From Nitratireductor mangrovi (lineage in GTDB: Bacteria > Pseudomonadota > Alphaproteobacteria > Rhizobiales > Rhizobiaceae): 64,000 nt of DNA. The notes beneath the pieces were generated by a model. That model saw only the letters and a list, made by a program, of their open reading frames with translations, did not search any database and was not told where the DNA came from. The position numbers and the translations under genes were made by a program. The stretch covers positions 3,828,001 to 3,892,000 of the forward strand of contig NZ_CP042301.2 of assembly GCF_007922615.2 (NCBI RefSeq), given 5' to 3'. Numbering within the stretch: the first letter of the stretch is position 1; every line of letters begins with the position of its first letter. Positions 1 to 64,000 of the stretch are shown here, in pieces.

Positions 1-698
1 AAGACGAAGACAGTGCGTTTGCGTGGCTCGACCGGCAACGACAGGCCCGCCATCGTGGCAAGTCTGCCCGCCGCCGGCCCGGCGGCATTGACGACGGTCC
101 CAGCGGTTACTCGTTCGCCGTTGTCGAGCACGACCCCCTCGATGCAGTCGCCGTTGCGCTCGATTCCGGTGACCGCCGCCTGGATGAAATCAACCGACTT
201 GCCACGCAGTGCCTTTCTCAACAGCATCAGCAGTGCATGTGCGTCGAACCAGCCCTCGCCGCTTCTTCCGAAAGCGCCGGCGGCGACACCCTCGGGTGAA
301 AGCCACGGAAAGCGGCGCGCCAGTGTCGCGGCATCCTCCAGCACGATGTCCGCGCCCTCGGCCTGTTGAACCTCGTGATTGGCTGCGAGGATCGGCAACC
401 CGTCTTCCGAAGCGAGGATCAGGTATCCTTTTTCCTTGAACCCGATGTCGGCGTCCGGGCCGAACTCATCCTTCAGCCGGCGAAACAGATCGAGCGTGAA
501 TTGCGACAGGCGGATGTTTTCCGGGATCGAGAACTGCTGCCGGATCGAGGCGCAGGAGAGTGTCGTCGCCGCCTGCGTGAATTGCGGATCGCGTTCGATC
601 AGCGCGATCGTTCCGGCAAAGCCCTCCTCGCGCAGGTACCATGCGATGGAACTGCCGACGATGGCGCCGCCAACGATGACGATGTCATAGCGTTTCAC
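1..698 (-). CDS. FAD-dependent oxidoreductase (DAO family), C-terminus beyond window
   Basis: Read on the minus strand from a GTG at 698 (GGAG lies 5-6 bases upstream), the frame stays open to base 1, so about 232 N-terminal residues are present and the C-terminus is cut by the window edge. The N-terminus (KRYDIVIVGGAIVGSSIAWYL) is a Rossmann dinucleotide-binding segment. The third glycine of GxGxxG is replaced by Ala, which from memory is common in FOXRED1-like members. ERD follows at the end of the second strand, as expected for FAD ribose binding. The later NAAGPAAGRLA segment is the second FAD contact of the DAO fold. The substrate (an amino acid or N-methyl amine in known relatives) cannot be told. 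It is divergent from the CitE-like gene. Confidence 0.85.
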   Translation of the reverse strand, partial: MKRYDIVIVGGAIVGSSIAWYLREEGFAGTIALIERDPQFTQAATTLSCASIRQQFSIPENIRLSQFTLDLFRRLKDEFGPDADIGFKEKGYLILASEDGLPILAANHEVQQAEGADIVLEDAATLARRFPWLSPEGVAAGAFGRSGEGWFDAHALLMLLRKALRGKSVDFIQAAVTGIERNGDCIEGVVLDNGERVTAGTVVNAAGPAAGRLATMAGLSLPVEPRKRTVFV

Positions 699-805
699 GC
701 GAATCTCCTTGCGATCATCGCATCCGTGCAGGATCGGACGCCCGGCCGCAAGGGACAGGTGCGGTTCCGCTTGCAAGCATCCTGCCGGGACGTCATCTAG
801 GAGCG

Positions 806-1684
806 ATGCAAACCGCTCCCCGCCCGCGCCGTTCCGTCCTTTATGTGCCCGCGACCAATGACAAGGCGCTCGCCAAGATCGCGAGCCTCGCCTGTGACGC
901 CGTGATTTTCGACCTCGAGGACGCCGTCGCGCCGGAGGAGAAAGTGACCGCTCGGCGCTCGCTTGTCCGCTTCCTTTCCGAGGCCGGGCGCGCGGACAAG
1001 GAGTTCGTCATCCGCATCAACGCGCTTGCCGGCGAGTGGGGCCGGGACGATCTCGAGGCCGCCCGCGCCCTGAGGCCGGACGCGATCCTTCTGCCCAAGG
1101 TCGACACGCCTGGCGACATCCTGGAGGCCAACGACATTCTGGATGCCGCCGAGGTGCCTCCCGAGCTGGCGCTGTGGGCGATGGTGGAAACGCCGCGCGC
1201 CGTTCTGAACCTCGGCCCGATCGCCGAGCTTGGCCGCGACCGCGGCGCCAGGCTTGCCTGTCTGGTGGTCGGAACCAACGACCTCGTCAAGGAAACCGGG
1301 ATATCGCCTGCCGGCGGTCGGCAATGGCTGGTTCCGTGGCTGTTGCAGATCGTGCTCGCCGCCCGCGCCGGCGGCCTCGACGCTCTCGACGGGGTCAGCA
1401 ATGATTTCCGCGACCTCGACGCCTTCGCCCGCGAGTGCCTGCAAGGCGCGGCAATGGGCTTCGACGGCAAGACCCTGATCCACCCGGCGCAGATCGGGGC
1501 GGCCAATGCCGCCTTTTCACCTTCCGGTGACGCGGTCGCCGAGGCCGAACGGATCGTCGCGGCGTTTGCCACACCCGAAAACGCCGGCAAGGGCGTGATC
1601 CAGGCCGATGGCCGCATGATCGAGCGCCTGCATCTGGACCAGGCGAGGAAACTGCTGGCGCGCGCCGGCCGCGGTCAGGCGTGA
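806..1684 (+). CDS. CitE-like CoA-ester lyase (HpcH/HpaI aldolase family)
   Basis: 292 aa, the usual length for CitE-like proteins of the HpcH/HpaI TIM-barrel family, which cleave or hydrolyse malyl-CoA or citramalyl-CoA type esters with Mg2+. Recognisable pieces are the opening RRSVLYVPATND, the DAVIFDLEDAV strand with its acidic residues, the VETPRAVLNL strand carrying the metal-binding Glu, and GFDGKTLIHPAQI near the C-terminus. The start ATG follows TAGGAGCG. It may be a malyl-CoA lyase, a malyl-CoA thioesterase or a citramalyl-CoA lyase; no citrate lyase alpha or gamma subunit genes are adjacent, so it is not a citrate lyase subunit. A DUF1737 gene follows on the same strand. Confidence 0.85.
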   Translation: MQTAPRPRRSVLYVPATNDKALAKIASLACDAVIFDLEDAVAPEEKVTARRSLVRFLSEAGRADKEFVIRINALAGEWGRDDLEAARALRPDAILLPKVDTPGDILEANDILDAAEVPPELALWAMVETPRAVLNLGPIAELGRDRGARLACLVVGTNDLVKETGISPAGGRQWLVPWLLQIVLAARAGGLDALDGVSNDFRDLDAFARECLQGAAMGFDGKTLIHPAQIGAANAAFSPSGDAVAEAERIVAAFATPENAGKGVIQADGRMIERLHLDQARKLLARAGRGQA

Positions 1685-1729
1685 GCCGAATGGCATATCC
1701 TGCCCGCAAGGAAAGCTCGTGAGGACAAG

Positions 1730-1936
1730 ATGAAACTCTACCGTTTTCTCACCGGACCCGACGATTCTAGCTTCTGCCACAAGGTGTCCGCGGCCCTGGA
1801 CAAGGGCTGGCACCTGTTCGGCTCGCCGAGCTATGCCTTCGACCCGGAGACGAAGACCATGCGCTGCGGCCAGGCCGTGGTGAAGGATGTCGAGGGAAAG
1901 GACTACGATCCCGCGATGAAGCTCGGCGATTATTAG
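1730..1936 (+). CDS. DUF1737 domain protein
   Basis: 68 aa small soluble protein. The pattern YRFLTGPDD...FCHKVSAALDKGWHLFGSP is the DUF1737 signature, a short domain of unknown function with a KGW(H/E)L(Y/F)G core. ATG follows GAGGACAAG at suitable spacing. It lies 45 bp downstream of the CitE-like gene on the same strand and may be co-transcribed. No catalytic motif is visible and no function is assigned. Confidence 0.8.
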   Translation: MKLYRFLTGPDDSSFCHKVSAALDKGWHLFGSPSYAFDPETKTMRCGQAVVKDVEGKDYDPAMKLGDY

Positions 1937-1946
1937 GCCCGGTCGA

Positions 1947-2411
1947 TCATGCGCGCCGCGCAACGAGCCCCGGCATGAGTTCGGCAAGCTCTTCGGGGAA
2001 GACCGTCTCGGCGGTTTCGACCAACTCGGGAGCGCTCCACCAGCGCCAGCCGGCAATCATCTCGCTTTCGAACGCGTCCGGATTGTCGCCGGCGATGCGG
2101 TGGTGATCGAGCTTGACCAGGAAAAAGCGTTCCTCTGCCCGGACCGGCGTGCCGTCCGGGAGATCAAAATCGTTGATCCGGGCATAAACCTGCGGACCGA
2201 TGGCAACATCGTGGCCGGTTTCCTCGTAAAGCTCGCGGCGTGCCGCCTGTTGAAAGCTTTCGCCGGGATCGAGTGCGCCTCCGGGCGTCGCCCAGAAGGA
2301 AAACCCTGCCTGCGGACCGGAGCGGTAGACGAAGCGGAACAGGAGCAGCCGGTCGTCCGGTCCGATGACGAACAGCCGAGCCGCGGGCCGGGGGCGGCGG
2401 AGCGTCGTCAT
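1947..2411 (-). CDS. Nudix hydrolase
   Basis: 154 aa. The Nudix box GX5EX7REUXEEXGU is complete: GGALDPGES, then AARRELYEETGHD (residues about 45-67), so the Mg2+-binding glutamates are all present. Nudix enzymes hydrolyse nucleoside diphosphates linked to another moiety; the substrate is not deducible here. Its ATG overlaps the stop of the upstream metallopeptidase gene (ATGA at 2408-2411), which indicates translational coupling. It converges with the DUF1737 gene. Confidence 0.88.
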   Translation of the reverse strand: MTTLRRPRPAARLFVIGPDDRLLLFRFVYRSGPQAGFSFWATPGGALDPGESFQQAARRELYEETGHDVAIGPQVYARINDFDLPDGTPVRAEERFFLVKLDHHRIAGDNPDAFESEMIAGWRWWSAPELVETAETVFPEELAELMPGLVARRA

Positions 2412-2830
2412 GCCACGCTTTCTTCGATCTTCTCCATGTCCTCGTCAGACAGGCCGAAATGGTGGCCGAGTTCGTGGATCAGCACATGGGTGACGATGTC
2501 GCCCAGCGTTTCCTCGTTTTCGGCCCAGTAGTCGAGGATCGCCCGCCGGTAGAGCGTGATGCGGTTCGGTCCCTCGCCGGTCGCCGGGTTCCAGCGTTCG
2601 GCGATGCCGCGGCCCTCGAACAGCCCGAGAAGATCGAACGGCGTCTCCAGCGACAGGTCGTCCATGATGTCTTCGGTCGGAAATTCGGCGATCTGGATGA
2701 CGATCTCGCCGGTCAGCTGGCGGAATGTCTCCGGCAGATGGGCATAGGCTTCCAGCGCCAGTAGCTCCAGTTCGTCCATCGACGGCGAGAGCTGGTCGTG
2801 CCAGGCGCGGGTCGAATATATGCGTGCCAT
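2408..2830 (-). CDS. Zincin-type metallopeptidase family protein (DUF1025)
   Basis: 140 aa ending with HELGHHFGLSDED. HExxH at residues 119-123 plus the downstream GLSDE is the signature of the minimal gluzincin-like family DUF1025. The start is the ATG giving MARIYSTRAWHD. The frame stays open much further upstream (to about 4060) only as a shadow of imuA/imuB. It forms an overlapping pair with the Nudix gene. No signal peptide, so probably cytoplasmic. Peptidase activity is inferred from the motif; the family is poorly characterised. Confidence 0.85.
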   Translation of the reverse strand: MARIYSTRAWHDQLSPSMDELELLALEAYAHLPETFRQLTGEIVIQIAEFPTEDIMDDLSLETPFDLLGLFEGRGIAERWNPATGEGPNRITLYRRAILDYWAENEETLGDIVTHVLIHELGHHFGLSDEDMEKIEESVA

Positions 2831-2986
2831 TTCCTGTTCCTTTGGCGGCCATATAGCCTTTTGCGCCGGCGCTTTCGAGGGGAACGCGCCTTCGCGCGCC
2901 GGGTGCAGGGGTCGCGGACCGGCACGGCAAGGAATAAATTCTCCTCCAGGCTGCTTGACTCTTGGTTCGGGCTCTGGAATCCATAA

Positions 2987-3001
2987 GAACATAACAGGAA
3001 C
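2987..3001 (+). promoter_or_regulatory. LexA box (GAAC-N7-GAAC) upstream of imuA
   Basis: GAAC at 2987-2990 and GAAC at 2998-3001, separated by ATAACAG, is the reverse complement of the alphaproteobacterial SOS box GTTC-N7-GTTC. It lies 21 bp before the imuA ATG, where LexA would block the promoter. Known biology: imuA-imuB-dnaE2 cassettes are DNA-damage induced under LexA in Rhizobium and Caulobacter. Confidence 0.85.
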
Positions 3002-3022
3002 AAATGTACGGAAGTTCAGGCC

Positions 3023-4000
3023 ATGGCGACGTCCGCCGCGGCGCGCGAGGTCGTTTTTGCCTTGCGCAGCGAGATTGCGAGGATCGAAGGCGTCCTTCCG
3101 GAGAGGCTGGCGGCGCCCGAAGACGGCCTTGTCCTGCGCCATGGCCCCGCCGCCCGGCGCGCGGCTACAAGCATGCCGGCCTTTGTGCGAACCGGCGTGC
3201 CCGGCTTCGATGCGGCTCTGGGCGAGGGGTTGCCGCGGGCGTCCCTGACCGAATTTCATGGAACTGAAACGCGCAATGCCGGTGCGGTGGCGGGTTTCGT
3301 CCTCTGCCTTGCCGGACTTTTGCGCAATGCCGGTCCTGCCGCGGGATCGGGCGCGGTGTGCTGGATCGGCACGGAGGATATCTTCCGGGAAGCGGGTCTG
3401 CCCTATCTCCCCGGCCTGCGGCGCCCTTTCGGGTTCGCACCCGACGGCCTCATGGTCTGCGCCCCCAACGATCCCAGGGATGCGCTCTGGATTGCCGAAG
3501 AGGCCACACGCCAGCAGGCTTTCGCGGCCATCATCCTGGAGATGCGCGGCCACCCGGCGCGTCTCGACCTGACCGCGACCAGGCGCCTTCACCGCCGGGC
3601 GCAGGCGGCAAGTCGCCCTGTCTTCCTGATCCGCGAGGCTGCCGGCGCGGCACCGACGGCAGCGCCCGTCCGCCTTGCCGTTTCGCCCGCGCCGGCCGCG
3701 CTGCGTTCGACACTGGCGGGACCGCTGGCGGGCTCGATCGGCCATGCGGCCTTTGCCGTCACCGTCACCAAAAGCCGAACCGCCCATGCCGGACGGTTCA
3801 TCCTGGAGTGGAGCCCCGATGACATCCGTTTCCGCGAAATCCGGCCAGAGGATACTGGCGCTCTGGTTCCCACATCTGGCCACCGACAGGATCATCCGGC
3901 AAAGACAGGGACGGTCATGGCGCTGCGGCCCGCAGACCCGGCGCATGCCGCTTCTGGTCAGCCATCGCGAAAACAACACCCAGCGCATCGCAGCGCTTGA
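3023..4000 (+). CDS. imuA: ImuA, RecA-like mutasome accessory protein
   Basis: 325 aa, first gene of the SOS mutagenesis cassette. Residues about 55-110 resemble the RecA ATPase core (TGVPGFDAALGEGLPRASLTEFHG), but no GKT/S Walker A follows, as is typical of ImuA. Residues about 120-180 (CWIGTED, FAAIILEMRG) fit the second half of the fold. ImuA works with ImuB and DnaE2 in damage-induced error-prone synthesis. The last 60 residues (low complexity, Pro/His/Arg-rich) lie in DNA that also encodes the ImuB N-terminus, giving a 182-nt overlap. The LexA box is just upstream. The alternative ATG at 3004 is in another frame. Confidence 0.9.
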   Translation: MATSAAAREVVFALRSEIARIEGVLPERLAAPEDGLVLRHGPAARRAATSMPAFVRTGVPGFDAALGEGLPRASLTEFHGTETRNAGAVAGFVLCLAGLLRNAGPAAGSGAVCWIGTEDIFREAGLPYLPGLRRPFGFAPDGLMVCAPNDPRDALWIAEEATRQQAFAAIILEMRGHPARLDLTATRRLHRRAQAASRPVFLIREAAGAAPTAAPVRLAVSPAPAALRSTLAGPLAGSIGHAAFAVTVTKSRTAHAGRFILEWSPDDIRFREIRPEDTGALVPTSGHRQDHPAKTGTVMALRPADPAHAASGQPSRKQHPAHRSA

Positions 4001-5399
4001 CGAGCATGCCGAAGCACGCGGCCTGAAGCGGGGCATCGGCATTGCCGATGCCCGCGCCATGCATCCCGATGTCGAGATTGTCGAGGAGGCGCCACAGGCC
4101 GACCGCCGCCTGCTGGAAAGCCTTGCCGACTGGTGTGACCGCTATACGCCGCTCGTCGCGCTTGAAGGCAGCGACGGCCTGTTCCTCGACATCACCGGCT
4201 GCGTCCATCTCTTCGGCAATGAGAAACGTATGCTGGAGGATGTTCTGGCGCGTCTTTTCCAGCAGGGCTTCGACGTGCGTGCCGGGCTCGGGTCGAACCC
4301 CGGCATGGCCTGGGCGGCGGCGCGCTTCCTGGACCGGGGGATCGTCACGCCCGGCGAGGAAACCGGGGCCATGGCGCCGCTCCCGCTGGCCGCGCTGCGC
4401 ATCGAGCCTGCGACCCGGGCGAGCCTGGAGAGCGTCGGGCTCAGGACCGTGGGCGCCATCATGACCGCGCCGCGCGCACCGCTTGTCCGCCGCTTCGGCG
4501 CCACGCTCGTGACGCGGCTCGACCAGGCCCTTGGCCGCATCGAGGAGGCGATCACCCCGCGCCTGCCCGTCCCGCCGCTTTCGGTCGAGCGGCATCTGGC
4601 CGAGCCGATCCTGCACACCGGCGACGTCCTCCAGCTCGTCGGAATGCTGGCCCGGACCCTGCGGGGCGAGCTCGAGCGCCGCGGCGAGGGCGCCCATGCC
4701 CTCCAGCTCGCCCTTTTCCGGGTCGACGGCATGATGAACCGCCTTGCCGTTGGCGCCTCGCGCCCCTTGCGGGATCCGCTCCTGATCGAGCATCTGTTCA
4801 AGGAACGGCTCACCGCGCTCGAAGACAGGATCGACGCCGGTTACGGGTTCGAACTGGTGCGGCTGTCGGTCCTGAAAGCCTCGCCCTTCGCGCTCACGCA
4901 GACCGATCTTGCCGGCGAAAGAAACGACGACGACGCGGATCTGGCGCTTTTTTCCGACCGTATCCGTGCCCGGCTCGGCGAGAAGGCGCTTCTGCGGCCC
5001 GTTCTTGCCGAAAGCCATCTTCCCGAGTGCGCCGCCGCCCTTGCGCCCGCCCTTCACCGCTCGGCCGGCGCCGGGCCATCGCTGCCGGCGCCGGCCGCTG
5101 GCGAGGCTGAGCGCCCGATCCGGCTTTTTGCCCGTCCCGAACCGGTCGAGGTCGTCGCCGCCGAAGTGCCCGAGGGGCCGCCGCTGCGTTTCCGCTGGCG
5201 CCGCGCGGTCCATCGTGTCATCCGCTCCGAGGGGCCGGAGCGCATAGCGCCGGAATGGTGGCGCGAACCGCACGAGACACCGACGCGCGACTACTTCCGC
5301 ATCGAGGATGATGGCGGCCGCCGCTACTGGCTCTTCCGGCAGGGCTTTTACGCTGCGGAGACCATGCCGCGCTGGTTCATGCATGGGATTTTTGCATGA
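3819..5399 (+). CDS. imuB: ImuB, Y-family polymerase-like mutasome hub
   Basis: 526 aa. It starts at ATG 3819 behind GGAGTGGAG (3805-3813), giving [20 protein letters not shown]. This start is preferred over the upstream in-frame codon at 3675, which only reads through imuA. ImuB is a Y-family polymerase relative (LFLDITGC near residue 125, helix-hairpin-helix region about 190-240) that is catalytically degenerate in known members and bridges DnaE2 to the beta clamp. A clamp-binding-like DLALF lies about residue 372. The stop overlaps the dnaE2 ATG (ATGA 5396-5399). Confidence 0.92.
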
Positions 5400-8300
5400 A
5401 CACTTTTCCTGCCCCCTCTTATGTCGAGTTCGCCGTGCAGTCGAATTTCTCCTTCCTGCGCGGCGCCTCGCGGCCGGAAGAGCTGGTGGTCGCGGCCAAG
5501 TTTCTCGGCCATGCCGCCGTCGGCCTTGCCGACCGCAACACGGTGGCGGGCGTCGTGCGGGCATGGAGCCAGTCCAAGCACATCAAGCTTTCCGAAACGG
5601 CCGCTCCGACCCGGATCGACTTCTATCCCGGTTGCCGGCTGGTGTTTGCCGACGAAACACCCGACATGCTCGCCTATCCGCAGGACCGGCAGGGCTGGGG
5701 CCATCTGTGCCGCCTGCTGACCCGGGCCAATATGCGCCCCGACAGTGAAAAGGGCGCGCCGCTGGTCTATCGCGATGATCTCTTCGAATGGGGAAGGCAC
5801 ATTTCCCTGGCGATGATCCCGCGGCTTGCCGCGGACGCAACGCGCGAACTTGAACTCCTGCATCGGCTTCGCGATCGTTTCGAGGCTTCGGTCTGGCTCG
5901 CCGTCGCACCGTCCTATGGCGGCAATGACCGCTTCCGGATCGAGCAGGCCGCAAGCATGGCGGCCAAAGCCGGCGTGCCGCTGATGGCGATCAATGACGT
6001 GCTTTATCATGCATCCGAGCGACGTCCGCTGCAGGATGTTATGACGGCGATCCGCCTCAATACGACGGTCGCACAGGCCGGTTTCGCGCTCGTCGCCAAT
6101 GCCGAACGCCACCTGAAGCCGCCGGCGGAAATGGCGCGGCTGTTCAACAGGCACCCGGACGCCCTGGCCGAAACCGTCCGCTTTGCCGAAAGGCTGAAAT
6201 TCTCGCTGCGGGAGTTGAGCCACAACTATCCGGAAGAAACCTCGACGCCCGGCGTCGATCCGCAGGTTGAACTGCGGCAGCTGACCTGGGAAGGCGCCGT
6301 CAAGCGCTACCCGAAAGGTCTTCCGGACGGCCTTGCCGACAAGATCCGGCATGAGTTGGCGATCGTCGCTCAAAAGAACTATGCGCGCTATTTCCTCACT
6401 GTGCGCGACATCGTCGAATACGCCAAATCCCGGCAGATTCTTTGCCAGGGGCGTGGCTCGGCCGCCAATTCCGTCATCTGCTACTGCCTGGGCATCACCG
6501 AGGTCGATCCGACGCTGACGGATCTGCTTTTCGAGCGTTTTGTCTCGACCGAACGCGACGAGCCGCCCGATATCGACGTCGATTTCGAGCACGAACGGCG
6601 CGACGAGGTCATCGCCTATATCTACAAGAAATACAGCGAAACGCGGACAGCCCTGGCCGCTTCGGTGGTCACCTACCGCGGCCGCTCGGCGATGCGCGAG
6701 GTGGCCAAGGCCATGGGGCTTTCGGAGGACGTCCAGTCGGCACTATCGGGTTCGATCTGGGGCTGGTCGGCCTCCCAGCTTACCGACAGGGAAGCAAAGG
6801 CCGGCGGCCTCGCCGGAAACGACGCCGTCACGCGGCATGTCATGGAACGGGCCAATGAGATCATGGGCTTTCCACGTCATCTCTCGCAGCATGTCGGCGG
6901 TTTCGTCATCACCAAGGATCGGCTCGACGAGATCGTGCCTATCATCAAGACGGCGATGGACGAGCGCAAGATGGTCGAATGGGACAAGGACGACCTCGAT
7001 GCGATCGGGCTGATCAAGGTCGACGTGCTGGCGCTCGGCATGCTGTCGTGCCTGCGGCGCGCCTTCAAACTTCTGGAACAGCATTACCCGGAGGAAAAGG
7101 ACGATTTCGGGCTTCCGCTGACGCTGGCCACGATTCCGAAGGAGGATTCTCGCGTCTACGACATGATCTGCCGTGCCGACACGCTGGGTGTCTTCCAGAT
7201 CGAATCCCGCGCGCAGATGTCGATGCTGCCGCGGCTCAGGCCGCGCGCGTTCTACGATCTGGTCATCGAGGTGGCGATCGTGCGTCCCGGCCCGATCCAG
7301 GGCGACATGGTGCATCCCTATCTGCGCCGCCGAGAAGGCAAGGAGCCGATCGTCTATCCGAGCCCGGAAATGAGGCGCATCCTGGAAAGAACCAAGGGCG
7401 TGCCGCTGTTCCAGGAACAGGCGATGAAGATCGCGATCGACGCCGGCGGTTTCACCCCGAGCGAGGCCGACCAGCTGCGCCGCGCCATGGCCACCTTCCG
7501 GCGCAACGGCACCATCCACAATTACAGGGAAAAGCTGATCAGCGGCATGGTGGCGAGAGGCTACGAACAGGAATTCGCCGAGCGCTGTTTCAGGCAGATC
7601 GAAGGGTTCGGCGATTACGGCTTCCCGGAAAGCCACGCCGCCTCCTTCGCGCTGCTGGTCTATGCCTCCTGCTGGTTCAAGACCTTCTACCCGGACGTCT
7701 TCTGCGCCGCGATCCTGAATTCCCAGCCCATGGGGTTTTATGCGCCGGCGCAGCTGGTGCGCGACGCGCGCGAACATGGCGTCGACGTCCGGCCAGCCGA
7801 CATCAATGCGTCCTTCTGGGACTCCACGCTGGAGGAAGCGAATTTCGATCCGAAGCAGATCGCAAGCCGGCACAGGGAAATGACCGGCGTCATCCGGGCC
7901 GGCCACGCGGTTCGCCTCGGCTTTCGCCGCATCAAGGGCCTGTCGGAAGGCGACGTCCAGCTGCTCGTCGAGAGGCGGGGGCAGGGTTATGATTCGGTGC
8001 GTGACCTGTGGCTGCGCTCCGGCCTCCCTGCCAGCGTGATTGCCCGTCTGGCCGAAGCCGACGTGTTCCGCTCGCTCGGTCTCGACCGGCGCGATGCGCT
8101 ATGGGCGGCCAAGGCGCTCGACGACAAGAGCGCGGCCGAACGCCTGCCGCTCTTTGATCGCGCCGATGCCGGCCTCCGGGACATGGAGCCGGACATTTCG
8201 CTGCCGCCGATGCCGCCCGGCCAGCACATTTTTCACGATTACCGCACATTGGCGCTGTCGCTCAAAGGACACCCGGCGCAGTTTCTGCGCTCGCGCCTCG

Positions 8301-8758
8301 ACGCCGAGAGCGTCCTGCCCGCCATTCGGCTGCCCGACGTGCCGAACGGGCGGCGCGTGAGCGTGGCCGGGCTGACCCTGGTCCGCCAGCGTCCCGGCAA
8401 GGGCAACGTCATCTTCATGACACTGGAAGACGAGGGCGCCATCGCCAATATCATCGTCTGGCCGAAGGTTTTCGAACGTTTCCGGCCGATCGTGCTCGGC
8501 GCGCGGTTCGTGCGGGTGCGCGGCCGGCTGCAATCGGCATCGGGCGTCATTCATATCGTGGCGGAGAGCCTGGAAGATCTGTCGCCCCGGCTGAGCGTGC
8601 TTCTTCAGGAAGATCCATCGGCCCCGTCTCCGACCGCCGGACGGCGCCGGCTTGCCTCGCCGGCGGACAAGCTTGTCCCGCCAAACCCGGCTGCCGCAAA
8701 TCGGGAGTTGGCAGAGCAGACCCGGCAGGTGATGCCGAAAGGCCGCAATTTTCACTAA
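5396..8758 (+). CDS. dnaE2: Error-prone DNA polymerase DnaE2 (ImuC)
   Basis: 1120 aa, typical for DnaE2. An N-terminal PHP domain ([16 protein letters not shown]; residues 8-25) is followed by the C-family polymerase core with the [16 protein letters not shown] catalytic aspartates around residue 390 and [16 protein letters not shown] near 743. A C-terminal OB fold (about 985-1065; [26 protein letters not shown]) precedes a short tail. It acts in translesion and mutagenic synthesis with ImuA and ImuB. It is translationally coupled to imuB by the ATGA overlap and controlled by the single LexA box ahead of imuA. Confidence 0.95.
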
Positions 8759-8785
8759 TGTGGTGAGAAGCTTTCGGGATCCCCG

Positions 8786-9010
8786 TCAGCGTGATGACGA
8801 CGGCGGCGCCGCGTCATCGCCGATCCGCCGCGCCTCCGAAGGCAGCATGATCGGAATGCCGTCGCGCACCGGATAGGCGAGTTCGGCCGAGCGCGAGATC
8901 AGCTCCGATCGTTCGGCATCGAAGGTCAGCGGTCCCTTGGTCAAGGGACAGGCCAGCAGTTCCAGCAGCTTGCGGTCGATGCCGGCATTATCGGCTTGCT
9001 TGGTCACCAT
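8786..9010 (-). CDS. Trm112 family protein (YcaR-like)
   Basis: 74 aa from the ATG at 9010 ([19 protein letters not shown]). An in-frame start at 9046 would add 12 residues but overlap the upstream gene by 29 bp. [14 protein letters not shown] and [20 protein letters not shown] are the hallmarks of small bacterial Trm112 homologues. In other organisms Trm112 activates methyltransferases; the bacterial role is unclear. It is the last gene of a minus-strand cluster, 7 bp after the LON-domain gene. Confidence 0.85.
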
Positions 9011-9017
9011 CCGGGCC

Positions 9018-9692
9018 TCATTGCAGGCTGCTGCCGGTTTCGTCACTGTTTCGGGCCAGAAGCATCTCGGTGATCGCGACCAGCGTCTCGGCGCGCGTCT
9101 TCAGGTCGGGCGCCTCCAGCAGCGCCTGTTTCTCGCTCGCCCCGTAAGGCGACATCATCGACAGCGCGTTGACCAGGGTCGCATTCTCGGCCTTGCGGAT
9201 ACTGTCCCAGTCTGCCTCCAGGCCGTTGGCGTCCAGATAGGCCTTGAACGTCTTCAAGAGCGCCTTGCGGTCGACGGCCGCCGCCTCGTCTTCGTCCTCG
9301 CCGAAGTCACTCGCGAACGGCGCTACCCGGCAACGCCGATAGGCGCAGCGGCCCCCGAGTTCTTCAAGTACCCGAAACCGCACGATCCCCTGCAGCGAGA
9401 TCAGGTAGCGGCCGTCACCGGTTTCGGCGAAGGAGGTAAGCCGGCCGAGACACCCCACCTGGCAGAGCTCCGGTTCGCCATTGGCCTTCAGCCCGCCATC
9501 GAGGCGCGGCTGCACCATGCCGATCAGGCGATCGCGTCCCAGCGCGTCGTCGACCATCTGGAGATAGCGCGGCTCGAAGATGTTGAGCGGCAACCGGCCG
9601 CCCGGCAGCAGCAGGGCCGCCGCAAGCGGAAACACCGGGATCGACTGCGGCAGGTCGTCAGCCTTGTTGTAATGGGCATTCCCGGCCTGCAC
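9018..9692 (-). CDS. LON peptidase substrate-binding domain protein
   Basis: 224 aa. The whole protein matches the N-terminal substrate-binding domain of Lon ([26 protein letters not shown] at residues 18-43; [15 protein letters not shown] about 95-110) without AAA+ or protease domains. Such stand-alone LON proteins are common in alphaproteobacteria and their role is unknown. It is followed closely by the Trm112 gene and preceded by the thioredoxin-TPR gene on the same strand, a frequent rhizobial arrangement. Confidence 0.88.
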
Positions 9693-9756
9693 GTCTGTCT
9701 CCTCAACTCCCTTGCCGCGCCTTCTCCGGCCCTGACGTATCTAGGACACGAACGGC

Positions 9757-10713
9757 CTAGGAAAACAGCATCGAGGAAAGCTTTCTCCGCGCCGACAGCG
9801 TCACCTCGTCGGTAAGGCCCCAGGCCTCGAAGAAGGTCAGCAATTGCGCACGGGCAGCGTCGTCGTTCCAGCCGCGATCCTTGCCGACGATGTAAAGCAG
9901 GCTGTCCGCCGCGCCCTCGCGATCACCCATCGCATTCTGGATCTTGGCGAGTTCGAAGCGCGCCTCGTGATCGTTCGGATCGGCGGCCAGTCGCCGCTTG
10001 AACTCCTCCGGATCGCCAAGCTGGCTCATCTCGTCGGCGAGCGCGATGCGCGCCCTCACGCCGGCAATTTCCGCGCTTGTGTCGGTATCTGGCACCTGTG
10101 CCGCCAGCTCCCGTGCCCGTTCCGTATCTCCCTGGTCGAGCAGAAGGCCGGCCATGCCGGCAATCGCCGCCACGTTGTCGGGCGCCTGCGCCAGGACCGC
10201 CGAATAGATCTGGGCCGCAAGGTTCGCATCCCCGGCAGCGGCGGCTTCGCGGGCCTGTTCGAGCGCCGCCTCGGTCGCGTCGCCGGTCCCGCCGAGCCGC
10301 TGTATGAACTCCCGGATCTGGCTTTCCGGGACCGCGCCCATGAAACCGTCGACCGGCTGGCCGTCGCGAAAGGCGATTACCGCCGGGATCGATTGCACGC
10401 CTAGCTGTCCGGCAATCGAGGGATGTTCGTCGATGTTCATCTTGACGAGCTTGACCGCGCCCCGCGCCTCTCTGACCGCCTTCTCCAGCAGCGGCGTCAG
10501 CTGTTTGCACGGGCCGCACCACGGCGCCCAGAAATCGACCAGCACCGGCTGGTTGCGCGATTCCTGGATGACATCGGCGGTAAAGCTGGCGGTTGTGGTG
10601 TCGCGGACAAGATCCTGCTCGGCGGCCGTCATGCCGGCTCCCGGCGCCTCGAACGAAATCTCGGTCTTGTAGCCGCCGGCCGGGCCTGCGAACGGGTTGT
10701 CCTTCGCGCTCAT
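9757..10713 (-). CDS. Thioredoxin-domain protein with TPR-like C-terminus (CnoX/YbbN-like)
   Basis: 318 aa from ATG 10713, behind GAGAGACAG; a GTG at 10743 would overlap the upstream gene. The thioredoxin fold occupies residues about 30-140, with WAPWCGPCK (active-site CGPC) and SIPAVIAFRDG (cis-Pro). The C-terminal half (about 145-318) is helical and repeat-like, ending KLSSMLFS, the layout of CnoX/YbbN chaperedoxins. E. coli CnoX has lost the redox pair, but here both cysteines remain, so thiol-disulphide activity is plausible. No signal peptide: cytoplasmic. Confidence 0.88.
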   Translation of the reverse strand: MSAKDNPFAGPAGGYKTEISFEAPGAGMTAAEQDLVRDTTTASFTADVIQESRNQPVLVDFWAPWCGPCKQLTPLLEKAVREARGAVKLVKMNIDEHPSIAGQLGVQSIPAVIAFRDGQPVDGFMGAVPESQIREFIQRLGGTGDATEAALEQAREAAAAGDANLAAQIYSAVLAQAPDNVAAIAGMAGLLLDQGDTERARELAAQVPDTDTSAEIAGVRARIALADEMSQLGDPEEFKRRLAADPNDHEARFELAKIQNAMGDREGAADSLLYIVGKDRGWNDDAARAQLLTFFEAWGLTDEVTLSARRKLSSMLFS

Positions 10714-10739
10714 GCCTGTCTCTCTCGCTTGGTCATGGT

Positions 10740-11258
10740 TCACAAATGTGGCGATCCGCCGCTGACGTTCAAGATCGCCGGCTCGTGCCCGGTCTCCTTC
10801 AGGAAGCGCAGGAGATCGTCGCGCGCGATCTGCGTCGTCGCGTCATTGGTCAGCGGATGGCAGTTTATCACCTCGTGGCCCAGCAGCGAGGCATCGAGAA
10901 CGACCTTCACGCGCTTGTCCCGATCGTTGATGACGCCGAAGGCCGTCACGGCGCCGGGTCTGACCCCCAGCAGCTCCATGAGCGCCTCGGCACTGCCGAA
11001 CGAGACCCGGCCCGATGCGCCGATCAGGCGATGCAGCGCCTTGAGGTCGACCTCCGCCTCCTCGCCGACGGTGACCAGGAAGTACTGGCTCTTCTTGTCC
11101 TTGAGAAACAGGTTCTTGGTGTGGCCGCCGGCAAGCTCGCCGCGCAGCGCCTGCGATTCGGTAACCGTGTTGAGCGGCGGGTGCTTCACCGTCGACACCG
11201 AAATGCCGAGCCGCTCCAGGAAGGCAAGAAGATCGTCGGGGGTGGTCGTGGCTGACAT
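10740..11258 (-). CDS. Prolyl-tRNA editing protein, YbaK/ProX-type deacylase
   Basis: 172 aa starting at ATG 11258 (MSATTTPDDLLAFLERLGI). The YbaK/EbsC fold is recognisable from VKHPPLNTVTESQALRGELAGGHTKNLFLKDKK, with the conserved Lys, and GRVSFGSAEALMELLGVRPGAVTAFG. Members hydrolyse mischarged Ala- or Cys-tRNA(Pro) in trans. The HPP-(F/L)-xT start and C-terminal HPLTNDATT tie it to the ProX/PrdX group. It is first gene of a minus-strand series with the thioredoxin, LON and Trm112 genes. Confidence 0.88.
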   Translation of the reverse strand: MSATTTPDDLLAFLERLGISVSTVKHPPLNTVTESQALRGELAGGHTKNLFLKDKKSQYFLVTVGEEAEVDLKALHRLIGASGRVSFGSAEALMELLGVRPGAVTAFGVINDRDKRVKVVLDASLLGHEVINCHPLTNDATTQIARDDLLRFLKETGHEPAILNVSGGSPHL

Positions 11259-11462
11259 TCGCGCCTCTGTTCGGTCTGCGGACGTGTCTATGCCATACCG
11301 TGCCTTCGCGGCAAGCCGGGTGCAGTTGCCTGGCGACCGCCGGAGACCTGCCCGCGCATCGCTCGCCACCGCGCTGCGTGGGCACGCGGCTGCCGCAGGA
11401 TCGCGCCGGAACCGCCAATGCAGGCAGCCTCGCGCACGTCACTTTCGCTCCGGAATTCCCTG

Positions 11463-11491
11463 TTGCATTCGGATTGCGTTTCGGTCATATA
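11463..11491 (+). promoter_or_regulatory. Putative promoter of tRNA-Gly
   Basis: TTGCAT (11463-11468), a 17-base spacer, then CATATA (11486-11491). This resembles the alphaproteobacterial housekeeping promoter CTTGAC-N17-CTATAT. The predicted start would be near 11498, about 25 bases before the tRNA. Based on motif match only. Confidence 0.45.
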
Positions 11492-11522
11492 GGCGCGGCT
11501 TGCGGCACAGCGTGCCGCGCGA

Positions 11523-11597
11523 GCGGGTGTAGCTCAGGGGTAGAGCACAACCTTGCCAAGGTTGGGGTCGAGGGTTCGAATCCCTTCGCCCGCTCCA
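11523..11597 (+). tRNA. tRNA-Gly (GCC anticodon)
   Basis: Cloverleaf readable by eye. Acceptor strand GCGGGTG (11523-11529) pairs with CGCCCGC (11587-11593), followed by discriminator T and an encoded CCA (11595-11597). The D-loop has AGCTCAGGGGTAGAGC. The anticodon loop TTGCCAA places GCC at 11555-11557. The T arm is GAGGGTTCGAATCCCTTC. A hairpin terminator follows within 30 bases, so it is a single-gene transcript. Confidence 0.97.
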
Positions 11598-11623
11598 GAA
11601 TTCCCTAGATTTGAATGGCTTAG

Positions 11624-11647
11624 GGCTCGGGGTATCCGGGCCTTTTT
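11624..11647 (+). terminator. Intrinsic terminator of tRNA-Gly
   Basis: GGCTCGG (11624-11630), loop GGTAT, CCGGGCC (11636-11642; one G-T pair), followed by TTTTT (11643-11647). A classic Rho-independent terminator just downstream of the tRNA. Confidence 0.75.
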
Positions 11648-11724
11648 GCTGTCTTGGCGCGCGCAGGGCGGCAGCCAAACGAACCCTTCGCGGAAAGGGT
11701 CATCGACATCGCCGTGCCTGCAAA

Positions 11725-11734
11725 TTATCTATAA
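11725..11734 (+). promoter_or_regulatory. BioR operator at bioR
   Basis: TTATCTATAA matches the alphaproteobacterial BioR consensus TTAT-N2-ATAA exactly. It ends two bases before the bioR ATG, so BioR bound here would repress its own gene. Confidence 0.8.
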
Positions 11735-11736
11735 AC

Positions 11737-12399
11737 ATGAGCACAAAAGACACGCGCGCCGCGCAAATTGCCCACAGCCTCGCCGAGCGGATCGTCTCAG
11801 GACGGCTCGAGCCTGGATCCAGGTTGCGGCAGGACCATATCGCCGAGGAATTCGGCACCAGCCATGTCCCCGTGCGGGAGGCGTTCCGCCGCCTCGAGGC
11901 GCAGGGCCTCGCCGTCAGCGAGCCGCGGCGCGGCGTGCGGGTCGCCACCTTCGACATCGGCGAGGTCCGCGAGGTTGCCGAAATGCGGGCCGCTCTTGAA
12001 GGTTTGGCGCTGCGCCAGGCCGCGCCACATCTCACCCGAGCGATCCTCGACGACGCCGAGGAGGCCAATCATCTTGGCGAGACCGCCGCTGATATCCGCT
12101 CATGGGAGGATGCCAACCGTCACTTCCACACCACGATACTGGCCCCTTGCCGCATGCCGCGATTGCTTGCCGCGATCGACGACCTGCACCTGGCGAGCGC
12201 GCGGTTTCTGTTCACGGCGTGGCGCTCGGACTGGGAGGTCCGCACCGACCAGGACCACCGCGCGATCCTTGCGGCACTTCGGCAGGGCGATGTCGACCAT
12301 GCCGCCGCGATCCTGGCGCGTCATGTTCAGCGCATCGGCAAGCGGCCGTTCAAGACAGCGTCCGGCGCGACCCGCGACGCCTTTGCCATCATAGGCTGA
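11737..12399 (+). CDS. bioR: BioR, GntR-family biotin regulator
   Basis: 220 aa from ATG 11737. The open frame continues upstream through the tRNA terminator, but no start there is credible. The N-terminal winged helix (about 10-75; LRQDHIAEEFGTSHVPVREAFRRLEAQGL) is GntR-type, and the C-terminal helical FCD domain carries the metal-ligand pattern (DANRHFHTTIL, DQDHRAILAAL, ILARHVQRI). Known role: BioR represses biotin uptake and synthesis genes in Rhizobiales. The identification rests on the TTATCTATAA box at its own start, a second box ahead of bioY, and the adjacency of bioY. Confidence 0.88.
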   Translation: MSTKDTRAAQIAHSLAERIVSGRLEPGSRLRQDHIAEEFGTSHVPVREAFRRLEAQGLAVSEPRRGVRVATFDIGEVREVAEMRAALEGLALRQAAPHLTRAILDDAEEANHLGETAADIRSWEDANRHFHTTILAPCRMPRLLAAIDDLHLASARFLFTAWRSDWEVRTDQDHRAILAALRQGDVDHAAAILARHVQRIGKRPFKTASGATRDAFAIIG

Positions 12400-12469
12400 C
12401 CGGACGCGAAGCACCGCGTGCTTGCACCGGCAGTCGAGTTGTGGCTTTTTGATAGATGCAAGCCAAAGA

Positions 12470-12479
12470 TTATAGATTA
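12470..12479 (+). promoter_or_regulatory. BioR operator upstream of bioY
   Basis: TTATAGATTA differs from the BioR palindrome TTATAGATAA at one position. It lies 18 bp before the TTG start of bioY. A weaker relative, TTGATAGATG, sits about 20 bp upstream. Confidence 0.65.
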
Positions 12480-12497
12480 TTTTTGAAAGGAAGTCCC

Positions 12498-13076
12498 TTG
12501 AGCCAGTCCGCCGCCATGCTCAGCCAGTCCCGCAGCCCGTTGCGGCTCGAAAGCCGGTCATTGGGCATCCAGATCGCCGCCGTGGTGCTCGGCACCATCG
12601 TGTTGACGCTGTCGTCCTACGTCATAGTGCCGATGTACCCGGTGCCGGTGACGATGCAGACCTACGCGATCCTCGCCGTCGCGGCGCTTTATGGCTGGCG
12701 GATGGGCACCTTGACGGTGCTTGCCTGGCTGGGCCAGGCGGCCATCGGCATGCCGGTGCTGGCCGGCGGGACCGGCGGCCTCGCCGTCTTCGCCGGGCCG
12801 ACCGCCGGCTACATCATCGCCTGGCCGCTGATCACTGCGCTGGTTGGCTGGCTGGTCGAGCGCGGCTGGAACGGCCACCGTCCTCTTCTCGCCCTGCTCG
12901 CCATGCTCACGGCGAGCGCCATCTGCCTGGCCATGGGCGCGGCGTGGCTTTCGGGCTTTGTCGGCGTCGAAAAGGCGATCGCCGCCGGCGTCTTGCCCTT
13001 CCTCCTCGGCGACGCGCTGAAGTCGGCGCTGGCCGCCGCGACGCTCATGGTCCTTGCCCGCAAAGGAAAGGCGTGA
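12498..13076 (+). CDS. bioY: BioY, biotin transporter S-component
   Basis: 192 aa from TTG 12498, chosen because AAAGGAAG lies just upstream and because the BioR box at 12470-12479 would otherwise be inside the gene (in-frame ATG at 12456). Six hydrophobic segments are visible. PVPVTMQTYAILAVAALYG and the following GQAAIGMPVLAGGTGG are BioY signatures. BioY takes up biotin alone or with the BioMN energising module; no bioMN genes are present here. It overlaps the DUF1284 gene by GTGA. Confidence 0.92.
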   Translation: MSQSAAMLSQSRSPLRLESRSLGIQIAAVVLGTIVLTLSSYVIVPMYPVPVTMQTYAILAVAALYGWRMGTLTVLAWLGQAAIGMPVLAGGTGGLAVFAGPTAGYIIAWPLITALVGWLVERGWNGHRPLLALLAMLTASAICLAMGAAWLSGFVGVEKAIAAGVLPFLLGDALKSALAAATLMVLARKGKA

Positions 13077-13507
13077 CGGTCCGCCTGCGCGCGCATCATC
13101 TGCTCTGCATCCTCACCTATGCCGGCAAGGGCTACAATCCGGCCTTCGTCGCCAATTACGACACGATTGCCGGGCGGATCGCCGGAGGCGAGGACGTCGT
13201 CCTCGTCTCCGGCCCCGACGACATCTGCGCGCCTCTTCTGGCGGATGCTGATCCGCATTGCCACGGCGCAAATGTCGTCAGGCGTGACCGGCAGGCCGCC
13301 GAGACGCTGGCCGAGTTGCTTTCCCGCCCCGTAGCCGTCGGCGAACGACTGGTTCTGGACGACGCGACACTTGTCCACATGCGAGAGGCATTCGCGCGGG
13401 GGGCCATTCGCCGGGCCTGCACCGGCTGCGCCTGGGCACCATTGTGCAGCTCGATCGCCGGCGACGGTTACGCAGAGGTCCGAATCGCGGCCGGCACCGC
13501 GACGTAA
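13073..13507 (+). CDS. DUF1284 domain protein
   Basis: 144 aa from GTG 13073, overlapping the bioY stop (GTGA). RLRAHHLLCILTYAGKGY at residues 4-21 is the DUF1284 signature. Several cysteines are spaced like a metal or Fe-S site (HLLC near the N-terminus, DDIC, HCHG, and ACTGCAWAPLC near residue 125). The function is unknown. Translational coupling to bioY suggests shared biotin control, though the link may be only positional. Confidence 0.82.
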   Translation: MTVRLRAHHLLCILTYAGKGYNPAFVANYDTIAGRIAGGEDVVLVSGPDDICAPLLADADPHCHGANVVRRDRQAAETLAELLSRPVAVGERLVLDDATLVHMREAFARGAIRRACTGCAWAPLCSSIAGDGYAEVRIAAGTAT

Positions 13508-13602
13508 GTGCGGGCCGGATCGAACTTGCACCACTGAGAAAAGACGTCACGCCCCAAGGAATTGCGGATGCGGCGGACGCGCCGCTGTGCTAGCCGTCGC
13601 TC

Positions 13603-14640
13603 ATGGCGCAGAAAAAGGCACATGAGGTCGGCCGATGGCTGGCCAGACCCGACCCGGCTTTCTGCGTCATTCTGCTCTACGGTCCCGACCGCGGCATGGT
13701 GAGCGAACGCGCCAGCGCCTTCGCCGCTGCAACCGGCCTGCCGCTCGACGATCCGTTCGCCGTCGCCAAGTTCGACATCTCAGACATCGAGACCGACCCG
13801 GGCCGCCTGTTCGACGAGATCGCCACGCGTCCGCTCTTCGGCGGCAAGCGGCTCGTGTGGTTACGCAACGCCGGTACCCAGAAGTTCCTCGCCGATGCCG
13901 TCACCGATCTGGCGAAGAACGCCCTGGACGACGTGGTCCTCCTGATCGAGGCCGGCGAACTGAGAAAGAATGCGCCGCTGCGCATGGCGGCCGAGCAGGC
14001 GACCGCCGCCATGGCCCTGCCCTGCTATGCCGACGAGGGACGCAACCTCGACCAGCTTGTCGATGGCGAACTCCAGAAGGCCGGGCTCACCATCGGGCCG
14101 GACGCGCGCCACTATCTGCGCGGCATCCTCGGCGGCGACAGGCTCGCAAGCCGCGGCGAGCTGGAAAAGCTCATGCTTTATTGCCAGGGCGGCGGCGAGA
14201 TCTCCGTCGCCGACATTCGTGAATCCGTGGGCGACGTTTCGGCGACCTCGACCGACGATGTGGTCGACTGCGTGCTGGCCGGAAGCGGCGCCGAGATGGA
14301 CCGGCAGGTGCGCCGGCTGCTGGCCGCAGGCACACCGCCCTTCCTGATGCTGTCGGCGGCGATGCGCCAGTTCCAGACACTGTCGGCGCTGCGCGACGAG
14401 ATGGAGAGATCGGGTCGCAAGCCGGGCGCCGTCGTGGCGAGTGCCCGCCCGCCGATCTTCTTTGCCCGCCGCGCGGTCATGGAAACGGCGTTGGCGCGCT
14501 GGAGCGCCGGTGCCCTTACCGAGGCGCTTGCGAGGTTGCAGGCAACCGTCCTGCAAACCCGCCAGCAGCCCGAGTTGGCGGCCAGCCTGACCCGACAGCT
14601 GCTGCTGTCGCTTTGCCGGTTTTCGGCCCGCGCTCGCTGA
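13603..14640 (+). CDS. holA: DNA polymerase III delta subunit
   Basis: 345 aa, normal length for HolA, the clamp-loader wrench subunit. Recognisable features are ILLYGPDRGMVSERA (degenerate P-loop region, residues about 23-37), LFGGKRLVWLRN, and the LSSxAM-like segment LSAAMRQFQTLSALRD in domain III. It is followed convergently by parB. In many rhizobia leuS and lptE precede holA; here bioY-DUF1284 do. About 95 bp upstream holds no recognisable element. Confidence 0.9.
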   Translation: MAQKKAHEVGRWLARPDPAFCVILLYGPDRGMVSERASAFAAATGLPLDDPFAVAKFDISDIETDPGRLFDEIATRPLFGGKRLVWLRNAGTQKFLADAVTDLAKNALDDVVLLIEAGELRKNAPLRMAAEQATAAMALPCYADEGRNLDQLVDGELQKAGLTIGPDARHYLRGILGGDRLASRGELEKLMLYCQGGGEISVADIRESVGDVSATSTDDVVDCVLAGSGAEMDRQVRRLLAAGTPPFLMLSAAMRQFQTLSALRDEMERSGRKPGAVVASARPPIFFARRAVMETALARWSAGALTEALARLQATVLQTRQQPELAASLTRQLLLSLCRFSARAR

Positions 14641-14658
14641 AAATTCGCCGGCTAATGA

Positions 14659-15522
14659 TCAGTGATTCTGCAGGCGCCGGCAGACTTCGTCAAGCTGTTC
14701 CAGCGTCTTGTAGGTGATCTTCACCTGTCCGCCCTTTTCGCGGTGCTGGATCGAAACGGCCAGCCCGGTGACGTCGGAAAGCAGCCGCTCCAGCGCTTGC
14801 GTGTCGGCGTCCTTGTCCGTCGTTTCCCTCGGCGTCTTTGCGCTTTTCGTTTCCGGCGCCTGCACCAGCGCTTCAGCCTGACGAACTGAAAGGCCCTCGT
14901 CGACGATCTTGCGGGCCAGTGCTGCCGGGTTTTCGGCCGAGACCAGCGTGCGGCCGTGGCCAGCCGACAGCGATCCGTCGACCAGCATGTCCTTGATCAC
15001 ATCCGGCAGCTTCATCAGCCGCAAAGTGTTGGCGACGTGGCTGCGGCTCTTGCCTATCACCCTGGCGAGATCGGCCTGTGTGTATTGATGCTCGTCGATC
15101 AGCTGCTGGTAGCCCGCTGCTTCCTCGAGCGGGTTGAGATCCGCGCGCTGCACGTTCTCGATGATGGCCAGCTCGAGTGCGGTTCGGTCGTCGACCTCGC
15201 GGACCAGCACCGGAACCTTGTCGAGTCCGGCTCGCTGCGCCGCGCGCCAGCGCCGTTCGCCGGCGATGATCTCGAACTGGTCGCCCTTGGGTCGTACCAG
15301 GATCGGCTGCACGATGCCGTGCTCGCGGATCGACTGCGACAGGTCGACAAGGTCTGCTTCCGGAAACTGCCGCCGCGGATTGCGCGGGTTGGCGGTCAGG
15401 AACTCGACCGGAACGACGCGGTCCGGCTGCTCCGGCGCTTCCGCCGCGGCCGGCTTGTCAATCTCGCCAATCAGCGCTGCGAGCCCCCGCCCCAGCCGCC
15501 GCTTGGATTGATCCTCATTCAT
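14659..15522 (-). CDS. parB: Chromosome partitioning protein ParB
   Basis: 287 aa from ATG 15522 (MNEDQSKRRLGRGLAALIG); an ATG 18 bp upstream is possible. GERRWRAAQRAGL (the CTP-binding C motif, GERRxR) lies near residue 90 and a helix-turn-helix (TQADLARVIGKSRSHVANTLRL) near 150, with a dimerisation domain at the C-terminus. ParB loads at parS and spreads as a CTP-dependent clamp. Four parS-like sites lie 1.4-4.4 kb away. Confidence 0.95.
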   Translation of the reverse strand: MNEDQSKRRLGRGLAALIGEIDKPAAAEAPEQPDRVVPVEFLTANPRNPRRQFPEADLVDLSQSIREHGIVQPILVRPKGDQFEIIAGERRWRAAQRAGLDKVPVLVREVDDRTALELAIIENVQRADLNPLEEAAGYQQLIDEHQYTQADLARVIGKSRSHVANTLRLMKLPDVIKDMLVDGSLSAGHGRTLVSAENPAALARKIVDEGLSVRQAEALVQAPETKSAKTPRETTDKDADTQALERLLSDVTGLAVSIQHREKGGQVKITYKTLEQLDEVCRRLQNH

Positions 15523-15561
15523 GGTTTGCCGTCCCGACATCGTTTCGCTCGTGAATCAATT

Positions 15562-16353
15562 CTAGGCTGCCCGCAGGCGGCGCTCGCGCCGGATGACCTC
15601 CGAGGCCAGCTGCAGATAGGCCTGACTGCCGGCACATTTGAGATCGTAGAGAATGGCCGGCTTGCCGTAGGATGGCGCTTCGGAAACGCGAACGTTGCGC
15701 GGAATGACGGTCTGGTAGACCTTGTCGCCCATATGCTCGCGAACGTCGTCGACGACCTGATTGGCGAGGTTGTTGCGCCCGTCATACATGGTCAGCACGA
15801 TACCCTGAATGTCGAGCCCCGGATTGATTCCGGCGCGCACTTGCTCGACGGTCTCCAGCAGCTGGCTCAGGCCTTCGAGGGCGAAGAACTCGCATTGCAG
15901 CGGCACAAGCACCGAATCGGCTGCCGCCATCGCATTGATGGTCAGCAGGTTGAGCGACGGCGGGCAGTCGACCAGAATGTAGGAATAGGCGCCGGGGCGG
16001 GTGTCGCGAAGCGCCTTGCGCAGCCGCAGGGCCCGGTCAGACGCGCCTGCAATCTCCATCTCGACGCCAAGCAGGTCGAGGGTCGACGGAACGATGGCAA
16101 GCTGCGGCACTGCCGTCCGCATGGCCGCTTCCTCGATCGAGGCCTCGCCGGTGAGCACCTCATAGGCCGAGGTAAGGCGGTCATGGCGGTCGATGCCCAG
16201 CCCAGTGCTGGCATTGCCTTGCGGGTCGAGATCGACGATCAGCACGCGTTCGCCGATCGCCGCCAGCGCGGTCGCCAAATTGATGGCCGTGGTCGTCTTG
16301 CCGACGCCACCCTTCTGGTTTGCGATGGTGATGATACGTGGAGCGCTGAGCAT
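15562..16353 (-). CDS. parA: Chromosome partitioning ATPase ParA (Soj)
   Basis: 263 aa. It has a deviant Walker A (KGGVGKTTTAINLA near residue 14), LIVDLDPQGNASTGLG (switch I), and YILVDCPPSLNLLTINA (Walker B). The small size without an N-terminal DNA-binding domain is the chromosomal Soj type. It moves ParB-parS complexes to segregate the origin. It sits 39 bp upstream of parB on the same strand and downstream of rsmG, as in most alphaproteobacteria. Confidence 0.96.
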   Translation of the reverse strand: MLSAPRIITIANQKGGVGKTTTAINLATALAAIGERVLIVDLDPQGNASTGLGIDRHDRLTSAYEVLTGEASIEEAAMRTAVPQLAIVPSTLDLLGVEMEIAGASDRALRLRKALRDTRPGAYSYILVDCPPSLNLLTINAMAAADSVLVPLQCEFFALEGLSQLLETVEQVRAGINPGLDIQGIVLTMYDGRNNLANQVVDDVREHMGDKVYQTVIPRNVRVSEAPSYGKPAILYDLKCAGSQAYLQLASEVIRRERRLRAA

Positions 16354-16378
16354 CTTTATCAGAAATCCCGTTGCCGGA

Positions 16379-17029
16379 TCACGCCTGTCGGCGGCTTGCC
16401 CGCGTGATTTCCAGGATCACGCTATGCTCATCGATGGCGCTTCGATGTTCTACCAGATCGAGATTCCACGTGTCATGCACTACTTTGATTTCTTCACCGC
16501 TATCGCGGCCTTTGTGAAACAAGGCTCGTGACCCTGCGGCCAGCCACGGTTCTGCAAGCTGCAACAGCCGGTCGAGAGGCGCCAGCGCACGCGCCGTAAC
16601 GATATCGGGTGCGGCGCTGGATCTTGTCGCTTCCTCGATTCGCCGCGCTACGACCCGGGCGCCGGGCGCCAGCTCGGCCAGCACGTTCTGCAGGAAAGCC
16701 GCCTTCTTGCGGTTGCTTTCCACCAGCATCACGGAGACCCCGGACCGCCCCTGCAACAGGATCGCCAGTACCGCGCCGGGGAAGCCGCCCCCCGACCCCA
16801 GGTCAACCCAGCTCCGCCCTTCGGGCGCCAGCGGCAGGAGCTGAGCGCTGTCGAGAATATGCCGCGTCCAGATATCGCCCAGCGTCGACGGAGCAGCCAG
16901 ATTGATACGCGCCGCCCATTTCTCGAACTGGCGCTCGAAGGCACGCAACCTGCCATATGTTTCACGTGAAACCGGACCGGCGACTGTACACAGGCGGTCG
17001 AAATCGTCAGGCGGCACTGCGACCGCCAT
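16379..17029 (-). CDS. rsmG: 16S rRNA (guanine527-N7)-methyltransferase RsmG
   Basis: 216 aa. [14 protein letters not shown] followed by [19 protein letters not shown] (SAM-binding) and the later [18 protein letters not shown] identify RsmG (GidB), which methylates G527 of 16S rRNA; its loss gives low-level streptomycin resistance. The 5' end overlaps mnmG by 23 bp. A parS-like sequence lies inside its coding region at 16958-16973. Confidence 0.94.
16958..16973. other. parS-like site inside rsmG
   Basis: TGTTTCACGTGAAACC matches the 16-bp parS palindrome TGTTTCACGTGAAACA at 15 of 16 positions. It is embedded in rsmG codons, where part of the motif codes for VSRET. Confidence 0.85.
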
Positions 17030-18878
17030 GCCCAGAGTTCCTTAGTCGGGCAACCACGATGGCCATGGCCGCCGGCGTCATGCCATCGATGCGCAAGGCC
17101 TCGGCGACCGATGTGGGACGGCGCGCGGCAAGCTTCTGCTTCAACTCGTTCGACAACCCGGGAATATCCCCGTAGCTGAAGCTCTCCGGGATCCGCAGCG
17201 ATTCCTCGCGTTTCATCAACGCGACATCAGCGGCCTGGCGATCGAGATAGACAGCGTAGCGCGCCTCCGTCTCCAGCAACTCAGCTTCCACCTGGCCGAT
17301 GTCCTTCAACTCCGGCCACAGCTCGGTCAGCACTTCCACACTTTGCTCCGGATAGGAAAGCAGCTCATAGGCGGTTCGGCGCACACCATCCTGATTGATG
17401 GCCAGGCCGCGCGCTGCAGCAGCCGACGGGCTGATCGAGACGGAGCGCAGCAGCTCGCGTGCTCGGTCGACAGCCCTCATCTTGGCACTGAACGAGGCGC
17501 AGCGCTCCCTTGAGACGATCCCGAGCTCGATCCCGCGCGGTGTAAGGCGCTGGTCGGCGTTGTCGGCGCGAAGCGCGAGCCGGAACTCCGCTCGCGAGGT
17601 GAACATCCGGTACGGCTCGCTCACCCCGCGGGTCACGAGGTCGTCTATCATCACACCGATATACGACTCCGTCCGGCTGAACGTCACCTGCTCCTCGCCG
17701 CCTGCCTTGCGTGCCGCGTTGATGCCGGCCACCAATCCCTGCCCAGCCGCCTCTTCATATCCCGTCGTGCCGTTGATCTGCCCGGCAAGGAACAGACCCT
17801 TGATACGCCGTGTCTCCAACGTCGCCCGCAATTCCCGCGGGTCGACATGGTCGTACTCGATCGCGTAGCCAGGCTGCAAAATGGTGGCCTTCTCCAGGCC
17901 CGGGATCGTCGCAAGAAGCGTTGCCTGCACATCCTCCGGCAGGGATGTCGAGATCCCGTTCGGATAGATCGTCGGGTCGTCGAGGCCTTCCGGTTCCAGG
18001 AAAATCTGGTGCCCGCCCCGATCGCCGAACTTGACCACCTTGTCTTCAATTGACGGGCAGTAACGCGGCCCGACGCTATCGATCTGTCCCGAATACATCG
18101 CCGACCGATGCAGGTTCTCGCGAATCACGGCGTGCGTCCGCGCCGTTGTCCGGGTAATGCCACATTCGATCTGCGGCTGCCGAATGCCCTTGCTCAGGAA
18201 TGAAAACGGCACCGGATCGTCATCCGCCGCCTGCATGTCCAGCCCCGACCAGTCGATTGTCCGGCCATCGAGGCGCGGTGGCGTCCCCGTCTTCAGGCGG
18301 CCGACCGCGAACCCCGCTTCGCGCAGGAGCCGCGACAGCCCGTAGCTGGCCTTCTCATTCATGCGCCCCGCTGCGATTCGCCGCTCCCCGATATGGATCA
18401 GCCCACCCAGGAAGGTCCCTGTCGTTAGCACTGCCGCGCCACATTGCAGGACCCTGCCGCTCGCCAGTTCGATGCCGGTCAGTGCGCCATCGTGAACGCT
18501 GACATTTACGACCTCGTCCTCAATGACGCTCAGGCGCTCCTGATGCGCGATCGCCGCCTGCATGGCCAGGCGATAGAGCTTGCGATCGGCCTGTGTGCGC
18601 GGACCGCGAACTGCCGGCCCCTTGCGGCGATTGAGCATGCGAAACTGGATCCCGGCCTCATCGGCTACGCGCCCCATCAAGCCGTCTAGCGCATCGATTT
18701 CGCGCACCAGGTGCCCCTTGCCCAACCCCCCAATGGCCGGATTGCAGGACATCACGCCGATCTTCTCGCGTTGCAACGTGATCAACGCGGTCTCGGTCCC
18801 GGCCCGCGCCGCGGCAGCGGCCGCTTCGCAGCCGGCATGCCCGCCGCCAATCACGATCACGTCGAAAGAGGTCTTCAC
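17007..18878 (-). CDS. mnmG: tRNA U34 carboxymethylaminomethyl-modification FAD enzyme MnmG (GidA)
   Basis: 623 aa. N-terminal FAD motif [15 protein letters not shown] (residues 6-20), [22 protein letters not shown] with its conserved cysteine, and [17 protein letters not shown] further on. It acts with MnmE to install cmnm5U at wobble U34 of tRNAs. It overlaps rsmG by 23 bp and is separated from mnmE by 168 bp, the site of the parS cluster. Confidence 0.96.
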
Positions 18879-18945
18879 TGTTCAACTCCCTGACCGGCGG
18901 TCAGATGCGCCGGCCAACGGTGTTTGTCAAGAAATCGCGAAAGAA

Positions 18946-18961
18946 TGTTTCACGTGAAACG
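18946..18961. other. parS-like site 1 of mnmG-mnmE cluster
   Basis: TGTTTCACGTGAAACG, 15 of 16 positions identical to the parS consensus. It is the innermost of three sites spaced about 40-48 bp apart in the intergenic region. Confidence 0.88.
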
Positions 18962-18993
18962 CTTGGCCCGGGTTCTTGCCCGGGTTTTGCCCG

Positions 18994-19009
18994 TGTTTCA
19001 CGTGAATCG
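18994..19009. other. parS-like site 2 of mnmG-mnmE cluster
   Basis: TGTTTCACGTGAATCG, two mismatches to the parS consensus, both in the right arm. It is preceded by a GC-rich near-repeat with three copies of TTGCCCG/TTGGCCCG-type sequence (18963-18993). Confidence 0.75.
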
Positions 19010-19033
19010 CTTGCTCCGTGCTGCCATGCTTGC

Positions 19034-19049
19034 TGTTTCACGTGAATCA
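19034..19049. other. parS-like site 3, overlapping the mnmE stop codon
   Basis: TGTTTCACGTGAATCA, one mismatch (A to T in the right arm). Its last three bases are the TGA of mnmE on the minus strand. Confidence 0.82.
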
Positions 19050-20381
19050 TTTCCCGATGCAGAAGCGGGAAAAGACCGCTCCGAGCACATCCTCGACATC
19101 AATCACGCCCGTGATCCGACCGAAAGCTCCGGAGGCAATCCGCAGCTCCTCCGCACGCAACTCCGTACCGAGCCCGTCATTCGTTTCCGCTTCCCGAAGC
19201 GCCGCCAGGCCCCTCGCCAGCTCGTCCCTGTGCCGCGCCGTAAACGGCACGAGCTGTCCCCCGTGATTCGCCGCTCCCGCCGCCGCTCCTTGTATCAAGC
19301 CAAGCAGCGTATCGAGACCAGCCCCATTGACCACCGATATGTCGACATCCGTCGAAGGTCGAACGCTACGCTCGTTCCCAAGCCGGTCGAGCTTTGTCCC
19401 AACGTGGAGATGTTTCGGCGCCGCTTCCCGAGCGGTATCGATACCCGTTCCTGTCAGGTCGCTCAGCCACAGAACCAGATCGGCATCACGTGCGGCCGCC
19501 AACGCGCGGCGCATTCCTTCCCGTTCGACTGTGCCGGCTTCTTCCCTGAGCCCCGCCGTATCCGAAAACACGACTTTCAATCCCCGCAGGTCGAGCTCCA
19601 CCTGTACGACATCGCGTGTCGTTCCGGGTTCTTCGGAAACGATCGCCACATCCCGCCGCGCCAGGGCATTGAGCAAGCTCGACTTGCCGGCGTTCGGCGC
19701 GCCCAGGATCGCCACCCTGAAACCTTCGCGAATGATTTCCGCCTGGTGGTACCCCGCCAGATGGCGCTCGACCTCATCTGCCAGCAAGCGGATATCAGCC
19801 CACGCGCCGGCCGCCACGCCGCCCGCCACGTCACCTTCGTCGGAAAAGTCGAGTTCTGCTTCGATCAGGGCCCTCGCTCTCAGGATGCGTTCGCGCCAGC
19901 CGACATAAAGAGCGCTGTGTCGCCCGTCGGCATTGTCGAGCGCAAAGCGTCGCTGCGCCTCCGTCTCGGCATCGATCAGATCGGCGAGTGCCTCGGCGTG
20001 AAGTAGGTCGACCTTGCCGTTCGCAAGCGCTCGGCGCGTGAATTCACCCGCTTCCGCCGCCCGCAGGTTTGTCCACCGAGCAAGTTCCGCCAGCATCGCC
20101 GCGACCACCGCGCGGCCACCATGCAGGTGCAACTCGCCGCAATCTTCGCCCGTGAAGCTCGCCGGCGCCGCGAAATACACCACGAGCCCGCTGTCGATCA
20201 GCTCCCCGTCCTGGCTACGAAATCGCGTATGGCGCATTTTCCTGGGCGCGACGTCCGTCCCGGTTACTCCCTTGAGTACCGCACGGACGTCGGGCCCCGA
20301 GAGCCGGATCACCGCCACACCGCTGGGAAGCGCGCCGCTTGAATGGGCGTAGATGGTGTCGCTGAAAGGGCTGGCTGTCAT
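19047..20381 (-). CDS. mnmE: tRNA modification GTPase MnmE (TrmE)
   Basis: 444 aa from ATG 20381 (MTASPFSDTIYAHSSG); a GTG 24 bp further up is less likely. The N-terminal formyl-THF-binding domain includes LHGGRAVVAAMLAELAR. The G domain has GAPNAGKSSLLNAL (G1, about residue 225), a DTAGLRE G3 and GTKLDRLG-like G4. The protein ends with the family's FSRFCIGK, containing the catalytic Cys. Partner of MnmG. A parS-like site overlaps its stop. Confidence 0.95.
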   Translation of the reverse strand: MTASPFSDTIYAHSSGALPSGVAVIRLSGPDVRAVLKGVTGTDVAPRKMRHTRFRSQDGELIDSGLVVYFAAPASFTGEDCGELHLHGGRAVVAAMLAELARWTNLRAAEAGEFTRRALANGKVDLLHAEALADLIDAETEAQRRFALDNADGRHSALYVGWRERILRARALIEAELDFSDEGDVAGGVAAGAWADIRLLADEVERHLAGYHQAEIIREGFRVAILGAPNAGKSSLLNALARRDVAIVSEEPGTTRDVVQVELDLRGLKVVFSDTAGLREEAGTVEREGMRRALAAARDADLVLWLSDLTGTGIDTAREAAPKHLHVGTKLDRLGNERSVRPSTDVDISVVNGAGLDTLLGLIQGAAAGAANHGGQLVPFTARHRDELARGLAALREAETNDGLGTELRAEELRIASGAFGRITGVIDVEDVLGAVFSRFCIGK

Positions 20382-20553
20382 TCGCGGTCGGCACCTGGTG
20401 GCCACAACGCCGAAACGTCACCGCCGCCGCACGACACGAAATACCCGACGGCCGTTCCGGATGCGAATCGGTTATCGCGCCTTGCCGTCCCCGTTCACGA
20501 GCGGCGGTTCCTTTCGGAGTCGAATCGAGCCTTGTCGGCCCTGCTTCGCTCGA

Positions 20554-21819
20554 TCAGGTATTCATGGAGTCGAAAAAGTCCGAATTGCTCTTCGTCTGCT
20601 TGAGCTTGTCGATCAGGAACTCGATCGCATCCGTGGTTCCCATCGGCGAAAGGATGCGGCGCAGCACGAAGATCTTCTGCAGATCCTGGCGCGCGATGAG
20701 CAGGTCTTCCTTGCGCGTGCCCGATTTGAGGATGTCGATCGCCGGGAAGATGCGCTTGTCCGCCACCTTGCGGTCCAGCACGATCTCGGAGTTGCCGGTA
20801 CCCTTGAACTCCTCGAAGATGACCTCGTCCATCCGGCTGCCGGTGTCGATCAGCGCAGTGGCGATGATCGTCAGCGAACCTCCCTCTTCGATATTGCGCG
20901 CCGCACCGAAGAAACGCTTCGGCCTTTGCAGCGCATTCGCGTCGACACCACCGGTCAGCACCTTGCCGGAAGAGGGCACCACGGTGTTGTAGGCGCGCCC
21001 CAGCCGGGTGATCGAATCGAGCAGGATGACAACGTCGCGGCCGTGCTCGACCAGGCGCTTGGCCTTCTCGATCACGATCTCCGCAACCTGCACGTGACGC
21101 GCCGCCGGTTCGTCGAATGTCGAGGACACCACCTCGCCATCCACCGAGCGCTGCATGTCGGTCACCTCTTCCGGCCGCTCGTCGATGAGCAGCACGATCA
21201 GGAAGCATTCCGGATGGTTGGTCGTGATCGAATGCGCAATGTTCTGCAGAAGCACCGTCTTGCCGGTTCGCGGCTGCGCCACGATCAGCGCGCGCTGTCC
21301 CTTGCCAAGCGGCGCCACCAGATCGATGACGCGCGACGAGATGTCCTTCGACGTCGGGTTGTCGATCTCCATCCGGATCCGCTCGTTCGGATAAAGCGGC
21401 GTCAGATTGTCGAAGTGAATCTTGTGCCGGATCTTCTCCGGATCCTCGAAATTGATCGTGCTGACCTTCAGCAGCGCGAAATAGCGCTCGCCTTCCTTTG
21501 GGCTGCGAATCGGCCCCTCGACCGTATCTCCGGTCTTGAGCGAGAAGCGCCGGATCTGCGACGGCGAGATGTAGATGTCGTCGGGACCCGGAAGATAGTT
21601 CGCATTGGCCGACCGCAGGAAGCCGAAACCGTCCTGCAGCACCTCGACCACGCCCTCGCCGATGATCTCGACGTCCTGCGTCGCCAGCTTCTTGAGAATG
21701 GCGAACATCAGTTCCTGCTTGCGCATGACGCTGGCGTTCTCGACCTCGAGCGACTCGGCAAAAGCGATCAGATCGGTCGGCTTCTTGTTCTTGAGGTCCT
21801 GGAGTTTCATTTCCTGCAT
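20554..21819 (-). CDS. rho: Transcription termination factor Rho
   Basis: 421 aa from ATG 21819 ([17 protein letters not shown]), the conserved rhizobial start; the frame is open upstream for 44 more codons without family similarity. The RNA-binding OB domain (about 50-120; [25 protein letters not shown]) precedes the RecA-type ATPase with [17 protein letters not shown] (P-loop, about residue 175), the Q-loop and the DEFKGTGN-like R-loop. Hexameric RNA helicase that ends transcription. A 172-bp gap to mnmE and 146-bp gap to hemJ hold no gene. Confidence 0.96.
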
Positions 21820-21965
21820 GATGCGAGCTCGAAAGGCGGAGAGGGGAAAGAGCGTGAGCGACGACGCCGGCGGCAGGGATCGAATGCTGTGCGGCTGCGC
21901 TGTCGGGGGAGGGAAGGATCGTTCCTTATCGCCTCCCATATAAAAGCGCAAGCAGGCTTTGGCAA

Positions 21966-22499
21966 TCAGAACGGCTTGACGATCACCAGAACCACGATGG
22001 CGATCATCAGCACCGTCGGCACCTCGTTCATCATCCGCCAGTGCCGCGCCGGTTTCTCGTTCCGGTCTTCGGCAAAACGCCGCACCGCCGCCGAGAAATA
22101 ACCATGCATGGCCGACATCGCGATCACCAGCGCGATCTTGGCGTGCAACCAGCCGCCCGAGAACCCGAACCCTTGCCAGGCCATCCAGAGGCCCAGCACC
22201 CAGGTCACCATCATCGCCGGGTTGATGATGGCGCGCAGCAACCGCCGTTCCATCACCTTGAAGGTCTCGGACTGAACCGAGCCCGCTTCCGCATCGCAGT
22301 GATAAACGAAGAGCCGCGGCAGATAGAGCATGCCGGCCATCCAGGCGATCACCGCGACCACGTGCAAGGCCTTGATCCAGAGATAGAACCGCGAAAGGTC
22401 GACCGCGAACACCATCGCCGTCAGGCCGCCCAGGATCAGCAACGCGACAACCGCTCGAACGACCGGCGACGTAACCGTGCGCTCGCCATTGCTGCTCAT
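21966..22499 (-). CDS. hemJ: Protoporphyrinogen IX oxidase HemJ (UPF0093)
   Basis: 177 aa integral membrane protein with about five hydrophobic helices. [29 protein letters not shown] contains the HemJ His that ligates haem; [15 protein letters not shown] lies near the C-terminus. HemJ oxidises protoporphyrinogen IX in most alphaproteobacteria lacking HemG/HemY. The true start is ATG 22499, overlapping the hemE stop (ATGA), so the two haem genes are coupled. The long open frame extending to 23093 is a shadow of hemE. Confidence 0.93.
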
Positions 22500-23524
22500 G
22501 TCTGCCCCCGTACCCGCGCGATCATCTCCTCGACATGCCCGATCGGTGTCTCCGGCGTAATACCATGGCCAAGATTGAAGACCAGAGGACCACCCGAAAG
22601 CGCCTCGAGGACAGCATCGACGCCCTGCCGCAACGCGTCGCCGCCGGCAACCAGCCGCAGCGGATCGAGATTGCCCTGAACCGCGCCCTGTCTCTGAAGC
22701 CGCACTGCCTGCGACATCGGCACCGACCAGTCGAGCCCCAATGCACTGACGCCGGTTGCCTGCCGGTAACCGTTGTAGAGGCTGCCAGCCCCTTTCGGAA
22801 AGCCGATCACCGGGACATCGGGATGGCGTTCCCTGATTCGCGCCACCATCGCCGCCACCGGTTTTGCGCAGAATGCCTCGAACTCGGCCTCGCCGAGGAC
22901 GCCCGCCCAGGAATCGAAAATCTGGACCGCATCCGCGCCAGCCTCGATCTGTTTCAGCAGATACTCGGCAGAAACCTCGGCCAGCGATGCGATCAGTGCC
23001 TCGAAGGCTTCGCGCTGCGAATAGGCAAACAGCCTCGCCGGCGCCTGGTCCGGCGTGCCCCGCCCGGCGATCATATAGGTCGCCACCGTCCACGGCGCGC
23101 CGCAGAAGCCGATCAGAGCCGTCTCCCGTGGCAACTCTTTGCGCAGCCGCCCGACGGTCTCGTAGACCGGCGCCAGCCGCTCGTGGAACGACGCACGTTC
23201 GATGGCCGCAATGCCGGCCGCATCGATTGGCGTCATCAATGGCCCGACACCTTCCTCGAAGCGCAGATCGCGCCCGAGCGCATGCGGGACCACCAGAATG
23301 TCCGAAAACAGGATAGCCGCATCGAACCCGAACCGTCGGATCGGCTGCAGCGTCACCTCCACCGCCAGATCGGGATTGTAGCAGAGGTCGAGGAAGCTCC
23401 CGGCCTGTTTCCGCAATTGCCGGTATTCGGGCAGGTACCGCCCAGCCTGTCTCATGAGCCAGATCGGCGCTGGCGACAGGCTTTCGCCTCTCAGAACACG
23501 GATCAGCCGGCGTTCATTGCCCAT
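22496..23524 (-). CDS. hemE: Uroporphyrinogen decarboxylase HemE
   Basis: 342 aa. [18 protein letters not shown] (residues 17-34) is the substrate-binding signature, with [14 protein letters not shown] and [14 protein letters not shown] also typical. It converts uroporphyrinogen III to coproporphyrinogen III. It lies at the left border of the putative oriC, as in Caulobacter and Sinorhizobium, and is transcribed away from it. Confidence 0.96.
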
Positions 23525-23926
23525 GTCGGAACCTCTCAGTCGAGGGCTTCAATAAAGAAAGAGATTCCTGAAAGGAATTTTTCTTTTTCTATGACTCTGG
23601 TGAAAGCGGGAATTGGCCATTGTCCCCAATCGATGCTGGGAAGCTGCCGGCTGGCGGGATTCGGTCTCTGTAGCCAAGCAAAGGTTCATATCGGGGATAA
23701 CTGGAAAAAGATTTAACTAAACAATAGGATAGGCTTACAACTCATCGCGCAGGCCCCGACAGGCATGTGGAAAGTGCCCGGCCAGGCACTCAGCACTCAA
23801 CAACAGCGGACTCTTGTCGACAGGTGGCCTCATTGTGGATGAAGCGCCATCTGCTACAGTCCGGTCGCGAGCGGCCGGCATTCGCCGCCAGATTTCCACA
23901 CAACCCGGGAATACTCGGCCCCACCT
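23525..23926. other. Putative chromosomal replication origin (oriC)
   Basis: A 402-bp gene-free region between hemE and ppsR. It holds degenerate DnaA boxes: TGTGGATGA (23834-23842, one mismatch), ATTTCCACA (23892-23900, two), TGTGAATAA (23926-23934, one, overlapping the ppsR GTG) and CGGGGATAA (23692-23700, two). An AT-rich tract at 23701-23735 could unwind, and an AT-rich hairpin lies at 23564-23588. Gene orientation diverges here and the parAB-parS locus is 4.5-9 kb away. Known: alphaproteobacterial oriC lies beside hemE. Confidence 0.8.
23564..23588. terminator. Terminator-like hairpin at the hemE side of oriC
   Basis: ATTCCT (23564-23569), loop GAA, AGGAAT (23573-23578), followed by TTTTCTTTTT. 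On the opposite strand the stem is followed by CTCTTTCTTTATT, so it could stop transcription from either side. No plus-strand gene lies upstream to need it. Confidence 0.5.
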
Positions 23927-24748
23927 GTGAATAAACCCCAGAGCTTTTTCCACCTGCACCTGATCTCCGACGCCACAGGCGAGACGCTGCTTGCCGCCGG
24001 ACGCGCCGCGTCGGCGCAATACAAGGACGCCCGTGCGGTAGAGCATATCTATCCGCTGATCCGCACCGAGCGGCAGCTGGCCGCCGTGCTCGACGAAATC
24101 GATGCTGAGCCCGGCATCGTGCTTTATACCGTGGTCGACCAGACGCTGGCGCGCACCATCGACGAACGCTGCGCGGCCATGGGCCTGCCCTGCGTCTCTG
24201 TGCTCGAGCCGGTGCTGTCGGTGTTCCAGTCCTATCTCGGCGCGCCGGCCGGGCGCCGTGTCGGCGCCCAGCATGCCTTGGATGCCGACTATTTCCGCCG
24301 CATCGATGCGCTCAACTTCACCATGGAGCACGATGACGGCCAGTTGCCGGCCGACATCGACGAGGCCGACGTCGTCCTCGTCGGCATCTCGCGCACCTCC
24401 AAGACCCCGACCAGCATCTACCTCGCCAATCGCGGCATCAAGACCGCCAATGTGCCGATCGTTCTCGGTGTTTCGATACCGGAAAGCCTGACGAGAGCCA
24501 GAAAGCCGCTGATCGTCGGTCTTGTGGCTTCCGCCGAACGCATTTCACACGTCCGCCAGCACCGGCTGCTCGGCTCCACGCCCGGTTATGACGCCGAACT
24601 TTATGCCGATCGTGCCCAGATCATGCAGGAACTCGGCTATGCGCGGCAGATCTGCACCAGGAATGGCTGGCCGATGATCGATGTCAGCCGCCGCTCAATC
24701 GAGGAAACCGCGGCCGCGATCCTTGCCTTGCGCACGCGCAGCCGCTAG
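23927..24748 (+). CDS. ppsR: Pyruvate, phosphate dikinase regulatory protein (PPSR/PDRP, DUF299)
   Basis: 273 aa from GTG 23927. [25 protein letters not shown] (residues 7-31) and [32 protein letters not shown] (P-loop-like, about 147-178) identify the bifunctional ADP-dependent kinase / phosphorylase that switches pyruvate phosphate dikinase (or PEP synthase) off and on. No Shine-Dalgarno sequence is evident. The start lies within the last DnaA-like box. First gene on the right arm from oriC. Confidence 0.92.
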
Positions 24749-24758
24749 CTCCGCAAGC

Positions 24759-25376
24759 ATGAACATCTCGGCATCCTCGGCGCCACCGCTTGTCCTTGCT
24801 TCGCAAAGTCCGTTTCGGCGCGACATGCTGCAGGCGGCCGGACTGGCGTTTGAGGCCCTTGCCGCCGGGATCGACGAAAGGGCGGTCGAAGCGCCGCTCG
24901 CCGAAACCGGCGCCACACCCGGTGATGTCGCGCAAGTACTCGCCGAAGCGAAGGCGCTGGACGTCGGTGAAAAACGTCCGGATGCCCTGGTGATCGGATG
25001 CGACCAGACGCTGTCGCTCGACGATGAGCTCTTCCACAAGCCCGCTGACATGGAGGCGGCGCGCCGGCATCTTCTGCGGCTCTCCGGCCGAACCCACCAG
25101 CTCCACAGTGCCGTTGCCCTCGTCCGCTCAGGCGAGACGGTCTGGCGGCATGTCTCGGTCGCGCACCTGACCATGCGCCCGCTCACTCCCGAATTCATCG
25201 GGCGCCACCTCGCCAGCGTCGGTCAGGCCGCGCTGTCGAGCGTCGGCGCCTACCAGATCGAGGGTCAGGGTATCCAGCTTTTCGAGCGGATCGACGGCGA
25301 CTATTTCACCATCGTCGGCCTGCCCTTGCTGACGCTTCTTGCCCGTCTGCGCGACCTTGGGGCGATCGATGGCTGA
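24759..25376 (+). CDS. Maf-like nucleotide pyrophosphatase
   Basis: 205 aa from ATG 24759 ([25 protein letters not shown]); an in-frame start at 24681 would lie inside pps[12 protein letters not shown] (substrate loop), [12 protein letters not shown] and [12 protein letters not shown] are Maf motifs. Maf proteins hydrolyse non-canonical or modified NTPs to NMPs. It lacks the usual (S/T)R at one loop (SQSPFR here), a variant seen in the alphaproteobacterial Maf beside aroE. It overlaps aroE by 8 bp. Confidence 0.9.
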
Positions 25377-26211
25377 AACCGGGCCGCGCGCCTTCGTCTG
25401 CGGCCATCCGGTGGCGCACTCGCGCTCGCCGCTGATTCACCGCCACTGGCTGGAACGGTATGGCATTGCCGGCAGCTATGAGGCCATTGACGTTGCCCCG
25501 GAGGCGTTCCCGGCATTTCTGGGGGTCCTTGCCGGCCAGGGCTGGGCCGGAGGCAACGTCACCATCCCGCACAAGGAAGAGGCCGCGACAGCTGCCGCGG
25601 TCCGCGACGAGGCCGCCGAGTTGATCGGTGCCGCCAACACGCTCTGGTTCGAGTCAGGACGCCTTTGTGCCGGCAACACCGACTGGAGCGGCTTTGCCGC
25701 AAACCTCGATAAGGCCGTGCCCCGGTGGCGCCGGGGTCGCGAGGCGATCGTGCTGGGTGCCGGCGGCGCGGCGCGGGGCGTCATTCACGCCTTGCAGAAG
25801 GTGGGCTACCGGGACATTGCGATCGTCAACCGCACGCCTGAAAGGGCTCTGGCGCTGGCAGATCGTTTCCGCGGCGGCACGAAGGGACATCGCTGGGCCG
25901 CGCTGCCGGAGTTGCTCGCCACTGCCGACCTGCTGGTCAACACGACCTCGCTCGGCATGGACGGGGCAGCGGAGCCCTCCATCGATCTTTCCGGGGCGAA
26001 GGATTCAGCCATCGTGACAGACATCGTCTATGTCCCGCTGGAAACGCCGCTGCTTGCCGCCGCCTTCGCCCGTGGTCTTGCAACGGTCGACGGTCTTGGC
26101 ATGTTGCTTCATCAGGCGGCGCCCGGTTTCGAAAAATGGTTCGGCCGGCGCCCCGAGGTCACCCCGGAGCTGCGGAACCTTATCGTCGCCGATCTGGGTG
26201 ACCACACATGA
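25369..26211 (+). CDS. aroE: Shikimate dehydrogenase
   Basis: 280 aa from ATG 25369 ([28 protein letters not shown]). The substrate site has HPVAHSRSP and [10 protein letters not shown] (catalytic Lys), with [12 protein letters not shown] next. NADP binding is at [15 protein letters not shown] (about residue 127), with VNRTPERAL following. It reduces 3-dehydroshikimate in aromatic amino acid synthesis. It overlaps maf upstream and coaE downstream (ATGA). Confidence 0.96.
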
Positions 26212-26801
26212 TCGTCCTCGGCCTCACCGGTTCCATCGGCATGGGCAAATCCACCACTGCGGCGATGTTCGCCGAGCAGGGCGTGCCCGTTCATGATGCC
26301 GATGCGACGGTCCATTCCCTTTATGCCAACGAGGCCGTCAGGCCGGTCGGCGAGGTTTTCCCGGACGCCATCCGTGACGGCAAGGTGGACCGTGCCCGCC
26401 TGTCGGCGATCGTGCTTGACGATCCGGCGGCTCTGCGGAAGCTGGAGTCCATCGTGCATCCCCTGGTCCGTGCCGCAGAGCAAGCCTTTCTCGACAAACA
26501 CCGAGCCGCCGGCGTCCCGTTGGTTGTCCTCGACATTCCGCTGCTTTTCGAGACCGGCAGCGCCGACCGCGTCGACCGCATCGTTGTCGTCACCGCGCCC
26601 GCCGAGATCCAGCGCCAGCGCGTCCTGGCGCGGCCGGAGATGACGGTGGAAAAGTTCGAGGCGATCCTTGCCCGCCAGGTGCCGGATGCCGAGAAGCGCC
26701 GCCGTGCCGACTTTATAGTCGATACCAGTCTGGGAATGGAGCCGGTCCGCCGTCGGGTCGCCGAAATCATCGGTGAATTGGCGGAAAAACGGCCGGGCTG
26801 A
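26208..26801 (+). CDS. coaE: Dephospho-CoA kinase
   Basis: 197 aa. P-loop [17 protein letters not shown] at residues 4-20, followed by [14 protein letters not shown], and [17 protein letters not shown] further in, all CoaE signatures. It performs the last step of CoA synthesis (3'-phosphorylation). ATGA overlap with aroE. Pantothenate kinase (coaA), the first step, is also in this window at 39472. Confidence 0.95.
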
Positions 26802-26861
26802 GGCTTTGTCTCCGCCACGCTTGTTCTAAGCTGCGGAACCCGATTCGTTGCCGGACCAGCC

Positions 26862-27578
26862 ATGCGCGAGATCATTTTCGATACCGAGACGACCGGACTC
26901 GACGCCCAGGACGACCGCGTCATCGAGATCGGCGCCGTGGAGCTGGTCAACCGCTTCCCGTCGGGGCGGTCCTTCCATGCCTATATCAATCCGGATGGTC
27001 GTGCGATCCACCACGAGGCCCAGGCCGTGCATGGCATCAGCCTCGCCGACCTCAAGGACAAGCCCGTCTTTGCGGAGATCGCCGAGGAGTTCTGTGCCTT
27101 TGTCGACGGTGCCAAGCTCGTTGCGCACAACGCCTCCTTCGACATCGCCTTTATCAATCGCGAACTGTCGCGGCTGTCACGCGAACCGATCGCGGCCGAC
27201 CGCGTCATCGATTCCCTGGCGATCGCACGCCGCAAGCACCCGATGGGCCCGAACTCGCTCGACGCGTTGTGCCGACGCTACGGCATCGACAACAGCCATC
27301 GCACCAAGCACGGAGCGCTGCTCGACTCGGAACTTCTGGCCGAGGTCTACATCGAGCTTGTCGGCGGCAAGCAGGCCGCACTCGGTCTCGAGGTCAGGGT
27401 CGAGGCCGATGACCGGACCGATACGGTCGAGGTCGTGATCCCGCTCGGCGAACGGCCGCAGCCGCTTCCGTCGCGGCTGACTGCCGCTGACCGTGAAGCG
27501 CATGCGGCGATGGTGGAGGAAATCGGCGACGCCGCGCTTTGGCGGCGTTTCTCCGGTCGTCAGGCGGCAGCCGGATAG
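26862..27578 (+). CDS. dnaQ: DNA polymerase III epsilon subunit (proofreading exonuclease)
   Basis: 238 aa. DEDDh exonuclease: IIFDTETTGLDAQDDRVIEIG (Asp/Glu of ExoI, residues about 4-24), LVAHNASFDIAFIN (ExoII) and HRTKHGALLDSELLAEVY (ExoIII with His and Asp). The C-terminal tail that binds the alpha subunit follows. It is the proofreader of the replicative polymerase, in contrast to DnaE2. It converges with secB; the 33-bp gap has no clear terminator. Confidence 0.95.
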   Translation: MREIIFDTETTGLDAQDDRVIEIGAVELVNRFPSGRSFHAYINPDGRAIHHEAQAVHGISLADLKDKPVFAEIAEEFCAFVDGAKLVAHNASFDIAFINRELSRLSREPIAADRVIDSLAIARRKHPMGPNSLDALCRRYGIDNSHRTKHGALLDSELLAEVYIELVGGKQAALGLEVRVEADDRTDTVEVVIPLGERPQPLPSRLTAADREAHAAMVEEIGDAALWRRFSGRQAAAG

Positions 27579-27611
27579 CGCCGGCCGCCCAACGCTCTTA
27601 TAGCCGGGTGG

Positions 27612-28118
27612 TCAGCTGACCTGGACTTTCGCCTTGGCCTGTTCCTCGGCGACCTTCTTCTGGAAGATCTGGGCGAAATCGATCGGATCGAGCATCAGCG
27701 GCGGGAAGCCGCCATTGCGGGTCGCGTCGGCAATGATCTGCCGCGCGAACGGGAACAGCAGCCGCGGGCACTCGATGAAAAGTACCGGCAGCACATGCTC
27801 CTTCGGAAACCCTGCGACGCGGAAGACACCGCCATAGGCGAGCTCGACGTTGAAGAGCACGCTTTCGCCGTGCGAGGCCTTGGCCGACAGCATCAGGTTG
27901 ACGTCATACTCGTTGTCGGTCAGCGAGTTCGCATTGACGTTGACATTGATGTTGATGTTCGGGGCCTGCTCGCGGCCGCGCAGCGAGTTCGGCGCGCCCG
28001 GGCTCTCGAAGGAGAGATCCTTGACGTACTGAGCCAGCACGTTGAGGGAGGGCTGGGCACCGTTGCCCTGATTGGCCGCGCCGCCTGCCGCGCCGGTTTC
28101 CTTGTTGTCGTCCGCCAT
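27612..28118 (-). CDS. secB: Protein-export chaperone SecB
   Basis: 168 aa from ATG 28118 ([13 protein letters not shown]). [21 protein letters not shown] (about 33-53) and [27 protein letters not shown] near the C-terminus are SecB hallmarks. It keeps preproteins unfolded and delivers them to SecA. A Gly/Ala/Asn-rich N-terminal extension of about 30 residues is typical in rhizobia. It lies downstream of fxsA on the same strand. Confidence 0.95.
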
Positions 28119-28240
28119 TCGTAAAGCCTTTGCGTCAGGAAGGGCCTTCAACGGCCCGAATTTCGCGGTTCGCTAGCATGGTGGGCCCGGTGAGACAAGC
28201 GCGCAACGGCGTAATCGCCGACTGCCTTCCTCAAGCGGAG

Positions 28241-28744
28241 TTAATGGCGCTGTTTTGGATCATCGCGCCACGGCGATTCGGCGCTGCCGGCGCTCGAGAA
28301 ATCGTCAGGGTCGAGGTCGATGGTCTTCCCGTCTCCTGGCGGTCGTGGTCGCCGCAGGTCGTCGGGATCGATGCCGACGTTGAACCTGACCTTCAGTCTT
28401 GAACTGACGAAGCCCCAGATGGCGTCGCGAATTGCCGGAATGAACAGCGTGAAACCGACCGCATCGGTGACGAAGCCCGGCAGAAGGAGCAGGAGGCCGG
28501 CGAACAGGATCATGGCCCCGTGCACCACCTCGCGCTTGGGGACGCGCCCCTGATCGGTCTCTTCCTGGATGCGGCGCAGGAGTCCGAAACCCTGGACGCG
28601 CAGAAGGATGGAGCCGACCAGCGCCGTCAGCACCACGATCGCGAGAGTCGCCGCGACGCCGATCCGCCCGCCGATGACGACAAAGGCGGCGATCTCGAGC
28701 ATCGGCACGATAAGGAAAATCGCAAAAATTAGGGGAAATCGCAC
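28241..28744 (-). CDS. FxsA family membrane protein
   Basis: 167 aa from GTG 28744 (MRFPLIFAIFLIVPMLEIAAFVVIGGRIG). Two N-terminal helices, LLRVQGFGLLRRI and the third hydrophobic stretch MILFAGLLLLLPGFVTDAVGF are the FxsA pattern. E. coli FxsA relieves F-exclusion of phage T7; the normal role is unknown. The C-terminal about 50 residues are hydrophilic and acidic (DLDPDDFSS). The upstream open frame without an FxsA match is excluded. Confidence 0.88.
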   Translation of the reverse strand: MRFPLIFAIFLIVPMLEIAAFVVIGGRIGVAATLAIVVLTALVGSILLRVQGFGLLRRIQEETDQGRVPKREVVHGAMILFAGLLLLLPGFVTDAVGFTLFIPAIRDAIWGFVSSRLKVRFNVGIDPDDLRRPRPPGDGKTIDLDPDDFSSAGSAESPWRDDPKQRH

Positions 28745-28957
28745 GATCCGGACTTCGTTTGTCCCGTTGCAGGGATGGCTGGGTTGGACTGCGCAAACAG
28801 CGCAGGCGCGAAGGGCATCGCCGTCAACATAGTAATTCTGCGGCCGGATTTGAATGATCGCCGGTTGCGTTCTATATGCATCTGTCAGGACGATGACGCC
28901 CGGGGTGACGGGATGACCTCGGCGAAAGTCCACTTTCGAGGCAGGTCGGCGGACACG

Positions 28958-29662
28958 ATGGAATTTCTGGATATCGGTACTCTGTTCTTCATCGTCGCCG
29001 CAGTGGTGATCTTCATCCAGCTGCGCAACGTGCTCGGTCGCCGGACCGGCAGCGAAAAGCCGCCTTTCGACCCCTACACGGCTGGCCGCAGCCGTGAAAC
29101 CGAGAACGGTGCCGCCAAGGACAACGTTGTTTCGCTGCCGCGTCGCAAAAGCGGCGGCGAGGCGGAATCGCCCTATGCGGCGATCGACGCCTACGCCGAG
29201 GCGGGAAGCGATCTCAACAAGGGCCTGCGGGCGATTCGCGATGCGGATCCGTCATTTGAACCGCGCGGTTTCGTCGATGGTGCCAAGCTCGCCTACGAGA
29301 TGATCGTCATGGCCTACGCCGATGGTGATCGCAAGACACTCAAGAACCTGCTGTCGCGCGAGGTCTTCGAAGGTTTTGTCGCTGCCATCAACGAGCGCGA
29401 GAAGAAGTCGGAAAAGGTCCAGTCTTCGTTTGTCGGCATCGACAAGGCGGAGATCGTCGCCGCCGAGATGAAGGGCTCGGAAGCCCATCTCACGCTGCGC
29501 ATCATCAGCGAGCTGATCTCGGCCACCCGCGACAGTACCGGGGAGGTGATCGATGGCGATCCCGAGACGGTGGCCGAGGTCAAGGATGTCTGGACCTTCG
29601 CCCGCGACACGCGGTCGCGGGATCCGAACTGGAAGCTGGTCGCGACCGAAGCCGAAGACTGA
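28958..29662 (+). CDS. Tim44-like domain protein
   Basis: 234 aa from ATG 28958 (MEFLDIGTLFFIVAAVVIFIQLRNVLG). One N-terminal transmembrane helix (residues about 5-24), a charged linker, then the Tim44/TimA domain (about 90-234; AYEMIVMAYADGDRKTLKNLLSREVFEGF, VWTFARDT near the end). Alphaproteobacterial homologues (TimA) are inner-membrane proteins related to mitochondrial Tim44, with an unclear role. Divergent from fxsA across 213 bp; mltA follows after 7 bp. Confidence 0.9.
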   Translation: MEFLDIGTLFFIVAAVVIFIQLRNVLGRRTGSEKPPFDPYTAGRSRETENGAAKDNVVSLPRRKSGGEAESPYAAIDAYAEAGSDLNKGLRAIRDADPSFEPRGFVDGAKLAYEMIVMAYADGDRKTLKNLLSREVFEGFVAAINEREKKSEKVQSSFVGIDKAEIVAAEMKGSEAHLTLRIISELISATRDSTGEVIDGDPETVAEVKDVWTFARDTRSRDPNWKLVATEAED

Positions 29663-29669
29663 ACCGGCG

Positions 29670-30776
29670 GTGCCCCTGTCGCCCCTACTGCGGCCGGTCG
29701 CCTTCGATCAAATCCCTGGCTGGTCCCACGACGAGGGCATGGCGACCGCCCACGGCGCCTTCGCGCGAAGTGCTGTCCGTTTCCTCGAAAAGCCCTACCG
29801 GACCGGTGCGCTTGGCATCGAGGCATCGGCTTTCGCCGGCGCGTTCAAGGCCGCGCGGGCGACGCCGCTTTCTGCTGCCGACGACGTCCGCCGCTTCTTC
29901 GAGGCGTTTTTTCGGCCTTGCCGGATCACGCCTGATGACCGTCCACGTGGCTTCGTCACCGGCTTCTACGAACCACAGATGCAGGCATCCGAGGTTCTGA
30001 CAGAGCGGTTCCGTTTTCCGCTTTACCGCCGTCCGGATGATCTCGTCGACGTCGGCGAAGACAACCGGCCAGCGGACATGGATCCGTATTTTGCCTTCGG
30101 CCGCCTGAGCGACGGCGGGATCGTCGAATATTTCGACCGCGCCGAAATCGAAGGTGGCGCGCTTGCCGGTCGGGGGCTCGAAATGGCCTGGCTCGCCGAT
30201 CCGGTCGATGTCTTTTTCATCCACGTCCAGGGCGCGGCGCGCCTGATCATGCCCGACGGCTCGGCGCGCCGGGTGACCTATGCCGCCAAGTCGGGGCACC
30301 GGTTCACGGGTCCCGGCGGCATCCTCGCAGAACTCGGGGAAATTCCCCTGGAATCCGTGACAATGCAGAAAATCCGCGGATTTTTCCGTGAGAATCCCGC
30401 CCGGATTTCCGAGATACTGCACCAGAACCGGTCCTTCATCTTCTTCCGCGAAGCGCCGGTTGACGACCTTTCGCTCGGGCCGGTGGCCGCCGCCAAGGTG
30501 CCGCTGACTGCTGGCCGCTCGATTGCCGTCGACCGCCTCCTGCACACCTTCGGCACCCCGATTTTCGTTCATGCACCCGACCTCGACGCCTTCGGCGCCA
30601 GGCCCTTCGCCCGCCTGATGATCGCGCAGGACACCGGCTCGGCGATCACGGGATCGGCGCGCGGCGACCTCTTCGCCGGCTCCGGCGACGCGGCCGGTGA
30701 AATCGCCGGCGTGATCCGCCACGACGCCGACTTCTTCGCCCTCGTGCCGCGCCCCTTGCTGGAGGCAAACCCTTGA
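29670..30776 (+). CDS. mltA: Membrane-bound lytic murein transglycosylase A-like (MltA)
   Basis: 368 aa from GTG 29670. The MltA domain shows FVTGFYEPQMQAS (about 91-103) and VFFIHVQGAARLIMPDG. The 3D-type C-terminal domain contains LMIAQDTGSAITGSARGDLF, with the Asp that is catalytic in MltA. It cleaves peptidoglycan to 1,6-anhydro muropeptides. The start (MPLSPLLRPVAFDQIPGW) shows neither signal peptide nor lipobox. It overlaps the Smr gene (TTGA). Confidence 0.9.
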   Translation: MPLSPLLRPVAFDQIPGWSHDEGMATAHGAFARSAVRFLEKPYRTGALGIEASAFAGAFKAARATPLSAADDVRRFFEAFFRPCRITPDDRPRGFVTGFYEPQMQASEVLTERFRFPLYRRPDDLVDVGEDNRPADMDPYFAFGRLSDGGIVEYFDRAEIEGGALAGRGLEMAWLADPVDVFFIHVQGAARLIMPDGSARRVTYAAKSGHRFTGPGGILAELGEIPLESVTMQKIRGFFRENPARISEILHQNRSFIFFREAPVDDLSLGPVAAAKVPLTAGRSIAVDRLLHTFGTPIFVHAPDLDAFGARPFARLMIAQDTGSAITGSARGDLFAGSGDAAGEIAGVIRHDADFFALVPRPLLEANP

Positions 30777-31333
30777 GCAGCCGGGAAAAAAGGCTTTCGG
30801 CCGAAGATCGAATCCTGTGGGAGCAGGTCGCCCGAACGGCGACCCCTCTGCCCGGTCGCAAACTGCCCCAACCGGCAGCGTCGGAGCCGCTGCTGGCTAC
30901 GTCAGAGGCAACCGGAAAATCCGTATCGGACCAGCGTCAGGCCACCGGTAGCCCCGGCGAAGGTGCAGGTCGTGCCCGCAGCGTGAACCAGATTCTGCGC
31001 ACGCTCGACAAGCCGACGACGCAGAAGATCGCCAAGGGCCGCGTGCCGCTGGAGGCAAGCGTCGATCTGCACGGGCTTACCCAGCACGAGGCGCACGCGC
31101 TTCTGCTCTCCTTCCTGGCGCGGGCCCACGCCGCCGGCATCCGCCACGTGCTGGTGATCACCGGCAAGGGCGCGTCGCTGGGCAGCGACGGCGTGCTGCG
31201 CCGCGCCGTGCCGTCTTGGCTCGCCACCGGGCCATTCCAGCCGCTGGTGGGCGGCTACGAGTCGGCCGCCCGCCACCATGGCGGCGCTGGCGCGCTATAC
31301 ATCAGGCTGCGCCGCGCCGGGACGGAGCCATGA
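30773..31333 (+). CDS. Smr-domain protein
   Basis: 186 aa from TTG 30773, behind GGAGG with good spacing and overlapping the mltA stop. The N-terminal half is variable and disordered-looking. The C-terminal Smr domain (about 100-186) has VDLHGLTQHEAHALL and HVLVITGKGASLGSDGVLRRAVPSWL. Smr domains can nick DNA or cleave RNA (e.g. MutS2, SmrB on stalled ribosomes). The cellular role is unassigned. Confidence 0.9.
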   Translation: MSSREKRLSAEDRILWEQVARTATPLPGRKLPQPAASEPLLATSEATGKSVSDQRQATGSPGEGAGRARSVNQILRTLDKPTTQKIAKGRVPLEASVDLHGLTQHEAHALLLSFLARAHAAGIRHVLVITGKGASLGSDGVLRRAVPSWLATGPFQPLVGGYESAARHHGGAGALYIRLRRAGTEP

Positions 31334-31692
31334 CGCCGTTCGGCCAGAAGATGCGCGAAATGCGGGCCGCGCGGGGTGTGACGCAGAAGGAGATGGCCAG
31401 CGCCCTTGGCGTCAGCGCTGCCTACCTCTCCGCCCTCGAGCGTGGCCATCGCGGGGCGCCGAGCTGGGCCTTCCTGCAGAAGGTGCTCGGCTATTTCAAC
31501 GTCATCTGGGATGATGCCGAGGAACTTGTCCGCATCGCAGAGAGCTCGCATCCACGCGTGGTCATCGACACCGCCGGCCTGTCGCCGGCGGCAACGGCGC
31601 TGGCCAACAGGCTGGCGGCCGAGATTGGTAATTTGGACGAGGAAGCCCTAGGCGAATTGAACGCGATCATCGCCTTGCGCACGAAATCGTAG
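31330..31692 (+). CDS. XRE-family helix-turn-helix regulator
   Basis: 120 aa from ATG 31330 (MTPFGQKMREMRAARGVTQK), overlapping the Smr gene by ATGA. A Cro/CI-type HTH fills residues 5-62 (TQKEMASALGVSAAYLSALERGHRG). The remaining 55 residues (SPAATALANRLAAEIGNLDEEALGELNAII) are helical and may dimerise. Its position after mltA-smr is widespread in rhizobia. Target genes are unknown. Confidence 0.9.
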   Translation: MTPFGQKMREMRAARGVTQKEMASALGVSAAYLSALERGHRGAPSWAFLQKVLGYFNVIWDDAEELVRIAESSHPRVVIDTAGLSPAATALANRLAAEIGNLDEEALGELNAIIALRTKS

Positions 31693-31757
31693 GCAACCCT
31701 GTCGGGATCGCGGCAGCGGGATCGTCCTTGGTCGGCATGGACCACGGAGTAGAGAGA

Positions 31758-32147
31758 ATGTCCGACCGCGCTATGAAGATGACCGGCTGGGTTCTGACCA
31801 GCCTCTTGACGATTTTCCTTCTCGGCGCGTCGATCGCGCCCAAGCTTCTGGGCGCTGAGATATCCCATCAGATCATGCGCGAGCTCGGCTGGCCGGATGG
31901 CTACGTGCTTTTGATCGGCCTGATCGAGCTCGGCTGCCTGTTGCTTTATCTCTTCCCCAGGACAAGCGTGCTGGGCGCCGTCTTGATGATGGGTTTGCTG
32001 GGTGGCGCGATGGCAACGCAGCTGCGTGTCGAAAACCCGCTCTTCTCCCACACCCTGTTCTCGATCTATCTCGGGCTTTTCATGTGGGGCGGGCTGTGGC
32101 TGCGCGATCCGGCCCTGCGCAGGTTGTTTCCGTGGCGCCGCGACTGA
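31758..32147 (+). CDS. DoxX-like membrane protein
   Basis: 129 aa from ATG 31758, behind GGAGTAGAGAGA; the in-frame ATG at 31728 has no ribosome site. Four hydrophobic helices (WVLTSLLTIFLLGASIAPKLL; YVLLIGLIELGCLLLYLF; LGAVLMMGLLGGAMATQL; LFSIYLGLFMWGGLWL) match the DoxX/DoxX-like family, which includes proteins tied to thiosulphate:quinone oxidation or redox stress. No specific substrate can be given. Followed by a terminator-like hairpin. Confidence 0.82.
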   Translation: MSDRAMKMTGWVLTSLLTIFLLGASIAPKLLGAEISHQIMRELGWPDGYVLLIGLIELGCLLLYLFPRTSVLGAVLMMGLLGGAMATQLRVENPLFSHTLFSIYLGLFMWGGLWLRDPALRRLFPWRRD

Positions 32148-32166
32148 CGAAGCCGCGGCGGCTTCG
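32148..32166. terminator. Hairpin between convergent doxX-like and DUF1402 genes
   Basis: CGAAGCC (32148-32154), loop GCGGC, GGCTTCG (32160-32166), exactly filling the gap between the two stop codons. There is no T-tract on either side, so efficiency as an intrinsic terminator is doubtful. Confidence 0.4.
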
Positions 32167-32169
32167 ATC

Positions 32170-33129
32170 TCAGAACAACGCCTGCAACTCTGCCAGCCGG
32201 TCATTGACCAGCCAGCCATAATAGTTCTCCTCCGGCAACCGTGGCTCCTCGCCATTGGCCACCCGTTCGGCGTTTTCGCGCCGCAACGCGCGCGCCCTCT
32301 CGACCGGATTGCCGACATTGTAGAGCGTGGCGGTAATGCCGGGATTGGCCGAGATATCGAAGCCGGCGAACGCATTGTAGGCATCGATCGACTTGCGCAG
32401 TGTCGCCGCCACATAGGGCAGCGTCAGGTCAGGATCCATGATGGTCCGGTAGACCTCTTGCGGGTCGCGATGATCAAGCTGCGGCAACCCTGAAATACGG
32501 TTCACCGTGTCGCTCATCTGCAGAGCAGTCAGCGGGTTGAGCTGGCCGATGCCAAAGGTCTGCCCAGCATAGAAGGGCTGGAAGAACACCGCGCTGAAAC
32601 GGTTGTTCGGAAACGCCTTGCCGCCCACCTGCTGGCCGCGGAACAGGCCATCCCAGACCTCCTCTCGGCATGTCCAGAGGTCGTAGCTGTCCGACAAGCC
32701 GTTGCAGACCGAGAATTCCGAGCGCTTGATGAAGTCGTCGACATCCTCGCCGTCAAACGAAAAGCTGAAGTTCGAGCCGAGGTACGAGACCGCCTTCACG
32801 TAGTAGGTCTGCAGCCGGTCATAGGCGTCGACATTGTAGGTATGCTCGCCCACGATGGCGCCGACGATATGCATCGGGGAAATGCCATATTGGCGCGCGG
32901 CGTCCGTGATCTTGCCGCGCAGCTTGGCGTCGGTCTGAAGCAGCCGGTAGACCTTCTGGTATTTCTTCTCGAAGGTTGTCTTCAGGGCACTGGTTCGCGA
33001 AGAAGAGCCGAAAGGAATTTCCGGCTGTTCGGCGTGGCGATTGCCCGGCGGCACCGGTGTTGCGGACAGCGCCGCCGACGCAATGATCGACGCCGCGAGG
33101 GAAAGGAAGACGGCGGAAAGTCTGGCCAT
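32170..33129 (-). CDS. DUF1402 family exported protein
   Basis: 319 aa from ATG 33129. The N-terminus MARLSAVFLSLAASIIASAALSA looks like a Sec signal peptide with cleavage after ALSA. The body resembles rhizobial DUF1402 proteins. ITDAARQYGISPMHIVGAIVGEHTYNVDAYD around residue 95-125 resembles the lysozyme-like transglycosylase entry helix (GAIVGEHTYN; a Glu in the expected context), and FGIGQLNPLTALQM recalls the GxxQ(I/L)xPxTA motif of soluble lytic transglycosylases. A periplasmic murein-related role is therefore possible but inferred. Confidence 0.72.
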   Translation of the reverse strand: MARLSAVFLSLAASIIASAALSATPVPPGNRHAEQPEIPFGSSSRTSALKTTFEKKYQKVYRLLQTDAKLRGKITDAARQYGISPMHIVGAIVGEHTYNVDAYDRLQTYYVKAVSYLGSNFSFSFDGEDVDDFIKRSEFSVCNGLSDSYDLWTCREEVWDGLFRGQQVGGKAFPNNRFSAVFFQPFYAGQTFGIGQLNPLTALQMSDTVNRISGLPQLDHRDPQEVYRTIMDPDLTLPYVAATLRKSIDAYNAFAGFDISANPGITATLYNVGNPVERARALRRENAERVANGEEPRLPEENYYGWLVNDRLAELQALF

Positions 33130-33266
33130 GAAACCGGAGAACGTTGCCTGTTGCCTGTCGTGCCGCAAACGGTAGGCAATGCCTCCCGAAGAGTCGAGTA
33201 TGCAAACTCGCCCTTGCGCCGCGTCTTCGCGACGGCCCGGAAATACCCCGCCCGGCTCTTGTTCCG

Positions 33267-34565
33267 TTATAGAATGAAACGCGACAAATCTGTGTTCTTG
33301 GCAAGGTCGCCGACATTCTTGGCCACGTAGTCGGCATCGATCTTCACGGTCGTGCCGGAACGGTCCGGCGCATCGTAGGAGATGTCGTCGAGCACCCGTT
33401 CCATGACGGTCTGCAGCCGCCGTGCGCCGATGTTTTCCACCGATGCGTTCAGGTCGACGGCGATGCCGGCGAGCGAATCGATTGCGTCGTCGGTGAATTC
33501 CAGGGTCACGCCCTCGGTTTCCATCAGCGCCACATACTGCTTGATCAGGCTCGCCTCGGTCTCGGTCAGGATACGCCGGAAATCCTCCTTCTCCAGCGCC
33601 CGGAGCTCGACGCGGATCGGCAGCCGGCCCTGCAATTCCGGCAGCAGGTCGGAGGGTTTCGAGACGTGGAACGCACCCGACGCGATAAACAGGATATGGT
33701 CGGTCTTTACGGGCCCGTATTTGGTCGCCACCGTGGTGCCTTCCACCAGCGGCAGCAGGTCGCGCTGCACGCCCTCGCGCGACACGCCCGCGCCCATGCC
33801 GCCGTCGCGCGCCGCGATCTTGTCGATCTCGTCGAGGAAGACGATGCCATCATTCTCGGTGTTGGCCAAAGCGCGATTCACCACTTCGTCCTGGTCGAGC
33901 AGCTTGTCGGACTCGTCCGCGATGAGGTGCTGGTAGGACTCCTTGACCGTGGTCTTGCGCGTCTTGGTGCGCCCGCCCATTGCCTTCGACAACATCTCGT
34001 TGATGTTGAGCACACCGACATTGCCGGGCATGCCCGGAATGTCGAGCGTCGGCCCGGAATTGTCGGCCACCTCGATCTCGATTTCCTTGTCGTCGAGTTC
34101 GCCATTGCGCAGCTTCTTGCGAAAGCTGTCCTTCGTTGCCGGGCTTGCGGTCTTGCCGACCAGCGCCTCGAGCACTCGCTCCTCCGCGTTGATATGCGCC
34201 CGCGCCTTGACGTCCTCGCGCATCTTTTCGCGCACCAGACCGATCGCCACCTCGACGAGGTCGCGCACGATCTGCTCGACGTCACGCCCGACATAACCGA
34301 CCTCGGTGAACTTGGTCGCCTCGACCTTGATGAACGGCGCACCGGCGAGCTTGGCCAGGCGCCGCGAGATTTCCGTCTTGCCAACGCCGGTGGGGCCGAT
34401 CATCAGGATATTCTTTGGCATCACTTCTTCGCGCATCTGGCCCTCGAGCTGCTGGCGCCGCCAGCGGTTGCGCAGCGCGATCGCGACGGCGCGCTTGGCG
34501 TCCTTCTGGCCGATAATGTAGCGGTCGAGCTCGGAAACGATCTCGCGCGGTGAGAATGTGGTCAT
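33267..34565 (-). CDS. hslU: ATP-dependent protease ATPase subunit HslU
   Basis: 432 aa. [34 protein letters not shown] opens the protein, with Walker [16 protein letters not shown] near residue 54, the I domain about 110-230, and Walker [14 protein letters not shown]. It ends FIL, matching the HslU C-terminal tail that inserts into HslV. It unfolds substrates for HslV. It overlaps the acetyltransferase gene by 4 bp and lies downstream of it, so hslV-GNAT-hslU reads as one operon. Confidence 0.96.
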
Positions 34566-35104
34566 GTTCTGATCTCGTTCGTTTCAAGGCCGTGCTGCAT
34601 CAAAAGACAGTCTCCGGTGCGGCCGACCAGGTGCGGAATGGGACGGTAGCCCGCCTTTTCATAGGCGCGGATGGCACGGCGGTTGGCTGGATCCGGGTCG
34701 ATGATGATCGAAGAATAGCCCTCGGCGCGCAGCATGCCGGTAAAGGCGGTCACCGCCGCCGATCCGATGCCTTTTGAAAGGTTCTCCGGATCGGCCAGCG
34801 AGATGTCGACACCGACGGTTTCGGAGGGGAACTCCGCCAGCCATGGATGCGTTTCGATCCATTCGGCGTTCTGGTGGTCGCCGAGGTGCCAATACTGGAT
34901 GTAGCCGACCGGCGTCTCGCCGAACAGGATGATGAAGGGACGTGACGAGTCGCGGCCTTCCACCATGTCTCGGATGAAGCCGAGCTCCTCCTCCGGCTCG
35001 CCCCACCATTCACGCATGTGCGGCCGCTCCAGCCAGTCGCGCAGCATGGCGTAGTCGCCTGGAACGACCGGCCTGAACGAGAATTCGACGGTGTCAATCC
35101 GCAT
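34562..35104 (-). CDS. GNAT acetyltransferase between hslV and hslU
   Basis: 180 aa from ATG 35104 ([21 protein letters not shown]). GNAT fold with [14 protein letters not shown] (as in AAC(6')-like and RimJ-like enzymes), [24 protein letters not shown] (acetyl-CoA loop Q/SKGIGS) and [16 protein letters not shown]. The start overlaps the hslV end by 11 bp and its stop overlaps hslU by 4 bp. Substrate unknown; resemblance to aminoglycoside 6'-acetyltransferases is fold-level only. The arrangement recurs in rhizobia. Confidence 0.88.
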
Positions 35105-35642
35105 CGAGGGTTTCGACCACGATGTTCTGGTTGGTGTAGACGCAGATATCGGCGGCAATCTGCATCGCCTTGCGCGCGATCGCCTCGGCGTCCGTTTCGG
35201 TGTCGATCAGCGCGCGCGCCGCGGCCAGTGCGTAGTTGCCGCCCGAACCGATCGCCATGACGCCATGTTCGGGTTCCAGCACGTCGCCGGTGCCGGTCAG
35301 CGCCAGGGTGACGTTCTTGTCGGCCACCAGCATCATCGCTTCCAGCCGCCGCAGATAGCGGTCGGTGCGCCAGTCCTTGGCCAGTTCGACGCAGGCGCGG
35401 GTGAGCTGGTCGGGATATTGTTCGAGCTTGGTCTCGAGCCGCTCGAGCAGCGTGAAGGCGTCGGCTGTCGCGCCGGCGAAGCCGGCGATCACGTTGTCCT
35501 TGCCGAGGCGGCGCACCTTGCGCGCATTGCCCTTCATCACCGTCTGGCCCATCGAGACCTGGCCGTCGCCCGCAATCACCACCTTGCCGCCCTTGCGGAC
35601 GGTCACGATGGTCGTGGCGTGCATGCGGATTTCGTCAGACAT
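35094..35642 (-). CDS. hslV: ATP-dependent protease peptidase subunit HslV
   Basis: 182 aa from ATG 35642. [37 protein letters not shown] includes the catalytic Thr exposed after removal of the MSDEIRMHA propeptide (9 residues). The [14 protein letters not shown] segment is the beta-proteasome-like core. It assembles as a two-tiered hexamer capped by HslU. First gene of the hslV-GNAT-hslU operon, divergent from hisB. Confidence 0.96.
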
Positions 35643-35804
35643 CAAATGCTCCAGTGGTCAGCGCGCGGGATGCCGGTTCAACCGGCCTTATTTATGCAGG
35701 GGCGGCCCAAATGCAAATCCCGCCGGCGTCGTGGCCGCCTTGCTGGCATATTGCAGCGGCTGCTGGTAGAAGCTGCGCCGAAGCTTTCTTCGGGGAATTC
35801 GCGT

Positions 35805-36413
35805 ATGGACGCCGCTACCGGCCGCAGCGCCACCATCAGCCGCAAGACCAGCGAGACCGCGATTTCGGTCTCGGTCGAGCTCGATGGTACCGGCAAGTTC
35901 GACATATCGACCGGGGTCGGCTTTTTCGACCATATGCTCGAGCAGCTGGCGCGTCATTCGCTGATCGACATCACCGTCAAGGCCGAGGGCGATCTTCACA
36001 TCGACGACCACCATACGGTCGAGGATACCGGCATCGCGATCGGCCAGGCGATCGCGCAGGCCTCCGGCGAACGGCGCGGGATAACGCGCTATGCCTCGCT
36101 CGATCTCGCCATGGACGAGACGCTGACAAGCGCGGCGGTCGATGTTTCGGGCCGGCCGTTCCTGGTCTGGAACGTCGCCTTCTCCTCACCCAAGATCGGC
36201 AGTTTCGATACCGAGCTGGTGCGCGAGTTTTTCCAGGCGCTGGCGCAGAACGCCGGCATCACCTTGCATGTGACCAACCGCTACGGCGCCAATAACCACC
36301 ACATCGCGGAGACCTGCTTCAAGGCAGTGGCGCGCGTGCTGCGTGCTGCGTTCGAGGCCGATCGGCGCCAGCATGGTGCGATCCCCTCGACCAAGGGCAC
36401 GCTCGGCGGCTAG
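35805..36413 (+). CDS. hisB: Imidazoleglycerol-phosphate dehydratase
   Basis: 202 aa from ATG 35805 ([22 protein letters not shown]). [17 protein letters not shown] and [22 protein letters not shown] contain the two Mn-binding His/Glu clusters; [17 protein letters not shown] is the third. Sixth step of histidine synthesis. The monofunctional form lacks the phosphatase domain. The frame upstream to 35091 is a shadow of hslV. It heads hisB-DUF2628-hisHAFE. Confidence 0.96.
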
Positions 36414-36423
36414 GAAGCGGAAC

Positions 36424-36900
36424 ATGGCAAGCTATGTCGTCATGGAACCGCCCGGCGACCGGCCGTCGGCCGATCCGGTTTTCGTGCGTGACGGATTTGC
36501 CTGGCTCGGGCTCATCCTGCCCCTCGTCTGGCTCCTGTGGCACCGGCTCTGGATCGAGGCGCTGCTTTTCCTCGCGGTTTCGCTCGGCCTTGGTGTGTGG
36601 GCCGAATATGGCGCCGGCGCCGCGATCGTGCCGGTGCTGTCCTTACTGCTGGCGCTGTTCGTCGGCCTTGAGGGTGCAGCACTGCGCCTTTTTGCCTGGC
36701 GCCGTCGCGGCTGGAACGAATGGGGCGTGGTGGAGGCTGAATCGCGCGAGGACGCCGAAACCCGCTATGTCGCCGAAGCGATGCGGGATGCGCCGTCGCC
36801 ACAACCGGCTCTGGCTCCGGCGTCGATGACGCCTAACCGTACGGCCACCTCCGGCGACGGTCCGGCACTCGGCCTGTTTGATTATCCCGGTCGAGGCTGA
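36424..36900 (+). CDS. DUF2628 membrane protein in the his cluster
   Basis: 158 aa from ATG 36424. Two to three hydrophobic helices ([57 protein letters not shown]) precede a hydrophilic tail ending GLFDYPGRG, the DUF2628 pattern seen between hisB and hisH in many Rhizobiales. Its function is unknown; its place 10 bp after hisB and 2 bp before hisH suggests co-expression only. Confidence 0.85.
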
Positions 36901-36902
36901 CG

Positions 36903-37553
36903 ATGCGGGTCGCGATCATCGACTACGGTTCGGGCAATCTCCGCTCCGCCGTGAAGGCATTCGAACGTGCCGCGCGTGAAAGCGGCACGACCGCCGAGGT
37001 CGACCTGACAGCCGACGCGGACAGGGTGCGCTCCGCCGACCGGATCGTGTTGCCGGGCGTCGGCGCCTATGCCGACTGCCGCGCCGGGCTCAACGCAGTG
37101 CCGGGCATGGTCGAGGCGATCGAGGCGGTGGCGATCGAACGGGCGCGGCCCTTTCTCGGCATTTGCGTCGGCATGCAGCTGATGTCGGAGCGCGGGCTGG
37201 AAAAGACGATCAGCGAAGGGTTCGGCTGGATCGCCGGCGACGTGAAGGAAATCAAACCGGCCGACCCGGCGTTGAAGATCCCGCAGATCGGCTGGAACAC
37301 GATCGAACTGACACGCGACCACCCTCTCTTCAACGGCATTGCGACGGGCTCCGACGGCCTGCACGCCTACTTTGTCCATTCCTACCAGCTTGAAGCGAAG
37401 AACGCCGACGAGCTGCTGGCCGTCACCGACTATGGCGGGCCCGTAACGGCCGCGGTCGGCCGCGACAATCTGGTCGGCACCCAGTTCCACCCCGAAAAAA
37501 GCCAGGCACTCGGCCTCGCCCTGATCGCCAATTTTTTGAGGTGGAAGCCGTGA
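36903..37553 (+). CDS. hisH: Imidazole glycerol phosphate synthase, glutaminase subunit
   Basis: 216 aa. Class I glutamine amidotransferase: [12 protein letters not shown], the nucleophile elbow [11 protein letters not shown] (Cys near residue 87), and [13 protein letters not shown] with the catalytic His and Glu. It supplies ammonia to HisF. The stop overlaps the hisA GTG (GTGA). Confidence 0.96.
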
Positions 37554-38326
37554 CGACCAAGATCCTCTTCCCGGCCATCGATCTGAAGGGCGGCGAGTGT
37601 GTGAGGCTCGAACTCGGCGCGATGGAGAGCGCCCGCGTTTACAACGCCGACCCGGCGGCGCAGGCGAAAGCCTTCGAGGATCAGGGATTCCAGTGGCTGC
37701 ATGTCGTCGATCTCGACGGTGCCTTCGCCGGTGAAAGCCGCAATGGCGCGGCTGTCGAGGCGATCCTGAAGTCAACGAAAAATCCGGTTCAGCTCGGCGG
37801 CGGCATCCGCACACTGAACCATGTCGAGAACTGGCTCGCCAAGGGGCTTGCCCGCGTCATTCTCGGCACGGTCGCGGTGCGCGATCCCGGTCTCGTCAGG
37901 GAAGCGTGCAAACGCTTTCCCGGAAAGATCGCGGTCGGCATCGACGCCAGGGGCGGCAAGGTCGCGGTCGAGGGCTGGGCCGAGGCTTCCGAACTCGGCG
38001 TCGTCGAGCTCGCGCAACGCTTCGAGGGGGCTGGCGTGGCGGCGATCATCTACACTGACATCGACCGCGACGGCGTGCTTGCCGGCATCAACTGGGAGGC
38101 AACCATCGACCTTGCCGACGCGGTAACGATCCCGGTCATCGCTTCGGGCGGCCTCGCCTCGATCGCCGATATCGTGCGCATGACCATGCCCGACGCGGCA
38201 CGTCTGGAAGGTGCGATCTCCGGCCGCGCGCTTTATGACGGCCGCATCGATGCCGCTGAGGCGCTGGCGGTGCTACGGGGCGATATCGAAGTCGAACCGG
38301 CGATGTTCGAGGATGGGCGATCATGA
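37550..38326 (+). CDS. hisA: ProFAR isomerase HisA
   Basis: 258 aa from GTG 37550, preceded by GAGGTGGAAG; an in-frame GTG at 37541 is less well placed. Beta-alpha barrel: [16 protein letters not shown] with the first catalytic Asp, [21 protein letters not shown] and [12 protein letters not shown] with the second Asp. Isomerises ProFAR to PRFAR. Overlaps hisF by 4 bp. Confidence 0.95.
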
Positions 38327-39123
38327 CTCTTAAAGCCCGCGTCATCCCTTGCCTCGATGTGAAGGACGGCCGCGTCGTCAAGGGCGTCAATTTCGTCGAT
38401 CTCGTCGATGCCGGCGATCCGGTGGAAGCCGCCAAGGCCTATGACGCGGCCGGTGCCGACGAGCTCTGCTTCCTCGACATCACCGCCTCGTCCGACAACC
38501 GCGAGACCATCTTCGACGTCGTCGCGCGCACCGCCGAGCAATGTTTCATGCCGCTCACCGTGGGCGGCGGCGTACGCGCCATCGCCGACATCCGCAAGCT
38601 GCTTCTGGCCGGCGCGGACAAGGTCTCGATCAACACAGCCGCGGTGAAGAATCCCGATTTCGTCGCCGAGGCGGCCGACAAATTCGGCAATCAGTGCATC
38701 GTCGTGGCGATCGACGCCAAGAAGGTGTCCGCGCCGAGCGAGGCCGACCGCTGGGAGATCTTCACCCATGGCGGGCGCGAGCGCACGGGCATCGACGCGG
38801 TCGCCTTCGCGCAGGAGATGGTTGCGCGCGGCGCCGGCGAAATCCTGCTGACCTCGATGGACCGCGACGGCACCAAGGCCGGCTACGATCTGCCGCTGAC
38901 CCGCGCAGTCGCCGACGCGGTGCGTGCCCCGGTGATCGCCTCGGGCGGTGTCGGCGCGCTCGACCACCTGGTCGAGGGTATTCGCGACGGCCACGCCACG
39001 GCGGTCCTGGCGGCATCGATCTTCCATTTCGGCACCTTCACGATCGCCGAGGCCAAGGCGCATATGGCGGCTGCCGGCATTCCGATGCGCCTCGACCCGG
39101 CCATGACGGGACAGGCGGCATGA
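38323..39123 (+). CDS. hisF: Imidazole glycerol phosphate synthase, cyclase subunit
   Basis: 266 aa. [22 protein letters not shown] with the catalytic Asp, [10 protein letters not shown], and [15 protein letters not shown] with the second Asp; phosphate sites [11 protein letters not shown] and [11 protein letters not shown]. Forms IGP and AICAR from PRFAR with HisH ammonia. Four-base overlaps with hisA and hisE show tight coupling. Confidence 0.96.
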
Positions 39124-39443
39124 GCGAATTCTCCCTGACCGACCTCGAGAAGATCATCGCCGAGCGGGCGCGCTCCGGCGACACGCAATCGTGGACGGCG
39201 AGGCTTTTCGCCGGCGGCACCGAAAAGGCGGCCAAGAAGCTCGGCGAGGAGGCGGTCGAGACGGTGATCGCGGCGATGAAGGGGGAGCATGACGGCCTCG
39301 TTTCCGAAAGCGCCGATCTCCTCTATCATTGGCTGGTCGTGCTCGCGCTGGCCGATATCCCGCTGGCCGAGGTCATGCGGGAGCTCGAGCGGCGCACGGC
39401 GCAGTCGGGCATCGCTGAAAAGGCGGCTCGCAAGGACGGCTGA
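39120..39443 (+). CDS. hisE: Phosphoribosyl-ATP pyrophosphatase
   Basis: 107 aa. [29 protein letters not shown] and [14 protein letters not shown] are the HisE (MazG-like helical) signatures with the metal-binding acidic residues. Second step of histidine synthesis. ATGA overlap with hisF. Last his gene here; coaA follows after 28 bp. Confidence 0.96.
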
Positions 39444-39471
39444 GGCGAAGCGGAACGGAGACGGGAGGATC

Positions 39472-40431
39472 ATGGACCAGCTCGCGCCGGACCTGAAATA
39501 TTCGCCCTACCGTTTCTTTTCCGCCGAACGCTGGGCCGGGTTCCGCGCCGACACGCCGCTCACGCTTACCGAAGACGAAGTCCGCCGCCTTTCTTCGCTC
39601 AACGATCCCGTCGATATTGAGGAGGTCCGCCGCATCTACCTCTCGATGTCGCGGCTGCTTTCGGCTCATGCCGAGGCGAGCCAACTGCTCTTCCACCAGC
39701 GCAAGGTTTTCTTCAACGTTCCCGACGTGGTGAAGACGCCCTTCATCATCGGCATCGCCGGCTCGGTCGCGGTCGGCAAGTCGACCACGGCGCGCATCCT
39801 GAAGGAACTTCTGGCGCGCTGGCCGTCGAGCCCCAAGGTCGATCTCGTCACCACCGACGGTTTCCTCTATCCCAACGAGGTCCTGCGCCGCGAAAACATC
39901 ATGGACCGCAAGGGCTTCCCGCAGAGCTACGACGTCGGCGCACTGCTGCGCTTTCTGTCCGCAATCAAGTCGGGAGAACCCGACGTGCCGGCGCCGGTCT
40001 ATTCGCACTTGACCTATGACGTCATCCCCGACGAGCAGGTGATCATCGACCGCCCCGACATCCTGATCTTCGAGGGCATCAACGTGCTACAGACACGCGA
40101 ACTGCCCAGGGACGGCCGCGCCGTGCCGGTGGTGTCGGACTTCTTCGACTTCTCGATCTACATCGATGCCGAGGAGGACCTGATCCACAAATGGTATATC
40201 GACCGCTTCATGCGGCTGCGCGAGACTGCCTTCCGCAACCCGCAATCCTTCTTCCACCGTTATTCGCAGCTTTCCGAGGATGCCGCCCGCGCCATCGGTG
40301 AGGGCCTGTGGGCCAACATCAACCTCAAGAACCTGCGCGAGAACATCGTCCCGACGAGGCCGCGCGCCGACCTGATCCTTCGCAAGGGCGCCGATCACCT
40401 TGTCCAGGAAGTGGCGCTCAGGAAGTTGTAG
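39472..40431 (+). CDS. coaA: Pantothenate kinase type I
   Basis: 319 aa from ATG 39472 behind [27 protein letters not shown]-loop [18 protein letters not shown] (about residues 93-110), TTDGFLYPN and the GINVLQ segment define bacterial CoaA, which phosphorylates pantothenate and is CoA-inhibited in known members. It stands after hisE as in other Rhizobiales. Convergent with the Lrp-type gene. Confidence 0.95.
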
Positions 40432-40451
40432 CCCGCAGCAGTGCGGTGGGG

Positions 40452-40925
40452 TCAGAACGGCAGCCGGGCGCTCTCCTTGACCTCCTTCATGACGAAGAAT
40501 GTTCGCGTCTGACGGACGCCGGGCAGCGCGATCAACTTCTGGCCGTGCAACTTGTTGAAATCGGCCATGTCGCGAACCCGTATCTTCAGCAGATAGTCGA
40601 AGTCGCCCGCGACAAGGTTGCAATCGAGCACCTCCTTGAGCTTGTGTACGGCACCCTCGAACGCGGCGAAGCTCTCGGGTGTGGAGCGGTCGAGCACCAC
40701 GCCGACCATCACCAGCGCGCCGAGACCTACCGCCGCCGGCGCGATCTCCGCCCGGACGCCCTTGATGCAACCCTCGTCGAACAGGCGCTGAGTCCGCCGA
40801 TGGCAGGTTGCGGGGCTGACATTCACGCGCGATGCCAGTTCGGCATTGGTCAGACGGCCTTCGGCCTGCAGGGCCCGCAGGATGTTGATATCGATCCGGT
40901 CGAGAGTCGTGAAAGAATCTTCCAT
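40452..40925 (-). CDS. acdR: Lrp/AsnC-family regulator, probable AcdR
   Basis: 157 aa. N-terminal HTH (LDRIDINILRALQAEGRLTNAELASRVNVSPATCHRRTQRL, residues 8-49) and C-terminal RAM domain (VLDCNLVAGDFDYLLKIRVRDMADFNKL). It is divergent from acdS across 140 bp. In Pseudomonas, an Lrp-type protein in this position (AcdR) controls acdS. The name rests on that adjacency; a general amino-acid-responsive Lrp protein is the alternative. Confidence 0.82.
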   Translation of the reverse strand: MEDSFTTLDRIDINILRALQAEGRLTNAELASRVNVSPATCHRRTQRLFDEGCIKGVRAEIAPAAVGLGALVMVGVVLDRSTPESFAAFEGAVHKLKEVLDCNLVAGDFDYLLKIRVRDMADFNKLHGQKLIALPGVRQTRTFFVMKEVKESARLPF

Positions 40926-41016
40926 AGATAAGCCAACCTGCGAGATAAAACAGAAACAACTCTAGTCACTTTTCCTCAGGCTGAGAAGCTGCCGCGTCGT
41001 TTTTGAGAGCACCTTC

Positions 41017-41035
41017 CGATAGCGTTCGGCTATCG
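41017..41035. promoter_or_regulatory. Palindrome in the acdR-acdS intergenic region
   Basis: CGATAGC (41017-41023), spacer GTTCG, GCTATCG (41029-41035): a perfect inverted repeat with 7-bp arms, 30 bp before the acdS GTG. Spacing and symmetry fit an operator for the divergent Lrp-type regulator. It has no T-tract, so it is not a terminator. Confidence 0.5.
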
Positions 41036-41065
41036 TTGTGCCAACAACCGATCCGGAGACCGACA

Positions 41066-42085
41066 GTGCCGCTACTCGAAAAGTTCGAACGCTATCCGCT
41101 GACATTCGGCCCGACGCCGATAGAGCCGCTGCCGCGCCTTTCGGCCGCGCTCGGCGGCAAGGTGCAGGTCTTCGCCAAGCGCGACGACTGTAATTCCGGG
41201 TTGGCGATGGGCGGCAACAAGCTCAGGAAGCTCGAATACATCGTGCCCGATGCGATCGCCTCGGGTGCCGACACGCTGGTCTCGATCGGCGGCGTGCAAT
41301 CGAACCATACGCGCATGGTCGCCGCGGCCGCCGCCAAGATCGGCATGAAATGCGTGGTGATCCAGGAGAAATGGGTGCCGCATCACGACGCCGTCTACGA
41401 CCGCGTCGGCAACATTCTGATGACGCGGCTGATGGGAGCGGACAGCCGCCTCGTCGACGATGGGTTCGACATCGGCATCCGCAGGAGCTGGGAGGAAGCG
41501 ATCCAGTCGGTGAAGGATGCCGGCGGCAAGCCCTATCCGATTCCGGCGGGCGCATCGGTGCACAAATTTGGCGGACTTGGATATGTCGGCTTCGCCGAGG
41601 AGGTGGCGAGGCAGGAAAGGGATCTGGGCTTCCGCTTTGACTATGTCGTGGTCTGCGTGGTGACCGGTTCCACACAGGCCGGCATGATCGTGGGTTTCGC
41701 CGCGCAGGGCCGAGCGGAGCGGGTGATCGGCATCGATGCGTCCGGCACGGTCGAACAGACGCGGGCGCAGGTGCGCAGCATCGTCGACAACACGGCCGAG
41801 CTGGTCGGGCTCGGACGCGCGGTGGGCGATGACGAGATCGTCATCAACCCCGACTACGCCTATCCCGCCTACGGCGTCCCCTCGGACGAGACCAATGAAG
41901 CAATCCGCATGGCGGCGCGCACGGAAGCCATGATCACGGATCCCGTCTATGAAGGGAAGTCGATGCAAGGTCTGATCGACCTGACGCGCAAGGGCTTCTT
42001 CCCGGACGGCGCGAAGGTGCTCTATGCGCATCTTGGCGGCGCCCCGGCGATCAATGGCTACGCCTCCTATTACAAGGACGGCTAG
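41066..42085 (+). CDS. acdS: 1-aminocyclopropane-1-carboxylate deaminase
   Basis: 339 aa from GTG 41066 ([20 protein letters not shown]) with GGAG upstream. PLP enzyme cleaving ACC, the ethylene precursor, to ammonia and 2-oxobutyrate. [10 protein letters not shown] gives the PLP Lys52; Ser79 (QSN), Tyr295, Glu296 and Leu323 match Lys51, Ser78, Tyr294, Glu295 and Leu322 of Pseudomonas enzymes with an offset of one. Glu and Leu at the last two positions separate true ACC deaminases from D-cysteine desulfhydrases (Ser and Thr there). Lowers plant ethylene in plant-associated bacteria. Confidence 0.93.
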
Positions 42086-42112
42086 CCTCGGGCGGCTTCG
42101 CCCCCGCGTCAC

Positions 42113-42736
42113 TCAGGCATGGTCCGGCGTTGTCACCCTCCTCAGGGTCAGGTTGATCCTGCCACCACGTTTCAGCAGATCCGAGGTCGACGGATAGATG
42201 CGGTCGACGCCGTGGTAGCAAAGCCGCCCCTTGCCGCCGAGGATGACGACATCGCCGCTGTCCAGCCGGAACGAGACGGTTCGTCCGCCGCGCGTCGTTC
42301 CCCCGACGCGGAACAGGCAGGCGTCACCCAAGGACACCGAGACCACGGGAGCGTCGAAATTGTCCTCGTCGCGATCCTGGTGCAGTCCCATTTTCGCTTC
42401 CGGGCCATAGAAGTTGATCAGGCAGGCCTCGGGCGGGTGAGGGTAATCTGCGACCTCGTCCCAAAGCGCCAGGAGACGTTCCGGGACGGCCGGCCATGGC
42501 TCGCCGGTGACCGGATGCGTTGCCTGGTAGCGGTAGCCGCGCTCGCGGTCGGTCAGCCAGCCGAGCGCCCCGCAATTGGTCATTCGCACGCTCATCTGCT
42601 TGCCGGTCTTCGGCATTTCCGGCGTGTAGAGCGGCGCCTCCGCCACCACGGCACGGACGTCGTCCACCAGCGCCTGCTGTTCCGCTGGCGAAAGATGCCC
42701 GGGCATGTGGCGCACGCCGTGCGGCAGGACCACCAT
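42113..42736 (-). CDS. alkB: AlkB-like 2-oxoglutarate/Fe(II) DNA repair dioxygenase
   Basis: 207 aa. HQDRDEDNFDAPVVSVSLG supplies HxD, LCYHGVDRIYP the distal His, and RGGRINLTLRRV the 2-oxoglutarate Arg, the complete AlkB set. MSVRMTNCGALGWLTDRERGYRYQ is the nucleotide lid. It reverses N1-methyladenine and N3-methylcytosine. No Ada/LexA-type box is obvious upstream; a strong hairpin terminator separates it from the upstream LysM gene. Confidence 0.93.
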   Translation of the reverse strand: MVVLPHGVRHMPGHLSPAEQQALVDDVRAVVAEAPLYTPEMPKTGKQMSVRMTNCGALGWLTDRERGYRYQATHPVTGEPWPAVPERLLALWDEVADYPHPPEACLINFYGPEAKMGLHQDRDEDNFDAPVVSVSLGDACLFRVGGTTRGGRTVSFRLDSGDVVILGGKGRLCYHGVDRIYPSTSDLLKRGGRINLTLRRVTTPDHA

Positions 42737-42764
42737 CGGCCGCTCCTTCGGGCCTATCCCATGA

Positions 42765-42793
42765 AAAACGGCGAGACCCTGTCCCGCCGTTTT
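42765..42793 (-). terminator. Intrinsic terminator downstream of the BON-LysM gene
   Basis: AAAACGGCG (42765-42773), 11-base loop, CGCCGTTTT (42785-42793). Read on the minus strand the stem ends in TTTT, just past the BON-LysM stop and ahead of alkB. A- and T-ends are symmetric, so it may work both ways. Confidence 0.7.
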
Positions 42794-42832
42794 GTCGATG
42801 ACAACCCGAAAACGGGCTGGCGTCGCCGAAGT

Positions 42833-43348
42833 CTATGCGTCGGCAAGCTCGGGGATACGCAGCACCTGCCCTGGATAGATCTTGTCCGGGTCGGACAGCA
42901 TCGGCCGGTTGGCCTCGAAAATGACCGTGTATTTGTTACCTTTGCCTTTGCCATAGGCCTTCTCGGCGATCTTCCAGAGATTGTCGCCCTTCTCTACCGT
43001 ATGGAAGACCGGCGCCTTGGCCGGCGTTGCCGCCGCCACCAGCTCGGTCATGTCGACGCTGTCGAGCTTCAGTCCGGATTCTGGCGCCACGACCTTGAGT
43101 TCGCCTGCCTCGACCTTGGAGATGCCGAGCGTGTTGCCGACCGCGACGACGGCCTTCTCGAACACCGACTGGTCGGAAACCACGCCCTTCAGAACCACCT
43201 TGTCGCCTTCGACGGCCACGTCGACCTTGTCGGTGCCGAGCTTGTAGGAATCGAGCTCCTTCTTGACGGCGTCGGCGTCCGGCGCTTCGTCGTCACCGCC
43301 GATGCCGATTTTCTTTCCCACAGATTTGACGAAGTCGAAGATTCCCAT
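42833..43348 (-). CDS. BON-LysM domain protein (Kbp/YgaU-like)
   Basis: 171 aa from ATG 43348 (MGIFDFVKSVGKKIGIGG). A BON domain (about 40-100; VEGDKVVLKGVVSDQSVFEKAVVAVGNTLGISKV) precedes a C-terminal LysM (about 115-170; HTVEKGDNLWKIAEKAYGKGKGNKYTVIFEANR). The order BON-LysM and the GIFDF start match E. coli Kbp (YgaU), a cytoplasmic K+-binding protein. No signal peptide is present, in line with Kbp rather than a wall-bound LysM protein. Confidence 0.88.
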   Translation of the reverse strand: MGIFDFVKSVGKKIGIGGDDEAPDADAVKKELDSYKLGTDKVDVAVEGDKVVLKGVVSDQSVFEKAVVAVGNTLGISKVEAGELKVVAPESGLKLDSVDMTELVAAATPAKAPVFHTVEKGDNLWKIAEKAYGKGKGNKYTVIFEANRPMLSDPDKIYPGQVLRIPELADA

Positions 43349-43422
43349 GGCACCAGGCCTCCACTTGATGTTGCAGCTCGAAAACTTTGCATTTGCCTGC
43401 GACAAATGGAAGACCGTGGAGC

Positions 43423-43465
43423 TTCCGCCGGGCGGTCTCGAATCTCGGCGACCCGCCCGGCGGAA
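43423..43465. repeat. 13-bp perfect inverted repeat downstream of the MetE-like gene
   Basis: TTCCGCCGGGCGG (43423-43435), 17-base loop, CCGCCCGGCGGAA (43453-43465). It sits 21 bp past the stop of the MetE-like gene and 75 bp before the BON-LysM start. Very stable hairpin but without a T-tract; perhaps a transcript-end stabiliser or Rho-assisted terminator. Confidence 0.6.
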
Positions 43466-43485
43466 CCCGGCCCCCGCCGGAACCC

Positions 43486-44613
43486 CTATTTGTCGACGCC
43501 GCCCCAGATCGCCTCGGCCGTCTTCACCACCAGGTCGAGTTTGCGCTTCTGGTCGTCCTCGGTGACCTTGTTGCCCTCCTCGGTCGAGGCGAAGCCGCAT
43601 TGCGGGGCAATACCGAGCTGGCCGATATCGGCATGCTTGCCGGCCTCGTCGAACTTCCGCTTGAGTTCGTCGAGCTTCTCCAGTTCACCGACCTTGGTTG
43701 TGATGAAGCCCGGCAGCACGCGCTTGCTGCCTTTCGGCAGCAGCCTGAGCGGCTCCAGTCCGCCGGCGCGTTCGGTGTCGTATTCCATGAAGTAGATGTC
43801 GACGCCGGTCTTGTTGAAGATCGCGTCGGCAGCCGGGTCGTAGGCGCCCTCGGCGGCGTAGGTGGAGACAAAATTGCCGCGGCACATATGCATGCCGATC
43901 AGCATGTCATCGGGCCGGTCCTTGATCGCTTCGTGCATCATCCAGGCATAGCGGTCGATCAGCCAGTCGGGATCTTCGCCCACGGCCTGCTTGTCGGCGC
44001 GGTGCTTGGGGTCGCACAGATAGGCAAAAAAGATGTCGTCCATCTGCAGGTAGCGGCAGCCGGCGTCGTAAAAGGCCTTCACTGCCTTGGCATAGGTCTT
44101 GGCGATATCCGCGAACAGCACCTCGTCGTCGGCATATTCTTTCGGATGGATGTCGGCCTTGGCGGTGCGGAAATGGCAGCAGGACGGGCCAGGGATCGAG
44201 ATTTTCGGCGTCACCCCGGTGACCGACGCAACGTAGCTGAAATGGTCCAGCATCGGGTGGTCGTCGGGGAAATCGAGCTTGTCCTTGATCGTCGGAAAGA
44301 TCGGCCTCAGCTTGACGCCGTGGAACTGCACGCCCTCGTCGCGTTCTTCGAGATCGAAGCCGCTGAGGCCACCCATGAAGTCGTAGTGCCAGAACGAGCG
44401 CCGGTACTCGCCGTCCGTTACCGCGAGCAGCCCGGCATTTTCCTGCATTTTCACCGCGTCGCGGATCGCCTCGTCCTCGACCGCTTTCAGTTCCTCAGCG
44501 TCAATAGCTTTGTCTTCGTAAAAGCGCTTGCGCGCCTCCTTGACGGCGGCGGGCCGCAACAGGCTGCCGACATGGTCTGCGCGATAGGGCGGTGTGGCGG
44601 TGGTGGCTGGCAT
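43486..44613 (-). CDS. MetE C-terminal-domain-like methyltransferase
   Basis: 375 aa from ATG 44613 behind GGGAG. A stand-alone catalytic half of cobalamin-independent methionine synthase. Zinc ligands are all visible: HMC (His, Cys) in IGMHMCRGN, Glu in YFMEYDTERAG, and Cys in APQCGFAS. YRADHVGSLLRP opens the barrel. Half-length MetE-like proteins (YxjG or MetE core type) transfer methyl groups to homocysteine from a donor that is not full-length-MetE folate triglutamate in the cases known. The exact donor is unknown. The 241 bp upstream shows no riboswitch I can recognise. Confidence 0.85.
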   Translation of the reverse strand: MPATTATPPYRADHVGSLLRPAAVKEARKRFYEDKAIDAEELKAVEDEAIRDAVKMQENAGLLAVTDGEYRRSFWHYDFMGGLSGFDLEERDEGVQFHGVKLRPIFPTIKDKLDFPDDHPMLDHFSYVASVTGVTPKISIPGPSCCHFRTAKADIHPKEYADDEVLFADIAKTYAKAVKAFYDAGCRYLQMDDIFFAYLCDPKHRADKQAVGEDPDWLIDRYAWMMHEAIKDRPDDMLIGMHMCRGNFVSTYAAEGAYDPAADAIFNKTGVDIYFMEYDTERAGGLEPLRLLPKGSKRVLPGFITTKVGELEKLDELKRKFDEAGKHADIGQLGIAPQCGFASTEEGNKVTEDDQKRKLDLVVKTAEAIWGGVDK

Positions 44614-44854
44614 GATGTCTCCCTGACCCGGCGTTGAGAACACGTCGCGCGTCGGGGAAGCGGTCTGCGGTCGTCACGTCGGTAATCGAAATTCCGTCGC
44701 CGTGTATACATTCTGCGGCGAGCCACGATCAACCCGTCGGGCCGCAATATGTCGGAGTTCGACCGGAGAACGCACAGCCTGATCCGGTCTCGTTGGTAGT
44801 AGGGCCGGGCATGTTCAAGCCGGGTACGTGCCGCCAAGGCGGCGTTGGCTTTAT

Positions 44855-47044
44855 TCAGTTTCCGAGAATGATATCCATGATGGAGCCGGTCGAGCGGCGT
44901 TCGCCGCCGACCTCGGCCTTCGGGCGCGGGATCGAGGCGGTGGTCGAGCGTTCGACCGGTGGTGCAAAGCCGTCCGCATCCCTTTCGCCGACCGAGGTGG
45001 TACCGACCGGCTTTACCGGACGCGGGGCGGCTTCCCGTGTCTCGGCGGTCACCGGGCCACGCCAGCCGGCGCCGGGCAGCACTTTCACTGCGACGCCCTT
45101 GTGGGCGGCAACCATGAATTCGTGCCAGGCCAGAGCCGGGAGCGAGCCGCCGGTAACGTTCTTCGTCGGCGTGCCGTCGTCATTGCCGAACCAGACGCCG
45201 GTAGTGAGGTTTGCCGTGTAGCCGATGAACCAGGCGTCGCGCGAATTCTGGCTGGTGCCGGTCTTGCCGGCCGCCGGCCAGCCAAAGGCTGCGTTTCGCG
45301 CGGTGCCCGAGCGCACGGTCTCGGCCATCATCTGGTTCATCATGGCGACGTGCTCGGCGCTGATCACGCGCGGAATCGAGGCCGGCTTGTGCTCGTAGAG
45401 CAGCTTGCCGGTCAACGTCTTTACCCGTCTTACGAAATGCACCGAGGGACGATAGCCGCCATTGGCAAAGGGCACATAGGCCGCGGTGATTTCGAGCGGC
45501 GTTACTTCCGAGGTGCCGAGAGCGATCGACGTGTTGGCGGCAAGTTTCGATTCGATGCCGAGCCGGCGCGCGGTATCCACGACCGCGCGCGGGCCGACCT
45601 CCATGGCGAGCTGGGCCGAGACCGAATTGAGCGATTTGGCGAGCGCGGTGGCCAGCGTGACGCGTCCGTAATATTTGCCGTTGTAATTGTCGGGCGTCCA
45701 TTTGCCGATCCGTACCGGTGCGTCGTTGCGCATGCTTTCCGGGGTGCGGCCGGCTTCGAGTGCGGCCAGAAACACGAACGGCTTGAATGCCGAGCCCGGC
45801 TGGCGGCGCGCCTCCGAGGCGCGGTCGAACTGGCTGTTGGCATAATCGTAGCCGCCGACCATGGCGCGCACGGCGCCGGTTCCGTCTATGGAGACCAGGG
45901 CGCCCTGGCTGACCCGGCGCTTGTCGCCGTTTTCGCCGATCAGGCGGCGGATCGACCGTTCTGCGAGCTTCTGCAAGGTGAGGTCGACCGTCGTCTCGAC
46001 GACGACGTCGGCACGTACATCGCCAATCAGCCCCGGCAGTTCCTCCATGATGCGGTCGGCGACATAGTGCTCCGAACCCGTCCAGTAGGCCGCTGCGCGC
46101 GTTGCCGGTGCACTCATGGCGGTCGTCAGCTCGCGGCCGTTGATCAGGCCCTGGTCGTTCATGGCGGCGAGCACCAGCTGCGCGCGCGCCTCGGCGGCCT
46201 TCGGATCGCGGGCCGGCGACAGCCGCGACGGTGCCTTCAGGAGCCCTGCGAGAAGGGCTGCCTCCGGCAGCGAGACTTCGCGCGCCGACTTGTTGAAATA
46301 GCGCCTCGACGCCGCTTCGACACCATAGGAACCGGAGCCGAAATAGACCCGGTTCAGATACATTTCCAGGATCTGGGCCTTGGTATGCCTGTGCTCCAGC
46401 CACAGCGCCAGAAGCACCTCCTGCACCTTGCGCTCGATGGTGCGGTCGGGCTCAAGAAACAGGTTCTTGGCAAGCTGCTGGGTGAGGGTAGAGCCGCCCT
46501 GGACCAGACGCCCCTCCACGATGTTGGCGAACATGGCGCGGGCCAGCCCGAGCGGGTCGACGCCGAAATGCGAATAGAAGCGCCGGTCCTCGATGGCGAT
46601 GACGGCCTGCGGGATGTAGGGCGACATCTCGTGCAGGCCGACCGCCTCGCCGCCTGTCATGCCGCGATTGGCGATTAGGTCGCCATCGACCGCAAGAATC
46701 TTGACGTTGGGCGGCCGGTCCGGCACCGACCATGTGGTCGCGCTGGGCATGCGCGCGCCGTAGAAGGCGACCAGCGCCGCGCCCGCGATACCGGCCCAGA
46801 TGGCAAAGACCAGCCCCCAGTAGGACGCTCCGCGGATGAGCGACCAGATCGCGCCACGTGCGCGCCGGGTCGTCTTGCGGCGGGCGCCGCCGCCCCGAAC
46901 CGGCGTCTTGCGGTTGCCGCCGGACTTCCCAGTCGCCGCCTTGGAGGATTTCGGCCGGGCCGCGCCACCGGCGGGCGCGCGCCTTTTTGCCCTCGATCCC
47001 TCGAAGGTCGGCTCGATCCGCGCTGTTGGCTTTCGCCTCGTCAT
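44855..47044 (-). CDS. Class A penicillin-binding protein (bifunctional, PBP1-type)
   Basis: 729 aa. A Lys/Arg-rich cytoplasmic N-terminus (about 1-70) and one membrane anchor (about 75-95) precede the GT51 transglycosylase (EDRRFYSHFGVDP with catalytic Glu; GGSTLTQQLAKN) and the transpeptidase with GSAFKPF (catalytic Ser, SxxK), SLN and KTGTS. The C-terminal about 80 residues are Pro/Ser-rich. It polymerises and cross-links peptidoglycan in the periplasm. The family mixes PBP1a/1c names; I do not choose one. Confidence 0.93.
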   Translation of the reverse strand: MTRRKPTARIEPTFEGSRAKRRAPAGGAARPKSSKAATGKSGGNRKTPVRGGGARRKTTRRARGAIWSLIRGASYWGLVFAIWAGIAGAALVAFYGARMPSATTWSVPDRPPNVKILAVDGDLIANRGMTGGEAVGLHEMSPYIPQAVIAIEDRRFYSHFGVDPLGLARAMFANIVEGRLVQGGSTLTQQLAKNLFLEPDRTIERKVQEVLLALWLEHRHTKAQILEMYLNRVYFGSGSYGVEAASRRYFNKSAREVSLPEAALLAGLLKAPSRLSPARDPKAAEARAQLVLAAMNDQGLINGRELTTAMSAPATRAAAYWTGSEHYVADRIMEELPGLIGDVRADVVVETTVDLTLQKLAERSIRRLIGENGDKRRVSQGALVSIDGTGAVRAMVGGYDYANSQFDRASEARRQPGSAFKPFVFLAALEAGRTPESMRNDAPVRIGKWTPDNYNGKYYGRVTLATALAKSLNSVSAQLAMEVGPRAVVDTARRLGIESKLAANTSIALGTSEVTPLEITAAYVPFANGGYRPSVHFVRRVKTLTGKLLYEHKPASIPRVISAEHVAMMNQMMAETVRSGTARNAAFGWPAAGKTGTSQNSRDAWFIGYTANLTTGVWFGNDDGTPTKNVTGGSLPALAWHEFMVAAHKGVAVKVLPGAGWRGPVTAETREAAPRPVKPVGTTSVGERDADGFAPPVERSTTASIPRPKAEVGGERRSTGSIMDIILGN

Positions 47045-47318
47045 GAACTGTCCGCCATCCCCGTTCCGGACGCGAATTGGACAGTAGGTTCGGGGGTTTA
47101 AGGGCGGGTTAAGCGGCGGTTGGCGGCTGGCGAGGCTCGTTCCGTCTCCCAGGAACGCAAAGAGACAACTTGCCGCCGCCGCGCCTCCAAGCCCGCGCGC
47201 AGTGCTAACCTCCGCCTAACCATGTTGCCCGAAGGGCGAAGCCCAACGTCTTCGGCGGGGTCGGCTTAAGCCTTTCGTCGCCGCTTGCGGCTAGATTCCG
47301 CCTTATCGGAGAGGGCTC

Positions 47319-48434
47319 ATGCTGCGCGCAAGCGGACATTACGGCGATCGGGTCGACTGGGTCGACCTCGCCAAGGGGTTCTGCATCATCCTGGTGGTGA
47401 TGGTTCACGCCACGCTCGGGGTCGAGGTCGCCGCCGGCGAGGATGGCTGGATGCACTACGCCGTCGCTTTCGCGCGGCCGTTCCGCATGCCGGACTTCTT
47501 CCTGATTTCGGGTCTGTTCCTGGGTCTGGTCATCGACCGGCCGTGGCGGCGCTATCTCGACCGTAAGGTCGTGCATTTCGTCTATTTCTACGTACTGTGG
47601 CTGACGATCCAGTTCGTCTTCAAGGCGCCGGGCATGGTAGTGGACGGCGGGTGGAGCGCACCTCTTGAAGCCTATCTCTTTGCCTTCGTGCAGCCGTTCG
47701 GCACGCTCTGGTTCATCTACCTGTTGCCGATCTTCTTCGTCTTTACCCGGCTGACAGCAAGCCTGCCGCTCTGGCTGATGCTGTGCTGGGCGGCGGTGAT
47801 GGAGATCCTGCCGGTACGTACCGGATCGATCACCTATGACGAATTCGCGGGCCGCTTCTTCTATTTCTTCGTTGGTTATGCCTTCGCGCCGCTCATCTTC
47901 GCCTTTGCGGAAAGGGCCAGGCGCAATCCTGCGCTGACGCTCATCGCCATAGCACTCTGGGCGCCTGTCAATGCGGCTCTGGTCTTCACCCCGGCGCCGG
48001 AGGCGCTGGCCCCGTTCCTGCAGCTTGACATCGGCGATTCAGGCAGCACCGGCGGCATTGCCGAACTGCCGTTCGTGTCGATCGTCCTGGGCACGGTCGG
48101 CACCCTCGTTGTGGTTGCGGTCGCCGCCCTGCTGGCGAGCGCTCCCTGGGTGAGATGGCTGCGCTGGCTGGGTGCGCACTCGATCGTCGTCTATCTCGCC
48201 TTCTTCCTGCCGATGGCGACGACCCGCCTGGTATTGCTGAAGACAGGCATCATCACCGACGTCGGCACGATCAGCGCGCTCACGACGCTGGCCGGCGTCA
48301 CCGGGCCGGTGGTGCTTTACGCGCTGGTCAGGCTCACCGGCTACGGCGGCTTCCTGTTCGAGCGTCCGGGCTGGGCTGTGATTGACCGGCCGGTCGCACC
48401 GCGTCGACACGTTGCCGGAGCCGGGGCAGACTAG
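47319..48434 (+). CDS. Acyltransferase-3 family membrane protein
   Basis: 371 aa with about ten hydrophobic helices. RVDWVDLAKGFCIILVVMVHATLG (residues 10-33) is the acyltransferase-3 opening with the conserved His, and RMPDFFLISGLFLG the second motif. Such proteins O-acetylate or succinylate envelope sugars. The substrate is not given by the context. The 274 bp upstream holds no gene; a 3' tail of about 20 residues is Arg/Pro-rich. Confidence 0.88.
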   Translation: MLRASGHYGDRVDWVDLAKGFCIILVVMVHATLGVEVAAGEDGWMHYAVAFARPFRMPDFFLISGLFLGLVIDRPWRRYLDRKVVHFVYFYVLWLTIQFVFKAPGMVVDGGWSAPLEAYLFAFVQPFGTLWFIYLLPIFFVFTRLTASLPLWLMLCWAAVMEILPVRTGSITYDEFAGRFFYFFVGYAFAPLIFAFAERARRNPALTLIAIALWAPVNAALVFTPAPEALAPFLQLDIGDSGSTGGIAELPFVSIVLGTVGTLVVVAVAALLASAPWVRWLRWLGAHSIVVYLAFFLPMATTRLVLLKTGIITDVGTISALTTLAGVTGPVVLYALVRLTGYGGFLFERPGWAVIDRPVAPRRHVAGAGAD

Positions 48435-48463
48435 ATCGAGGCGTGCGGCCTTCGGGCCAAGCC

Positions 48464-49081
48464 TCAGCTATGGGCGAAGATGTCTTCTTCTCCCCAGCCC
48501 ATCAGGTCCAGCCGCGCGCGGGTCGGCAGGAAGCGGAAACAGGCCTCGGCCTCGGCCGTGCGGCCTTCCCGCGCCAGCCGCCCGACCAGCGCTTCGCGCA
48601 AGGCATGGAGATGGAGCACGTCAGAGGCGGCATATTCGAGCTGCTCCGCTGAAAGGATCTCGGCCGCCCAGTCGGATGACTGCTGCGCCTTCGACAGCGG
48701 TACGCCCAGCAACTCGGCGCAGATGTCTTTGAGACCGTGGCGGTCCGTATAGGTGCGGGTGAGCCGGGAGGCGATCTTGGTGCAGAAAACCGGCTGCGGC
48801 ATCGCCCCGAAGGCGTTCGACAGCACCGCCAGGTCGAAGCGGGCATAGTGGAAGATCTTGGTGACCTTGCGGTTTCGCAGCAGGCTGACGAGATGGGGCG
48901 CCTTCTTCTGGCCGCGGTCGATCTGGACGACGTCGGCGGAGCCATCGCCGGGCGATAGCTGGACGACGCAAAGCCGGTCGCGATGAGGGTTCAGCCCCAG
49001 CGTCTCGGTGTCTATGGCGATCGCCTCGACATCGTACCGGGCAAGGTCGGGCAGATCGTTGCGGTGAAAGCGTATGGTCAT
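48464..49081 (-). CDS. RNase D-type 3'-5' exonuclease (DEDDy)
   Basis: 205 aa from ATG 49081 (MTIRFHRNDLPDL); the long upstream frame belongs to the M20 gene shadow. DEDDy residues: IDTETLGLNPHRDRLCVVQLS (ExoI), HYARFDLAVL (ExoII), YAASDVLHLHAL (Tyr and Asp of ExoIII). It is only the exonuclease domain, without the HRDC domains of full RNase D, a short form common in alphaproteobacteria. Likely RNA trimming. Confidence 0.9.
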   Translation of the reverse strand: MTIRFHRNDLPDLARYDVEAIAIDTETLGLNPHRDRLCVVQLSPGDGSADVVQIDRGQKKAPHLVSLLRNRKVTKIFHYARFDLAVLSNAFGAMPQPVFCTKIASRLTRTYTDRHGLKDICAELLGVPLSKAQQSSDWAAEILSAEQLEYAASDVLHLHALREALVGRLAREGRTAEAEACFRFLPTRARLDLMGWGEEDIFAHS

Positions 49082-49098
49082 TGTGCGGCTCCGGCGGC

Positions 49099-50484
49099 TC
49101 AGCGGGCGATGGCGTCGAGAATGCGCGCCCAGGAGCGCTGACCGCCGTGGAAGGACGACATCTCGTATTTCTCGTTGGGCGAATGGACGCGGTCGTCGGG
49201 CAGGCCGAAGCCGACGAGCAGCGAGTCCATGCCGAGCATCTTCTGGAAATCGCCGACGATCGGGATCGAGCCGCCCATGGCGATCATCACCGCCTCGTTC
49301 GGCCACTCGTCCGAAAGTGCGGCCTTGGCCTTCTGCAGCAGCGGCGAATCGAAAGGAAGGTGGATCGCGGGTGAAGAGCCATGTTCGGTGAAGGACACGG
49401 AGCAGTCGGCAGGGATGCGCGCCTTTACGAACTCGCGGAAGGCGGCGCGTATCTTGACCGGATCCTGCCGGTGCACGAGCCGGAACGAGACCTTGGCCGA
49501 GGCTTCCGAGGCGATGACGGTCTTGAAGCCTTCGCCCTCGTAACCGCCGGAAATGCCATTGACCTCGGCTGTCGGACGCGCCCAGGTGAGTTCCAGCACC
49601 GAGCGCCCCTTCTCGCCGGCCGGTATTGACAGTCCGATATCGGAGAGGAAAGTGTCGGCGCCGCGGCCGAGCTTTTCCCAGGTCGCGAGCACGTCCGCCG
49701 GTGTTTCCTCGACGCCGTCGTAGAAGCCCGGGATGGTGACGCGGCCGGTTTCGTCGTGGATGTCGGCCAGCACTCTGGCGAGAATGTGGATGGGATTGGC
49801 GGCGGCACCTCCGTAGAGCCCGGAATGCAGGTCGCGATTGGCAGCCTTCACCTTGATCTCGTCGCCGACCAGCCCGCGCAGGGCGGTGGAGATGGCCGGC
49901 GTCTCGGCATCCCACATGCCGGTGTCGCAGACCATGGCGAAATCGGCCTTCAACTCGTCGGCGTTGGCCTCGAGGAAGGGTTTAAGCGACGGCGAGCCCG
50001 ATTCCTCCTCGCCCTCGAACAGGATGGTAACCTTTACCGGCAGGCTGCCGGTCTCGGCCTTCCATGCCCGGCACGCCTCGACGAAGGTCATCAGCTGACC
50101 CTTGTCGTCCGCCGCGCCGCGTCCGGTAATGATCTTGCGGCCGGCGCCGTTCTTGACCGCAGGCGCGAACGGATCGTCTTGCCAAAGATCGAGCGGGTCG
50201 ACGGGCTGCACGTCGTAATGCCCGTAAAAGAGCACGTGCGGCGCGTCCGGCGTGGCACCGTCGTGATGCGCGACGACCATTGGATGGCCTTTCGTATCGC
50301 GCACCGACGCCGAGAAACCCATCGATTCGAGGTCCTTGACCAGCCATTCGGCCGCTTCGCGGCAGTTTTTGCGGTATGCCGGATCGGTGGAGATCGAGGG
50401 GATGCGCAACAGCGCGAAAAGGCGTTCGAGGCTGGCGTCGAGATCGGTGTCGATCCGGGACAGGACGGAGGCAAGTGCGGGCAT
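49099..50484 (-). CDS. M20-family dipeptidase/metallopeptidase
   Basis: 461 aa. Di-zinc site residues are visible: HYDVQPVDPLD, GRGAADDKGQ, LFEGEEESGSPSL (catalytic and bridging Glu), CDTGMWD and the C-terminal GGSIPIV...SPNEKYE with the last His region. A dimerisation insert lies between. Members cleave dipeptides or N-acyl amino acids (CNDP-like, PepV-like). It is downstream of the unrecognised 50580 gene with a 95-bp gap. Confidence 0.9.
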   Translation of the reverse strand: MPALASVLSRIDTDLDASLERLFALLRIPSISTDPAYRKNCREAAEWLVKDLESMGFSASVRDTKGHPMVVAHHDGATPDAPHVLFYGHYDVQPVDPLDLWQDDPFAPAVKNGAGRKIITGRGAADDKGQLMTFVEACRAWKAETGSLPVKVTILFEGEEESGSPSLKPFLEANADELKADFAMVCDTGMWDAETPAISTALRGLVGDEIKVKAANRDLHSGLYGGAAANPIHILARVLADIHDETGRVTIPGFYDGVEETPADVLATWEKLGRGADTFLSDIGLSIPAGEKGRSVLELTWARPTAEVNGISGGYEGEGFKTVIASEASAKVSFRLVHRQDPVKIRAAFREFVKARIPADCSVSFTEHGSSPAIHLPFDSPLLQKAKAALSDEWPNEAVMIAMGGSIPIVGDFQKMLGMDSLLVGFGLPDDRVHSPNEKYEMSSFHGGQRSWARILDAIAR

Positions 50485-50579
50485 GAAGTTCCTCGATCGG
50501 CGGGAGTTCTGGAAACGGGCGCGATCCTATCCCCGTCCGGCGGGGAAAGGAAAGGCGTCGAGATGACCACCCCGAGATT

Positions 50580-51206
50580 TCAGGCGCCGGCGAATTCCAG
50601 ATCTACGATCGCTACCAATGCGGCAAAGCACAGGGGCAACGGCTCCACCTCTTCCCGGAGGCAGGCCGTAGCGCCATCCTGTGGGACGAGCACCCAGTCG
50701 AAGGTCGCAAGCAGGCCTTTCAGCCGACCCAGCATGCCGGACGGCCTCTCGCCGCCGCGCGGCAAGCGCGCCAGTCGGGCGACGGGCTTGCCGCCGGCAA
50801 GACAGACGTAAGTGTCGTTGCCGCTGCTGAGGGCTGAGCGGAGGATTTGTTCGGACAGGCCGGCAGGGTCCACGAACTCGGCCAGCGTATCGCCACGAGC
50901 CCCGGTCAGGCGGATGCCGGATTTGAGCGCACCGCGCCGCGAGGCGACGGCAACGAGATCGCCGGAAGACTCCTTGAGCCGCCAGGTGCCAGGTTCGCGT
51001 GCCGACCAGGTGACCTCGAACGCAGCGCCGTCGGCGCGCCGGCAATGCGCGCCGTTGCCAAGATGTGCCTTTGGCAGATCGAAAACGAAACGAGGCTCCT
51101 GCATGTCGCCGTCCTGCTCCGGGCACACCTCATAGCGCACCGCGATTCCCGCGGGCAGGTCAGCAACCGCGGCTCTTTTCTGGACGAAACGAAGGCTTTC
51201 GGTCAT
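50580..51206 (-). CDS. Hypothetical protein, not recognised
   Basis: 208 aa from ATG 51206 (MTESLRFVQKRAAVADLPAG); an ATG 21 bp upstream is possible. It has no signal peptide or transmembrane helix, except that the C-terminus (PLPLCFAALVAIVDLEFAG) is mildly hydrophobic. The pattern of short beta-rich stretches (FEVTWSAREPGTWRL, LVAVASRRG, TLAEFVDP) recalls lipocalin- or tubby-like beta barrels (LURP-one type) but I cannot assign a family. Codon use matches neighbours, so it is likely a real gene. Confidence 0.65.
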   Translation of the reverse strand: MTESLRFVQKRAAVADLPAGIAVRYEVCPEQDGDMQEPRFVFDLPKAHLGNGAHCRRADGAAFEVTWSAREPGTWRLKESSGDLVAVASRRGALKSGIRLTGARGDTLAEFVDPAGLSEQILRSALSSGNDTYVCLAGGKPVARLARLPRGGERPSGMLGRLKGLLATFDWVLVPQDGATACLREEVEPLPLCFAALVAIVDLEFAGA

Positions 51207-51335
51207 GGCGCCCTGTATTCTTGGCATGCTGATCGGCCACGGGGCCCAACGAACGCAGGATGCGTCGAATTGCCAATCTTTCCGTTAAACCAACCGACGA
51301 TGTCGCGCTTCGCGAGGGGGCCGAAACAGTGGCCC

Positions 51336-51484
51336 GGAAAAGAAAATGGCCACCGTGGTGGAGGGGGGAACCACGGTGGCCTTACTATGTGCGGCAGCCC
51401 GGAGAGGGGGGATGCGGCTGCCGCTGTTGTCCGGCGAGGCGGGGGACGGGCCTTTGACCGAACTCGGCAAAAACTGCCGATGCC
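51336..51484 (-). ncRNA. Candidate trans-acting sRNA with three stem-loops, upstream of polA
   Basis: Read on the minus strand the 437-bp gap between polA and the 50580 gene folds into three hairpins: TCGGCA/TGCCGA (51464-51480), GCGGCAGCC/GGCTGCCGC (51391-51424) and GGCCACCGTGG/CCACGGTGGCC (51348-51381). The last is followed by ATTTTCTTTTCC, a good intrinsic terminator. Hairpins 2 and 3 have C-rich loops (CCCCCCTC cores), which could pair with Shine-Dalgarno sequences. A weak TTGAAT at 51511-51516 could be the -35. It resembles rhizobial alpha-r sRNAs with C-rich anti-SD loops (I recall a polA-adjacent family, alpha-r7). 5' end uncertain. Confidence 0.6.
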
Positions 51485-51643
51485 TTGGAAGATGGTTTTT
51501 GAAAATGGCGATTCAAGGGCGCCAACATTACAACTGTGTAACAAACCCGTGAATAACGCGGCGCCGGCCATCTGGCAGGAGGGCGGGGTTCCGGCGTCGT
51601 TTCGCATGGATTTCACAGACCCGGCACGCTATCCCTTCTCGCC

Positions 51644-54574
51644 ATGAAAAAAGGCGATCATCTCTTCCTCGTCGACGGCTCCGGCTACATCTTTCGCGCC
51701 TATCACGCGCTGCCGCCACTGACGCGCAAGTCGGACGGCCTGCCGGTCGGCGCGGTCTCCGGCTTCTGCAACATGCTGTGGAAGCTGCTTCAGGACGCCC
51801 GCAACACGGACGTCGGCGTTACGCCGACCCATTTCGCCGTCATCTTCGATTATTCCTCGAAGACGTTTCGCAGCGAGATCTTCCCCGAATACAAGGCCAA
51901 CCGCTCGGAGCCGCCTGAAGATCTGGTGCCGCAGTTCGGACTGATCCGCGAGGCGACGCGCGCCTTCGACCTGCCCTGCATCGAGCTGGAAGGTTACGAG
52001 GCCGACGACCTGATCGCCACCTATGCGCGGCTGGCCCGCGAGGCAGGCGGCGACGCCACCATCGTGTCGTCCGACAAGGACCTGATGCAGCTCGTGGGCG
52101 ATGCCGTGTCGATGTACGACCCGATGAAGGATCGTGAGATCCGGGTGCCGGAAGTGATCGAGAAATGGGGCGTGCCGCCGGAAAAGATGATCGATCTGCA
52201 GGCCTTGACCGGCGATTCGGTCGACAACGTACCCGGCATACCTGGTATCGGCCCGAAGACGGCGGCGCAACTGCTCGAGGAGTTCGGCGATCTCGACACC
52301 CTTCTGGCGCGTGCTGGCGAGATCAAGCAGAACAAGCGGCGCGAAAACATCATCGAGAATGCCGACAAGGCGCGCATCTCGCGTGAACTGGTCCGGCTCA
52401 AGGACGACGCGCCGGTGGTCGAGGGCCTTGCCGACTTCGTACTGAGGCCGCCCGACGGGCCGAAGCTGATCGCCTTCTGCAAGGCCATGGAATTTTCGAG
52501 CCTGACGCGACGGGTGGCGGAGGCGACCGGCGCCGATCCGAGCGGCATAGCGGCGACGGCACTGGAGATCGAGGCCGGCGCGGCCGCTCACGGGCCGGAC
52601 GTCGGGGCCGGCAAGGCCGCCGCCAAGGCTCTCGGCGGACCGACCAGACCGGACACGGGCAATGTTTATGCGACGCCCGCCGAGCTTGCCGGGAAACGCG
52701 CCGAGATGGCCGGCGCGATACCTTTCGACCGTTCTGGCTACGAAACGATCGTCGATATCAAGACGCTGGACGCGTGGATTGCCGAAGCGCGAGAAGCCGG
52801 CGTCGTGGCCATCGACACCGAATCGACCTCGATCGACCCGATGCAGGCGGATCTGACCGGCATCTCGCTCGCCGTTGCGCCGGGCCGCGCCGCTTATCTG
52901 CCGCTCGGCCACAAGTCGCGCGACGGCGATCTTCTCGGCGGCGGCCTTGTCGAGGGGCAGGTCTCTCTGCGCGCCGCCCTGGATGCGCTGGCGCCGCTGT
53001 TCTCCGACCCAGGGGTGCTCAAGGTCGGCCAGAACATCAAGCATGACTGGCTGCTTCTGCTTCAGCACGGGGTCGCCGTGACGCCGGTCGACGACACCAT
53101 GCTGATCTCCTACGTACTGGATGCCGGCCTCGGGGCGCAGGGCCTTGAAGCGCTGTCGGAACGCTGGCTCGGACACGCACCCATGCCGCTCAAGGAAATC
53201 ACCGGCTCCGGCCGCAACCAGCTTCGGTTCGAAACCGTCGAGATAGCCGACGCCACGCCCTATGCGGGCGAAGGAGCCGACGTCGCGCTGAGGCTCTGGC
53301 AGGTGTTGAAGCCGCGGCTGGCCGCGGACGGTCTGGTCAGTGTTTATGAGCGTCTCGAGCGTCCGCTCGTCGAGGTGATCGGCCGCATGGAGCAGCGCGG
53401 GATCGCCGTCGACCGCCAGATACTCTCGCGGCTTTCCGGTGACTTCTCGCAGACGGCGGCGGCTATCGAGGAGGAGATCTACGAGACCGCCGGCGAGCGC
53501 TTTAATATCGGCTCCCCGAAACAACTCGGCGACATCCTTTTCGGCAAGATGGGCCTTTCCGGTGCACGCAAGACGGCGACCGGGCAATGGTCGACCTCGG
53601 CGCAAATTTTGGAGGATCTCGCCGCCGAGGGCCACGAACTGCCGCGCAAGATCGTCGACTGGCGCCAGGTGACCAAGCTGAAATCCACTTATACCGACGC
53701 GCTGCCCGGCTACATCAACCCGGAAACCAAACGGGTGCACACGTCCTATGCGCTTGCCTCGACCTCGACCGGACGCCTTTCGTCATCGGAGCCGAACCTG
53801 CAGAACATCCCGATCCGGACGGTCGAAGGGCGGAAGATCCGCACCGCCTTCATCGCCGAGCCAGGCAACAGGCTGATCTCCGCCGACTACAGCCAGATCG
53901 AGTTGCGGGTGCTGGCGCACATCGCCGATATTCCGCAGCTCAGGCAGGCCTTCGCCGATGGCGTCGACATCCATGCCATGACCGCCTCGGAGATGTTCAA
54001 CATGCCGGTCGAGGACATGCCGCCAGACGTCAGGCGGCGGGCCAAGGCGATCAATTTCGGCATCATCTACGGCATCTCGGCGTTCGGACTTGCGAACCAG
54101 CTTTCGATCCCGCGCGAGGAGGCGAGCGCCTACATCAAGAAATACTTCGAGCGCTTCCCCGGTATCCGCGACTACATGGACCGGACCAAGGAACACGCGC
54201 GCGAAAAAGGTTATGTCGAGACCATCTTCGGCCGGCGGGCGCACTACCCCGAAATCCGTTCGTCCAACCCGCATCATCGCGCTTTCAACGAGCGTGCCGC
54301 CATCAACGCACCGATCCAGGGCTCGGCGGCCGACATCATCCGCCGTGCCATGGTGCGCATGGATGGGGCACTCGCCGATGCGGGCCTAGCCGAGGTGCGG
54401 ATGCTGCTGCAGGTGCATGACGAGTTGATCTTCGAAGCGCGCGAGGCGGACGTCGACAAGGCGATTCCGGTGATCCGAGAGGTCATGGAGAACGCGGCGA
54501 TGCCCGCGATCTCGATGGCTGTGCCGCTGCAGGTCGATGCCCGCGCCGCCGACAACTGGGACGAGGCACACTGA
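51644..54574 (+). CDS. polA: DNA polymerase I
   Basis: 976 aa. N-terminal 5'-3' exonuclease (about 1-300; FLVDGSGYIFRAYHALPPLT, FDYSSKTFRSEI), a 3'-5' exonuclease domain that keeps VVAIDTESTSIDP (Asp, Glu) and so probably proofreads, and the polymerase with DYSQIELRVLAHI and the final VHDELIFEA. Roles in Okazaki maturation and repair. Divergent from the 50580 gene with the putative sRNA between. The LysE-type gene starts directly after its stop. Confidence 0.97.
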   Translation: MKKGDHLFLVDGSGYIFRAYHALPPLTRKSDGLPVGAVSGFCNMLWKLLQDARNTDVGVTPTHFAVIFDYSSKTFRSEIFPEYKANRSEPPEDLVPQFGLIREATRAFDLPCIELEGYEADDLIATYARLAREAGGDATIVSSDKDLMQLVGDAVSMYDPMKDREIRVPEVIEKWGVPPEKMIDLQALTGDSVDNVPGIPGIGPKTAAQLLEEFGDLDTLLARAGEIKQNKRRENIIENADKARISRELVRLKDDAPVVEGLADFVLRPPDGPKLIAFCKAMEFSSLTRRVAEATGADPSGIAATALEIEAGAAAHGPDVGAGKAAAKALGGPTRPDTGNVYATPAELAGKRAEMAGAIPFDRSGYETIVDIKTLDAWIAEAREAGVVAIDTESTSIDPMQADLTGISLAVAPGRAAYLPLGHKSRDGDLLGGGLVEGQVSLRAALDALAPLFSDPGVLKVGQNIKHDWLLLLQHGVAVTPVDDTMLISYVLDAGLGAQGLEALSERWLGHAPMPLKEITGSGRNQLRFETVEIADATPYAGEGADVALRLWQVLKPRLAADGLVSVYERLERPLVEVIGRMEQRGIAVDRQILSRLSGDFSQTAAAIEEEIYETAGERFNIGSPKQLGDILFGKMGLSGARKTATGQWSTSAQILEDLAAEGHELPRKIVDWRQVTKLKSTYTDALPGYINPETKRVHTSYALASTSTGRLSSSEPNLQNIPIRTVEGRKIRTAFIAEPGNRLISADYSQIELRVLAHIADIPQLRQAFADGVDIHAMTASEMFNMPVEDMPPDVRRRAKAINFGIIYGISAFGLANQLSIPREEASAYIKKYFERFPGIRDYMDRTKEHAREKGYVETIFGRRAHYPEIRSSNPHHRAFNERAAINAPIQGSAADIIRRAMVRMDGALADAGLAEVRMLLQVHDELIFEAREADVDKAIPVIREVMENAAMPAISMAVPLQVDARAADNWDEAH

Positions 54575-55201
54575 TTGGAAGCCCTCGGCCCAAGCCTGTC
54601 CGCCCTGCTGTCGTTTGCCTTGGCATCGCTGCTGATGGAGCTTACGCCCGGTCCCAACATGACCTATCTGGCCATCGTTTCGGCCGGAGAAGGACGACGC
54701 GCCGGCTTCGCCACGGTCGCCGGCATCGCTCTCGGCCTGGCGGTTGTCGGCACGATCGCGGCTTTCGGCGTTGCCGAACTCATCCAGGCCTCGCCGCTTC
54801 TCTATGAGGGGCTGCGCTGGGCTGGTATCGCATTTCTGCTCTATCTCGCCTGGGAAGGGTGGCGCGGTACGGGAGACGTCGTGGCGTCGGCGGATGGCCA
54901 TCAAAGCCGGTACTTCTACCGCGGGCTCATCACGAACCTGCTCAATCCGAAGGCAGCCTTGTTCTACGTCACGGTTCTGCCGACCTTTGTCGATGCTTCC
55001 CGCCCGGTTGCGGAACAGACCTTGGCGCTGACCGCTGTTTTTGTGGGTGTGGCGACGGTGGTGCACGCGGTCATCGTTGTTCTCGCGGGCACGCTGGAAC
55101 CGACGCTGAACGATCCAAGGCGTGAAAAGATGGCGCGCCGCGGGCTCTCGCTGCTTTTGGCCGCGGTCGCCATCTGGTTCGGCTTCTCGACCGCGCAGTA
55201 G
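54575..55201 (+). CDS. LysE/RhtB-family amino acid exporter
   Basis: 208 aa from a TTG that directly follows the polA TGA; GAGG lies about 11 bases upstream within polA. Five to six hydrophobic helices; MELTPGPNMTYLAIVSAGEGRRAGFATVAGIALGL (about 21-55) is the family signature, and LITNLLNPKAALFYVTVLP the second motif. Exports an amino acid or derivative of unknown identity. Co-transcription with polA is likely but functional linkage is not evident. Convergent with zur. Confidence 0.9.
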   Translation: MEALGPSLSALLSFALASLLMELTPGPNMTYLAIVSAGEGRRAGFATVAGIALGLAVVGTIAAFGVAELIQASPLLYEGLRWAGIAFLLYLAWEGWRGTGDVVASADGHQSRYFYRGLITNLLNPKAALFYVTVLPTFVDASRPVAEQTLALTAVFVGVATVVHAVIVVLAGTLEPTLNDPRREKMARRGLSLLLAAVAIWFGFSTAQ

Positions 55202-55210
55202 GGCGATCCC

Positions 55211-55651
55211 TCAGCGGGCGCGATGGTCGCGCTCGGCGGCCGCACAGGGCGCGCACAGCCCACGAAACTCTATGACCGCCTTGTTGGGCCGGAAGCCGCT
55301 TTCGCTGACCCAGCTCTCCAGGCGTTTGCCGACGACCGGGTCGGCGAACTCGGCCACCTGGCCGCATGTCTCGCAAATGGCAAAGGCGGTGATGCCGTGC
55401 AGGTGGGAATGCTCTCCGGTGCAGGCGACGAAGGAGTTGAGGCTTTCGAGGCGGTGGACAAGGCCGTCCTTCATCAGGCGGTCGAGCGCCCGATAGACCT
55501 GCAGCGGCGCACGGAAGCCGTGCTCACGCAAAAGGTCGAGCAGTGCGTAAGCGCTCAGCGGGCCGGCCGCATCCTCAAGCTTTTCGAGCACCAGCAACTG
55601 GTTGCGGGTCAGGCTTGCCCTGGCTGCAATGGTCTGGTCGGTCATGCTCAT
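55211..55651 (-). CDS. zur: Fur-family regulator, probable Zur
   Basis: 146 aa from ATG 55651 (MSMTDQTIAARASLTRNQLL); ATG 55645 is also possible. Winged helix (YALLDLLREHGFRAPLQVYRALDRLMKDGLVHRL) with the regulatory His cluster HSHLHG, the CETC pair and CAPC pair forming a structural Zn site. The Cys4 site and the short length favour Zur (zinc) over Fur or Irr. No zinc-uptake genes are beside it and I see no clear Zur box in its 146-bp upstream gap. Confidence 0.82.
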   Translation of the reverse strand: MSMTDQTIAARASLTRNQLLVLEKLEDAAGPLSAYALLDLLREHGFRAPLQVYRALDRLMKDGLVHRLESLNSFVACTGEHSHLHGITAFAICETCGQVAEFADPVVGKRLESWVSESGFRPNKAVIEFRGLCAPCAAAERDHRAR

Positions 55652-55797
55652 CGTTGGCACACAATGGCCGGAAAAATTGTCTCTACTGCGGCCTTTGTGC
55701 GCCAGCCGGGCCGCGGGCGCAAGCGCACGGAGGCTGGAGATGGGCGCCGGCGGCCGTTGCTCCCAAGGCAAACAGGCTTAACCATTCGTAAAGCGCA

Positions 55798-57282
55798 ATG
55801 GGATTATTTGATCTAAACCTGAGCAAGCCCGGACGTGCCATGAACATCGCCCAGTTTCGTATCGAGCCAGATGAGACTGCGCCCGCCGCCGAGGGCAACG
55901 ACATCTCCGATATCGGCCCCCGCGCCAGCCGGCTCGGAATCGAGATCGCGGATATTGCAGGCATCGTCGAAGATCTGCAGAAGATTGGCCAGAATCAGCA
56001 GGAATCAGTACGCGCCGTCGTCACCTCGGCGCGCGAGACAGCCAAGACCAACGAATTGCTCGCCTCCTCCATGGCGGAGGCGCGGACCTCGGCCGAGGAA
56101 ACGCGTACGGTGCTCAGCACCAGTGCCGACCAGGTCGCCGACACGATCGGAAGCGCCGTCGACCATCTGCAGGGCCTGAGCAACCGGGTCCTTGGCTTTA
56201 CGACGTCGCTCGACAAGGTCGCCGAAACCATCAAGAAGGTCAGCGACGCCAGCGCCTCCATCAACGAGATCGCGCGCGAGACCCAACTTGTCGCGCTCAA
56301 CGCCAGCATCGAGGCTGCGCGCCTCGGCGACGCCGGCAAGGGCTTCGCGGTCATAGGCGGCGCGGTCAAGACGCTCGCCGACCAGATCAGCTCCTTTGCC
56401 AAGCAGAACGAGGTGAGCCTCACCTCGCTGAAAGGAATACTCGACGAACTGTTCGAGCACAGCCGCGAAAGCGCCTCGACGGCCGAAGCGGCGATCGAAT
56501 CCTCCGGGCAGGCAGCCGAGTCGACGCGAACGATCCAGTCGCTGGTCGCCATCGTCGAAGGGCTGACCGACAAGATCGTCGGCATGTCGGACCCGGTGCA
56601 GCGCAACATCGTGTCGAGCTCGAAGGTGCGCGAGGACCTTCAAAAACTGGCGACGCTCGCTCGCGCCTGCCAGGAAAAGCTGGACGCTGCCGGCGACCGT
56701 TCCGAGGCGATCCTCGACATCTCCGAGAATTTCATCCTCTTCATTGCCGAAAGCGGCATCGAAACCCCGGACACGCCTTTCATCAGGCTGGCCCGCGACA
56801 CCGCCGCCGAGATTGCGGCCCTTTTCGAGCAGGCGGTCGAGGCCGGCGAGGTCGGCATCTCGGACCTTTTCGACGAAAACTACGAGCCGGTACCGGGCAC
56901 CGACCCGCAACAGGTGTTGACCCGGTTCACGACCTTCACCGACCGCGTGCTGCCGGCAATCCAGGAGCCGATCCTGAAATTCAGCGAACGCGTTGCGTTC
57001 TGCGCCGCCGTCGATCGCAACGGCTACCTGCCGACGCACAATCTCGTCTATTCCAAGCCGCAGGGCGACGACCCGGTGTGGAACGCCGCAAACTGCCGCA
57101 ATCACCGGATATTCAAGGACCGCACCGGGCTCGGCGCCGGCCGCAACACGCGACCCTTCCTGCTGCAGACCTATCGGCGCGACATGGGTGGCGGAAATTT
57201 CGTGCTGATGAAGGACGTATCCGCGCCGATCTACGTTAAGAACCGCCACTGGGGCGGCTTCCGGATCGGCTACAAGCCCTGA
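55798..57282 (+). CDS. Soluble methyl-accepting chemotaxis-like protein
   Basis: 494 aa, no membrane segment. A long coiled-coil (about 45-300) has a receptor signalling tip INEIARETQLVALNASIEAARLGDAGKGFAVIGGAVKTLADQ (about 155-196), changed from the canonical QTNLLALNAAIEAARAGE. The C-terminal about 150 residues (YEPVPGTDPQQVLTRFT; RNGYLPTHN; CRNHRIFKDRTG; HWGGFRIGYKP at the end) form a sensor-like domain found in cytoplasmic MCPs of Rhizobiales. The start could also be the ATG 42 bp later (MNIAQFRIEPDE), which has GGACG upstream. Confidence 0.85.
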   Translation: MGLFDLNLSKPGRAMNIAQFRIEPDETAPAAEGNDISDIGPRASRLGIEIADIAGIVEDLQKIGQNQQESVRAVVTSARETAKTNELLASSMAEARTSAEETRTVLSTSADQVADTIGSAVDHLQGLSNRVLGFTTSLDKVAETIKKVSDASASINEIARETQLVALNASIEAARLGDAGKGFAVIGGAVKTLADQISSFAKQNEVSLTSLKGILDELFEHSRESASTAEAAIESSGQAAESTRTIQSLVAIVEGLTDKIVGMSDPVQRNIVSSSKVREDLQKLATLARACQEKLDAAGDRSEAILDISENFILFIAESGIETPDTPFIRLARDTAAEIAALFEQAVEAGEVGISDLFDENYEPVPGTDPQQVLTRFTTFTDRVLPAIQEPILKFSERVAFCAAVDRNGYLPTHNLVYSKPQGDDPVWNAANCRNHRIFKDRTGLGAGRNTRPFLLQTYRRDMGGGNFVLMKDVSAPIYVKNRHWGGFRIGYKP

Positions 57283-57291
57283 CGCCGCTTC

Positions 57292-57999
57292 TCAGGCAAT
57301 CGCGTTGGTTACGTCGCGTGGTGCCAATAACGCTTCCGCAAGCGCTGTCAGATTGTCGATGACGATGTCCGCTCCGAGCGTATCGGGATCGGCTTCGGCA
57401 TAGCCGCCGCGCACCAGCACTGATCGCACGCAGGCGTTGCGCGCTGCCTCGACATCAATGGCGCTGTCGCCGACCATGACCGCATTCTCGGGATCAACCG
57501 ACAACTGCGCGAGCGCGGCGAGCAGCATGTCCGGCGCCGGCTTTCTGGCAAGATCGGCGCGCCCGCCGACAATCACGCCGAACCGGGCGGCAAGGCCGAA
57601 ATGGTCCATGATGGCGCCCGTCGCGTCCTGCGGCTTGTTGGTGACGAGACCGAGCAGCAAGCCGGCTTCCCGCAGCGACTCCACCGCATCGACCGCGCCC
57701 GGCATCAGCACCGTGCGCTCGGTCAAACAGCCTTGATAGGCGTCCATCATCTCCGCGACCGCCTCGTCGAGCGTCTGCCCCTCCAGGGGCTTGCCTGAAG
57801 CGGCAAAGGCTCGCTCGACTAGCTTGGCAATGCCGTTGCCTACCATGCCGCGCACCGCGCCGACCGGCAGCGGTGCTTCGCGATGCCCGGCCAGCACCGC
57901 GTTGACGGCTGCAGCCAGGTCCGCCACCGAATCGACCAGCGTGCCGTCGAGGTCGAAAAGCACCGCGCGCACCGGCAACCCTATTGCGGTCCGGCTCAA
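57292..57999 (-). CDS. gph: Phosphoglycolate phosphatase (HAD superfamily)
   Basis: 235 aa from TTG 57999, preceded by GGAAGGA and overlapping the redoxin stop (TTGA); a GTG at 58014 would add five residues. HAD motifs: AVLFDLDGTLVDS (nucleophile Asp), VTNKP (motif II) and MVGDSAIDVEAAR (motif IV). Dephosphorylates 2-phosphoglycolate from DNA repair or photorespiration-like side reactions. Third gene of the rpe-redoxin-gph set. Confidence 0.9.
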   Translation of the reverse strand: MSRTAIGLPVRAVLFDLDGTLVDSVADLAAAVNAVLAGHREAPLPVGAVRGMVGNGIAKLVERAFAASGKPLEGQTLDEAVAEMMDAYQGCLTERTVLMPGAVDAVESLREAGLLLGLVTNKPQDATGAIMDHFGLAARFGVIVGGRADLARKPAPDMLLAALAQLSVDPENAVMVGDSAIDVEAARNACVRSVLVRGGYAEADPDTLGADIVIDNLTALAEALLAPRDVTNAIA

Positions 58000-58553
58000 G
58001 CGGCGTCCTTCCACTTGATCGAGCAGCCGATCGAGGCGATCTGGTCTTTCGGACCCTCGCCACTGCGCGAGACCTGGAGCATGGCCTCGTAAAGGTCACG
58101 CCTGAGATCGGCGGGGCCCTCCTCGCGCCGCGAGGCGTCGAGGCGGCCGCGATACTGGAGCTTCAGGTCGGCATTGAACCCATAAAAATCCGGCGTGCAG
58201 GCAGCGCCATAGGCACGGGCGATACGCTGGTCCTCGTCGTAGAGATAGGGGAAAGGGAAGCGATGCCGCTCGGCGAACAGCTTCATGTTGTCGAAGGAAT
58301 CCTCGGGATAGGCGACGGCGTCGTTCGCGCTGATGGCAACGAAACCGACGCCGTGCTCCTGCAAGTCGTTGGCGTCGCGAACGATGCGCGAGATCACCGC
58401 CTTCACGTAAGGGCAGTGGTTGCAGATGAACGCGACGACCAGACCGCCGGGCCCGCAAAGATCGGAGATCTGATGCTGGTTGCCGTCCGTGCCGGGCAGG
58501 ATGGCGTCGACCGCCGGCCAGCCGAATTCGCAGACAGGGGGTGTGGCGGCCAT
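57996..58553 (-). CDS. Thioredoxin-like/AhpC-TSA family protein
   Basis: 185 aa. FICNHCPYVKAVISR (CNHC-type redox site, about residues 43-57) and ACTPDFYGFNADLKLQYRG are the marks of the PRX-like-1 peroxiredoxin-like family of unknown substrate. No signal peptide. It sits between rpe (30 bp gap) and gph (TTGA overlap), an arrangement repeated in Rhizobiales. Possibly thiol-based peroxide reduction, not shown. Confidence 0.85.
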   Translation of the reverse strand: MAATPPVCEFGWPAVDAILPGTDGNQHQISDLCGPGGLVVAFICNHCPYVKAVISRIVRDANDLQEHGVGFVAISANDAVAYPEDSFDNMKLFAERHRFPFPYLYDEDQRIARAYGAACTPDFYGFNADLKLQYRGRLDASRREEGPADLRRDLYEAMLQVSRSGEGPKDQIASIGCSIKWKDAA

Positions 58554-58582
58554 TTCTTACCTCCGTTCTTGGGATGCGCCCA

Positions 58583-59269
58583 TCACGCGGCCTCGGCGCG
58601 CGCCGCGTCCGCCGCGGCCCGGATCGCCCCGATATTCCGGCGGTAGGCTGCTTCCGAACCGCCCTTGAACACCGCCGAGCCGGCGACCAGAACATTGGCG
58701 CCCGCGGCGGCAACCAGCGGGGCGGTCTCCGGCGTGATGCCGCCGTCGATCTCGATGTCGATCGGACGCGCCCCGATCATCGCCTTGACGCGGCGTGTCT
58801 TCTCCACGATCGCGGGGATGAAGGCCTGGCCGCCGAAACCCGGATTGACCGTCATCAGGAGGATGAGGTCGAGCCGGTCGAGGACATATTCGATGACGCT
58901 TTCCGGCGTGGAAGGGTTGAGCGATACGCCAGCCTTCTTGCCGAGCGTGCGGATAGCCTGCAGCGAGCGGTCGAGATGCGGCCCGGCCTCGGCATGCACG
59001 GTGATGGTGTCGCAGCCGGCGTCGGCGAACGCGGCCAGATAGGGATCCGCCGGCGCGATCATCAGGTGGCAGTCGAAGATCTTGTCCGTCCGATCCCGGA
59101 TCGCCTTGATCACCGATGGGCCGAAGGTGATGTTGGGCACGAAGTGGCCGTCCATGACGTCGAGGTGGATCCAGTCGGCGCCGGCCGCGGCGACGGCTTC
59201 CACTTCCTCGCCGAGGCGCGAGAAGTCGGAAGCGAGCACCGATGGCGCAATAATGGTTCCAATCGTCAT
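58583..59269 (-). CDS. rpe: Ribulose-phosphate 3-epimerase
   Basis: 228 aa from ATG 59269 ([26 protein letters not shown]). [20 protein letters not shown] (metal-binding His and Asp), [26 protein letters not shown] and [12 protein letters not shown] cover the active site. Pentose phosphate and Calvin-type pathways. First gene of the rpe-redoxin-gph operon; 193 bp divergent from the caspase gene, with both promoters presumably there. Confidence 0.95.
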
Positions 59270-59462
59270 CGCCGAGCGTCTCTTGCCTTTTGCAACACCA
59301 ACGGCTTGCCGCCCTCCCTGCGCATTGTCAACCGCCGCCGCCACGCGGGTGATGGTGGGCTCTTGCCTTCGATCACGCCGCGCGCCTTAAATGGCGCTCC
59401 AAAAAACGGCCCCATTGTTGGGGAACCCATATGACGCTGGGGCAAACTGGGCTTGGGAGTGA

Positions 59463-61712
59463 ATGATGACGTTCACGAAATTCGTTCGGCGTGCAGCCGG
59501 GCTGGTCGGCGGTACCGCGCTTGCGGTTGTCCTCGCCGCGGGCGGCACCGCGCTTGCGCGCACCAACTACGCAATGGTGGTGGGCGTTACCGCCTATCCC
59601 AACCTTTCCAAGAGCAACTGGCTCATCGGGCCGCGCAACGACGCCATCTTCGTGCGCGACTTCCTGACCACCCAGTCGCACGTGCCGTTCGATGAGGCCA
59701 ACGTGCTCTTGCTCGCCGATGATGTCGAGGGCGCGCGCGAGCCGACGCTGGCGCATATCCTGTCGTCGCTCGACGAACTCGCCGCCAAGGTCGAGCGCGA
59801 CGACTTCGTCTATCTTCAGTTTTCGGGGCATGGCTTCCAGCAGACGGCTGCCGACCCTTCGACCGAGACCGACGGGCTCGACGAAATCTTCCTGCCCAAG
59901 GACACTGGTCGCTGGGTCGACCGCAGCAAGGGCATGCCCAATGCACTCGTCGACGACGACATCGGCAAGGCGCTGGAAAAGATCCGCGGCAAGGGCGCTT
60001 TCGTCTGGGTGGTCTTCGACGCCTGCCATTCGGGCACTGCGACCCGCGCCGCACCGGGTGACGACGTTGTCGAACGCAAGATCGGCCCGGAGGCGGTCGG
60101 CATGCCGAGCGAGGTGCTCTACGAGGGCGCCGCGACGCGCGATCTGTCGGGCGGTACGCCGATGAAGCCGGACGCCCCTGTGGAGTTCGGCGATACCGGC
60201 TCCGGCACTGGCGAGAAGGGTGGAATGGTCGCCTTCTTCGCTGCGCAGACCAATGAGACGACGCCGGAGATGCCGCTGCCGCTCGGCGCCAAGGATGCGA
60301 CCAAATACGGCCTTTTCACGCACACGATCTTCTCGCAGATCGGCGCCAATCCGAATGTCAGCTACCGGCAGCTCGCTCAGGGCATTCTGCAGCATTATGT
60401 GAGCATCAACCGCAAGGACACCACGCCCCTGTTCGAAGGCGATCTCGACGCGCCGGTGTTCGGAACGGAGATCGATGACGTGGTGCCGCAATGGCCGATC
60501 ACGGTCAGCGATACCGGCGTGACCCTGCCCGCCGGCGCAGTGCATGGCGTGACCCCCGGTGCCCGCCTGGCTATCCTCGAGACGCCCGGCGCGACCGATG
60601 ACGAGGCGATCGGCTACCTCAAGGTTACATCGGCACAGAATTTCATAAGCCGGGTAACAGTCGAGGTTCCGGAAGACGCGAAGGACGACGCAAACGAAGA
60701 CATTGGCCAAGTGGCCAAAACTGCCGCGAGCCCGCTCAAGGTGAAGTCGCCTGGCGACATCCCGGCAACCGCCTATGCGCGCCTGATCACGAGCAATCTG
60801 GACTTCACGCTCCGCGTTGCGCGGCCGGCGCCTTCCGAAAACCATCCCGAAAAGCTCGCGCTGGTGAATGAGCAGCTGGACAGGTTGGCTGCCAGTGAGA
60901 CGGCGCCGTTTCGTATCGCACTGGTCGAGCCGGGCGCGGCGGCCGAGTTGAGGCTTGCCGTGATGGCGAAGGCGGACCTGCCGGATGCGGGTTTTGACGC
61001 CAGTCCCGATCCGGTCCTGTGGTTCCTGCCGGAATCCGGGGCGCTTTCGCTGGAGGACGGACGCGAACCGCCTTCGATCGTGATGCAGAGCGACGATGCC
61101 GATGCGATCGGCACGACGATCGGCCAATACCTGGCGCGTATCTACCGGGCGACCAATCTCGGCCGCATCGGCCAGGCGTCCGATTTCGCTCCGGGCGAGG
61201 TCAGTGCCGAATTCGTTCTGAAACGGGCGGGTTCGGGTGCGACCGAAACGATCACGTCGACGAACATGCCGTTTGCCCAGCCGCCCGACCGCGTGTCGCT
61301 ACTGGCGACCAACAATACCGGCACGCTGGTCGATTTGAACGTTCTCTACATCGGCAGCGACTACTCGATCACGCATCTGGCCAAGGAGCGGCTGCAGCCG
61401 GGCGCAAGCCTGCCGGGCTCGGGTGTGCCTGCCGAAATCCTGGAGTTCACCACCGACAGCTACGGCCTCGAAACCATGGTTGCGGTCTTTACCGAGGCGC
61501 TGCCGAACACGCTCACGGAGGACCTCGGGATTTTGGCGCAGGATGGTTTGCGCCAGGTGATGCGCAGCGGCGGTCCAGCGAGCATCGCCGACCTGATCCG
61601 GGTCATGGGCAATGCCGGCGCAACACGTGCTGTCAAGCCGCTCGGCGGGATGGCCAAAACGACCCCGCGCGGCTCGGTGCAGCTTCTCCCTGTCCGGACG
61701 GTCAAGCCCTGA
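59463..61712 (+). CDS. Exported caspase-fold (C14) peptidase
   Basis: 749 aa, first gene of a four-gene envelope operon. Residues 1-32 (charged start, then GLVGGTALAVVLAAGG, ending ALA-RT) form a signal peptide. The C14 domain (about 33-330) has YAMVVGVTAYPNL, catalytic His123 in FVYLQFSGHGF and Cys188 in WVVFDACHSG, the complete caspase/orthocaspase dyad. The substrate pocket cannot be defined. Residues about 330-749 are beta-rich and lack a recognised domain. Close spacing (9 bp) to the next gene. Long frames on the opposite strand are shadows. Confidence 0.9.
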   Translation: MMTFTKFVRRAAGLVGGTALAVVLAAGGTALARTNYAMVVGVTAYPNLSKSNWLIGPRNDAIFVRDFLTTQSHVPFDEANVLLLADDVEGAREPTLAHILSSLDELAAKVERDDFVYLQFSGHGFQQTAADPSTETDGLDEIFLPKDTGRWVDRSKGMPNALVDDDIGKALEKIRGKGAFVWVVFDACHSGTATRAAPGDDVVERKIGPEAVGMPSEVLYEGAATRDLSGGTPMKPDAPVEFGDTGSGTGEKGGMVAFFAAQTNETTPEMPLPLGAKDATKYGLFTHTIFSQIGANPNVSYRQLAQGILQHYVSINRKDTTPLFEGDLDAPVFGTEIDDVVPQWPITVSDTGVTLPAGAVHGVTPGARLAILETPGATDDEAIGYLKVTSAQNFISRVTVEVPEDAKDDANEDIGQVAKTAASPLKVKSPGDIPATAYARLITSNLDFTLRVARPAPSENHPEKLALVNEQLDRLAASETAPFRIALVEPGAAAELRLAVMAKADLPDAGFDASPDPVLWFLPESGALSLEDGREPPSIVMQSDDADAIGTTIGQYLARIYRATNLGRIGQASDFAPGEVSAEFVLKRAGSGATETITSTNMPFAQPPDRVSLLATNNTGTLVDLNVLYIGSDYSITHLAKERLQPGASLPGSGVPAEILEFTTDSYGLETMVAVFTEALPNTLTEDLGILAQDGLRQVMRSGGPASIADLIRVMGNAGATRAVKPLGGMAKTTPRGSVQLLPVRTVKP

Positions 61713-61721
61713 GGAGCGAGG

Positions 61722-62102
61722 ATGGAGCGCCGGTCTCAACTCCTGTCAGCGGCGATGGCAATGGTGTTGACCGTCGCCGCCGTCCCCGCCCTGTCGGTGG
61801 AACCATGCGGGCTCTGCGCTCGCGAGGTCGCCATCAACCCGCCATTGGCCGCTTGCCTGCTCGAGCGCTACGCCGTGCTTGCCACGCGTGGCAACGGCGT
61901 CATCGCCGTCGACCTCAGCGATTGCGAAAGGGACCGAGGCATCGTTGCGTCATTGCCATCCGTCGGCCAGTCGACCGAAGACGAGCCGGATCTGCAGTTC
62001 ATGCTGTCGCGCGCCCAACTCGACTGTCTCAAGACCCAGCTCGAAAAGCCGGGGCTGGTGCGCGATCCGTTGACCCGCATTGATCTGGGTGCCTGCGAAT
62101 GA
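61722..62102 (+). CDS. Small exported Cys-containing protein
   Basis: 126 aa; MERRSQLLSAAMAMVLTVAAVPALS is a signal peptide with cleavage near ALS-VEP. The mature part has CGLCAREV, then ACLLERY, DLSDCERD, LDCLKTQ and GACE at the C-terminus, giving seven cysteines in about 100 residues and suggesting periplasmic disulphides. No family is recognised. It starts 9 bp after the caspase gene and overlaps the next gene by ATGA, so it is probably made together with them. Confidence 0.75.
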   Translation: MERRSQLLSAAMAMVLTVAAVPALSVEPCGLCAREVAINPPLAACLLERYAVLATRGNGVIAVDLSDCERDRGIVASLPSVGQSTEDEPDLQFMLSRAQLDCLKTQLEKPGLVRDPLTRIDLGACE

Positions 62103-62767
62103 GCGGCGAGCGTACCGAACGCAAGCCGGAAACGCGACGCCGGCGCAAGCGGTTGCCGGAGACGGTGACCGCGTTTCCCGACGTTCCCGCTCACGAACTC
62201 AAGGAAGAAGCGAACCCTTTCAACGACCCGGACTGGCGCATGCTCGGCTATGCCTGGACCGGTTTCGCCCTCCGTATCGTGCTGGTGCTGGTGACCGTGT
62301 TCTCGGTCTACGAATATCTGCAATCGCGCCAGGAAAAACGGGTCGAGCGAACATTGGAGCTGGTGGAACTCTGGGAGCGTAGCGAATACCAGTCGGCGCA
62401 GAGGGCCCTGAACCGGCGCTTGAGCGCGCTCAACGAACGCTTCGCGAACCTTCTGCCCACCGATCCCAAGGCAAGCGACCTCACCATCTACTACAAGCAG
62501 ATCGGCAGCGAGGCGATGAAGGCAAGCGGCGGCGACATGGCCCTGGCGGATTTCCGCGACGAGTTTGATCGCATCGTCTATTTCCTCAGCAGGGTGGGGT
62601 TCTGCGTTGAAGGCAATCTCTGCGACCGCTCCGTAGCCGATGCCTATTTCCTCGATTTCGCGAAATCGTTCTGGGGTTATTTCTCAGGCTTCGTGCAGCA
62701 GGAACGGCGACGCGGAGCGGTCAATTTCGCCAGTGCGATCGAGGAGTACGTCGCGGTCGAGCGCTGA
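62099..62767 (+). CDS. Single-pass membrane protein of the caspase operon
   Basis: 222 aa. An Arg/Lys-rich N-terminus (RKPETRRRRKR, residues 8-18) is cytoplasmic by the positive-inside rule. One transmembrane helix lies about 51-73 (YAWTGFALRIVLVLVTVFSVYEYL in parts). The rest (about 75-222) is helical and likely periplasmic, with two cysteines in FCVEGNLCDRS. It resembles DUF4760-type proteins of unknown role. ATGA overlap with the upstream gene. No enzymatic motif. Confidence 0.72.
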   Translation: MSGERTERKPETRRRRKRLPETVTAFPDVPAHELKEEANPFNDPDWRMLGYAWTGFALRIVLVLVTVFSVYEYLQSRQEKRVERTLELVELWERSEYQSAQRALNRRLSALNERFANLLPTDPKASDLTIYYKQIGSEAMKASGGDMALADFRDEFDRIVYFLSRVGFCVEGNLCDRSVADAYFLDFAKSFWGYFSGFVQQERRRGAVNFASAIEEYVAVER

Positions 62768-62783
62768 CCCCTTGAAATCGTGA

Positions 62784-64000
62784 ATGTTTCCTGCACCCAT
62801 TGCCACAACCGGTCTGACAGGGAGGTTGTGGCGGCTGGTGCGACTGGGCAGATACGAACTGCGGCGACTTGCGGCCGCGCCACGCCACGACGCGTGGTGG
62901 CGCCTGCCAGCGCTCGTGCTCGCCGTCCTTTTCGTATGCTCGGCGGCTTCCGCGCAGGCGCCCGAGTTTTTCCTCGATCTCGACACGGGCGGCCACCGCG
63001 CCTTCATCAAGGATCTGGCCTTCACCCCTGACGGCGAGTTGCTGGTCAGCGCCTCCGACGACAAGACGATCCGCGTCTGGGACTGGCAGGCCGGCGTAAC
63101 GCTGCGCACAATCCGCGGCCAGATCGGCCCGGGCCATGACGGCAAGGTCTTCGCCATCGCCATTTCGCCCGATGGCGCCAGCATCGCCGCTGCCGGCTGG
63201 TTCGGCCCGACTTCCGGGACCGAGCCGCCCTATGGCGACGTGCGCATCTTCGATCTTCGCAGCGGGCGGCTGAGGCAGGTCCTGTCTGGGCATGAATACG
63301 CCGTCTACGATCTTGCGTTCTCTCCCGACGGCGAACGGCTGGCCGCCGGAGGCCAGGACGGTTTTGTCTATCTGTGGAAGCGGGACGGGCAGGGCGCCCT
63401 GCAGCCGGAAACGCGCCTCGACGCCGATTCCTATCGGATCGAGAAGGTCGCCTTCGCGCTCGGCGGCACCCGTCTTGCCGCGACCACGACCGACTACGGC
63501 ATCAGGCTGTGGGACTTGGCCGAGGTGGCGGCCATCGAACTCCCGGCGGCCGATATCCTGCAGGACGTGCCGGTGCGTGCGCTGGCAAGCTCCCCCGACG
63601 GCGAACGTTTCGCGACCGGTGCCGATGACGGCCAACTGCATCTATGGAGCGCTGCCGACGGCACCTTGCTCGAAACGCTTCCGCCACGGCCGTTCCTTGT
63701 CGCCGCGCTGGCGTTCTCGCCGGACGGCCAGCGCTTGGTCGCCTCCTGCGGCTACCGTTGCGCCGACCAAAACAGGGAATCGGTCATCGATCTTGCGGGC
63801 AACAGCCACGCGCTGGAATATCGCGGCCATGACGGCACCGTGTTCGCCTCGGCGACGGCGCCGTCCGGTGGCCTCGTGGCCACCGCCGGCGGCACGCGAC
63901 ACGAGATACATCTCTGGAACCCGGCTACTGGGGAACGGCGTGCAACGCTCGTCGGCAACGGCAGGCCGGTGACCGCCTCGGGCATCACCGTGGATGGTGG
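62784..64000 (+). CDS. Membrane-targeted WD40 propeller protein, C-terminus beyond window
   Basis: Open frame of 405 codons from ATG 62784 to the window end without a stop. After about 40 residues comes a hydrophobic segment (ALVLAVLFVCSAASAQA) ending in an AxA cleavage site or anchor. Then at least six WD40-type blades follow, recognisable from AFTPDGELLVSASDDKTIRVWDW, AISPDGASIAAAG, AFSPDGERLAAGGQDGFVYLW, DYGIRLWDL and SSPDGERFATGADDGQLHLW. A scaffold, as in fused bacterial caspase-WD40 proteins. Last gene of the operon here; it starts 16 bp after the previous stop. Confidence 0.85.
   Translation, partial: MFPAPIATTGLTGRLWRLVRLGRYELRRLAAAPRHDAWWRLPALVLAVLFVCSAASAQAPEFFLDLDTGGHRAFIKDLAFTPDGELLVSASDDKTIRVWDWQAGVTLRTIRGQIGPGHDGKVFAIAISPDGASIAAAGWFGPTSGTEPPYGDVRIFDLRSGRLRQVLSGHEYAVYDLAFSPDGERLAAGGQDGFVYLWKRDGQGALQPETRLDADSYRIEKVAFALGGTRLAATTTDYGIRLWDLAEVAAIELPAADILQDVPVRALASSPDGERFATGADDGQLHLWSAADGTLLETLPPRPFLVAALAFSPDGQRLVASCGYRCADQNRESVIDLAGNSHALEYRGHDGTVFASATAPSGGLVATAGGTRHEIHLWNPATGERRATLVGNGRPVTASGITVDG

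What the first reader, a model, noticed from the sequence alone, without database searches (positions are those of the whole stretch)
59463..64000. Four-gene envelope operon: exported caspase-fold peptidase, Cys-rich protein, membrane protein and WD40 propeller
Caspase and WD40 domains occur together in many bacterial orthocaspases, usually fused and cytosolic. Here they are separate genes, each with its own export or membrane signal, interleaved with a small seven-Cys secreted protein and a single-pass anchor whose C-terminal domain should face the periplasm. Spacing is 9 bp, an ATGA overlap, then 16 bp, so it is one transcript. The caspase keeps His123 and Cys188 and has a 400-residue beta-rich tail of no known type. 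Together this looks like a periplasmic, anchored protease assembly. Role (envelope stress, defence, signalling or cell lysis) is unknown; I do not know a described system with this layout.
Basis: partly seen in the sequence, partly recalled or inferred. Interest (0 to 1): 0.8.

Follow-up and report, generated by a model that had tools for sequence, protein, structure and literature searches.

The report
Exported caspase and trypsin-zymogen gene cassette
The four-gene operon is the front half of an eight-gene cassette in rhizobial bacteria that encodes two apparently exported caspase-type proteases and two trypsin-type proteases, which may work together as a proteolytic relay outside the cytoplasm.

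Summary
The operon is real, but the window edge cuts it. The fourth gene is not a lone WD40 protein: its full 1035-aa product ends in a second caspase domain. A fifth gene (Memo-CapA) overlaps it; a MORN protein and two trypsin-fold proteases follow. In the one of four Nitratireductor genomes without g1, rpe and hemA are neighbours; here the eight genes lie between them, so this is one cassette. Caspase, Cys-rich protein and DUF4760 anchor are contiguous in all 16 of 151 family genomes with a strong anchor match, and together in 68 of 70 anchor loci from a GTDB scan; all eight genes are in 39 of 70. The trypsin g8 has a trypsinogen-type R|V-x-G-G site and matches strongly in exactly the same 16 genomes, although not adjacent in half. 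Elsewhere in the order, caspases lie by trypsin precursors, once with a trypsin-pseudocaspase fusion. Best reading: an exported Arg/Lys-specific caspase module coupled to trypsin-zymogen activation in the envelope. Activity, trigger and output are untested. My paper searches found no description of this gene set.

The parts
59463..61712 (+). g1: caspase (C14), 749 aa; signal-like N-terminus, caspase domain residues 35-304, ~400-residue tail without Pfam match
59829..59831 (+). g1 catalytic His123 codon (CAT)
   Evidence: sequence; invariant in 20 of 20
60024..60026 (+). g1 catalytic Cys188 codon (TGC); Asp186 two residues before it, and Asp60, align with the acidic S1-pocket positions of metacaspases
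61722..62102 (+). g2: small secreted-type protein with six invariant Cys, 126 aa, no Pfam match, no PDB fold match
62099..62767 (+). g3: single-pass membrane anchor related to DUF4760, 222 aa; basic N-terminus, TM-like segment, C-terminal domain with invariant Cys169 and Cys175
62784..64000 (+). g4 (cut by the window edge; whole gene L009:8784-11891, 1035 aa): signal-like N-terminus, WD40 propeller(s), C-terminal caspase domain with His885/Cys936
59345..64000 (.). window part of the eight-gene cassette; it continues to G000:C1:3900008 (g8 stop), just before hemA. Beyond the window: g5 Memo+PGA_cap (L009:11888-13654 +), g6 MORN (L009:13621-15468 -), g7 trypsin-like (L009:15648-16946 -, start uncertain), g8 trypsin zymogen (L194:926-2008 +)

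Best explanation
The locus is a self-contained, apparently exported proteolytic module. Shown by sequence: two caspase-fold proteins with intact His/Cys dyads (g1; g4 fused to a WD40 propeller), a six-Cys small protein (g2), a membrane anchor (g3, DUF4760-like), a Memo-CapA protein (g5), a MORN protein (g6) and two trypsin-fold proteins (g7, g8), inherited together. Inferred: g1 and g4 cleave after Arg/Lys, because the Asp residues of the metacaspase S1 pocket are kept. They act on the periplasmic side, held or regulated by g2/g3 and the WD40 propeller. On a stimulus they cut the propeptide of g8 at R|V-x-G-G (and perhaps g7); the new N-terminus activates the trypsin, which amplifies the signal on envelope or extracellular substrates. 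Trigger and final substrate are not determined; envelope defence or remodelling is my guess at the use.
For: Linkage: strong g3 match (E<1e-90) in 16 of 151 family genomes; g1-g2-g3 contiguous in all 16 (own genome included); strong g8 match (E<1e-140) in exactly the same 16 (tally), although g8 is not beside the triad in 8 of them (in one of these, G055, it is beside a second g3 copy at a contig end). Wider: g1, g2 and g3 together in 68 of 70 loci, all eight genes in 39 of 70. One block: in G443 the rpe and hemA matches are 96 bp apart; in the own genome the eight genes lie between them. Remote loci: caspase beside, or one gene away from, an S1A trypsin in L066-L070, L185, L189, L190; in L186 a caspase gene precedes a trypsin-QC-pseudocaspase-DUF4384 fusion. 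Every trypsin at these nine loci has Arg or Lys at P1. Specificity: the g1 profile matches metacaspases best, with the pocket Asp and D-x-C-H aligned; best structural matches are metacaspases 4 and 9, then GSU0716 and MALT1. g8 Arg80, Val81, Gly83, Gly84 and Asp297 are invariant in 7 of 7; P1 is Arg in 71 of 81 distinct g8-like ORFs and Lys in 4.
Against: Arg/Lys at P1 is normal for S1A zymogens (recalled), and g8 itself should cut after Arg/Lys, so it could activate itself. Two S1A trypsins with no caspase seen nearby, L187 and L188, also have Lys at P1 (L184 has Glu, L083 Phe). The g7 site is doubtful: Arg in 58 of 62 but P1' is Glu in 32. In 8 of 16 genomes g8 is not beside the triad. Five lone g1-type genes in the same sample (L046, L053, L058-L060) had no other cassette gene in the fetched stretch. 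No cleavage, export or interaction was measured. Related genomes share ancestry, so the co-occurrence has no simple p-value.
Confidence: 0.5

Rival explanations
1. The order is reversed or self-sufficient: g8 trypsin activates itself, and then cleaves and activates the caspases (or only degrades). Caspase and trypsin share a pathway, but the caspase is not the initiator.
For: g8 keeps the trypsin S1 Asp (D297) and its own activation site is Arg-Val, so autoactivation is chemically possible; g8 and g7 remain paired away from the caspases in L072-L076.
Against: The membrane anchor and the WD40 propeller, the likely scaffold and sensor parts, are linked to the caspases.
Confidence: 0.22
2. An extracytoplasmic defence or self-killing system (against phage, predators or toxins delivered to the periplasm), in which proteolysis destroys envelope proteins.
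For: Accessory, all-or-none presence (16 of 151; G443 lacks g1); lower identity than its neighbour (g1 65 percent against rpe 83 percent between own and L041); caspase-activated proenzymes are shown in antiphage canu loci (PMC12799240, abstract and passages seen).
Against: No NTPase, nuclease, phage or mobility domain among the Pfam families shown for the eight genes (for g4 25 of 41 families were shown); flanks look like housekeeping genes (by eye); of five proteins scanned (g1-g5) PADLOC hit only a generic caspase model in g1 and g4 and a HEAT/ARM model over the WD40 part of g4.
Confidence: 0.2
3. A nutritional or maturation protease set: exported proteases that digest extracellular protein or process envelope proteins, with no regulated cascade.
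For: Two trypsin-type and two caspase-type proteases in one block.
Against: Retention of an anchor and a small Cys protein with the caspase suggests regulation rather than bulk digestion; this is an argument, not a test.
Confidence: 0.15
4. Chance clustering of unrelated envelope genes.
For: Only the lone g1-type genes.
Against: Synteny over many species, the matched phyletic sets and the clean empty site.
Confidence: 0.01

Closest known systems
Prokaryotic orthocaspases/metacaspases (MEROPS C14B), surveyed in PMC3501461 and PMC6426788 (passages seen)
   Same: His-Cys p20 domain and acidic S1 pocket; PMC3501461 notes N-terminal helices that may be signal peptides, 23 operons with proteolysis domains, multi-caspase operons in Alphaproteobacteria, and a conserved protease/protease-inhibitor operon in four Rhizobium strains (its figure was not visible to me, so it could be related).
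   Different: The words trypsin and serine protease do not occur in the held text of PMC3501461, and no DUF4760 triad or eight-gene cassette appears in the passages I saw.
Rhizobiales trypsin / QC-dyad pseudo-orthocaspase / DUF4384 fusions (PMC6426788, passages seen)
   Same: Trypsin and caspase fold joined, so the association as such is in print; one such fusion lies next to a caspase gene in L186.
   Different: In the cassette the trypsin and the caspases are separate genes and both caspases keep His and Cys.
Canu caspase-nuclease antiphage system (PMC12799240, abstract and passages seen)
   Same: Logic of a caspase activating a partner proenzyme.
   Different: Here the putative proenzyme is a protease, the parts look exported, and no nuclease domain was seen.
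CATRA, EACC1 and NucA-trypsin conflict systems (PMC7159879, PMC8195603, passages seen)
   Same: Caspase and trypsin domains in proposed proteolytic cascades; CHAT proteins with TPRs sit in the remote caspase-trypsin loci L067 and L069.
   Different: No STAND, MoxR, GTPase, EAD or NucA domain among the families shown for the eight genes.

Membership tests
Orthocaspase (C14B-type caspase homologue), g1 and g4 | Caspase-fold p20 domain with His-Cys dyad | tested here: met
   PF00656 above cut-off in both; dyad invariant in 20 of 20 g1 and 8 of 8 g4; structural match for g1
Orthocaspase (C14B-type caspase homologue), g1 and g4 | Acidic S1 pocket for basic P1 | tested here: met
   g1 Asp60/Asp186 aligned to metacaspase residues and invariant; for g4, Asp803, Asp804 and Asp934 are invariant, but which of them lines the pocket was judged by eye
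Orthocaspase (C14B-type caspase homologue), g1 and g4 | Measured cleavage after Arg/Lys | not testable with these tools
   needs purified enzyme
S1A trypsin zymogen, g8 | His-Asp-Ser triad, S1 Asp and basic-residue|V-x-G-G site behind a propeptide | tested here: met
   PF00089 E 4.9e-48; His132, Asp180, Ser303, Asp297 and Arg80 invariant in 7 of 7 (residue roles assigned by recalled motif; propeptide seen by eye)
DUF4760 (PF15956), g3 | Profile match above the curated cut-off | tested here: inconclusive
   own protein 22.5 bits against cut-off 25; most of the 120 listed of 155 homologues carry PF15956
Canu | MBL-fold pro-nuclease beside the caspase | tested here: not met
   no nuclease domain among the families shown for the eight genes
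EACC1/VMAP/STAND conflict systems | NTPase or MoxR-vWA core, EAD domains | tested here: not met
   no such domain among the families shown; the EACC1-caspase NCBIfam model scores 25.6 (g1) and 56.7 bits (g4) against its cut-off of 140
NucA-trypsin system | NucA endonuclease with trypsin | tested here: not met
   no NucA domain among the families shown

The most novel reading that the evidence does not exclude
A bacterial extracytoplasmic zymogen cascade in which membrane-tethered Arg/Lys-specific caspases switch on a trypsinogen: a periplasmic counterpart, by convergence, of complement-like serine-protease cascades, with a caspase as initiator and a WD40 propeller as sensor.
Probability: 0.4. 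Interest if true: 0.9.

Novelty: new variant of a known kind. Interest (0 to 1): 0.72.

Why it matters
The roles that the passages I saw list for bacterial caspases are antiphage defence (PMC12799240) and antitoxin cleavage by MaOC1 (PMC7935541, abstract start in a search listing); that these act in the cytosol is my recollection. Many alphaproteobacterial caspases look exported and have no assigned job. A conserved cassette that pairs them with trypsin precursors gives a concrete single-site test (does the caspase cut pro-trypsin at Arg80?) of what exported caspases do, and a possible case of caspases and trypsin zymogens joined in one cascade.

Tried and rejected
Rejected: 'caspase and WD40 in separate genes' (window-edge artefact). 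'Seven-Cys protein' (six). My own idea that the g1 tail is DUF4384: no Pfam hit in g1 at E<=1 or in six homologues at E<=10; a tail search found 26 proteins, all of near full g1 length. g2 fold: no PDB match, best E 1.6 (model pLDDT 76). The structural second look covers mainly residues 30-328 of g1; the tail is barely tested. PADLOC on g1-g5: no specific system; NCBIfam gave g8 a trivial Avs1b hit (10.6 bits against 1500). Direct repeats: none within either 151-bp cassette end (the ends were not compared with each other). Promoter scan: none found, 0.9 expected by chance. Literature: searches showed no description of this gene set; two returned nothing, and the others show only the top rows (46: 15 of 8,732; 54: 12 of 16; 55: 12 of 24). 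The library lacks most subscription journals; figures and supplements could not be read.

Limits and results against my reading: genome searches use a lossy first look. One search listed nine caspase matches in the own genome and missed both cassette caspases, so absences are lower bounds; searches scored at most 9 and 6 candidates per genome. The control on activation sites is small: of S1A trypsins without an observed caspase neighbour, L184 has Glu and L083 Phe at P1, but L187 and L188 have Lys, and only ten neighbour proteins were scanned. L192 and L193 showed no caspase motif, but that motif search also missed the true caspase in L189. In one search, 5 of 81 g8-like ORFs were not parsed: L091 is partial, a second ORF in L077 lacks the motif, and by eye L068 reads R|VLNG, L188 K|IVNG and L184 E|IING; 4 of 62 g7 ORFs were not parsed. 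4 of 79 g1-like ORFs lacked part of the motif set, and for g4 8 of 41 did. In 8 of 16 genomes g8 is not beside the triad. G189, G263 and G319, of the same genus as L068 and found, were not fetched.
Full report
Checking the observation. Gene 1 is a Peptidase_C14 protein whose His123 and Cys188 are invariant in 20 aligned sequences. The window, however, ends inside gene 4. In the parent genome (window = G000:C1:3828001-3892000) gene 4 runs to 1035 aa and its C-terminus is a second caspase domain, residues 817-1026. Caspase and WD40 are therefore fused in gene 4, and the operon holds two caspases. Gene 2 has six cysteines, all invariant in 16 of 16 homologues.

What lies beyond. Gene 5 starts inside the end of gene 4 (4-bp overlap) and encodes a signal-bearing Memo + PGA_cap protein that keeps residues typical of CapA metal sites (invariant columns; CapA motifs recalled). 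On the other strand follow g6, with MORN repeats, and g7, a trypsin-like protein; g8, a trypsin (PF00089 E 4.9e-48), points forward again. A hairpin with a T-run lies between g8 and the convergent hemA. Upstream is rpe on the other strand. The names rpe and hemA are my own reading of the ORFs, not a search result.

One cassette. In G443, the one of four genomes of the genus without a g1 match, the hemA and rpe matches are 96 bp apart, while the own genome has g1-g8 between them. The genus is Nitratireductor: the contig of G068 (1,441,691 bases) has the length of N. arenosus NZ_WPHG01000001.1. In N. arenosus the cassette is beside rpe but hemA lies about 50 kb away.

Conservation. In 151 family genomes g1 matches 23 at E<=1e-20, g3 matches 16 strongly plus 2 weakly, and g5 matches 8, all within the 16. 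In 20 fetched g1 neighbourhoods the triad g1-g2-g3 is contiguous in 15 and g4-g5 follow in 7; five g1-type genes stand alone. With the own genome, all 16 genomes with a strong g3 match have the triad contiguous. g8 matches 19 of 151 at E<=1e-25 and, at E<1e-140, exactly the same 16 genomes as g3. Of the other three, G087 and G099 have a g1-like gene in the same stretch and G029 has the fusion described below. In 8 of the 16 genomes g8 is not beside the triad; in one of these, G055, it is beside a second g3 copy at a contig end. A GTDB scan with the g3 profile gave 70 loci, mostly Mesorhizobium, with Aquibium, Nitratireductor and other Rhizobiaceae: 68 of 70 have g1, g2 and g3, 39 have all eight genes, 10 have the triad with g7 and g8 but no g4-g6, and 9 have only the triad in the held DNA (several contigs are short). 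An order-wide sample had g3 in 3 of 297 genomes and g8 in 9 of 297, own genome included. In that sample one listed genome of genus g73 (G355, a Mesorhizobium by its contig length) had g3 and six listed ones did not. The cassette is thus accessory and patchy.

Two wider pairing rules. First, distant g2-g3 pairs sit beside other caspase-clan proteins: a CHAT protein with PAN and peptidoglycan-binding domains (L065), a caspase with PAN and peptidoglycan-binding domains (L080), and caspases in L081 and Roseobacter insulae L153. Second, caspases with signal-like N-termini lie beside S1A trypsins in L066, L068, L070, L185, L189 and L190, and one gene away in L067 and L069. In L067 and L069 a CHAT protein with TPRs is also present. 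In L186 a caspase gene is followed by one 918-aa frame with a trypsin (R|VIGG), a caspase fold with Gln for His, and DUF4384. That matches the QC-dyad class described in PMC6426788 (passages seen), so a trypsin-caspase link as such is in print. A fusion of this sort is good evidence that the two enzymes work together. All trypsins at these nine loci have Arg or Lys at P1. Of four with no caspase seen nearby, two have Lys and two do not have a basic residue.

Location. g1, g2, g4, g6 and g8 have one N-terminal hydrophobic stretch each, g5 one there and a weak second one; g7 has one near residues 75-101, which suggests a later start than the ORF's first codon. Five of 21 g1 N-termini carry an RR-x-x-LLG pattern like a Tat signal (Tat motif recalled). 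g3 has a basic N-terminus and one TM-like segment, and its C-terminal part has two invariant cysteines, which fits a periplasmic face.

Mechanism and doubt. The best reading is an exported caspase module coupled to trypsin-zymogen activation. The linkage is well shown; the direction (caspase cuts trypsinogen) is inferred from predicted specificity and the shape of the zymogen and could be the reverse. The stimulus and the final substrate are open. Defence is possible, but the usual defence domains and flanks were not seen.

Noticed in passing
L186:5540-9750 (G029:C1249): Caspase gene followed by a trypsin + QC pseudo-caspase + DUF4384 fusion.
   Followed up: partly
L065:8587-14404 (G155:C7): g2-g3 pair beside a 1620-aa signal-bearing CHAT protein with PAN and peptidoglycan-binding domains, instead of a C14 caspase.
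   Followed up: partly
L067:1603-11639 (G187) and L069:5173-13756 (G099): Caspase, CHAT protein with TPRs, and three (L067) or one (L069) trypsin zymogens in one block.
   Followed up: partly
L190:581-10998 (G168:C51): C14-FGE-sulfatase and C14-peptidoglycan-binding proteins near a trypsin zymogen.
   Followed up: no
L083:9443-17319 (G165:C14): S1A-type trypsin beside a 2283-aa nSTAND1 protein and a 420-aa protein without Pfam match at E<=1e-4.
   Followed up: no
L058 (G087:C277) and L091: A g1 homologue with an in-frame TAA and a g8 homologue split into two ORFs: possible decay or sequencing error in some strains.
   Followed up: no
G000, loci L001-L008: Nine further caspase matches in the same genome, outside the cassette (two share one neighbourhood); their neighbours were not studied.
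   Followed up: no
L207/L208 (G068, N. arenosus): hemA lies about 50 kb from the cassette on the other strand, unlike in the own genome: a local rearrangement or further insertion.
   Followed up: no
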